32,731 nt of DNA from Synergistaceae bacterium (GTDB lineage Bacteria; Synergistota; Synergistia; Synergistales; Synergistaceae), in NCBI GenBank assembly GCA_031268885.1, contig JAIRWR010000117.1:1-32731 (forward strand), read 5' to 3'. Below the pieces are notes generated by a model. It made no database searches and had not been told where the DNA came from. It saw only the letters and a list, made by a program, of their open reading frames with translations. Shown here piece after piece: positions 1-32,731 of this stretch. The position numbers were made by a program, and so were the translations under genes. The stretch's first letter is position 1. Each line of letters begins with the position of its first letter.

Positions 1-1320
1 ATCGGCGGCGACCCAGATCTCGAGAAGATTAAGTCTTCTCTGGGTGGGAGAGATTACGAGAGATACGACATGTTGGGGGATCTCGGCAATTCGGCCAAAG
101 ATATCCAATATTTTGTTACTGTTGTCTATTGGACTGTTAGCTTCGACTCCAAGGGTGGCACAAGCGTCTCTCCTACCACCGGTGTGGTGTCTGGAACAAC
201 GATCTCTAAACCCACCGATCCAACTCATCAAGAAGGATATATCTTTGATGGATGGTATAAAGATGCCGACTACGGGACGGAATGGAACTTCGATACTGAC
301 ACGGTTACAAGCGATATCATCCTTTACGCGAAGTGGAGGCCAGATACTACACCTCTGATTGAACTCCTAGACGCGACTGGAGATGGCTCGACAGGAGTGA
401 CCTCGACGGCAATAACCTTGACCTTTGATAAGGGAGTCACGGGTTTGACGGCGGATAAGATTACGATTACAAATGATACTGGCTCAGTAGTGAAAGGTAC
501 GATTTTAACTGACTTGGGCACGACCCGGTGGAAGATCAACCTTGCCAGCGTGACCAAAGAAGGCGATGTGAAGGTCTTGGTAGCAAACTTTGGCTCCTAC
601 GTGTTCACCGGTTCGCCAAAGACGGCTAAAATTTACAAAACAGCGGGCACTTTCACAGTCACGTTCGACTCCCAGGGTGGCACAAGCGTCTCTCCTACCA
701 CCGGTGTGGTGTCTGGAACAACGATTTCTAAACCCACCGATCCAACTCAAGAAGGATATATCTTTGATGGATGGTATAAAGATGTTGCCTACGGGACGAA
801 ATGGGACTTTAACAGCGACATGGTGACGGCAAACATCACGCTCTACGCGAAATGGACGCAGGTCCCCCCACCGGACCCTACATCTCTCCCGATCGAGCTC
901 CTGAACGCGACTGGAGATGGCTCGACAGGAGTGGCCTCGACGGCAATAACCTTGACCTTTGATAAGGAAGTCACGGGTTTGACGGCAGATAAGATTACGA
1001 TCACAAATGGTACTGGCTCAGCAGAGAAAGGCACGAGTTTAACTGGCTTGGGTACGACCTGGATGATTGATCTTGCCAGCGTGACCAAAGAAGGCGAGGT
1101 GTATGTCTCGATAACAGACTTTGGCTCCTACGTGTTCACCGGTTTGCCAAAGACAGCTACAGTTTACAATGAAGATAATTACTCTAGCGGTGGTGGTGGT
1201 TGTAACGCTGGGTTCGGCGTGTTGCTTCTTGTCTTGGCCGGTTTGACATTGAAACGACAGAAGAACTCCTTGTCGCGAGATGATCGGCCCAGCAACGACG
1301 GCGCGATGCTCATCAAGTAA
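1..1320 (+). CDS. Synergist-CTERM surface protein with two InlB-type repeat/Ig-like modules (5' partial)
   Basis: The reading frame is open from the first base to the stop at 1318-1320, so the gene enters from the left edge. The ATG at 70 is probably internal. The visible 439 residues hold an InlB/Listeria-Bacteroides repeat (about residues 45-112, ending YAKW), an Ig-like module (about 119-215), a second InlB repeat (219-285) and a second Ig-like module (297-390). The tail has SGGGGC with Cys at 401, a hydrophobic helix (about 403-415) and a basic end (KRQK). This tail matches the Synergist-CTERM sorting signal, so the protein is probably exported, processed and anchored at the envelope. InlB repeats and Ig-like folds are typical of adhesin stalks; the ligand is unknown. 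No catalytic domain is visible, but the N-terminal part lies outside the window. The repeat/Ig architecture and the sorting tail are clear; the adhesin role is inferred. Confidence 0.85.
   Translation: MGGDPDLEKIKSSLGGRDYERYDMLGDLGNSAKDIQYFVTVVYWTVSFDSKGGTSVSPTTGVVSGTTISKPTDPTHQEGYIFDGWYKDADYGTEWNFDTDTVTSDIILYAKWRPDTTPLIELLDATGDGSTGVTSTAITLTFDKGVTGLTADKITITNDTGSVVKGTILTDLGTTRWKINLASVTKEGDVKVLVANFGSYVFTGSPKTAKIYKTAGTFTVTFDSQGGTSVSPTTGVVSGTTISKPTDPTQEGYIFDGWYKDVAYGTKWDFNSDMVTANITLYAKWTQVPPPDPTSLPIELLNATGDGSTGVASTAITLTFDKEVTGLTADKITITNGTGSAEKGTSLTGLGTTWMIDLASVTKEGEVYVSITDFGSYVFTGLPKTATVYNEDNYSSGGGGCNAGFGVLLLVLAGLTLKRQKNSLSRDDRPSNDGAMLIK
142..1170 (+). repeat. Two tandem copies of a ~520-bp intragenic module
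   Basis: Copy 1 starts at 142 and copy 2 at 664, an offset of 522 bp. Each copy encodes one InlB repeat plus one Ig-like module. The first ~120 bases of the copies are almost identical; copy 2 lacks one His codon. The Ig-like parts also keep long exact stretches. Conservation at DNA level, including silent positions, points to recent duplication or gene conversion. Confidence 0.85.
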
Positions 1321-1356
1321 GCGAAGAAACCGGAAAGGTTAGCCGCAATAAAAAAT

Positions 1357-1419
1357 GAGACCTCGGGGCGAGGATAAGCTCAAAATATTGGCCACATCCC
1401 AAGCCCCAGGCTCTTTTTT
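1357..1419 (+). terminator. Rho-independent terminator after the surface-protein gene
   Basis: The arm at 1357-1369 pairs with 1403-1413 (GGGGC/GCCCC, CCT/AGG, GAG/CTC, with single-base bulges on the left arm). It is followed directly by six T at 1414-1419 and lies 37 bp after the stop codon. Confidence 0.6.
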
Positions 1420-1481
1420 AGCGTAGCGGAGAGAAGGTTAAACTTTATTCGGTCTTGACTTTGGCTCCTGTTGTGTAATGA

Positions 1482-1613
1482 AGAGTTCAAAGTTCTCAAC
1501 AAGTCCTTGGTATAACTTGATTGACCGATAGTGTGCCATTAAAATGATTCGACTTGGTGGTTGCCGCACTTTAGGCCATCTTGTTGCTTTCGCTTTCGAG
1601 AACTTTGAACTCT
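1482..1613. repeat. 132-bp palindromic element with perfect 16-bp inverted repeats
   Basis: Bases 1482-1497 are the exact reverse complement of 1598-1613 (core GAGTTCAAAGTTCTC). Inner bases 1498-1503 (AACAAG) are complementary to 1580-1585. There is no ORF inside and no obvious target-site duplication. It could be a MITE-like remnant or a large folded structure. Confidence 0.5.
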
Positions 1614-1754
1614 CCAGTCAAGGATGACATAAATGACAGGTAGAACCACGAACGCTTGACCAAAGCCGTTTTAAGTATAACCGAGATACAATGGGCGTTC
1701 GAACGGGAGCCAATGTCTATGCCAAGCGCCCATAAAACACTCGCTTCGATTCTC

Positions 1755-3329
1755 TTAACTTTGCAGTCGCCGTTCTATCTGCCTGATCACGTCGATCACT
1801 GTGCCGTCGCGCCACTCTACCACCCCTACGATGCGGTCCGTGGTCCTTATCGGAGACATTGGGCCGCTCATTCGCTTTGCCCTGACGACTAGCTCGTCCA
1901 TCGGCACAAAGGGGACGGTGTCTCCGTACCTCGCCTCCTTGAAGGCATCGATGAGGTCCTGCCTCCTGGGGTTGATGGTGACTCCAAATTCGGTTACAAG
2001 CGCATCGACGACCTCGCCGGGGGTTGTCACGGTGTGTACCCTGTCTACCACGCAGGGAATCCTGCCTCGCAGCAGAGGTTGGGCAATTATCGTCAGGCTG
2101 GCCCCGGCGGCCGTATCCTGATGTCCTCCTATGCCGTGCAGCAGAGCTCCGTCCGCCTCCGTGTTCACGTTTACGTTGAAATCCCTGTCCACCTCTGTCG
2201 CGCCGAGGATGACGGCATCGAGCGCGTTGACCGCCGAGCCCAGATTCCATGGATTCGCGTACCAATCCGCGGATATCTCGATGTGGCGCGCGTCCGACGC
2301 TATGGATTTGACCGCGTCGAGGTCGAAGGACTGAACGTCCAGGAGCTTTTCAACAAAACCCTCTTTTAGAAGGTCCACGAAGTAACCGGTAATTCCGCCA
2401 AGTCCGAAACTAGCCTTGATGCCACGGCGCTTCATCCCCTCCTTGATGTGCGCGGTCACAGCCAGGGGAATGCCTCCTGCCCCAGTCTGAAAACCAAAAC
2501 CGTCAGAGAAGTACGGCGACGACTCAATGAGCCTGGACGCGTACTTCGCTATCATAAGGCGCAGCGGATCGCGCGTTACCCTTGTTGTCCCCGAGACAAT
2601 GCCGGCTGGGTCTCCGATACTATCTATCTGCACTATGAAGTCGATGAATATTCCCGGTATCGACACATTGGATATAGGATACGGTTGCAGGTTGTCGGTT
2701 ATGGCCACAACGCAGTCCGCGTATTCGGCATCCGTGAACGCGTATCCTATCGATCCGCAGGCGGACTTGCCGAATCTCCCGGAGATATTCCCCCCACTGT
2801 CCGCGGTTGGGGCCGCTATAAACGCCACGTCGATACGTACGTCGCCAGCCATGACGGCCCTTGGACGGCCTCCATGGCTGCGAAGGACAACCGGGGCCAC
2901 CATGCCTCCCTCTGACACGAGCACCCCTATCGGTCCGTTGACCGAGCCGAGAATGCGGCTTATCACGCCGCTTCCTATGTGAGTGATCAAAGCCTTGTGT
3001 ACTCCAAAGAGCGCCGTCGGAAAGAGCGTCAGGTCACGTATGCCCATCTCCGCGCAGGCGTCGAGGACCATGTTTACAACGTAATCACCGTTGCGGAGGT
3101 GATGATGAAACGATATTGTCATACCGCTCTTCAGGCCGGAGGCGGCTATCGCTTCCTTTATGCCTTTTAGCTGTTTTTGCTGTCCTCCCGGCAATACGGA
3201 TCGCAGTTTCGCTCCGTGCTTCCTTCCCTCCGGCTGTCTGGCGAAGGCGCCTTCAAAGAGTCTGCCCGATGTGTCGCCATATCCGTCTATCGACTCAGGT
3301 ATGTTCCTGTGTACAGCGTTAAGCGCCAT
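1755..3329 (-). CDS. citF: Citrate lyase alpha subunit (citrate:acetyl-ACP transferase)
   Basis: This 524-residue protein has the usual CitF length and sequence throughout. It contains SFHHHLRNGDYVVNMVLD near residue 73, an SEGGMVAPVV stretch and an RTTDRIVGVVEWRDGT segment near the C-terminus. CitF moves the acyl-carrier protein of CitD from acetate to citrate, giving citryl-ACP, which CitE then cleaves. The complex is cytoplasmic and opens anaerobic citrate to oxaloacetate and acetate. The ATG is 5 bp after the citE stop, so translation is probably coupled in a citD-citE-citF operon. It is the last gene of the operon. The citC ligase and the citX/citG prosthetic-group genes are not adjacent and must lie elsewhere if the enzyme is active. 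Confidence 0.93.
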   Translation of the reverse strand: MALNAVHRNIPESIDGYGDTSGRLFEGAFARQPEGRKHGAKLRSVLPGGQQKQLKGIKEAIAASGLKSGMTISFHHHLRNGDYVVNMVLDACAEMGIRDLTLFPTALFGVHKALITHIGSGVISRILGSVNGPIGVLVSEGGMVAPVVLRSHGGRPRAVMAGDVRIDVAFIAAPTADSGGNISGRFGKSACGSIGYAFTDAEYADCVVAITDNLQPYPISNVSIPGIFIDFIVQIDSIGDPAGIVSGTTRVTRDPLRLMIAKYASRLIESSPYFSDGFGFQTGAGGIPLAVTAHIKEGMKRRGIKASFGLGGITGYFVDLLKEGFVEKLLDVQSFDLDAVKSIASDARHIEISADWYANPWNLGSAVNALDAVILGATEVDRDFNVNVNTEADGALLHGIGGHQDTAAGASLTIIAQPLLRGRIPCVVDRVHTVTTPGEVVDALVTEFGVTINPRRQDLIDAFKEARYGDTVPFVPMDELVVRAKRMSGPMSPIRTTDRIVGVVEWRDGTVIDVIRQIERRLQS

Positions 3330-3334
3330 CTCCT

Positions 3335-4234
3335 CTACCCCCTCCGCTCCCCGTCGGGAGTTTCCTCCGGCTCGCCAAAAGCGATACCGGCTCGCGTAAG
3401 CGTAAATTCCGCCCTTCTGACAACAGGCAAATCGACCATTCTGCCGTCAACAGTCACCGCGCCTCTGCCTCTGCTCGCCGCTTCGCGCGCGGCGGCGACG
3501 ATTCTTTTAGCGCTCTCCACCTCGCGCTCCGTAGGGGTGTAAACCTCGTGGATAATCTGTATCTGCCCCGGGTGTATTACGCTCTTCCCATCAAAACCGA
3601 GCTTTTTTGTAAATTCGGCCTCACGGCGCAGGCCATCGTCGTCCGTTATGCGGGGATAGACGGTGTCGAGCGCGTCAACGCCGGCAGCTCGGGCGGCGAC
3701 GATCATCATTCGTCTTACCCACTCCAGCTCTACTCCATCCGCGCTTCGATTCGCGCGAAGATCGGCGGCGAGATCTTCGCCGCCTGGGATAATTGCCGCC
3801 ACCCTCTTGGATGAAGTCGCTATGTCATACGCGTTCCACACGCCGAGCGCGCTCTCCAGGAGGCAGAATATCTTCGTACTGCCCTGCGGAATGCCGGATC
3901 GCGACTCCACCTCCGAGAGCTCCTCGTCGATGTCCAGCACAGTCCGCGGGGTATCGACCTTGGGGACGCGGATCCCGGCCGCGCCTGCGGGAACAACAGA
4001 GGAGATATCGTCTCTCCAGAGTTCGGTATCAACACCGTTTATGCGCACCGTCACCTCGCACTCTCCGAACTCGCGATTAGCGAGTACCTCCCTGACAAGT
4101 ATGCGAGCGGCATCCTTCTCGGATGCCGTTACGGAGTCCTCAAGATCGAGTATAAGGCCGTCGGGCCGAAACAGGTATCCTCTCATTAGCATGTTCGGAT
4201 TGTTGCCCGGAAGATAGAGCATTGTGCGTCTCAC
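3335..4234 (-). CDS. citE: Citrate lyase beta subunit (citryl-ACP lyase)
   Basis: This 299-residue HpcH/HpaI-type TIM-barrel protein matches CitE. It starts RRTMLYLPGNN (residues 2-12), has DLEDSV at 30-35, the substrate-arginine motif VRING (63-67), Glu127 in LLES and Asp154 in GGEDLAADL as likely Mg2+ ligands, and KSVIHPGQI near the C-terminal third. CitE cleaves citryl-ACP to oxaloacetate and acetyl-ACP. The ATG overlaps the citD stop by 4 bp (ATGA), and citF follows 5 bp after its stop, which is typical of coupled subunits. CitE-like paralogues act on other acyl-CoAs, but placement between citD and citF makes the lyase role secure. Confidence 0.93.
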   Translation of the reverse strand: MRRTMLYLPGNNPNMLMRGYLFRPDGLILDLEDSVTASEKDAARILVREVLANREFGECEVTVRINGVDTELWRDDISSVVPAGAAGIRVPKVDTPRTVLDIDEELSEVESRSGIPQGSTKIFCLLESALGVWNAYDIATSSKRVAAIIPGGEDLAADLRANRSADGVELEWVRRMMIVAARAAGVDALDTVYPRITDDDGLRREAEFTKKLGFDGKSVIHPGQIQIIHEVYTPTEREVESAKRIVAAAREAASRGRGAVTVDGRMVDLPVVRRAEFTLTRAGIAFGEPEETPDGERRG

Positions 4235-4533
4235 GATCTGCCACCTCCAAGGTAACGCGCTACGGCAGCCTCGACTCGAGCCCCGAGGACGATGTCAAGA
4301 GCGCCGTTGTCCTGAACGCTCACCTTCACATCTGGCGCTGAAAGTCTGTCCAATACCTCGTTAATCTTCAACTCCATAGCCTCTTTGAAGCGCGCAGCGC
4401 CAGCTCCGCTTATCTCGATCCGCCGGCCGCCATTCGAACCGGAAATCGTAACCAGGCAGTCCATAGATTCGATGGTGCCAGCCCGCGCGGTCCCCAAAAG
4501 CCTCCCTCCTGTCTCCGAGCCATTCATGCTCAT
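4231..4533 (-). CDS. citD: Citrate lyase gamma subunit (acyl carrier protein)
   Basis: This 100-residue protein has the CitD signature AGTIESMD, in which Ser23 is the expected attachment site of the 2'-(5''-triphosphoribosyl)-3'-dephospho-CoA group. GALDIVLGARVEAAVARYL at the C-terminus also fits the family. CitD carries the acetyl/citryl thioester between CitF and CitE. It is the first gene of the minus-strand operon and overlaps citE by 4 bp. The start is supported by AGGAGG at 4541-4546, seven bases upstream of the ATG; an in-frame ATG two codons later is possible. The N-terminus is slightly longer than in enterobacterial CitD. Confidence 0.92.
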   Translation of the reverse strand: MSMNGSETGGRLLGTARAGTIESMDCLVTISGSNGGRRIEISGAGAARFKEAMELKINEVLDRLSAPDVKVSVQDNGALDIVLGARVEAAVARYLGGGRS

Positions 4534-4880
4534 AATATGACCTCCTTTATGTCGTGATTGCGCTGTTTCGCGCAGACTCGATATCTCAAACTCCGTGCGT
4601 GAAACGACCCAGATACCTCAATGGATCATGACAACGGCAGATAAAAGCGAAGCTCGTACCATGACTAAAGATAGCACGTCCCGATCATTTTGAAAATAAA
4701 CTTTCTCTGACTGCCGGAAGTTTTCTGAATACTTTTAGCTTCGCTATTTCTCGTATGGCCGAACTTCCGCCCTTCGATATGGGGCTCATTTTAGGGTAAA
4801 ATTGTATCGTCAAAAAAACAACCCAGGAGGTCCATGCCATAAAAAGAGTAAATGTCTTTATTATAGAGGAGGAATGCTGT
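4534..4880. promoter_or_regulatory. Divergent control region between citDEF and hutI
   Basis: 347 bp without a gene. It must carry promoters for both operons. A TAAAAT box at 4797-4802 could serve hutI, but no good -35 is seen. An 8-bp inverted repeat (CGGAAGTT at about 4715, AACTTCCG at about 4762) could be a pair of regulator half-sites. A strong ribosome site (AGGAGG 4825-4830) precedes a two-codon frame, ATG CCA TAA (4834-4842). The true hutI site is GAGGAGG at 4866-4872. Confidence 0.35.
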
Positions 4881-6128
4881 GTGGAGAAGAGAGCGGATCT
4901 TGTTGTGGCGAACGCGAGTGAACTTCTCACGTGCAAGGAGAACTCTCCCGACCTTGTCGGAGTCGTGAGAAACGGCTGGATAGCGGTCAGAGAGGGAAAG
5001 ATCGAGGCTGTCGGAACTAAAGAGGAGATAGAGCCGATGATCTCCGGATCCACGGAGGTGATCGATGCCGCTGGCAGAGTTGTGGCGCCTGGCTTTGTAG
5101 ATTGCCATACTCACGTCGTGTTCGGAGGGACCAGGGTTGGCGAGTACTTCGCGAAGATAGAAAAACTGTCGCCCGAGGAGATCGAAAGGCGCGGAATAAA
5201 GACCGGAATACTAACCACGCTCGAACCGACAAGGGGGCACTCGTTAGAGGACCTTTATAGCGAAACGGCATCGAGGATGATGGACATGATAATCTCAGGT
5301 TCCACTACGATAGAGAGCAAGAGCGGCTATGGCCTCGACAGGGAGACGGAGATAAAACAGATGGAGGTTAACAAGCTGCTCGAATCGCGTCTGCCGGTTA
5401 ATATCGCCTCGACTTTTCTCGGGGGACACGGATGGCCTCAGGACGTCGGCAAGGAGAAGTACATGGACTTTCTGATAAAAGAGATGATTCCGTCTGTGGG
5501 AGAGTCCGGGCTTGCCGAGTTTTGTGACGCCTGGTGTGACGAGGGACACTACACCGCCAAGGAGTGCGAGGCGATCCTGGAGGCTGGCGTGAACGCCGGC
5601 ATGAAGCCAAAGCTGCACGAAGGGGGATATTCCTACATAGGCGGCGCTGAGGTGGCCGCTGAACTTCACGCTGTCTCAGCCGACCATCTCAACTACGTTC
5701 CGAGGAGATCCCTTCGGAAGCTGGCTGACGCGGGAACGACTGGAGTGCCGCTGCCTGGGATAGACTTTGCCGTTGGGCACGACAGGCCCTTCGACCCGAT
5801 CCCCATGGTAGAAGAGGGGTTGGAGATCGCGATAGCGACAAATTGCTGCCCTGGTTGCTGGTGTACATCGATGCCATTTATAATAATACTGGCCTGCCGC
5901 AGGCACGGAATGTCGGCTGAGAGGGCCATTCGCGCCGCGACCTTCGCGGGGGCGAGAGCCCTTGGCCGCCAGGACAGAATCGGCTCCATCGAACCCGGCA
6001 AGGTCGCAGACATCCAGATATGGAACCTCGGTCATTACGCGGACATAGCATATCACTACATGACCAACCCGGTTGGTGTCGTCATAAAGGGCGGCAAGGT
6101 CACTGTGAGGGATTCGAAAATATTGTAA
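4881..6128 (+). CDS. hutI: Imidazolonepropionase-like amidohydrolase
   Basis: This 415-residue protein fits HutI, which hydrolyses 4-imidazolone-5-propanoate to N-formimino-glutamate in histidine degradation. It has the beta-strand metal motif DCHTH (His76, His78), KSGYGL (147-152), TFLGGHG (178-184), a His246 region (KLHEGG), SADHL (266-270) and the C-terminal GSIEPGKVADI. The GTG start is chosen from GAGGAGG eight bases upstream. The usual metal-ligand Asp in the ATD-x-NPG motif is Asn321 here (ATNCCPGCWC), in a run rich in Cys. This is either a family variant or a loss of activity. It is divergent from citDEF with no other hut gene in the window. The family assignment is good; the exact substrate is less certain because of the Asn. 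Confidence 0.82.
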   Translation: MEKRADLVVANASELLTCKENSPDLVGVVRNGWIAVREGKIEAVGTKEEIEPMISGSTEVIDAAGRVVAPGFVDCHTHVVFGGTRVGEYFAKIEKLSPEEIERRGIKTGILTTLEPTRGHSLEDLYSETASRMMDMIISGSTTIESKSGYGLDRETEIKQMEVNKLLESRLPVNIASTFLGGHGWPQDVGKEKYMDFLIKEMIPSVGESGLAEFCDAWCDEGHYTAKECEAILEAGVNAGMKPKLHEGGYSYIGGAEVAAELHAVSADHLNYVPRRSLRKLADAGTTGVPLPGIDFAVGHDRPFDPIPMVEEGLEIAIATNCCPGCWCTSMPFIIILACRRHGMSAERAIRAATFAGARALGRQDRIGSIEPGKVADIQIWNLGHYADIAYHYMTNPVGVVIKGGKVTVRDSKIL

Positions 6129-6159
6129 AACATTGATTTCTGAAACTGCGGGCCTCAAA

Positions 6160-6198
6160 CCACAGGTTGACGAGTTAAAATCCCTGTGGATATTTTTT
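6160..6198 (+). terminator. Terminator after hutI
   Basis: CCACAGG (6160-6166) pairs with CCTGTGG (6183-6189) across a 16-base loop. It is followed by a T-rich run at 6191-6198, 32 bp after the hutI stop. Confidence 0.55.
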
Positions 6199-6225
6199 GT
6201 TTCTGGTTCATAGGATTTGCCTTTT

Positions 6226-6262
6226 CGGCGGCAGGGGCGTTGCGCATAACGTCCTGCCGTCG
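6226..6262. repeat. Long GC-rich hairpin of unknown role
   Basis: A 10-bp stem (6226-6235 with 6253-6262, one G-T pair) continues after a one-base bulge into a 5-bp inner stem with a 6-base loop. There is no T-run on either side, so it is not an obvious terminator. It sits alone in an AT-rich intergenic region and could be a REP-like unit or part of a small RNA. The rest of 6129-6551 shows no convincing gene. Confidence 0.4.
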
Positions 6263-6551
6263 GCAATATTCTCAAATAAATAATGTTGCCAAAGCAGTTC
6301 CCCTGTATCAATTCTCTTAACCTGTCAAGGAGCTATTATTAGCTGTAGATGGGTTGTTGTCTCCTATAAGAGATTTCGACAAAACTATAATTTGAGACTG
6401 ACTCATATTTTAGTTACAGTCCACTGTCGTCAACCTGAGAGAAAAATCCCCAATATGCGTAGGTATACGGTGATTCTGACCTGCCGAATTTAGCATGGAT
6501 AATTTCAAACTTGGAACTCTCAGGCCCTTAAATTGATAACAACATTTACGG

Positions 6552-6577
6552 GTCAATAAAACCAGGGTTTTCTTGAC
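6552..6577 (+). repeat. hix-like crossover site, left (serine invertase type)
   Basis: Two 12-bp half-sites, GTCAATAAAACC and GGTTTTCTTGAC, flank the dinucleotide AG (6564-6565). The dyad extends to GGG/CCC at 6550-6579. The AAAACC-NN-GGTTTT layout is that of the hix/gix/cix sites used by Hin, Gin and Cin. It lies 54 bp beyond the 3' end of the recombinase gene. Confidence 0.65.
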
Positions 6578-6631
6578 CCATATGCAATATATTATCATAC
6601 TTACGAGGATTGACATATTACAAATGTAAGA

Positions 6632-7252
6632 TTAAGTGGAACACTTGATAAATGTTTGATTTTCATTTATTTTCAAGCAAATATTATGTTTATGCAAACA
6701 ATTGTAAAGATATGTTTTTGATATACTAAATTGATCCTTGAGTTTTTTGATGGAGACTCCCGCTTTATAATATGTGATGAGCTGTTCTTGCTGTTTTAGG
6801 GATAATTTTGGGTGGCGACCACAGACAACGCCTCGCTTCCTGGCTGCGGCAAGCCCAGCGGTTGATCGTTCTTTTATCAAATTGCGCTCAAACTCACCGA
6901 AGGCCGCAATCATATGGAATATCAAGCGTCCGGTAGGAGAGGAAGTATCTATCGTCTCGGTTAATGAGTTGATGCGGATTTTTTTCTCCTCAAGCTCTTG
7001 GATAATATTTATCAGGTCTTTTAGCGAGCGTCCCAAACGATCTAACTTCCAGACTACCAGGCTATCTCCCTCTTTTAGTTTTTTGAGACAAGCGTTAAGC
7101 TGTGGCCGTTTCGCCTTGCTCAATCTTCCAGATATTTTCTCAACGTAAATATCGTCCTCTTTAACACCGGCAATTTTTAAAGCGTCCAGCTGAAGGGCTA
7201 AGTCCTGATTGCACATTGAGACGCGAGCATATCCAAATTTTTTATTGCTCAT
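6632..7252 (-). CDS. Hin/Gin/Pin-type serine DNA invertase
   Basis: This 206-residue serine recombinase has an intact catalytic domain: GYARVS with Arg10 and nucleophile Ser12, LDRLGRS with Arg72 and Arg75, and the family block IDTSSPTGRLIFHMIAAFGEFER (101-123) leading into the long dimer helix with KERSTAGLAAARKRG. A helix-turn-helix DNA-binding domain follows (about 148-190). The resemblance is to phage Mu Gin and Hin rather than to Tn3 resolvases. The C-terminal tail is about 15-20 residues longer than in those enzymes. AGGAGG is placed nine bases before the ATG, and a TATAAT box (complement of 7271-7276) lies just upstream. Flanking hix-like sites at 6552-6577 and 7330-7355 suggest it inverts the segment that contains it. 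No Fis-type enhancer could be identified by eye. Confidence 0.9.
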   Translation of the reverse strand: MSNKKFGYARVSMCNQDLALQLDALKIAGVKEDDIYVEKISGRLSKAKRPQLNACLKKLKEGDSLVVWKLDRLGRSLKDLINIIQELEEKKIRINSLTETIDTSSPTGRLIFHMIAAFGEFERNLIKERSTAGLAAARKRGVVCGRHPKLSLKQQEQLITYYKAGVSIKKLKDQFSISKTYLYNCLHKHNICLKINENQTFIKCST

Positions 7253-7290
7253 TACAGCAGTCCTCCTAATATTATAAAGTTTATATCTGC

Positions 7291-7319
7291 TTAACTAGAC
7301 TCTTAAAGTAAAGTATAGT
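7291..7319 (+). promoter_or_regulatory. Outward-reading promoter inside the invertible segment
   Basis: TTAACT (7291-7296) and TATAGT (7314-7319) are separated by exactly 17 bp. They read rightward, across the right crossover site, toward the methyltransferase at 7623. Inversion would turn it toward the gene-free region left of the segment. Two mismatches in the -35 and one in the -10 make it moderate. A ~300-base leader would result. Confidence 0.4.
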
Positions 7320-7329
7320 CAAAAAACAT

Positions 7330-7355
7330 GTCCATAAAACCCTCATTTTTTTGAC
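7330..7355 (-). repeat. hix-like crossover site, right (inverted)
   Basis: Read on the minus strand, the site has core AG and half-site GGTTTTATGGAC, which matches GGTTTTCTTGAC of the left site at 10 of 12 positions. The other half is AT-rich (GTCAAAAAAATG) and matches 9 of 12. Total match to the left site is 21/26 with an identical core. In direct orientation one half matches 11/12 but the core does not match. Confidence 0.55.
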
Positions 7356-7359
7356 CCAT

Positions 7360-7622
7360 CCAAAAAGAGCGTCTTATGGGATAAGCGGTTCAAGGCTTTC
7401 TTTGCGCACCGCCTTTATCGGATTACCATCTCGCCATGGAAGGTAGGAGAGATCGGACGGTTCCGCGTTAGTGAATAGTTACACCCGCGGAATAAAAGCT
7501 CGCAATGAGAGTAGATGCCGCAAGCAACACAGATAAGACAGTTCTATCTGTCAAAAGCGCTTGTTATAACAGTGAGTTGGAGACCGCAAAATTGATTTTA
7601 ATTAGTGAGGTGTCATAATTTC
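7360..7622. other. Leader region upstream of the methyltransferase
   Basis: No gene is seen. There is a 7-bp inverted repeat with a 9-base loop (ACAGATA 7529-7535, TATCTGT 7545-7551) and a perfect 10-bp palindrome, TGTTATAACA, at 7562-7571. Either could be an operator, or the second could overlap a weak local promoter. The last bases carry the GAGGTG ribosome site. Confidence 0.3.
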
Positions 7623-8375
7623 ATGGAAAAACAGAAAAAGCAAAAATGGTACAATGATGGGCTGTCAGCCTTATTTCAAAAATGCTTGACACCATTTTAT
7701 GTATTATCTAAATTTTTTTTCAAAAGATCAATTATTATGGTTGCGTGTATGAGCTGTGATGACGGTGAAGACGTAAAAAAATATAAAAATACTCATGACT
7801 ATGTAAGGTGCCGTACATTAGGACTTTTAGCGGATATATTTAGGAATAATAATCGGGGTAAAGATTATAAAATAGCGGAATTGGGGGTTTTTAGAGGAGA
7901 TTTTGCGGCGCGTATCCAGAATGAATTCCAAGATGAACAGCTATATTTATTTGATACATTTGATGGATTTCCAACAGAAGATAAAGCTTTGGATATTCAA
8001 AAAAAATTCTCTAAAGATTCATTTGAGGTTTCCGATTTTGAATCAACATCGGTACAGTTAGTTTTAAGTAAAATGAAATTTCCAGATAATTGTCATATTT
8101 GCAAAGGAAAATTTCCTCTTTCTGTCACCGATGAACATAAGCAAATTAAATGGGGACTTGTTTCGTTAGATGTTGATTTATATCAGCCAACACTTGAGGG
8201 GCTGCGTTTTTTCTATCCGTCGCTCTTGCCAGGTGGTTTTATTATGGTCCATGATTACAATAATTTAGAGTATGCAGGAGTAAAAAAAGCCGTTGAAGAT
8301 TTCGAAAACGAAGTGTCATATCTTCATAAAATCCCAATTCCAGACAGTCGAGGATCTTTGATAATAGTAAAATAA
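7623..8375 (+). CDS. TylF/MycF-type O-methyltransferase
   Basis: This 250-residue protein belongs to the TylF/macrocin O-methyltransferase family of SAM- and metal-dependent sugar methylases. Visible motifs are the SAM loop ELGVFRGDFA (86-95), LFDTFDGF (109-116), the metal site SLDVDLYQPT (181-190) and HDYNN (210-214). The ATG at 7623 is preferred because GAGGTG lies 10 bases upstream; a GTG at 7605 has no ribosome site. Relatives outside antibiotic clusters methylate sugars of LPS, capsule or glycoproteins, so a surface-glycan role is inferred. The gene is strikingly AT-rich compared with its neighbours and stands alone, which suggests horizontal transfer. Its position next to the putative invertible promoter segment suggests phase-variable expression. 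Confidence 0.85.
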   Translation: MEKQKKQKWYNDGLSALFQKCLTPFYVLSKFFFKRSIIMVACMSCDDGEDVKKYKNTHDYVRCRTLGLLADIFRNNNRGKDYKIAELGVFRGDFAARIQNEFQDEQLYLFDTFDGFPTEDKALDIQKKFSKDSFEVSDFESTSVQLVLSKMKFPDNCHICKGKFPLSVTDEHKQIKWGLVSLDVDLYQPTLEGLRFFYPSLLPGGFIMVHDYNNLEYAGVKKAVEDFENEVSYLHKIPIPDSRGSLIIVK

Positions 8376-8466
8376 ATACTAGACTTTAGAGTCTCCTAAT
8401 TCCAGCGCTTTAAGCCATATTGGACTTGTTGTCACGAACTCTTGCTGTTACTGATTCTCAGATGTT

Positions 8467-11181
8467 TTATGCCCTTCGGGGCAGGAATTTGCGCAGCTTG
8501 ACCAGTACGTCGTCAAAATCCAATGGCTTGCCTATATGATCGTTCATTCCAGCGTCAATGCATTTTTTGACGTCCTCCCGGAATACGTTGGCAGTCATGG
8601 CCACGATTGGAATTCTCTTCGCGGCGGGAGTATCTATAGCTCTGATGCGGCGTGTGGCCTCGCATCCGTCCATTTCGGGCATCTGGACATCCATCAGAAT
8701 CATATCGTACTTGTCCGGCGCTTCGCTAAACATATTGAGGGCTTCGACGCCGTTTTCCGCGCAATCAATCTTCATCTTTGTCGGTTCCAGCAGAGACAGC
8801 ACTATCTCCCGATTGACGTCAACGTCCTCCGCGAGCAGCAGGCAATAATCCTCGAAACAGTCAGCTTCGCCCGGACGGGTCGTGTCCGACGCGAGCAGGT
8901 TTTCCACGCCAAGGCATTCGTTGATACAATCCACTATAGCTGACGGAAAGAGCGGTTTTGGCAGAAATTTGTCCACTCCGGCGCCCCTGGCCTCGTTTTC
9001 TATCAGATTCCACTCCGCGGCCGATATCATAATGACGACGGATTGGGTTGATCCGGCCTCTTTTATCCTGCGGGAGAGCTCTATCCCGTTCATTCCCGTC
9101 ATCTTCCAATCCACGAAGTAAATGTCATAAGCCCCATTCTCCTGGATCAATTTCAACGCATCCTCCCCGCTGTCGGCTACGTCGCACGTCATTCCGAGTA
9201 CGGCGGCAATCTCGTTGAAATAATCCAGAACGTCGTTCGAGTCGTCTACGATAAGCACCCTAACGCTCTTCCAGCTCAAGTCCGCCAGTAGATGAGTCGC
9301 CTGACGCGTCTTCTCCGCTCGCCGGGTTTCTATGGTGAACAGAAAAGTCGCTCCCTCGCCCAACTTAGATCTTATCAATATCTTGCCGCCCATCATCTCG
9401 ACAATTCGTTTCGATATCGCTAAGCCCAGGCCCGTCCCGCCAAATTTGCGGGACGTGTCACCGCTCGCCTGCTCAAAGGAGGAAAACAGCCGCGACTGCT
9501 GTTCCTCGCTTATTCCTATGCCTGTGTCCCTGACCTCGATCCGTATGAAGCACACGCTCTCTTCCTCTTTTTCGAGATACGCGTCCAGACGGATGTCTCC
9601 CCCCTCCGGGGTAAATTTGACCGCGTTGGAGAGCAAGTTTGTCACGACCTGAGCAAGCCGCTGTTCGTCCCCTGTCAGCATGGCCGGAATCTCCTTGTCT
9701 ATGTGCACGGTGAAGTTCTGCCGTTTTTCGTCTACTCGGAAGACGACTACATTTACAGCCTTTTGCAGCATCTTCTCAAAATTATACTCGGAGCAGGAGA
9801 GTTCAAATTTATTGGCCTCGATCTTGGACATGTCCAGGATGTCGTTGATGACCCCCAGCAGATGAGTTGACGCATCCTCGATCTTGCCAAGGCAGTAGTC
9901 CTTTTTACTCTCGTCGCGCGCGGATCTGGCTATGGCGGTCATGCCTATTATGGCATTCATTGGAGTGCGCATCTCGTGACTCATATTCGCAAGGAATTCG
10001 GATTTTGCCTTGCTGGCTGTAAATGCCGTTTCGATGCGCTCCTGAAGGGTGTCAAGCATTGATCGCAGGGACTCGGCCAGTTTTTTGCTCTCGCCTTGTC
10101 CCGTGACGCTGAGCTTATCCAGCAGATTCTTGCGGATCTCCTTGGAGGTCTCGTATTCGCCGCCAGATATGATGATCGACGCTCTGGTAAGTTCCTCTAT
10201 CGGGCGAACTATGCTCCTCGCGAGAACTGTCAGAACGAGAAAGGCCGACAGGAACGCCACTCCTGATGCCAGCAGGATCGTGTGAAGCAGATCATATGAC
10301 GACTCAAACAGCTCGCTCCTGTCAAACACCACCGCGATCTTCCAGCCAGTTGTCTCTATTTTGTGGGTCACGACATACACCTCGATGCCTCGCGTTCCTA
10401 TGTCGTCGAACGTGCCGTTGGATGCGGCGGCCATGCGCTTTCTGACATCGGGGTAATCCTCGGCGCTCAAGGAGACGTATTCTGGGTGAAGGCCATCTGT
10501 AATGATCTGTCCATTTGTGTCGAATATCACAAGATAACCAGTCTTTAAAATCCGACGCTCGCTGAGATCTTTTGTTAGGCTCTGAAGGCTGTAATCCACC
10601 CCAAGTAAACCGAGCGGCTGGCCTTGCGTGTCATAAGTCTTGACAACGATGCTGCATACCATGCCTCCGCCTGTTGAGAGATAGGGCGAAGTTACTGTCA
10701 CCTCGCCGCCGTCCAGCATGGCCTCCCTGTACCATGAGCGTTTGCGGGGGTCGTATCCCGGAGGTTTTGTCCGTCCTTCCGGAGCCTGGGCAAATTGACC
10801 GTCGTCGTTTGCCATGAAGACCAGCCCGTAATTGCTGTTGGAGCGGTTCACGCGGATAAATTCGTCGTAGATGGACTGTTCGTATGGCGAATGGTTCGAG
10901 TAAAGCAGAATTGTAGTCCCGGCGGTGTTGACATAGCTCGTCAGTCTGCCGCGGGAACGCTGCACCAGATCGAGGCCCGCGAGGTATCTTACGCTCATGG
11001 CCCCAGGTTCGAGAAAGGTTTTTATGCGCTCCTCCACGCGCTCCAACTGGCTAAGGGCAAGGGTTCGAAAAGCTTCATCGGCTGAATTTCTCGTGGAAGA
11101 AAATACTATAAAAACAATTACGCCATACGCCAGACTCAGGCAGATGGAAAAAGTCAGGACAAGGCGCGACCGGATCGACAT
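8467..11181 (-). CDS. Hybrid sensor histidine kinase with Cache sensor and two receivers
   Basis: This 904-residue inner-membrane protein has TM1 (about 8-28), a large extracytoplasmic dCache-type sensor (about 35-290, with [13 protein letters not shown] typical of the fold), TM2 (about 300-320), a HAMP-like linker, HisKA with phospho-His402 in [15 protein letters not shown], and HATPase_c with N-box [10 protein letters not shown]1 DTGIGI and G2 [10 protein letters not shown]. Two receiver domains follow, with phospho-Asp691 (FVDWKM) and Asp831 ([11 protein letters not shown]). The Cache fold usually binds small ligands such as amino or organic acids; the ligand here is unknown. There is no HPt domain and no adjacent DNA-binding regulator, so the final output must be encoded elsewhere. 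GGAGG lies 11 bases before the ATG. plsC is upstream on the same strand, but a 232-bp gap suggests a separate promoter. Confidence 0.93.
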
Positions 11182-11306
11182 ATAATATCTTTCCTCCAGA
11201 CGTCGCTTTTTTCCGCTTATACACTAATCGACCAGAAACGCGAGCTTGTTTCCGCGCCACGTAAAACTATCCGATCTCGAACCTCTCCCCAACAGAAACG
11301 ACTGTC

Positions 11307-11374
11307 GCCGGTCATAAGTTCCACGGACCGGCACACGGACATCAAACGCGACGGAAATTATCACCTAATTATAC
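11307..11374 (-). promoter_or_regulatory. Possible promoter and leader hairpin of the hybrid kinase gene
   Basis: On the minus strand a TATAAT box lies near 11369-11374, within AT-rich sequence and without a clear -35. Downstream of it GCCGGTC/GACCGGC (11307-11313 with 11326-11332) forms a 7-bp hairpin in the predicted 5' leader. There is no T-run. Weak evidence. Confidence 0.3.
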
Positions 11375-11413
11375 AACAATTATGGAAAATTATTCCGCAA
11401 AACATCCTCAGCG

Positions 11414-12061
11414 TTAGCGGGTTTCATTCGAGTCTCTCATGGTCTCGAGCGCGGATCTGATCGACTCCAGCAACATCCTGCGCCGGTCTTTCTCCGGCGC
11501 GTCGCTCGGCAGAGCGCTCAGTAAGATCGGCGTTCCGAAGGTCAAGGTCACTCGTCTCGGCCGGGGAAACCTGTAGTGAACGGGGTAGGCCTCCCACGTT
11601 CCGTCTATCCATACCGGCACAACCGGCGCCCCGGTCTTTGACGCCATCAACGCGACTCCTCCTTCGAGCGGTCTGAGCTCTCCATCTGGAGTCCGTTCTC
11701 CCTCTGGAAATATCAAAACACTGTAACCGTCCTCGATGAAGCCTATAACCGTGCGGAGCAGGCCGGCCGCGCTGTTTTTGTTCTCGTGGGATACCGGGAC
11801 AGCCCCAAGTGCCCGAATCAGCGCCGCAAAGAGAGACGACTTGAAGAGCCCATCCCACGCCACAAAGCGCAGCGGTCCCGGAAACGCCATCCCAATTGCC
11901 GGGGGATCAAGATAACTCTCATGATTCGCGGCGAGTATGACCGGGCTTCCAGGGGGCAGGGAGGCTAGAAAGCTCTTGAGTTCTTTCATTCCGCGAATTA
12001 TTATCCTGTGATATATGAGAAAATAGATCCAGAAGAGAAACCTAGCCAGCCTATACAGCAT
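11414..12061 (-). CDS. plsC: 1-acyl-sn-glycerol-3-phosphate acyltransferase (PlsC family)
   Basis: Lysophosphatidate acyltransferase family: the HX4D catalytic motif is NHESYLD (His47, Asp52) and the glycerol-phosphate site is FPEGERT (118-124), followed by VPVWIDGT. It starts with a hydrophobic stretch (about 4-22) that anchors it to the membrane. It transfers acyl groups to lysophosphatidic acid to make phosphatidic acid. The start at 12061 gives a normal 215 residues and has a purine-rich GGGGGTGG upstream. A longer frame from 12169 exists, but its first codons overlap a TATAAT-like box (12158-12163) and it has no ribosome site. The gene stands alone upstream of the kinase gene. Remote members of the family acylate other lysolipids. 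Confidence 0.88.
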   Translation of the reverse strand: MLYRLARFLFWIYFLIYHRIIIRGMKELKSFLASLPPGSPVILAANHESYLDPPAIGMAFPGPLRFVAWDGLFKSSLFAALIRALGAVPVSHENKNSAAGLLRTVIGFIEDGYSVLIFPEGERTPDGELRPLEGGVALMASKTGAPVVPVWIDGTWEAYPVHYRFPRPRRVTLTFGTPILLSALPSDAPEKDRRRMLLESIRSALETMRDSNETR

Positions 12062-12613
12062 TCCGCCACCCCCAGAATTTTTTAAAACGGAAGACGCGAG
12101 CGGGAAAAACACGCCTGCCGCAAACGTTATTTTGCGAGACCGATCTCGTTTAAGATTATTATAAATCATGAAAAAGGTATGGCGAGTGGTATTTTATACC
12201 AATTTGAAATCAAAGACTGAAGTGTATTTGCGGTTCATAGCGTAAATTTTCGTCACAGGAAGTATTTTCCCTTGTATGCGTATCTTAGATGTTTTGTTTT
12301 CTTGACCATCGCCTATGACAATTATTATATACTCGCGAGCGAAGACAGTTGTCAAAGACTAAAGCTTATTTATTAAGCACCTCTTTCCGCCGCTCGTCAT
12401 GTTATAATGACGAGCGCTCTCATGTGCTCTGTCGTATTGTAAGTGCTTTAATCTTGAGAAATTTTGTGCTTTTGCTCCAAACTAAACTTTGGTGAATCCT
12501 CGTAGGGGGGTTTAAGCATTCTCTTATCTGGTCCTAAATCAAAAAAAACAACTATGGATGCGAGAGAAGCGCGGTTAATATTTCATGAGTGTATACCACA
12601 GCGCGGCAAGAAG
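12062..12613. other. Gene-poor region between divergent plsC and the pseudopilin gene
   Basis: About 550 bp. It contains a TATAAT-like box for plsC (12158-12163, minus strand), a small dyad CGAGA/TCTCG near 12136-12149 and the hairpin at 12391-12416. No other gene or RNA was recognised. Confidence 0.4.
12391..12416. promoter_or_regulatory. Perfect 10-bp inverted repeat enclosing a TATAAT box
   Basis: CGCTCGTCAT (12391-12400) and ATGACGAGCG (12407-12416) are exact reverse complements around a 6-base spacer. The sequence TATAAT falls across the centre at 12403-12408. No T-run follows on either strand, so an operator overlapping a promoter is more likely than a terminator. Confidence 0.45.
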
Positions 12614-13552
12614 ATGAGGCTCGGTTTCACTCTGGTTGAGATATCGATCGCTTCACTCGTGATATCAATATTGGCCGCGTCTATCGTTACGTGTCTCTGC
12701 TTCCTCGCGGCAATCGCCAACGCCACGCTCGACACACGCTCTGCCCAGGATAGGGCGGAGAAGGTCTTTGCCATACTCAAGCTTCCGATCGCTCACTGCG
12801 GCTACGGGATGCCCAAAGAGAGCGCAGAGTATACCCGCTCATTCAACAGCATCAGAAAAAATCCCTTCGACTGGCCTGGACCGGCAAGCGTGGATGATTT
12901 TACATCAGCGGGCGGTATGAGAAATAGCGCGGTCTGCAGGCTGGTTTACGCGATTCCTTCGAGGATCGTGACGATGCGTGAAGCGTCGGTCTCCGAAAGC
13001 AATGCCCGCATACCTGTGGATGGAAAATTAGATACGATGGAGGTTGCGCCCAACAAAACCAATCCAAACTCGACAAAAAACTGGATTGTCTTTGGCGCGA
13101 CGCTGCCAGTGAGCTGTCCATTCTGGCTCAGCGGTCCGCCAGAGGTAAGTGGTTCGGAGACGATACTTGCGCTCAGTTTTGTCAATCCCCTGCCCGATGA
13201 TTCCAAAAAGCTCATAGTACCGGAAAATGACGAACTGTGCGCCATCCGGGCCATGAAATGCTGGGTTGATGGCTACAACAAGAACGACTTCGCGCTCTAC
13301 ACTGACGACCTTCTTGGAAGCGGGGCTCAACCTAGAGTGATAGGAGTTATCGATGCCAGATTTGAGATTGCCGCTTCGCGCAACCTGCTCAGAGTCTTCT
13401 TGATAACGAGAGGCAACAAGAGGTACAACTATGAAGTGAGCACAACCCCACCTCCAGGATGGCCGGAGGGGTATGCGACAACCATCTCGCCGGAAGCCAA
13501 ACGCTATAAATTATATACACACAGAGCATCCTTCGAACTGAGGAACTTTTGA
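12614..13552 (+). CDS. Orphan type IV pilin-like (pseudopilin) protein
   Basis: The N-terminus MRLG|FTLVEISIASLVISILAA is a prepilin signal: cleavage is expected after Gly4, the mature protein begins with Phe, and Glu at mature position 5 is conserved. A hydrophobic assembly helix (about 5-30) follows. The remaining ~280 residues are an unrecognised domain with several Cys, broadly like the larger minor pseudopilins (PulJ/PilW/ComGF type). The ATG at 12614 gives 312 residues with a very short leader. A start at 12554 would give a 24-residue leader; neither has a good ribosome site. No pilus assembly, peptidase or secretion genes lie nearby, so partners must be encoded elsewhere. It converges on the SH3b gene. 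Confidence 0.72.
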   Translation: MRLGFTLVEISIASLVISILAASIVTCLCFLAAIANATLDTRSAQDRAEKVFAILKLPIAHCGYGMPKESAEYTRSFNSIRKNPFDWPGPASVDDFTSAGGMRNSAVCRLVYAIPSRIVTMREASVSESNARIPVDGKLDTMEVAPNKTNPNSTKNWIVFGATLPVSCPFWLSGPPEVSGSETILALSFVNPLPDDSKKLIVPENDELCAIRAMKCWVDGYNKNDFALYTDDLLGSGAQPRVIGVIDARFEIAASRNLLRVFLITRGNKRYNYEVSTTPPPGWPEGYATTISPEAKRYKLYTHRASFELRNF

Positions 13553-13597
13553 CTCCCCGCCTCTCTCTGTAACGACTGCGATCCTAGCCAGAGTCAG

Positions 13598-14260
13598 TCA
13601 GTTTGCGAATGAAACGCCCGAGGTGTCACAGAACTCTCCCGACACCCAACCGCGCACGACCTTTCTGTTCGAGTCCACCAAGAGGAACCAACGGCTGCCA
13701 CTATTCCTCTCGTCATTTGCCCACATGAGAACGTCATAGGCCGTGCCCTTGCTCGCTTTCGCCACCACTGGATTTGATACGGCGGGGCCGCTTCGGATGT
13801 TCAGCGGAGTATCGTTTGTCCTGACCACGATATTGCCGGAACACTGGTTTTCTCTGGAATCAGCGTATTTCTCGACCGAACGCCGTAAAGCCGCCCTTCC
13901 AGCTCCAGACGGGAAACCAAACTGTCTTACCCTCTCCCGCCAATCGGGCTGATTACCCGCCGGAACGAACACTGTAGCGGGCGTGTACACAGTATCCGCG
14001 CTCATGGGATCATTAGACACCCATGTGCCGTCCTCCTCCCCATCGGTTACTGACACGGGACCGGCAATAATCCTGCCCGATTCATCCGTCGCTGTGGGTT
14101 GAGCCGGATCGGGCAGGGGCACGGGGTTTCTATCCTTTGTCAAAAAGTTGAACGCGAGAAAACCCAATAGTATTACAACAAGCGGAATTATAAACTTAAA
14201 TTGAAACACATTGCCCTTCTCCTCGAAATTCTCATGTTTTCTCATATCAGCACCAGCCAT
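13598..14260 (-). CDS. Membrane-anchored SH3b-domain protein
   Basis: This 220-residue protein has an N-terminal cytoplasmic stub, one membrane segment (about 23-40) and a Pro/Asp-rich linker. The C-terminal bacterial SH3 domain (about 143-212) has the family start PLNIRSGPAVSNPVV and ends WFLLVDSNRKVVRGWVSGEFC. Such domains usually bind cell-wall peptides, so an envelope role is inferred. There is no catalytic domain. Cys140 and Cys211 bracket the domain and could form a disulfide. A TATAAT box on the minus strand at about 14324-14329 could be its promoter. The start is uncertain; Met6 is an alternative, and neither has a strong ribosome site. Confidence 0.75.
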   Translation of the reverse strand: MAGADMRKHENFEEKGNVFQFKFIIPLVVILLGFLAFNFLTKDRNPVPLPDPAQPTATDESGRIIAGPVSVTDGEEDGTWVSNDPMSADTVYTPATVFVPAGNQPDWRERVRQFGFPSGAGRAALRRSVEKYADSRENQCSGNIVVRTNDTPLNIRSGPAVSNPVVAKASKGTAYDVLMWANDERNSGSRWFLLVDSNRKVVRGWVSGEFCDTSGVSFAN

Positions 14261-14354
14261 TCTTTATGATATACAGATCGGAAGTTTTTGAGACTCGCCA
14301 TGGCAATAAGCTAAGCACAACGCCATTATATTAGATTGAACGAAAAATATCCAT

Positions 14355-14380
14355 ATAATGATTCTTCATAATGATTCTTC
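14355..14380. repeat. 13-bp perfect tandem duplication
   Basis: ATAATGATTCTTC occurs twice head to tail at 14355-14367 and 14368-14380. It lies between the Gx transporter stop and the SH3b gene, upstream of the likely SH3b promoter. It could be replication slippage or a doubled binding site. Confidence 0.7.
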
Positions 14381-14415
14381 GCTCATATTAACATCCATAG
14401 TCATCGATCACAACT

Positions 14416-14940
14416 TCAATCTCTTCCGAGGAGATATCTCAGCCGCCTGGCCAGTGTCTCGGCAAGTCTGCCAACCGCCAGGCCGGTTATGACCGCCGCG
14501 GCCAGCAAGAGCGGAAGATACGACGCGATCGCCGGTTCGCCCGTTAAGATAATGGCCGCCGCGACCTGTCCTATGTTGAAGGCGAAGGCTGACGCCGTGC
14601 TGATGGCTGGGATGCTGAGCGCTGTGTTGTGCCTTTCATACAGGACTATTGTGACAGGCAGCGACAACAACAGACCGGCCGCGCCGCACGTCAGCGAGAA
14701 CATGTTGCCGGAGAGAAAAAATAACAGGAACAACCTGAGAACCGCTACGGAGACAGAGCTACCTGGGCCGGAGAGAATCAAGGCTAACAGGTTGAACACG
14801 TTCGCTATGCCGAGTCTCATGCCGGGGAACGGCAGGGGGAAGAGCGACTCCGCCGCTCCGGTGACGATGGCCATCGCGGAGCAGAGGGAGATGAGGGCCA
14901 GCCTCCTGGGACCCGAGACGCGCTCAAACCTCGCGTCCAT
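14416..14940 (-). CDS. Gx transporter family membrane protein (Hpre_diP_synt_I)
   Basis: This 174-residue polytopic protein has about five membrane helices. The family hallmarks are PFPGMRLGIANVFNLLAL near the N-terminus and LRLFLLFFLSGNMFSLTCGAAGLLLS in the middle. It was long labelled 'heptaprenyl diphosphate synthase component I', but the helices resemble small ECF-type S components. One base separates it from the NusG domain II gene, and apbE precedes that. The same domain set appears as the EetA/EetB-type accessory genes of flavin-based extracellular electron transfer loci in Gram-positive bacteria and next to Rnf-type genes. A role in flavin or quinone supply to membrane redox proteins is inferred, not shown. 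Confidence 0.85.
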   Translation of the reverse strand: MDARFERVSGPRRLALISLCSAMAIVTGAAESLFPLPFPGMRLGIANVFNLLALILSGPGSSVSVAVLRLFLLFFLSGNMFSLTCGAAGLLLSLPVTIVLYERHNTALSIPAISTASAFAFNIGQVAAAIILTGEPAIASYLPLLLAAAVITGLAVGRLAETLARRLRYLLGRD

Positions 14941-14941
14941 A

Positions 14942-15373
14942 TTAATATGTCATGGAATCGATGGCGTTCACGTTGGCCGCGTTGGCCTGGCCTCGCGAAC
15001 GAACCCTCACGATCAGCCGATGCGGGAGGCAGGCTATTATCCCTCCACGGGAACCTATCATCGGCATTCGGAGGCAATCCCCACCCCTGCAGTCCGCTGA
15101 GATCATCTTAATGCCGCCGGGACCGACGGAGAGGATGTTTATGCCGCCGCCAGCCTTGATCGCGATGGTGGATTCGCGTTTTAACGACTCTATATCTACG
15201 CTCTCGACGACTCTGCCGTCTAAAACAGCCTCCAGCACCAGATCCGACCTGTCGCGCGCGCCAGACAGAAGAAACCAGGAAGCGGCGCAGGACGCCAGGA
15301 ATATGACGGCCAAAACCGAGTACAGAACCAGATCGCCTCTCTTTATCGACGGCAAGCCTGTGTCAGTAGACAT
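14942..15373 (-). CDS. NusG domain II-containing membrane protein
   Basis: This 143-residue protein has one membrane helix (about 15-37) and an extracytoplasmic NusG domain II. The signature is SADCRGGDCLRM...GSRGGIIACLPHRLIVRV with Cys95, Cys100 and Cys115 in the family positions. The domain is not a transcription factor; in this setting it accompanies Gx transporter and ApbE proteins. The start codon overlaps the apbE end by 11 bp, and the Gx gene starts one base after its stop, so the three are translationally coupled. The Cys pattern suggests redox or metal function, but none is proven. Confidence 0.87.
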   Translation of the reverse strand: MSTDTGLPSIKRGDLVLYSVLAVIFLASCAASWFLLSGARDRSDLVLEAVLDGRVVESVDIESLKRESTIAIKAGGGINILSVGPGGIKMISADCRGGDCLRMPMIGSRGGIIACLPHRLIVRVRSRGQANAANVNAIDSMTY

Positions 15374-16439
15374 CTAGAAACGTCAGCCGGTATTCAGAAT
15401 CCATCATTTTCAGCGAGTTCCTGACACCGGATGTGGCGAGCGCTTCCTTTCCCCTGTCCTCGGAGTCCAGGACAAATATAGCGTCAACTCCGGGGAGAAG
15501 TCTGAGCAGATCCAAGGAACGCGCCTGACCCATGACCATAAACGCGGTAGAGAGCGCGTCAGCCTCTATCGGATCGGAGGATATCACCGTCGCCGACAGA
15601 AGATCGCCCTTCACGGGAAGGCCTGTCGACGGGTCATATATATGAGTCCACTCCATCCCTCCCATATCCCATCTCCGCTCGTATACGCCGGCTGTTACGA
15701 CCGATATATCGGTCACATCGACGGCGCAGAGCGGCACTCCCCTGTCCTTGAAGGGAGACTGAACGCCAATCCGCCAATCACGCCGCCCCTCGCTGCCACC
15801 GACCGCGAATACGTCTCCGCCCATGTTTATGAGGGCTGATCCGATGCCGTTCTCCCGGAGCAGCCGGCGGAGTGACCACAGAGCGTACCCCTTGGCTATA
15901 CCGCCGAGATCGATGACAGCGCCGGCATTTTCAAGATAGGCACTGTCCCCGGAGGTCAGCCTCAACCCCTCATAACCGACAAGGGATATCGCCGAAGCTA
16001 TGTCCTCCGATGAGGGCAGCCGGCCACTGCCCGCTTCGTCGCGCCATATCCTCGTGACAGTTCCGACCGTGGGATCATATGCGCCATCCGTGATCATGGC
16101 AACCCTCACAGCGGTCTCCAACACAGTATACATGTCACGGTCGATCTTCAAAGGGGAGATGCCGGCGTTCCTGTTTATCTCCGAAAGGGAGGATCCGGCG
16201 TTCCACATCGAGAATCTTCCATCGAGCTCGTCCATTAGAGCAAACGCCTCATCAAGGATCGCGTCGATCTGACGCCGCGGCTTCGATGAGACGACAGTCA
16301 TGGTGACAACGGTGTTCATCGTGATTCCGTCGCGCGTAACGGTACGAACACCGCCCATTGTGTTGATTAGAAATATGCCGGCTATGCCTATTACCGACAA
16401 GATGACAACCATATCGAACTTGCGCGGCCTTCGAGTCAT
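15363..16439 (-). CDS. apbE: FAD:protein FMN transferase (ApbE)
   Basis: This 358-residue ApbE protein is tethered by an N-terminal membrane helix (about 10-28) rather than a lipobox. It has DPTVG (122-126), DLGGIAKGYAL (177-187), the GGD motif (207-209), THIYDPSTGLPV and the Mg2+-site segment DPIEADALSTAFMVMG. ApbE moves FMN from FAD to Thr/Ser of target proteins such as RnfG, NqrC or FMN-binding electron-transfer proteins outside the membrane. No target with an FMN-binding domain is in the window. It starts only 40 bp after the asd stop, so it may be co-transcribed with the thr/asd operon. It overlaps the next gene by 11 bp. Confidence 0.93.
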   Translation of the reverse strand: MTRRPRKFDMVVILSVIGIAGIFLINTMGGVRTVTRDGITMNTVVTMTVVSSKPRRQIDAILDEAFALMDELDGRFSMWNAGSSLSEINRNAGISPLKIDRDMYTVLETAVRVAMITDGAYDPTVGTVTRIWRDEAGSGRLPSSEDIASAISLVGYEGLRLTSGDSAYLENAGAVIDLGGIAKGYALWSLRRLLRENGIGSALINMGGDVFAVGGSEGRRDWRIGVQSPFKDRGVPLCAVDVTDISVVTAGVYERRWDMGGMEWTHIYDPSTGLPVKGDLLSATVISSDPIEADALSTAFMVMGQARSLDLLRLLPGVDAIFVLDSEDRGKEALATSGVRNSLKMMDSEYRLTFLDVY

Positions 16440-16479
16440 TGATATACGGTCTCCGCTGCTGGAGATTTCCGTGAGGCTG

Positions 16480-17496
16480 TCAGGAGAGCAATTCCGCTAT
16501 CTGCACCGTATTTAGCGCCGCGCCCTTGCGCAGGTTATCACCGACGACCCACATGGCTATCGCGCCGTCAATTCCGGTGTCCGCCCTTATCCTGCCCACG
16601 TACACCGGGTCCTTGCCCTCGCAGTAACGCGGTCTCGGATAGACCGAATCTCCGGGTATATCCATGATCTTGACCCCTGGAGCTCCGGTTAGTATCTCCT
16701 TCGCCTCGTCCGGAGAGATATTCCTCTCGAAACTCGCCACAATCGACGCGCCATGCCCGCGGAAGACCGGAACTCTGACCGCGGTGCAACTGACCTTCAA
16801 GTCCGGCAGGTGCATGACCTTCTGGGATTCTCGGACCAGTTTCCACTCTTCGTCGGTGAACCCATCCTGGTCGAACGCCCCTATATGAGGCAGCAGATCG
16901 AACGCGATCGGATGCGGGTAGACGAGGTCTTTTGGCGGTTTCTCGCCGGAGAGCAGGGCGCGGCTTCCGGTTGCCAGCGCCTCGACTGCCTCGTTGCCGG
17001 TGCCGGAGACCGACAGGTATGTGGAGTATGACACATACTTCAGACCCGCGGCCTTGTGCAGAGCATAGAGGGGCAGCACTGACTGCACCGTCGAACAGCC
17101 CGGGTTAGCGATGATGCCCTTGTGCCTCCTTATGTCATCGGGATTGACCTCCGGGACGACCAGAGGGACGGCCGAGTTCATGCGCCAAGCCGCGCTGTTG
17201 TCGATGACTACGGCTCCGGCATTGACCGCGGCGGGCGCCCAGCGCTTCGATATTGAACCGCCCGTTGAGAAGAACGCGAGATCGACATCGTTAAAAGAGG
17301 TGTCGTTGACCACGGTCACTACATACGATTCTCCCCGAAACTCGACTGTGGTCCCCGCCGAATGCTCGGATGCCAGGGGGATGAACTCGGAAACAGGAAA
17401 CGACCTCTGTTCGAGAACCTTCACGATCTCCCTGCCAACAAGGCCCGTAACGCCCAACACCGCGACTTTCATCGGCCTTTTCAACAGATCCGACAT
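16480..17496 (-). CDS. asd: Aspartate-semialdehyde dehydrogenase
   Basis: This 338-residue enzyme reduces aspartyl-phosphate to aspartate semialdehyde with NADPH. It has the nucleotide motif GVTGLVG (15-21), STGGSISK (78-84), DNSAAWRM and the active-site Cys134 in NPGCSTVQ, with RVPVFRGHG carrying the catalytic His. The ATG at 17496 lies one base after the stop of the aspartokinase-like gene with GGGGAG upstream. A start at 17517 would overlap that gene by 20 bp and is less likely. All key residues seen are intact. It is the fourth gene of thrC-thrB-lysC-asd. Confidence 0.95.
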   Translation of the reverse strand: MSDLLKRPMKVAVLGVTGLVGREIVKVLEQRSFPVSEFIPLASEHSAGTTVEFRGESYVVTVVNDTSFNDVDLAFFSTGGSISKRWAPAAVNAGAVVIDNSAAWRMNSAVPLVVPEVNPDDIRRHKGIIANPGCSTVQSVLPLYALHKAAGLKYVSYSTYLSVSGTGNEAVEALATGSRALLSGEKPPKDLVYPHPIAFDLLPHIGAFDQDGFTDEEWKLVRESQKVMHLPDLKVSCTAVRVPVFRGHGASIVASFERNISPDEAKEILTGAPGVKIMDIPGDSVYPRPRYCEGKDPVYVGRIRADTGIDGAIAMWVVGDNLRKGAALNTVQIAELLS

Positions 17497-17497
17497 T

Positions 17498-18754
17498 TCA
17501 AATCTCCCCTTCCTCAATGAAATGCGCGTGGAGCGCGCGAACCGCGTCTTCCGCCCTTGGCGACGCCACGACGCAGGTAACCGCGAGAGCCGTTGCGGCG
17601 ATCATATCTATATTGATACCCTCCCCGGCGAGGACATTGAACATTCTCGACGGCACTTCCGGGTGATTGGCTATGCCAGCGCCAACTATCGATACCCTCG
17701 ATATCTCCGTGTTGAAGGATACTCCCTGCGCGTCGATATTTCTAGCGAAATCGCGGCAGACCTCTATAGTGTCATCCAGCGATTCCTTTTTTACGAGGAA
17801 ACCTATGTCGTTGAGCCCGCCCCTCATGTTGTTCTGTATTATCATCTCGGGACCTATGCTCCTTTCGGCCAGATTGGAGAAGAGGCGTCCCGCGACTCCT
17901 GGCACATCAGGCACGCCCATCATGACGACCTTCGCGACGCCGGAATCCAGAACGACGCCCTTGACCACAAGTCCCTCGCTCACCGGATTGTTCTTCACTA
18001 TCCAGGTCCCTCCCTCCTCCGTAAAACCAGAGGCAACATATATCGGAGCCTCATATCTCGCCGCAACCTCAACGCTCCGTGCCTTCAATACCTTGGCGCC
18101 CAGGATCGAGAGTTCCATGCACTCACTGTATTCCAGATAATCCAACCTCGACGCGGATCTGACAACATCCGGGTCTGCCGATAAGATCCCTCCCGCCTCC
18201 TTGAATATGTGGCATTCACCGCCCAGCGCCGCGGCCAGGGCAACCGCGGAGAGGTCCGTTCCGCCCCTGCCGAGCGTAATTACGTCACCGTCGCCGGTTA
18301 TGGCCTGAAATCCGGCCACAACCGCCACCATGCCGGCGTCCATGGCGGCTGTCACTGACGAGGGGTCAACTCTGTAAATCCTGCCCTCCATGGGAAAGCC
18401 ATTCGCGCGAAAACCAGCCTGCGCCGCCGTAAACGACTGCGCGGAAATCCCCTCTCTCTTCAAGGCCAACGCCAGCAGCGCGACGCTCTGCTGCCCGCCG
18501 GTCGCCAAGAGCTGGTCCATCTCCCTGCCGTCGAAGTCATCCGACACATCGTTTGCCATTTCAATCAGCCTGTCGGTCGTGTCCCCCATCGACGAAATTA
18601 TCACGGAGAGGCGGTATCCCTTGTCGAGATACCTTCTGATCACCTCCGCCACACGCCGTATATGTCCATTGTCCGTCAGTAACCTGCCCCCGAATTTGAG
18701 GACGGCGGTCTTCCCCCTATTTTCATCCGTATTATCGCACGCGACCCACTTCAT
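17498..18754 (-). CDS. lysC: Aspartokinase-family protein with altered substrate-site motifs
   Basis: This 418-residue protein has the aspartokinase fold plus two C-terminal ACT-like segments, the second around SRVSIVGAGIANHPEVPSRM. Family blocks include LKFGG (19-23), GRGGTDLSAVALAAALGG (162-179), SADPDVV (192-198) and LGAKVLKARSVE. Several near-invariant positions differ. KFGG is followed by RLL instead of TSV, the xTGE block is ATGG (85-88, Glu lost), and the DVDG block before SADP is KEAGG. These residues contact aspartate or ATP in known aspartokinases, so activity or substrate may be changed. The start at 18754, 5 bp after thrB, gives normal length; a longer frame from 18853 overlaps thrB. 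Position before asd supports an aspartate-pathway role. Confidence 0.8.
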   Translation of the reverse strand: MKWVACDNTDENRGKTAVLKFGGRLLTDNGHIRRVAEVIRRYLDKGYRLSVIISSMGDTTDRLIEMANDVSDDFDGREMDQLLATGGQQSVALLALALKREGISAQSFTAAQAGFRANGFPMEGRIYRVDPSSVTAAMDAGMVAVVAGFQAITGDGDVITLGRGGTDLSAVALAAALGGECHIFKEAGGILSADPDVVRSASRLDYLEYSECMELSILGAKVLKARSVEVAARYEAPIYVASGFTEEGGTWIVKNNPVSEGLVVKGVVLDSGVAKVVMMGVPDVPGVAGRLFSNLAERSIGPEMIIQNNMRGGLNDIGFLVKKESLDDTIEVCRDFARNIDAQGVSFNTEISRVSIVGAGIANHPEVPSRMFNVLAGEGINIDMIAATALAVTCVVASPRAEDAVRALHAHFIEEGEI

Positions 18755-18759
18755 TATTA

Positions 18760-19689
18760 TCACACACCGCTTCTGTCTATGCGCGCGCCGCCGGCGTTTC
18801 CCTCGAGCACAAAGAACAACGAATCTACCCCGTACTCCGAGAATGTAGCGCACATCGCCTCGGCGACACGCCGGGGCTTTCCTCTCACCAGAGCTATCAC
18901 GCTCGGGCCGGAACCGCTGATAGCCACGCCAAGGCAGCCCGGTATGTCACGCACCCTGTCCATGATAACGTCCCCTCCAGGGAACAGCCTGGCCCTGTAC
19001 TGCTGATGCAGCCGGTCATCCATGCCCCAGGACAACAGTTCCCACTTGCCCGTTGCCCACGCGGCGGTCAGGAGCGCGGCCCTGCCCAGGTTGAACACTG
19101 CATCCCCAAACTCGACGCTGTTGGGGAGAGCTTCCCTCGCATCCTTGGTCCTCACCCTGACGTCCGGCACCGCCACTACGACATGCATGTCGCTTGGCAG
19201 GGACTGAAACCTGACGTAGCGCAGCTCGCCGCCATCCCACGCGCTCACCGTCATCCCGCCCAGATAGCACGGCGCGACATTGTCGGGATGTCCCTCTATC
19301 GTAGTCATCACCCTGAGCAGTTCCGCCTCCGGGGCCCCGACGCGGCAGAGCGAGTCGGCGATCAAAACGCCAGCCACAACGGCCCCCGCCGAGCTGCCCA
19401 GTCCCCGGCAGAGAGGGATGACGTTGTGCGAGAGGATGCAAAAACCCTTCTCCTCCACATTCCACGTGCGGCAGGCCGCGATATAACTCTGTATCACCAG
19501 GTTTGCGCCGGCGTCGGTCAGCTCCCTCGCGCCCTCTCCAATGACGTCGGAGCGAAATTCTCCCTTTGGAAGGAGATCTGTGACGCAAAACACGTTATAA
19601 AGTGAAAGAGCCATGCCCAGCGAGTCGAAACCGGAGCCGAGATTCGCGCTGGTCGCTGGAACCTTGACCCGTATGACCGGCGCTGTCAC
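18760..19689 (-). CDS. thrB: Homoserine kinase
   Basis: This 309-residue GHMP kinase has PATSANLGSGFDSLG (11-25) and the ATP-binding loop IPLCRGLGSSAGAV (91-104). It continues with EGHPDNVAPCYLGGM and ends with the third GHMP motif GCLGVAISGSGPSVIAL. It phosphorylates homoserine to O-phosphohomoserine for ThrC. It overlaps thrC by 4 bp (ATGA) and precedes the aspartokinase-like gene by 5 bp, within a tightly packed minus-strand operon. Length and motifs are those of ThrB; mevalonate-pathway kinases of the same superfamily are excluded by context. Confidence 0.95.
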   Translation of the reverse strand: MTAPVIRVKVPATSANLGSGFDSLGMALSLYNVFCVTDLLPKGEFRSDVIGEGARELTDAGANLVIQSYIAACRTWNVEEKGFCILSHNVIPLCRGLGSSAGAVVAGVLIADSLCRVGAPEAELLRVMTTIEGHPDNVAPCYLGGMTVSAWDGGELRYVRFQSLPSDMHVVVAVPDVRVRTKDAREALPNSVEFGDAVFNLGRAALLTAAWATGKWELLSWGMDDRLHQQYRARLFPGGDVIMDRVRDIPGCLGVAISGSGPSVIALVRGKPRRVAEAMCATFSEYGVDSLFFVLEGNAGGARIDRSGV

Positions 19690-20726
19690 AGACGGATAGC
19701 CTCGATCAGATCTTCCATCGTCCCGCCTATGCTGACCGGCTTTTCAACCTGAGAGAGCGCCGTATCCGGGTCCTTCAGGCCGTTGCCGGTGAGCACCATC
19801 ACGACCTTCGAGCCCTCCGGCAGCCTGCCGGATCTTTTCAGCTTTATCAGCCCGGCCAGAGGGGCGCAGGATGCTGGTTCGGCGAAGATCCCGCACTTCG
19901 ACGCAAGTACTCTCTGCGCGTCGAGTATCTCGGCGTCCGTCACAGAGTTAAATTCGCCGCCGGACTCGCGCGCGGCCTCCCTGGCCAGATTGGCGCTGAC
20001 AGGGTTGCCGATGCGGATGGCCGTCGCAACGGTCTCTGGGTTTGGGCACTCCTTGCCGGTAACGAGCGGACTTGCGCCCTCGGCCTGGAAACCCATCATA
20101 CGTGGAAGTTTTTTGGATCTCCCCCGCTTGTGAAATTCCCTGTAACCGGCCCAGTACGCGCTGATGTTGCCGGCGTTGCCGACCGGAATGGCGTGCATGT
20201 CCGGGGCGTCGCCCAGGGACTCGCATATCTCCCATGCGCCTGTCCTTTGAGAGATCAGCCTGTATGGATTGATGGAGTTTACAATCGCGAAGCCGTATTT
20301 GGCGGACGCCTCGCGGGCCATCTCCAGGGTCCTGTCGAAGTTGCCGTCCACTGCTATGACCTTAGCGCCGTACATGAGCGACTGGGCGAGTTTTCCCATC
20401 GCGACCTTGCCCGACGGCAGCAGCACGTAGCAGGGCGCTCCGACTCGCGCGGCGTATGCCGCCGCGGATGCGGACGTGTTTCCAGTGGATGCGCATACAA
20501 ACGCCTTCGCTCCATCTTCGAGCGCCTTGGCCACGGCCAGAACCATCCCGCGATCTTTGAAGGAGCCGGTCGGATTGCACCCCTCCAGCTTTCCCCATAG
20601 TTCGATCCCAAGATCGGAACCGATCCTGCCGAGACGGACCAACGGGGTACTCCCTTCTTCGAGATTCACTGCGGGGGTCTTTTCAGTAACGGGAAGATAT
20701 TCGCCATAACGTTTCAAAACACCCAT
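19686..20726 (-). CDS. thrC: Threonine synthase
   Basis: This 346-residue fold-type II PLP enzyme binds the cofactor through Lys57 in NPTGSFKDRG. It has the phosphate/PLP loop CASTGNTSASAA (78-89), VGNAGNISAYWAGY and the C-terminal VMVLTGNGLKDPD typical of ThrC. It converts O-phosphohomoserine to threonine. It is the first gene of thrC-thrB-lysC-asd. An attenuator-like hairpin stands between its likely promoter and the start codon, with TGGAGGGA just upstream of the ATG as ribosome site. The homoserine dehydrogenase that normally supplies the pathway is not in the cluster. Confidence 0.95.
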   Translation of the reverse strand: MGVLKRYGEYLPVTEKTPAVNLEEGSTPLVRLGRIGSDLGIELWGKLEGCNPTGSFKDRGMVLAVAKALEDGAKAFVCASTGNTSASAAAYAARVGAPCYVLLPSGKVAMGKLAQSLMYGAKVIAVDGNFDRTLEMAREASAKYGFAIVNSINPYRLISQRTGAWEICESLGDAPDMHAIPVGNAGNISAYWAGYREFHKRGRSKKLPRMMGFQAEGASPLVTGKECPNPETVATAIRIGNPVSANLAREAARESGGEFNSVTDAEILDAQRVLASKCGIFAEPASCAPLAGLIKLKRSGRLPEGSKVVMVLTGNGLKDPDTALSQVEKPVSIGGTMEDLIEAIRL

Positions 20727-20762
20727 AAGTCATTCCCTCCATCAAACACAGACTAACGCGTC

Positions 20763-20798
20763 TAAAAAACACTCCCCGTCTCCGACGGGAGACAGGGA
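20763..20798 (-). terminator. Intrinsic terminator / candidate attenuator before thrC
   Basis: On the minus strand CCCTGTCTCC (20797-20788) pairs with GGAGACGGGG (20783-20774) around a CGTC loop, with one T-G pair and one extra flanking pair. A T6 run follows at 20769-20764. It lies downstream of the promoter-like TTGACA/TATTAT and 37 bp before thrC. It may end proS transcription, attenuate the thr operon, or both. Confidence 0.7.
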
Positions 20799-20848
20799 CT
20801 CTGTTGGTTCGACAAAATTAGACTTAAATAATTACCCTTTACCATTTT

Positions 20849-20879
20849 ATAATACTATTCAAAAGAGCCGTTATGTCAA
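20849..20879 (-). promoter_or_regulatory. Promoter-like element upstream of thrC
   Basis: A consensus TTGACA (complement of 20874-20879) and TATTAT (complement of 20849-20854) are separated by 19 bp, a longer spacer than ideal. It lies 70 bp after the proS stop and upstream of the terminator hairpin. It would drive the thrCB-lysC-asd operon. Confidence 0.5.
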
Positions 20880-20946
20880 GCCCCAATTTATCTCCCCCGG
20901 CCTCAGGCATAGGCAGATGGGACAACGCCGGCGGACAGGGTTGTCA

Positions 20947-22395
20947 TCAGTAGGCCTTGGCGAAGATCGCTCTGCGCGCGTTATCTCTGCCAGTAAACAC
21001 ACACTTTCCGCGAGTATCGTCATCAGCCGGCATACAGCGTACGGTCACGCCGCCCGTGACGCTCTTTATCTCGTCCTCGTCGTCGCAGGACCCAGCGAAG
21101 AACGCGCGCGCGAATCCTCCGCTGTCTTTGCTCGCGAAAAACTCCTTCATCTCTTCAAAGTTCGACACGTCGCGGGTATTCTTTTGGAGAAAATCGTACG
21201 CCTGCTTGTACATACGGTTTTGAATGTCTGACAGAAGGTCCTTGACCCGGCTTTCGATCGTATCCAGGGAGACCATCTCCCTCTCGGATGTGTCGCGGCG
21301 CACAATCCGAACCAGGTTTCCCGCAAATTCACGAGCGCCGATCTCAATGCGCAGAGGGACGCCTCTCTGGAGGTGATGAAAGAATCTGTCCACCGGCCTG
21401 ATATGGTACTGCCTGTCGATCTTGGTCGCCTGCGCGCCAAGAGCCCTGTCCAGCCGGCTGGAGATAGCCTCCGCCATGGGTTCGAGGTCGTCCTTGAGTT
21501 TTTCATCATCATCTGAGATGGGGATGATAGCCGCCTTTACCGGGGCGACGTTGGGTGGCAGCACGAGTCCGTCGTTGTCCGCGTGCGTCATTATGAGGGC
21601 GCCTATGAGGCGAGTCGAAACGCCCCAGCTCGTTGTCCACGCGAACTCGATCTCGCCGTCTCTGTTCTGAAACGATATATCGAAAGCGCGCGCGAAATTT
21701 TGCCCCAGAAAGTGGCTTGTCCCAGCCTGCAGGGCTTTTTTATCCCCCATCATGGCCTCGCAGGAGTACGTGTTTTCCGCTCCTGGAAAACGTTCGTTCA
21801 TTGATTTCTCGCCGTAGATGACGGGCAGAGCCAGGTCCTTGCTCATTATCTCCTGGTAGACATTCAGCATGAGCAGTGTTTCCTCTTCCGCCTCCTTCCT
21901 GGATGCGTGCGCCGTATGGCCCTCCTGCCACAGAAATTCAGACGTGCGGAGGAAGAGCCTCGGCCGCCGCTCCCAGCGCATTACGTTGCACCACTGATTT
22001 ATCAGGATTGGAAGATCGCGCCATGATTGCACCCACTGGCTGTACATATGCCCAATGACCGTCTCTGACGTGGGGCGGATCACATAGGGTTCCTCCAGCT
22101 CCGCGCCGCCGGCGTGAGTGACGACGGCCAGTTCGGGTGAGAATCCCTTCACGTGCTTTGCTTCGCGCTCCATGAAGGAGTTGGGGATCAGCAGCGGAAA
22201 GTAGGCGTTCTCATGCCCGGTTTTCTTGAAAGCCCGGTCGAAGACGGCCTGTATGTTCTCCCAGATGCCATACCCGTTTGGGCGTACGACCATACAACCC
22301 CTGACAGGCGCGTTGTCGGCGAGTTCAGCCACTCTTATTACATCTTGATACCACTGTGAAAAATTTTTTTCCTTGGGCGTAATGTTCTTGGCCAC
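20947..22395 (-). CDS. proS: Prolyl-tRNA synthetase (short, archaeal/eukaryotic-type)
   Basis: This 482-residue class II synthetase is of the ProS type lacking the editing insertion found in long bacterial forms. It shows VRPNGYGIWENIQ (motif 1 region), VIRPTSETVIGHMYSQW, the motif 2 stretch RWERRPRLFLRTSEFLWQEGHTAH and motif 3 near AWTTSWGVSTRLIGALIMTH. A C-terminal anticodon-binding domain and the MPADD...CVFTGRDNARRAIFAKAY tail follow; the ending in Tyr is typical of this type. It charges tRNA-Pro. Upstream bases have TGGAGGT about eight bases before the ATG. It is followed by the thr operon on the same strand but separated by a promoter and terminator. Confidence 0.95.
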   Translation of the reverse strand: MAKNITPKEKNFSQWYQDVIRVAELADNAPVRGCMVVRPNGYGIWENIQAVFDRAFKKTGHENAYFPLLIPNSFMEREAKHVKGFSPELAVVTHAGGAELEEPYVIRPTSETVIGHMYSQWVQSWRDLPILINQWCNVMRWERRPRLFLRTSEFLWQEGHTAHASRKEAEEETLLMLNVYQEIMSKDLALPVIYGEKSMNERFPGAENTYSCEAMMGDKKALQAGTSHFLGQNFARAFDISFQNRDGEIEFAWTTSWGVSTRLIGALIMTHADNDGLVLPPNVAPVKAAIIPISDDDEKLKDDLEPMAEAISSRLDRALGAQATKIDRQYHIRPVDRFFHHLQRGVPLRIEIGAREFAGNLVRIVRRDTSEREMVSLDTIESRVKDLLSDIQNRMYKQAYDFLQKNTRDVSNFEEMKEFFASKDSGGFARAFFAGSCDDEDEIKSVTGGVTVRCMPADDDTRGKCVFTGRDNARRAIFAKAY

Positions 22396-22465
22396 GCAGA
22401 TACCTCCATCCTTGCGATCTATGACAAGAATAGTATACCAAACATACGCCGGATTTGGCTCAACT

Positions 22466-23323
22466 TTAGCACGCGCATGTCTTTAACATCTCCCATATTC
22501 CGGACAGGTATGTGGCGCCGAGCGCGATATCCTGCGTTGCATTGCTGGTATCGCGAAAATTTTCCGCCTCGCCGGCGAGCATATCTCCAGTTCCGGGACA
22601 CAAGTAACCGTCAAAATCAGCGTCGTAAAAGGTCTTGATGATTTGCGTCAGGTTTGGCGACACCCCTTGGAATGGTTCCTCTTTTTCGTTAAAGAAAATA
22701 TCGTCCAGAATCTTCGAGGTGTACAGGTAAGCGAGGTGCACTCGGCCAAGCGCCCCATACTTGCGCACCATCTTTCTAAATCCGTTGCGAAATCTGATGT
22801 CGAGGCTGCTGTACATTGCCAGCCCATTTTCTCGCTCACGATTCATGGACATAAATTTGTCGATGAACGCCTCATCCGTCTCATTGCTTGCGTATAGGGC
22901 CATATTGACCCCGCATTTCGACGCTACCGGGATTATTTCGTCGATGAAAATTTTGAGATTCTCCCAGAGTTCCTCGTCAATCGTATCCGCTCTCATGGGA
23001 AGGGCAAATCTGTAGCAGACGCATTTCACGTTGTTTCTCGCGAGGTTCGCGATATTTTCCTTATAGTTGTTCGTATATACCTGGCACTCTCCTCTTCCCA
23101 TTATTATGTCCTCATGCACGGGAAGATTCGACACGGCGTCGAGGGGTAAGCCGAAGCTCTCAGCCGCGGTCTCCCTCAAGCCGGCAATGTCTCTCTCGGG
23201 CCAAATTTCGCCTGGCGCTATGTCATGTAATGCGCCTATTATTCCGTGTCTGCTAGGAATCCCGCGGATAAGGCCCAACGTCATCGGATCATACGCGCGG
23301 TCCCCTTCGAAGATCATTTTCAT
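22466..23323 (-). CDS. Mannonate dehydratase-like protein lacking metal ligands
   Basis: The first ~100 residues follow the UxuA family: MTLGLIRGIP, GIIGALHDIAPGEIWPERDI, a SNLPVHEDI block and YKENIANLARNNVKCVCY. The C-terminal DGYL...ALGATYLSGIWEM also fits. The ~60-residue insert that follows CYNFMP in UxuA is missing. Positions that bind the metal are altered: HPDDPP is YASNET (Tyr144), CTGS is MYSS (170-173) and RPDHG is CPGTG (242-246); only His196 remains. The protein has 285 residues against about 350-400 in the family. It is probably a sugar-phosphate-isomerase-like TIM barrel with another role. The start is uncertain: AAGGAG serves either a TTG at 23329 or this ATG. No uronate genes are nearby. 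Confidence 0.65.
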   Translation of the reverse strand: MKMIFEGDRAYDPMTLGLIRGIPSRHGIIGALHDIAPGEIWPERDIAGLRETAAESFGLPLDAVSNLPVHEDIIMGRGECQVYTNNYKENIANLARNNVKCVCYRFALPMRADTIDEELWENLKIFIDEIIPVASKCGVNMALYASNETDEAFIDKFMSMNRERENGLAMYSSLDIRFRNGFRKMVRKYGALGRVHLAYLYTSKILDDIFFNEKEEPFQGVSPNLTQIIKTFYDADFDGYLCPGTGDMLAGEAENFRDTSNATQDIALGATYLSGIWEMLKTCAC

Positions 23324-23356
23324 CTTCAAAACACACTCCTTCATAAACCATATTCA

Positions 23357-23372
23357 CCACTGATATCGGTGG
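23357..23372. promoter_or_regulatory. 16-bp dyad upstream of the UxuA-like gene
   Basis: CCACTGATATCGGTGG is palindromic except for one pair and lies 34 bp upstream of the chosen start. It is the size of a regulator operator. No adjacent regulator gene is present. Confidence 0.35.
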
Positions 23373-23444
23373 CATCGATTGGGTTTAATTGATTGTGACT
23401 GGAGCTTTGAGCTTATTTATTTTGAATAATTGAATGGTTAAATT

Positions 23445-23870
23445 CTAGGAGTAGTACGCGGGACAGATGGCGGCGCACCATTCTTTCAGGATGCTTGAGG
23501 ATGAAATTATGGAATTTTTGCCGCCCGCGGAGATGGACGCGCTGTATTCAATCACATAGGTCTTCCATATATTTCGCGGGCCTGAACTCAGAGTGTTTCT
23601 CGCGTCCTTGTTCATCTTCCGCTCGACATCGGACACGTTGACGAATAGCGCGCTCAACGACATATAATCATGCCCGGCGTCTGATTGCCAGTTCAAGGAT
23701 AGTCCAGCGGATATATCGAAATGTTTTTCAACGGTCTGATTGGAGAGATCCAGAACGACTGTTGAATCTATGTTTAGGTCATCCATACTTGGGCAGCAGG
23801 AGGCTATCGCCGTGATGATCAAAACGAGCATCGCCCCAGTTCTCCACGCTTTTTTTCTGGCACAAGTCAT
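23445..23870 (-). CDS. Small lipoprotein of unknown function
   Basis: The start at 23870 is set by an almost perfect ribosome site, AAAGGAGGTGA, just upstream. It gives 141 residues. The N-terminus has basic residues, a hydrophobic core (LVLIITAIA) and the lipobox IASC, with lipid-modified Cys25 expected. The mature part contains no domain I recognise. It has a beta-rich look with many Ser/Asn, and two Cys near the C-terminus (EWCAAICPAYYS) that could form a disulfide. It stands alone, 121 bp upstream of the UxuA-like gene on the same strand. A longer frame from 23972 is open, but the ribosome site and signal peptide argue against it. Confidence 0.7.
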   Translation of the reverse strand: MTCARKKAWRTGAMLVLIITAIASCCPSMDDLNIDSTVVLDLSNQTVEKHFDISAGLSLNWQSDAGHDYMSLSALFVNVSDVERKMNKDARNTLSSGPRNIWKTYVIEYSASISAGGKNSIISSSSILKEWCAAICPAYYS

Positions 23871-24223
23871 GCTTTCACCTCCTTTAGAAGCTCTATTAAG
23901 AAGTATAAGTAAGGACAATACCCGCGTTTTCCACGCTCTAATATTAGCACAATTTCCAGTTTGACGCACCATCGGCGCGGATCAAAATATTGTGGCGGGC
24001 GAACCGTGAATATTTGTTTACTATAGCTTAATTATGCGCCGATTGTCAACGTGTAATTGCGATAACATTGCGATATCGGAGCGGTGTTGATACGTAATTC
24101 AGCGCTTGCTTATATTCTCACTCAGATCACAATTTAGTTTATAATACGTAAGTCTGGCGTCGGAAGTCGCGGGTATAAGAGATATTCGATCAACTATGGA
24201 GTTGAGGGAGGAAGGTGCTTGTT
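23871..24223. promoter_or_regulatory. Divergent region upstream of korDABC
   Basis: 353 bp without a gene. ATTGCGATA occurs twice in direct orientation at 24056-24064 and 24067-24075, exactly 11 bp (one helical turn) apart, as for a regulator contacting one DNA face. A TATAAT box at 24140-24145 is the best -10 for kor; its -35 is poor. GGGAGGA at 24206-24212 is the ribosome site of korD. Confidence 0.4.
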
Positions 24224-24424
24224 TTGGCAAAGCGTTTCGAAGTGGAGGTAAACAAGAAATGGTGCAAGGGCTGCGGCCTTTGTATCGGAATCTGTCCCAA
24301 AAGGGCGCTCGAGTTCGACGATGAGGTGAAGTGCGCGCCCGCGAGACCAGACGACTGTATAGGGTGCCATCAGTGCGACAACATCTGCCCTGACTTCGCC
24401 ATCACTGTAAGGGAGCGTGTGTGA
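24224..24424 (+). CDS. korD: 2-oxoacid:ferredoxin oxidoreductase, delta (ferredoxin) subunit
   Basis: This 66-residue 2[4Fe-4S] ferredoxin-like subunit has two clusters of Cys: 14, 17, 20, 24 and 45, 48, 51, 55, with CIGICP and CDNICP endings. It passes electrons from the thiamine active site to ferredoxin. The start is a TTG at 24224, giving MAKRFEVEVNKKWCKGC, which fits homologues. A GTG at 24215 is in frame but only three bases from the ribosome site. The stop overlaps the GTG start of the alpha-subunit gene by 4 bp. It is the first gene of the four-gene operon. Confidence 0.9.
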   Translation: MAKRFEVEVNKKWCKGCGLCIGICPKRALEFDDEVKCAPARPDDCIGCHQCDNICPDFAITVRERV

Positions 24425-25566
24425 AGATGCCGAAAGCGGAATTCTGGCAGGGTAATAAGGCAATAGCGATGGGGGGAGTAGACGCGGGCTGCCGATTCTT
24501 CGCGGGATATCCGATAACCCCGTCCACCGAGATCGCGGAGGTCATGGCGGAAGAACTACCCAAATACGGCGGCAAGTTTATCCAGATGGAGGACGAAATT
24601 GGCGGTATCGCGGCAGCGATAGGCGGATCAATCGCTGGAAAAAAATCCATGACCGGAACATCGGGGCCCGGATTCTCCCTGAAACAGGAGCTTTTGGGGT
24701 ACGCGTACATCTCTGAGATCCCCCTGGTCTGCGTGGATGTCCAGCGGGGCGGACCGTCCACAGGGCTCCCCACGAAGGTCTCCCAGGGAGACGTCATGCA
24801 GGCGCGGTGGGGCACGCACGGCGATCACGCGACGATAGCCTATGCCCCGTCATCCGTTCAGGAGTGCTACGATCTTACTATAAAAGCGTTCAACATGGCG
24901 GAAAGATTTCGCCAGCCCGTCCTGATGATGGCCGACGAGGTCATCGGGCACATGAGGGAGAGGATAGAGATTCCAGACGCCTCATCTATCGGGATACTGG
25001 ACCGCAAGAAACCCAAATGCTCCCCGAAGGATTTCATCCCATACCTCGCCGACGAGGACGACGACATCCCGCCTATGGCCGCGTTCGGAGACGGTTATCA
25101 CTGGCACGTTACGGGGCTCACCTCTAACGACTGGGGTTTTCCAACTAACAACGCTGAGGAGATAGACAAAAAGATCGGCAGGATCCTGCGAAAGGTGGAC
25201 CGTTTCAGAGATGACGTGGTGGAGTATGCCGTCGAAACCTGCGAGGACGCCGAGATCCTTGTCGTCTCCTACGGCTGCGTGGCGAGATCGGCCCTCCGCG
25301 CGGTAAGGGAGCTCCGCAAACGAGGCGTCAAGGCGGGACACTTCCGTCCTATAACCATCTGGCCCTTCGCCGGCGACGAACTCGAGAAGATAGTGGCCGA
25401 CCGCGGCATAAAGCACGTAATAGTGCCAGAGCTCAATATGGGGCAACTGTTCCTGGAGATCGACAGGGTGATTCACGGCCGCGCTAAGACACATCTGAAG
25501 ACCCTGCTGAATGGCGAGCTCTTTAAACCCGCACAGATCATGTCATACATAGAGGAGGTGGCCTGA
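24421..25566 (+). CDS. korA: 2-oxoacid:ferredoxin oxidoreductase, alpha subunit
   Basis: This 381-residue protein has the pyrimidine-binding-domain motif GYPITPSTEI (29-38), MEDEIGGIAAAIGGSIAG and the TSGPGFSLK loop (80-88). These are typical of 2-oxoglutarate/branched-chain 2-oxoacid:ferredoxin oxidoreductase alpha subunits. A transketolase C-terminal-like domain starts around residue 260 (EILVVSYGCVARSALRAV). The complex decarboxylates a 2-oxoacid to its acyl-CoA and reduces ferredoxin, the main energy step in amino-acid fermentation. It starts with GTG overlapping korD by 4 bp; an ATG two codons later is possible. Kor versus Vor cannot be settled by eye. Confidence 0.92.
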   Translation: MKMPKAEFWQGNKAIAMGGVDAGCRFFAGYPITPSTEIAEVMAEELPKYGGKFIQMEDEIGGIAAAIGGSIAGKKSMTGTSGPGFSLKQELLGYAYISEIPLVCVDVQRGGPSTGLPTKVSQGDVMQARWGTHGDHATIAYAPSSVQECYDLTIKAFNMAERFRQPVLMMADEVIGHMRERIEIPDASSIGILDRKKPKCSPKDFIPYLADEDDDIPPMAAFGDGYHWHVTGLTSNDWGFPTNNAEEIDKKIGRILRKVDRFRDDVVEYAVETCEDAEILVVSYGCVARSALRAVRELRKRGVKAGHFRPITIWPFAGDELEKIVADRGIKHVIVPELNMGQLFLEIDRVIHGRAKTHLKTLLNGELFKPAQIMSYIEEVA

Positions 25567-25568
25567 CC

Positions 25569-26396
25569 ATGCCACGCGAAGACGTAACGAAATGGCTGCG
25601 CTCTCAATTCATGCCTCACATCTGGTGCCCGGGCTGCGGACATGGTATCATAATGCACGCCATTCTGAGGGCGCTATCGTCGCTTGACAAGGATCCGGAC
25701 AAGACCGTAATCTCGTCCGGCATAGGTTGTTCTAGCCGTATGCCAGGATATATAGATACATGCACCCTGCACACCGCGCACGGGCGCTCACTCGCGTTCG
25801 CGACCGGGGTCAAACTGGCAAACCCGGAGCTGACGGTTCTGGATGTCATGGGAGACGGAGACTGTTCAGCCATCGGCGGCAACCACTTTATTCACGCGTG
25901 CCGCAGAAACATAGGCGTCTGCGCCATCGTTATGAATAACAATATATATGGCATGACTGGAGGTCAGGCGTCTCCCACGACCCCCCTCGGCGCGTTCGCC
26001 TCGACAGCTCCTTACGGCGCGATAGACCCTCCCTTCGATATCTGCCGCCTTGCCATTGGAGCCGGGGCGACATTCGTGGCGAGATCGACGATAGCGGCGC
26101 CTCAGATGTGCGAGACTCTCATAAAGAAGGGTATCCAGCACGACGGTTTTTCCGTAATTGAGATAATGACTCACTGCCACACTCAGTTTGGGCGCAAGAA
26201 CAAGCGCGCCCGCCCCTTGGACAACTTCAACTTCTTCAAGGAGCACAGCGTGGCCAAGTCGAAGGCCGACGGCATGACTCCGGAAGAACTAGAGGGGAAA
26301 TATGTAGTCGGCGAGCTGTATTACGACGATAAAAAGGTCGAGTACACGAAGAATTACGAGCAGGTCATAGATAGGGCGGGGAGGTTGTCCAAATGA
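25569..26396 (+). CDS. korB: 2-oxoacid:ferredoxin oxidoreductase, beta (TPP-binding) subunit
   Basis: This 275-residue subunit carries the thiamine diphosphate motif MGDGDCSAIGG (94-104) closing with NNN (123-125) in VMNNNIYGMTGGQASPTTP. It also has the N-terminal IWCPGCGHG block (18-26). It holds the cofactor together with the alpha subunit. GAGGAGG lies just upstream, overlapping the end of korA, and the ATG is 2 bp after the korA stop. It overlaps korC by 4 bp (ATGA). Length and sequence are those of 2-oxoglutarate-type beta subunits. Confidence 0.93.
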   Translation: MPREDVTKWLRSQFMPHIWCPGCGHGIIMHAILRALSSLDKDPDKTVISSGIGCSSRMPGYIDTCTLHTAHGRSLAFATGVKLANPELTVLDVMGDGDCSAIGGNHFIHACRRNIGVCAIVMNNNIYGMTGGQASPTTPLGAFASTAPYGAIDPPFDICRLAIGAGATFVARSTIAAPQMCETLIKKGIQHDGFSVIEIMTHCHTQFGRKNKRARPLDNFNFFKEHSVAKSKADGMTPEELEGKYVVGELYYDDKKVEYTKNYEQVIDRAGRLSK

Positions 26397-26950
26397 GCGA
26401 ACGTTACGAAATCAGGGTCGCCGGTTCTGGAGGACAGGGAGTTATCCTGGCGGCAGTCATCATCGGACAGGCCGCCGCATTGATGGAAGAGGGGCTGAAT
26501 TCCGTGCAGACGCAGGCATACGGTCCTGAGGCGCGAGGCGGAGCGTCCAAGTCCGAGGTGATCATAGCGCGCGGCGAGATCGACTATCCCAAGGCGACGA
26601 GGCCAAACCTCCAGGCCATCCTGACGCAGAAGGCATGCGACGAATACGCGCACGACGCCGCGGCGGGAGGCATCGTAATCCTCGACGACTTTTTCGTTCA
26701 CTCCGATCCTGACGTGGACGCGGAGATCTTTCGCCTGCCGATCGTAAAGACGGCGCGCGACGTTCTCGGCAGAGAGATAGTCACAAATATGGTCACCCTT
26801 GGTACAATTGCGAGGGTCCTTGAGACCGAGGGCCTGCTTCATCCGGAATCAATCAGAAAGACGATTTTGGCGAGCGTGCCAAAGGGCTCCGAGGATCTGA
26901 ACAGCAAGGCATTCGATGAGGGCTACAAGCTGATGAAAGAAAAGAAGTAA
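26393..26950 (+). CDS. korC: 2-oxoacid:ferredoxin oxidoreductase, gamma subunit
   Basis: This 185-residue protein has the gamma-domain signature VAGSGGQGVILAAVIIGQAA (9-28) and TQAYGPEARGGASKSEV (40-56). It completes the catalytic core with the alpha and beta subunits and probably binds the CoA side. It is the last gene of korDABC. A strong terminator follows 29 bp after its stop. All four subunit genes are coupled by overlaps or a 2-bp gap, suggesting strict co-expression. Confidence 0.93.
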   Translation: MSERYEIRVAGSGGQGVILAAVIIGQAAALMEEGLNSVQTQAYGPEARGGASKSEVIIARGEIDYPKATRPNLQAILTQKACDEYAHDAAAGGIVILDDFFVHSDPDVDAEIFRLPIVKTARDVLGREIVTNMVTLGTIARVLETEGLLHPESIRKTILASVPKGSEDLNSKAFDEGYKLMKEKK

Positions 26951-26979
26951 CCCTGGAAACAGCGCTCCTCTCTCTGACA

Positions 26980-27022
26980 GACATGCGTCGCGGGCCGCAT
27001 TGCGACGCATGTCCATTTTTTT
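26980..27022 (+). terminator. Strong terminator after korDABC
   Basis: GACATGCGTCGC (26980-26991) and GCGACGCATGTC (27002-27013) form a perfect 12-bp stem with a 10-base loop, followed by seven T (27016-27022). Confidence 0.9.
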
Positions 27023-27116
27023 ACTCGCCCGCCCACCCTCGCTCTTCCCTCGCGTTATAGATGAGTCTGACTTCCGATCGCTGGAGAGTCTTTTTAAAAA
27101 ATCAGCGGCGAGTATC

Positions 27117-27926
27117 TCATACTCCTCCGTTGGGGGGGATTGAATTCCCGTCTTCCCCCATGATAAAGGGGTATTTCAGCCACTCGACAGACTGCGCTAG
27201 CCAGCCGGCGATATGCGGATCCTTTGCCGCGAGGGCAAGCGCGTGGTCTCCTCTCGGGTAGATGTGCAGCTCTGCCGGGATACCCTCGCTGTTCAAGGCC
27301 TCGAAGAACGAGATCGAGTTCCGAACCGGAACTAAGGAATCCGCGGCCGTATGCCAGATGAATGTCGGAGGGGCGCCGCTCGTAACATGTTTATCCAGCG
27401 AAAAGAGATCAACGGACGTGCTGTCATCCAGCAGTTTTGCCATGATATAGCCCGCGCCCTCCGGGGGAAGACTCCCAGGCGTTATCAGAGGATACGCGAG
27501 TATCATTGCGTCCGGCCTGTGAAGCGAATCGCCGGGCGATTCCGGGAAGATTTTTCTGTTCTTCCAGTGAACGCCGAGGCTCGCGGCGATGTGTCCTCCC
27601 GCTGAAAAACCGCATACGACCACCTTGTCCCCGGGAAATCCAAGCTCCCCCGAACGTTCGCGAAGGGTCCGCACGGCCCAGGCCAGTTCTCTGACAGGCC
27701 TCATTCCGAGTGGAACGGGCGTAAGGCTGTAGTTCAGGACGAACGCTCTCAGGCTATGCCGTTCGAACTCGCGGGCCACAGGCATTCCCTCGCGCGGCGC
27801 TATTATCTCGTATCCTCCGCCAGGGCATATGATCACCCCGGCGCGGCGGTTCTTCTCACTCCCGCCCTCATAACCGAGCCAGGCGCTCCCATCCGGCTGA
27901 ACGATAGACTCAGGCATCTTGGTCAT
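27117..27926 (-). CDS. Alpha/beta hydrolase, esterase/lipase (BD-FAE-like)
   Basis: This 269-residue serine hydrolase has the oxyanion-hole motif CPGGGYE (34-40), nucleophile Ser108 in GFSAGG, Asp196 in TAADSLVP and His228 in RGDHAL. This is a complete catalytic triad. The type is that of small cytoplasmic carboxylesterases and acetyl-xylan/feruloyl esterases; the substrate is unknown. No signal peptide is seen. The start at 27926 is chosen from GAGGGGGG eight bases upstream; a longer frame opens with TTG at 27956 but overlaps a TATTATA promoter-like box. It is a single gene converging on korDABC, and the final residues (GEDGNSIPPNGGV) look disordered. Confidence 0.88.
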   Translation of the reverse strand: MTKMPESIVQPDGSAWLGYEGGSEKNRRAGVIICPGGGYEIIAPREGMPVAREFERHSLRAFVLNYSLTPVPLGMRPVRELAWAVRTLRERSGELGFPGDKVVVCGFSAGGHIAASLGVHWKNRKIFPESPGDSLHRPDAMILAYPLITPGSLPPEGAGYIMAKLLDDSTSVDLFSLDKHVTSGAPPTFIWHTAADSLVPVRNSISFFEALNSEGIPAELHIYPRGDHALALAAKDPHIAGWLAQSVEWLKYPFIMGEDGNSIPPNGGV

Positions 27927-27966
27927 TTGAAATACCCCCCTCGCGTATAATATCAACGTCCATGAC

Positions 27967-27988
27967 GCTGATCATAGTAAGCGATGAA
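27967..27988 (+). repeat. Dispersed 22-bp repeat, copy 1
   Basis: Bases 27967-27988 match 31771-31792 at 19 of 22 positions in the same orientation: GCTGATCATA, three differing bases, AGCGATGAA. Both copies are intergenic. Copy 1 is upstream of the esterase gene; copy 2 is 21 bp after the C69 peptidase stop. Confidence 0.5.
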
Positions 27989-28123
27989 ATGCGATATAAA
28001 CACCTTTACGCCGCGAATTATACACGCTCTGCCGGAAATTATCCCGCATGGTCTGCCAAGTTTTTAAACGTGGCTTTTTCTAAAATTCGTTAAACACATG
28101 TTGCGCTAATGTCATTAATGGGT

Positions 28124-28145
28124 ATTATTCTTCATATAGAATAAT
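28124..28145. promoter_or_regulatory. Inverted repeat in the Rrf2 gene leader
   Basis: ATTATTCT (28124-28131) and AGAATAAT (28138-28145) are perfect reverse complements with a 6-base spacer. They lie 26 bp upstream of the ATG. A likely autoregulatory operator for the Rrf2 protein. Confidence 0.45.
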
Positions 28146-28171
28146 GATTACTCGGTCAGGAGGGAATTTTA

Positions 28172-28609
28172 ATGAAAATATCCACGAAGGGGCTGTATGC
28201 TCTGCGGGTCATGGTGGATCTGGCGATCAACGACACCGGTGAGTTCATTCCGCTGAAAAACGTATCGGCGCGCCAGGACATAACCATCAAGTACCTTGAG
28301 CAGATCATACCGCTCTTGAGCAAAGCTGGATATCTCAAAAGCTCACGGGGCAAGGACGGCGGCTATCGCCTCTCACGCCCGGCAAAGAGCTATACGGTTG
28401 GGGATATCCTGAGGACAGTCGAGGGGAACATGGCCCCCGTGAAATGCCTGGAAGACAACCCCAATCGTTGCCTAATGCGGGCCGACTGTTCGGCATTGTC
28501 GGTTTGGGTAGGCCTGGACAGGGTAATAAACGAATACCTCGACAGCATAAGGCTCGACGAGCTTGCTGAAAATAAAAAGAGCATGGAGGGATTGGATTAC
28601 TCAATATAG
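28172..28609 (+). CDS. Rrf2-family transcriptional regulator (IscR/CymR-like)
   Basis: This 145-residue protein has the Rrf2 winged helix: MKISTKGLYALRVMVDLA at the start, a recognition region around ISARQDITIKYLEQIIPLL-type sequence (31-50) and the wing SSRGKDGGYRLSRP (57-70). Three Cys at 92, 100 and 106 stand where IscR has its [2Fe-2S] ligands, but the first spacing is longer than in E. coli IscR (92, 98, 104). It could therefore sense Fe-S, redox or cysteine status. cysK follows downstream, with a dyad over its promoter, so cysteine synthesis is a likely target. AGGAGGG is well placed before the ATG. Confidence 0.9.
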   Translation: MKISTKGLYALRVMVDLAINDTGEFIPLKNVSARQDITIKYLEQIIPLLSKAGYLKSSRGKDGGYRLSRPAKSYTVGDILRTVEGNMAPVKCLEDNPNRCLMRADCSALSVWVGLDRVINEYLDSIRLDELAENKKSMEGLDYSI

Positions 28610-28643
28610 AGCCGGATGTCCCGCGATCTCACGGACAGGGGAG

Positions 28644-28703
28644 ACGCCGGTTGAATCACAAAGACGGCGTTCGCTCATTTTCGCCATTCAATCGGCGTTT
28701 CTA
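28644..28703 (+). terminator. Terminator after the Rrf2 gene with an alternative fold
   Basis: ACGCCGGTTGAAT (28644-28656) pairs with ATTCAATCGGCGT (28686-28698) with one G-T pair, followed by a short T-run. The first six bases can instead pair with CGGCGT at 28665-28670, so two mutually exclusive hairpins are possible. Confidence 0.5.
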
Positions 28704-28713
28704 AATTTGCCCC

Positions 28714-28746
28714 TTGACAAAGGATACTTAGGGGTATAAACTCCTA
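28714..28746 (+). promoter_or_regulatory. cysK promoter with overlapping 18-bp dyad (operator)
   Basis: TTGACA at 28714-28719 is followed 17 bp later by TAAACT (or 15 bp later by TATAAA). The dyad TAGGGGTATAAACTCCTA (28729-28746) is symmetric at 7 of 9 positions and covers the -10, a classic repressor placement. The neighbouring Rrf2 protein is the obvious candidate. Confidence 0.55.
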
Positions 28747-28854
28747 CTAAATCGATATGTTTTAATATTTATCATGATGGCGATTCTCCGGATGCACATA
28801 GACGCGCCAGTGATAAAGAGGAATCATCAAAAATAGAGAAAGGGTGAGAATACT

Positions 28855-29784
28855 ATGCCAATTTACACCAAGTTTACGGATCTGATCGGTAAAACCCCTC
28901 TGATTGAGTTGAAGAAATACGGTGAGACAAAAAAGCTGTCCGCGAGGATTCTGGCCAAGCTCGAATATTTCAATCCAGCAGGGAGTGTGAAGGACCGCAT
29001 AGCCAAGGCCATGATCGAAGACGCGGAGGAGAGCGGAGCGCTCAAACCTGGAGCGGTCATCATCGAGCCGACGAGCGGCAATACCGGCATCGGACTCGCC
29101 GCGGTTGCCGCAAGCCGAGGGTATAGGATTATACTGACGATGCCGGAGACCATGAGCGTCGAACGCCGCAACCTCCTCAAGGCTTATGGCGCGGAACTGG
29201 TGCTGACCGAAGGAGCAAAGGGCATGAAGGGCGCGATCGCCAAGGCGGAGGAGCTCGCGAGTTCGACTCCTGGCAGCTTCATCCCCGGACAGTTTGTCAA
29301 TCCGGCCAATCCGGCAATACATCGCGCCACCACCGGGCCTGAGATATGGGATGACTCCGAAGGGAGTGTAGACATAGTGGTCTCCGGAGTCGGCACGGGC
29401 GGCACCGTAACCGGCGTTGGAGAGTTTCTGAAGTCCAAGAAGCCTAGCGTCAAAATAGTGGCGGTGGAGCCCGTTAGTTCTCCAGTGCTCGCCGGAGGCA
29501 AGCCGGGATTACATAAGATACAGGGAATAGGCGCCGGTTTCGTACCGGAAGTGTTGAACACCGGCATATACGACGAAGTTATCGGCGTAGGAGATGAGGA
29601 CGCGTTTGCGACTGGCAGGGAGCTGGCAAAGATCGAGGGTCTTCTGGTTGGAATCTCCTCCGGCGCGGCTGTGTGGGCGGCGGCGCATCTCGCCGGGCGT
29701 CCTGAGAACGACGGAAAGACAGTAGTTGCGATTCTGCCGGACACAGGAGAGCGATATCTCTCCACCGTAATGTTCTCCGATTGA
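28855..29784 (+). CDS. cysK: Cysteine synthase (O-acetylserine sulfhydrylase)
   Basis: This 309-residue PLP enzyme has Lys46 in NPAGSVKDR as cofactor lysine, the substrate loop PTSGNTG (72-78), the phosphate-binding GTGGT and the C-terminal [11 protein letters not shown]. It makes cysteine from O-acetylserine and sulfide. Length and motifs are standard for CysK. It follows the Rrf2 regulator with its own promoter, about 245 bp downstream. The ribosome site (AAAGGGTGAG) is moderate. A strong symmetrical hairpin stands about 110 bp after the stop. No serine acetyltransferase gene is adjacent. Confidence 0.95.
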
Positions 29785-29896
29785 GAAGTTTTTTGGGCGC
29801 CTGTGGGCCACTCTGGCAGTGCCCGCGGACGCGAATGGATGAAAACTGATTGTCCATTTTTCTTAAAATTAATGATCGCGCCGAAACAGCCTCCCA

Positions 29897-29932
29897 AAGC
29901 GACAAACCGCGCAAAAGCGCGGTTTGTCGCTT
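29897..29932. terminator. Perfect 16-bp hairpin after cysK
   Basis: Bases 29897-29912 are the exact complement of 29917-29932 around an AAAA loop; the stem is GC-rich in its inner part (CCGCGC/GCGCGG). Only TTATT follows on the + strand. Probably the cysK terminator; symmetry would allow use on both strands. Confidence 0.65.
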
Positions 29933-29956
29933 ATTGGCCGCCCACAACTGCCCTGG

Positions 29957-30021
29957 ACTTTTTGGCCTGACACTTTTTGACGAGTGACACACTTTTTGAC
30001 CTGACATTTTTGACCTGACAC
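29957..30021. repeat. Array of four imperfect ~15-bp repeats
   Basis: The unit ACTTTTTGACCTGAC occurs at about 29957, 29972, 29991 and 30006, with small changes and a 4-bp interruption in the second copy. ACGAGTG (29980-29986) and CACTCGT within 30019-30025 are complementary and frame the last two copies. The pattern resembles multiple terminal binding sites of a lost insertion sequence (for example IS21-like ends), or a regulator array upstream of the peptidase gene. Confidence 0.5.
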
Positions 30022-30082
30022 TCGTGTTTTCTCTCTTCAAATGTTATCATCTATTTCACGCATTTTTTAGGGGGGATTTTGT

Positions 30083-31750
30083 ATGGAAAAGTTATGTTTT
30101 GTCTCGTGTTGTTACAAGAGGCTGATCGCGGTTTCAGCGCTCGCGTTCTTCCTGCTGACTCCAGCGGCCTCATGGGCATGTACCACGATTGTAATCGGCA
30201 GGGATGCGTCGGCTACGGGGAACATCGTCTTTGGCAGAACCGAGGATCTTGAACCTTATAATGCCAAGAGATTCGTGGTCTATCCATCCGGAACCTTCAA
30301 AGAGGGTGAAACCCTGGAGGACCTGTACGGTTTTCAGTACACCTTCATTCATGATAGTTACAAATTTACCGGTGTTCCTGACATGGCCGTCAATGGAGAC
30401 GGACGCTACGACGCGCACGGCGTGAACGAGTTCGGAGTGGCCGTCACCGCCACTAACACGACAAGATTATCGAGCGGAGCCGCGGCTGCCGATCCGACAG
30501 TGGATAACGGACTGCGTGAAGCTGTGCTTACCACGATAATACTTGCGGAGAGTAAGAGAGTACAGGAGGCTATAACGCTGATCGGGAGTCTGGTAGAGAG
30601 CAATGGCGCGGCTGAGACTTTTATCTTCGTGGTCGCCGATCAGGACGAGGCATGGATAGTCGAAGTCATAAGCGGCCACAGGTGGGTCGCGTCGAGAGTG
30701 CCAGACAACTCGTTTGCCGTGATCGCTAACGACATGGTAACCGTATCGGTCGATTTGAGCGAGAGTGATAGGTTTCGGGGCAGCGCGGACTTTCAGACGT
30801 TCGCGGAGGAACACAACTTTGCCTCTTATAACTCGGATGAAACGCTCAATATAGCGGGGAGCTACGGCAGTATAAACGAGGACGGCAATACATACCGCAG
30901 GTGGCGGGGCTACAACAGATTCGCGCCATCGCTCGGCGTTGAGGTTAGAGTGTCAACCGACGTTACTCCGTATAATCTATTCGCGAGGCCGGACAGGCGG
31001 ATCGAAGTAGCCGAGGTGATGAGCTTTCAGCGTGACCGTTACGAGGGGACGGGGTATGATCTGAGTTTGTCTCAGCAGACTTTCAATGAGGACGGAGAGG
31101 AGAGGGAGTTGTCCTGGCCTCGTCCGATAGGGACCGTCGGCCAGATAGAGACTCATATATACGAGATGGTCAAGGGATATCCAAACAGCATCGGCGCTCG
31201 CTTCTGGATGGCTATGGCCCAGAGTGAACACTCCGTATATCTCCCGTACTACGGAGCGATAACAGACACTCACCCGTATTATAAGAGAGAAGCTGGCGAA
31301 TATCAAAAGTATCAGGCCGATTCCGCGTTCTGGATCTTCCAGGACCTGGCGTCCAAAGCGCGCGCGGACAGGGAAAGGTACGGAAAGCCCATAAGGGATT
31401 ACTGGCTGGCGTATGAGCGGAAACTTCTCAATGAACAGGCCCAAATAGAGGTTAATCTGATACGTGAATATCAGTCCGATCCGCGGACTGCCGCGAAGTA
31501 TATAACGGATCACACCATCGCTCAGTCTCAGGCCGCTATCGACAAGGCTGTCGAGATTCGAGACGCTTTAAATAAACATATAGCGGAGAGACCCGGCGAT
31601 ATCTTTGTCGTTCCTGAGGACAAAGTTATCATCTCCGAGGACCAGACTCCCGAAAGCGGTGGTGGAGGCGGATGCTCCGCGGGAGCGGGAGTGCTAGCGC
31701 TGGCGGCATCGGCGGCGCTCATTCTAAGAAGAAGAGGATCGCTCAGGTAA
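30083..31750 (+). CDS. Secreted C69-family dipeptidase with Synergist-CTERM signal
   Basis: This 555-residue Ntn-hydrolase has a signal peptide (1-32, ending PAASWA) directly followed by Cys33 in CTTIVIGRDAS, the nucleophile exposed by cleavage. Other family features are GNIVFGRTED, the VAVTATNTT block and EAWIVEVISGHRWVASRVPDNSFAVIAND. Relatives (PepD, peptidase U34/C69) cut dipeptides or acyl-amino acids. The C-terminus has GGGGGCSAGAGVLALAASAALILRRRG, the same Synergist-CTERM tail as the protein at 1-1320, so it is probably envelope-bound and supplies amino acids. AGGGGGG is placed seven bases before the ATG. It is a single gene with a repeat array upstream and a terminator downstream. Confidence 0.93.
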   Translation: MEKLCFVSCCYKRLIAVSALAFFLLTPAASWACTTIVIGRDASATGNIVFGRTEDLEPYNAKRFVVYPSGTFKEGETLEDLYGFQYTFIHDSYKFTGVPDMAVNGDGRYDAHGVNEFGVAVTATNTTRLSSGAAAADPTVDNGLREAVLTTIILAESKRVQEAITLIGSLVESNGAAETFIFVVADQDEAWIVEVISGHRWVASRVPDNSFAVIANDMVTVSVDLSESDRFRGSADFQTFAEEHNFASYNSDETLNIAGSYGSINEDGNTYRRWRGYNRFAPSLGVEVRVSTDVTPYNLFARPDRRIEVAEVMSFQRDRYEGTGYDLSLSQQTFNEDGEERELSWPRPIGTVGQIETHIYEMVKGYPNSIGARFWMAMAQSEHSVYLPYYGAITDTHPYYKREAGEYQKYQADSAFWIFQDLASKARADRERYGKPIRDYWLAYERKLLNEQAQIEVNLIREYQSDPRTAAKYITDHTIAQSQAAIDKAVEIRDALNKHIAERPGDIFVVPEDKVIISEDQTPESGGGGGCSAGAGVLALAASAALILRRRGSLR

Positions 31751-31770
31751 TATACAAGACTTGTGATTGT

Positions 31771-31792
31771 GCTGATCATAACGAGCGATGAA
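31771..31792 (+). repeat. Dispersed 22-bp repeat, copy 2
   Basis: This copy matches 27967-27988 at 19 of 22 positions in the same orientation. It lies between the peptidase stop and its terminator. Confidence 0.5.
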
Positions 31793-31796
31793 TGTG

Positions 31797-31853
31797 GAGT
31801 CCGGTTCCGAGGCGCCGAAGTTAAAATATTCAGCAGAGAACCGGACTCTTTCT
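31797..31853 (+). terminator. Terminator after the C69 peptidase
   Basis: GAGTCCGGTTC (31797-31807) and GAACCGGACTC (31838-31848) are perfect complements with a 30-base loop, followed by TTTCT. The loop is long, so an insertion-sequence end is an alternative. Confidence 0.5.
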
Positions 31854-32025
31854 CAATCTGCCAGAGGAATTGCCTGAAGTCAAAAGAACAGTGGCCGATG
31901 CCGGGTACTACAGTGAATCAGATGTAGACGCTTGTGAAGAGGCAGATATAACGCCATTTATCGCGCCAGGCCGAATGCCGCATAACCGTGATTTTGCGGA
32001 GGAATGTACAGAACCGGAAACGGCA
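31849..32025 (+). pseudogene. Transposase remnant (IS1182-like)
   Basis: The frame reads ...LPEVKRTVADAGYYSES, DVDACEEADITPFIAPGR and MPHN. This matches the stretch around the second catalytic Asp (the 'ADAGYYSE' block) and the following 'GR..HN' of IS1182-type DDE transposases. Only about 60 of the expected ~450-500 residues are present, with no start and no upstream domain. Beyond 32025 the frame continues to a stop at 32097 without recognisable similarity. It marks an old insertion and deletion between the peptidase gene and the right-end gene. Confidence 0.65.
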
Positions 32026-32122
32026 GGCATAAACGTATACTACTACGGCAGGGGCTGGGACGACGACACGATCATCTTTTCTGTCGGAACGCGGTAAAAG
32101 GAAAGGAGGCGATCCGTGTAAC

Positions 32123-32632
32123 ATGTTAAAAAAATATGTTAACGCGCAATTCTTTCTCATTGTTATATTGATTGGAGCGTTGGCTTTCCCGGTGGCTCTG
32201 ATTATTGCTAGAGAAATGGGATACGGCAAAAAAACACATTATGATAGTTGGACCAATTTGGAAAGAACAATGACCTGGCTTCGCGTCGTGGTTATGTTGC
32301 AGAGTATGGAAGGAATACCGCCGCCAATTGGCGAATTCTCCCTAGATAGTTTACGATCGAGGTCAGATTTTAAACCCTATAATAATGGATTGAGTGGACA
32401 TCCTGTAAGGACATCAACCATTATTATTTCTTGCGATGTTAATACAGGAAAGGTATTCGTTGGTTTTTCTAATATTTCTAATATATCTATGTTAGCAAGG
32501 AAACGCGCGTTTAAGAACAGAGTATCGAGAAACGATTACGGACAAGAATCTTATCTTTATAGTGATATATATCAGACTCACTATGCTGGAGGGGATACTG
32601 TTTTAAGGTTAGCACTACAACGAAGATTTTAA
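32123..32632 (+). CDS. Unrecognised protein with N-terminal membrane anchor
   Basis: This 169-residue protein has one hydrophobic segment (about 10-30, FFLIVILIGALAFPVALII) after a short basic start. The remaining ~140 residues are soluble, rich in Ser, Asn and Arg, and belong to no family I recognise. The layout (short anchor, then an extracytoplasmic domain with repeated hydrophobic strands such as TSTIIISCDV and GKVFVGFSNI) is somewhat pseudopilin-like, but the Gly-Phe-Thr-Leu cleavage motif is absent. AAGGAGG lies 13 bases before the ATG, a long spacing. The gene is AT-rich compared with its neighbours and follows the transposase remnant, which suggests acquisition. Confidence 0.55.
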   Translation: MLKKYVNAQFFLIVILIGALAFPVALIIAREMGYGKKTHYDSWTNLERTMTWLRVVVMLQSMEGIPPPIGEFSLDSLRSRSDFKPYNNGLSGHPVRTSTIIISCDVNTGKVFVGFSNISNISMLARKRAFKNRVSRNDYGQESYLYSDIYQTHYAGGDTVLRLALQRRF

Positions 32633-32731
32633 ACATCAAATGCATCCTGAACCCAAGACAGAGCGCAAGGAAGTAAGTTTCCGTTTTCTATGTGACCGAT
32701 AAGCGCGCCAGTTGCTTTTGAGTGTATAAGC

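Follow-up and report, generated by a model that had tools for sequence, protein, structure and literature searches.

A predicted Hin-type invertible promoter cassette in a Synergistaceae bacterium and its relatives in Synergistota

The arrangement of sequence elements around a small serine recombinase gene in a Synergistaceae bacterium points to a Hin-type self-inverting promoter cassette, a reading to which we assign a probability of about 0.7 and in which the inversion, the activity of the promoter and the identity of the target gene are all predicted from sequence. The stretch of DNA analyzed, termed the window (32,731 nucleotides), is contig C114 of a 2.44-Mb assembly (G000) that is 97% complete. 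The presence of the two recombination sites, their orientation, the identity of their cores, their specificity to one recombinase subfamily and their conservation in relatives are evident from the sequences. The features of the window discussed here are as follows.

4881–6128, plus strand: hutI (imidazolonepropionase), convergent with the promoter-like sequence in the present orientation
6552–6577, plus strand: left recombination site, on the gene-downstream and promoter side, core AG at 6564–6565
6566–7341, no strand: predicted invertible segment of 776 bp between the cores, from the site positions and the relatives
6589–6623, minus strand: promoter-like sequence adjoining the left site within the segment and reading out of it, TTGTAA-18-TATGAT or ATGTCA-16-TAATAT
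6632–7252, minus strand: small serine recombinase (invertase/resolvase type) of 206 amino acids, with Ser12, Ile111 (Hin Phe105 position) and Phe112 (Hin Phe106 position)
7253–7329, minus strand: recombinase gene leader inside the segment, its sequence partly conserved in the C121 paralogue
7330–7355, minus strand: right recombination site, gene-upstream and inverted, core CT (AG on the minus strand) at 7342–7343, outer half degraded
7605–8375, plus strand: gene for a TylF-like methyltransferase, ~270 bp past the right site and perhaps starting at an ATG near 7623; proposed target if the segment is flipped

The left site, GTCAATAAAACC-AG-GGTTTTCTTGAC, is enclosed by a 30-bp dyad (GGGTCAA..TTGACCC, 6550–6579), and the right site reads GTCCATAAAACC-CT-CATTTTTTTGAC, or GTCAAAAAAATG-AG-GGTTTTATGGAC when reverse-complemented, in which form it matches the left site at 21 of 26 positions with the AG core common to both. 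The positions of the two 26-bp sites, the inverted match and the shared core had been proposed in a first-pass annotation of this DNA and are confirmed. Because the site is nearly palindromic, the two copies also match as direct repeats (24/30), but AG is aligned with AG in the inverted reading only, and for a serine recombinase it is the pairing of the cores that settles the outcome. A half-site model built from 12 sites of other elements or loci, with the window sites left out, gives its two highest scores in the 32.7-kb window to the left site (27.9 bits) and the right site (19.4 bits), in that order, with the third-ranked position at 9.7 bits, and the right-site score is reached by none of 2000 shuffled 1.6-kb local sequences; the pair is not a product of chance. 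Across the 2.44-Mb genome, AAAACCAGGGTTTT with at most one mismatch occurs four times, always beside one of two related recombinase genes, one occurrence being the window left site and the other three surrounding the C121 paralogue, and a search for the longer palindrome that tolerates three mismatches likewise finds these two recombinase loci only. An Rfam search of the window gave no match.

The sole gene between the sites encodes, as the first-pass annotation had it, a Hin/Gin-type invertase with the nucleophilic Ser12 intact. The Pfam domains Resolvase (1.2e-43, residues 6–142) and HTH_7 (1.8e-6, residues 145–188) follow each other, and Ser12 lies in an intact GYARVS motif and is kept in all eight aligned proteins. 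An IS607-type serine transposase is ruled out by the position of the catalytic domain, which is N-terminal to the HTH rather than in the reverse order. The gene is under purifying selection, with a dN/dS of 0.09 against the C121 paralogue, which is encoded in the same genome and is 84% identical. The leader lies inside the segment, so the recombinase gene would retain its own 5' region in both orientations.

The nearest solved relative is Mu Gin (PDB codes 4m6f and 3uj3; 48% identity over the 175 amino acids compared), with the gamma-delta and Tn3 resolvases ranking next among solved structures. This ranking is one of three observations that fit the gene being the resolvase of a decayed Tn3-like transposon and the sites being parts of its res region; the others are that the ~50%-identical plasmid homologues include a gene adjoining a DUF4158 protein, a Tn3-type transposase part, and that C121 has two sites upstream of its gene, spaced 71 bp apart. 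Gin nevertheless scores above the resolvases (7e-43 vs 4e-30), a transposase gene is absent nearby among the open reading frames of the window, and sites with inverted cores lie on both sides of the gene in four elements, mostly one per side and not as a three-subsite res. A Tn3/gamma-delta resolvase with its res is rejected as highly improbable on the inverted cores, the single site per side in most copies and the missing transposase.

The likely point of a flip, absent from the first-pass annotation, is the promoter-like sequence that reads outward beside the left site. Taken alone its match is modest (p 0.08 vs shuffles). In each of the eight elements examined, the −10 hexamer of this sequence or its counterpart is 19–24 nt away from the core, and in 7/7 elements with both ends intact one and the same labeled end has the higher promoter-like score, these elements being related and not independent trials. 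In the self-inverting cassette, recombinase dimers would bind the two inverted 26-bp sites and then synapse them, and cleavage at the common AG core, rotation and re-ligation would invert the 776-bp segment together with the recombinase's own gene and the outward promoter adjoining the left site. The assembled orientation would have the promoter reading left, toward the 3' end of hutI, with no co-directional gene there, and after inversion it would read right, toward the TylF-like methyltransferase gene, whose role as the target is a guess from position. The hutI–methyltransferase neighborhood is not conserved, with synteny around hutI lost in G003, G018 and G014 and no element after the G003 hutI orthologue, and thus no conserved target backs a function. 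Elsewhere in the window, positions 1–1320 encode a repeat protein with a Synerg-CTERM tail and two similar ~520-bp units (80–92% DNA identity), cut by the contig end, and positions 31870–32097 contain a short open reading frame that by eye is like a transposase fragment, with no Pfam match.

One half of the right site is degenerate, as the first-pass annotation had cautioned. In this outer half CC is changed to TG beside the core, and it scores 4.1 bits compared with 13.8–15.2 bits in the other three halves, suggesting that the window copy flips slowly or rarely or is becoming locked. The same low score would be expected if the switch were dead here, with the enzyme intact, the degraded right site blocking inversion and the gene kept for C121 or for autoregulation via the upstream site, and the C121 copy in the same genome does have three good sites. 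However, the core dinucleotide and three of the four half-sites of the window copy are kept, the right site remains far above chance and purifying selection on the gene is strong, and we regard a dead switch as unlikely compared with a cassette that can still invert.

A search of 188 Synergistota genomes places the window recombinase in a subfamily of seven members, with two in G000, two in G003 of the same genus, one in G076 of the same family and one each in G163 and G164 of the same order. The first-pass annotation had proposed looking for paired sites around close relatives, and inverted AG-core sites do flank the gene in 4/7 members (the window, C121, G003 C155 and G076 C183), representing three species and two genera, with one site kept at a fifth (G003 C211); the refuting outcome named there, related recombinases without flanking sites, did not materialize. 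The gene neighborhoods of these elements are wholly different and the loci unrelated. Element-specific letters are common to both sites of an element, with AAATC-AG at both ends in G076 and CAAACC-AG at both ends in G003 C155, as expected if the two ends work together. The C121 cassette, which is flanked by genes for a hybrid histidine kinase and a PIN-domain protein, has a further, third site (L004 3654–3750). This site lies 71 bp beyond the upstream one, is in direct orientation with it and bears an inverted copy of the promoter-end sequence. In G003 C155 (L034 5580–6711) a site precedes, by ~25 bp, the ATG of a surface protein that has a signal peptide and a C-terminal anchor. These ~25 bp are mostly ribosome-binding site and too short to accommodate a promoter, so transcription of the surface-protein gene would have to start within the segment or on its far side.

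The exact 12-mer AAACCAGGGTTT occurs 48 times in the 188 genomes, and as inverted pairs within 1 kb it is found in only three of them (G000, G003 and G164), all carriers of the subfamily; by our own arithmetic the chance that all three paired-site genomes fall among the five carriers is ~1 in 100,000. The remaining AAACCAGGGTTT matches retrieved as loci have no inverted partner. Paired inverted sites were also not found at other Synergistota invertases of 30–42% identity, and the arrangement therefore belongs to this subfamily and not to invertases at large. Shortly after one distant invertase homologue (G024:C56, L038 2990–3900) are spaced, CRISPR-like GTTTCAATCCACGCTC repeats. Viral contigs gave distant relatives only and no site matches, and the homologues in phage and plasmid records are all below 60% identity.

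The recombinase genes of G163 and G164, which belong to genus g51, have no sites beside them. Both genomes carry ~300-bp inverted-site segments elsewhere that lack a recombinase. In G164 C47 (L106 4614–4939), a contig other than that of the recombinase gene, a perfect 30-bp inverted repeat of this site type, its copies 266 nt apart with no recombinase inside, has an outward near-consensus promoter (TTTACA-16-TATAAT) just inside one site. Around 260 bp downstream of the segment, on the side opposite the promoter end, is an operon that encodes small secreted proteins together with a surface protein anchored at its C terminus, with paralogous secreted-protein genes at 5203, 5826 and 6449 and the anchored protein at 7042–7899. 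This segment looks like a textbook inverton. A second pair with AA cores is present in G164 C108 (L136 402–726) and is 91% identical to G163 C66 (L139 3206–3535). The opposite orientation was sought between these orthologous segments and not found, both being co-oriented across the two species, and in G164 C187 (L137 3313–3518), where the contig ends ~180 bp inside an inverton-like segment, the state is the same as in C108; no opposite orientation turned up at any locus. The promoter end is directed away from the candidate target gene in four elements (the window, G003 C155, G076 and G163 C66), and these non-serving orientations may reflect an OFF bias or chance.

The dispersal of the elements suggests that the subfamily is mobile. 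Copies are present at unrelated loci in three species, and the recombinase tree groups the G076 copy, from another genus, with the two G000 copies and apart from the G003 copies, which come from the genus of G000 (support 88/94). In G033 two recombinase 3'-end fragments with site remnants (L035 3128–3350 and L036 3141–3336) are located at two loci and are 88% alike over 196 bp; a full gene copy was not found in that genome, and the fragments are possibly non-autonomous derivatives. An apparent deletion junction at AACCAGG in L035 was weighed as a possible trace of core recombination and set aside, as microhomology explains it equally well, since by the codon alignment the gene itself may read AAACCAGG there. 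The same three observations (dispersed loci, tree and fragments) would fit a small element resembling an insertion sequence, its terminal inverted repeats being the recombinase sites and its purpose movement rather than switching. Set against this, inverted AG-core sites predict inversion and not excision, the copies within one genome are old (dS ~1), and the G164 site pairs upstream of genes without a recombinase are unexplained by an insertion sequence. A target-site duplication was not noticed by eye at the outer flanks of the window element, and an empty site was not found via hutI, given the lost synteny described above. Movement as the sole purpose is accordingly judged improbable, and the self-inverting cassette is retained as the preferred reading, with mobility a suggested property of its subfamily.

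Hin residue numbers used here were derived via the Gin alignment and the equivalence of Gin His106 and Hin His107, which we take to hold. Hin requires Fis bound at an enhancer (PMC3798978). The best match to Escherichia coli Fis in the G000 genome is insignificant (E 0.09, 26% identity), making the absence of Fis likely, though not certain because the assembly is 97% complete. Substitution of Hin residue 105 by Ile, Leu, Met or Val gives Fis-independent inversion in vivo (PMC4513852). The equivalent position is Ile or Val in 6/7 subfamily proteins, including Ile111 of the window recombinase, with the G003 C155 protein retaining Phe, and the equivalent of the essential Hin Phe106 is kept in all of them. 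The inversion reaction is probably Fis-independent, given that the genome yielded no Fis homologue and that Ile at Hin position 105 is in keeping with such a reaction. Residues of the Fis-independent type at position 105 may not be limited to this subfamily. More tentatively, and at a little under even odds, the elements could constitute a family of Fis-independent inversion switches that is native to the phylum. A single recombinase subfamily with a single site type would then take two forms at unrelated loci, self-contained mobile cassettes of the Hin kind and invertible promoters without a recombinase, phase-varying surface-protein and modification genes.

Among known systems, Mu Gin acts at sites of gix-type layout, adjoins the inverted G segment and swaps tail-fiber genes, and the hix sequence of Hin is of the AAAACC type. 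The window element resembles this system in its recombinase, which is nearest to Gin among solved proteins, and in the gix-type layout of its sites, and differs in having the recombinase gene inside the segment and in not swapping coding sequence. The closer parallel in organization is with the Hin switch of Salmonella fljBA, in which the invertase gene is within a ~1-kb segment bounded by inverted 26-bp sites with a promoter reading out (PMC3798978, PMC9368917). The window likewise encodes its invertase inside a 776-bp segment with inverted 26-bp sites and a predicted outward promoter. It is unlike Hin/fljBA in that a Fis homologue was not detected in the genome, Ile replaces the Phe105 switch residue, the subfamily occupies several unrelated loci, one window site is degenerate and the candidate target is a methyltransferase or surface-protein gene and not flagellin. 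The ~300-bp segments of G164 and G163, which have an outward promoter and lack an internal recombinase gene, resemble the Mpi-type invertible promoters of Bacteroides, on which a recombinase acts in trans, whereas the window copy has its recombinase in cis and that protein scores 60 bits against a cutoff of 272 in the Mpi family model.

Among the papers searched, none mentions DNA inversion together with Synergistota, and the cassette would, if the reading is correct, be the first lead to phase variation in this phylum, with the exact sites, cores and candidate target genes now defined. It would also provide a natural case of a Hin-like enzyme apparently operating without Fis and carrying, at the position that confers Fis independence in Hin mutants, a residue of that kind, and a single family in which one site type serves both the cis arrangement of Hin and a trans arrangement like that of Mpi.
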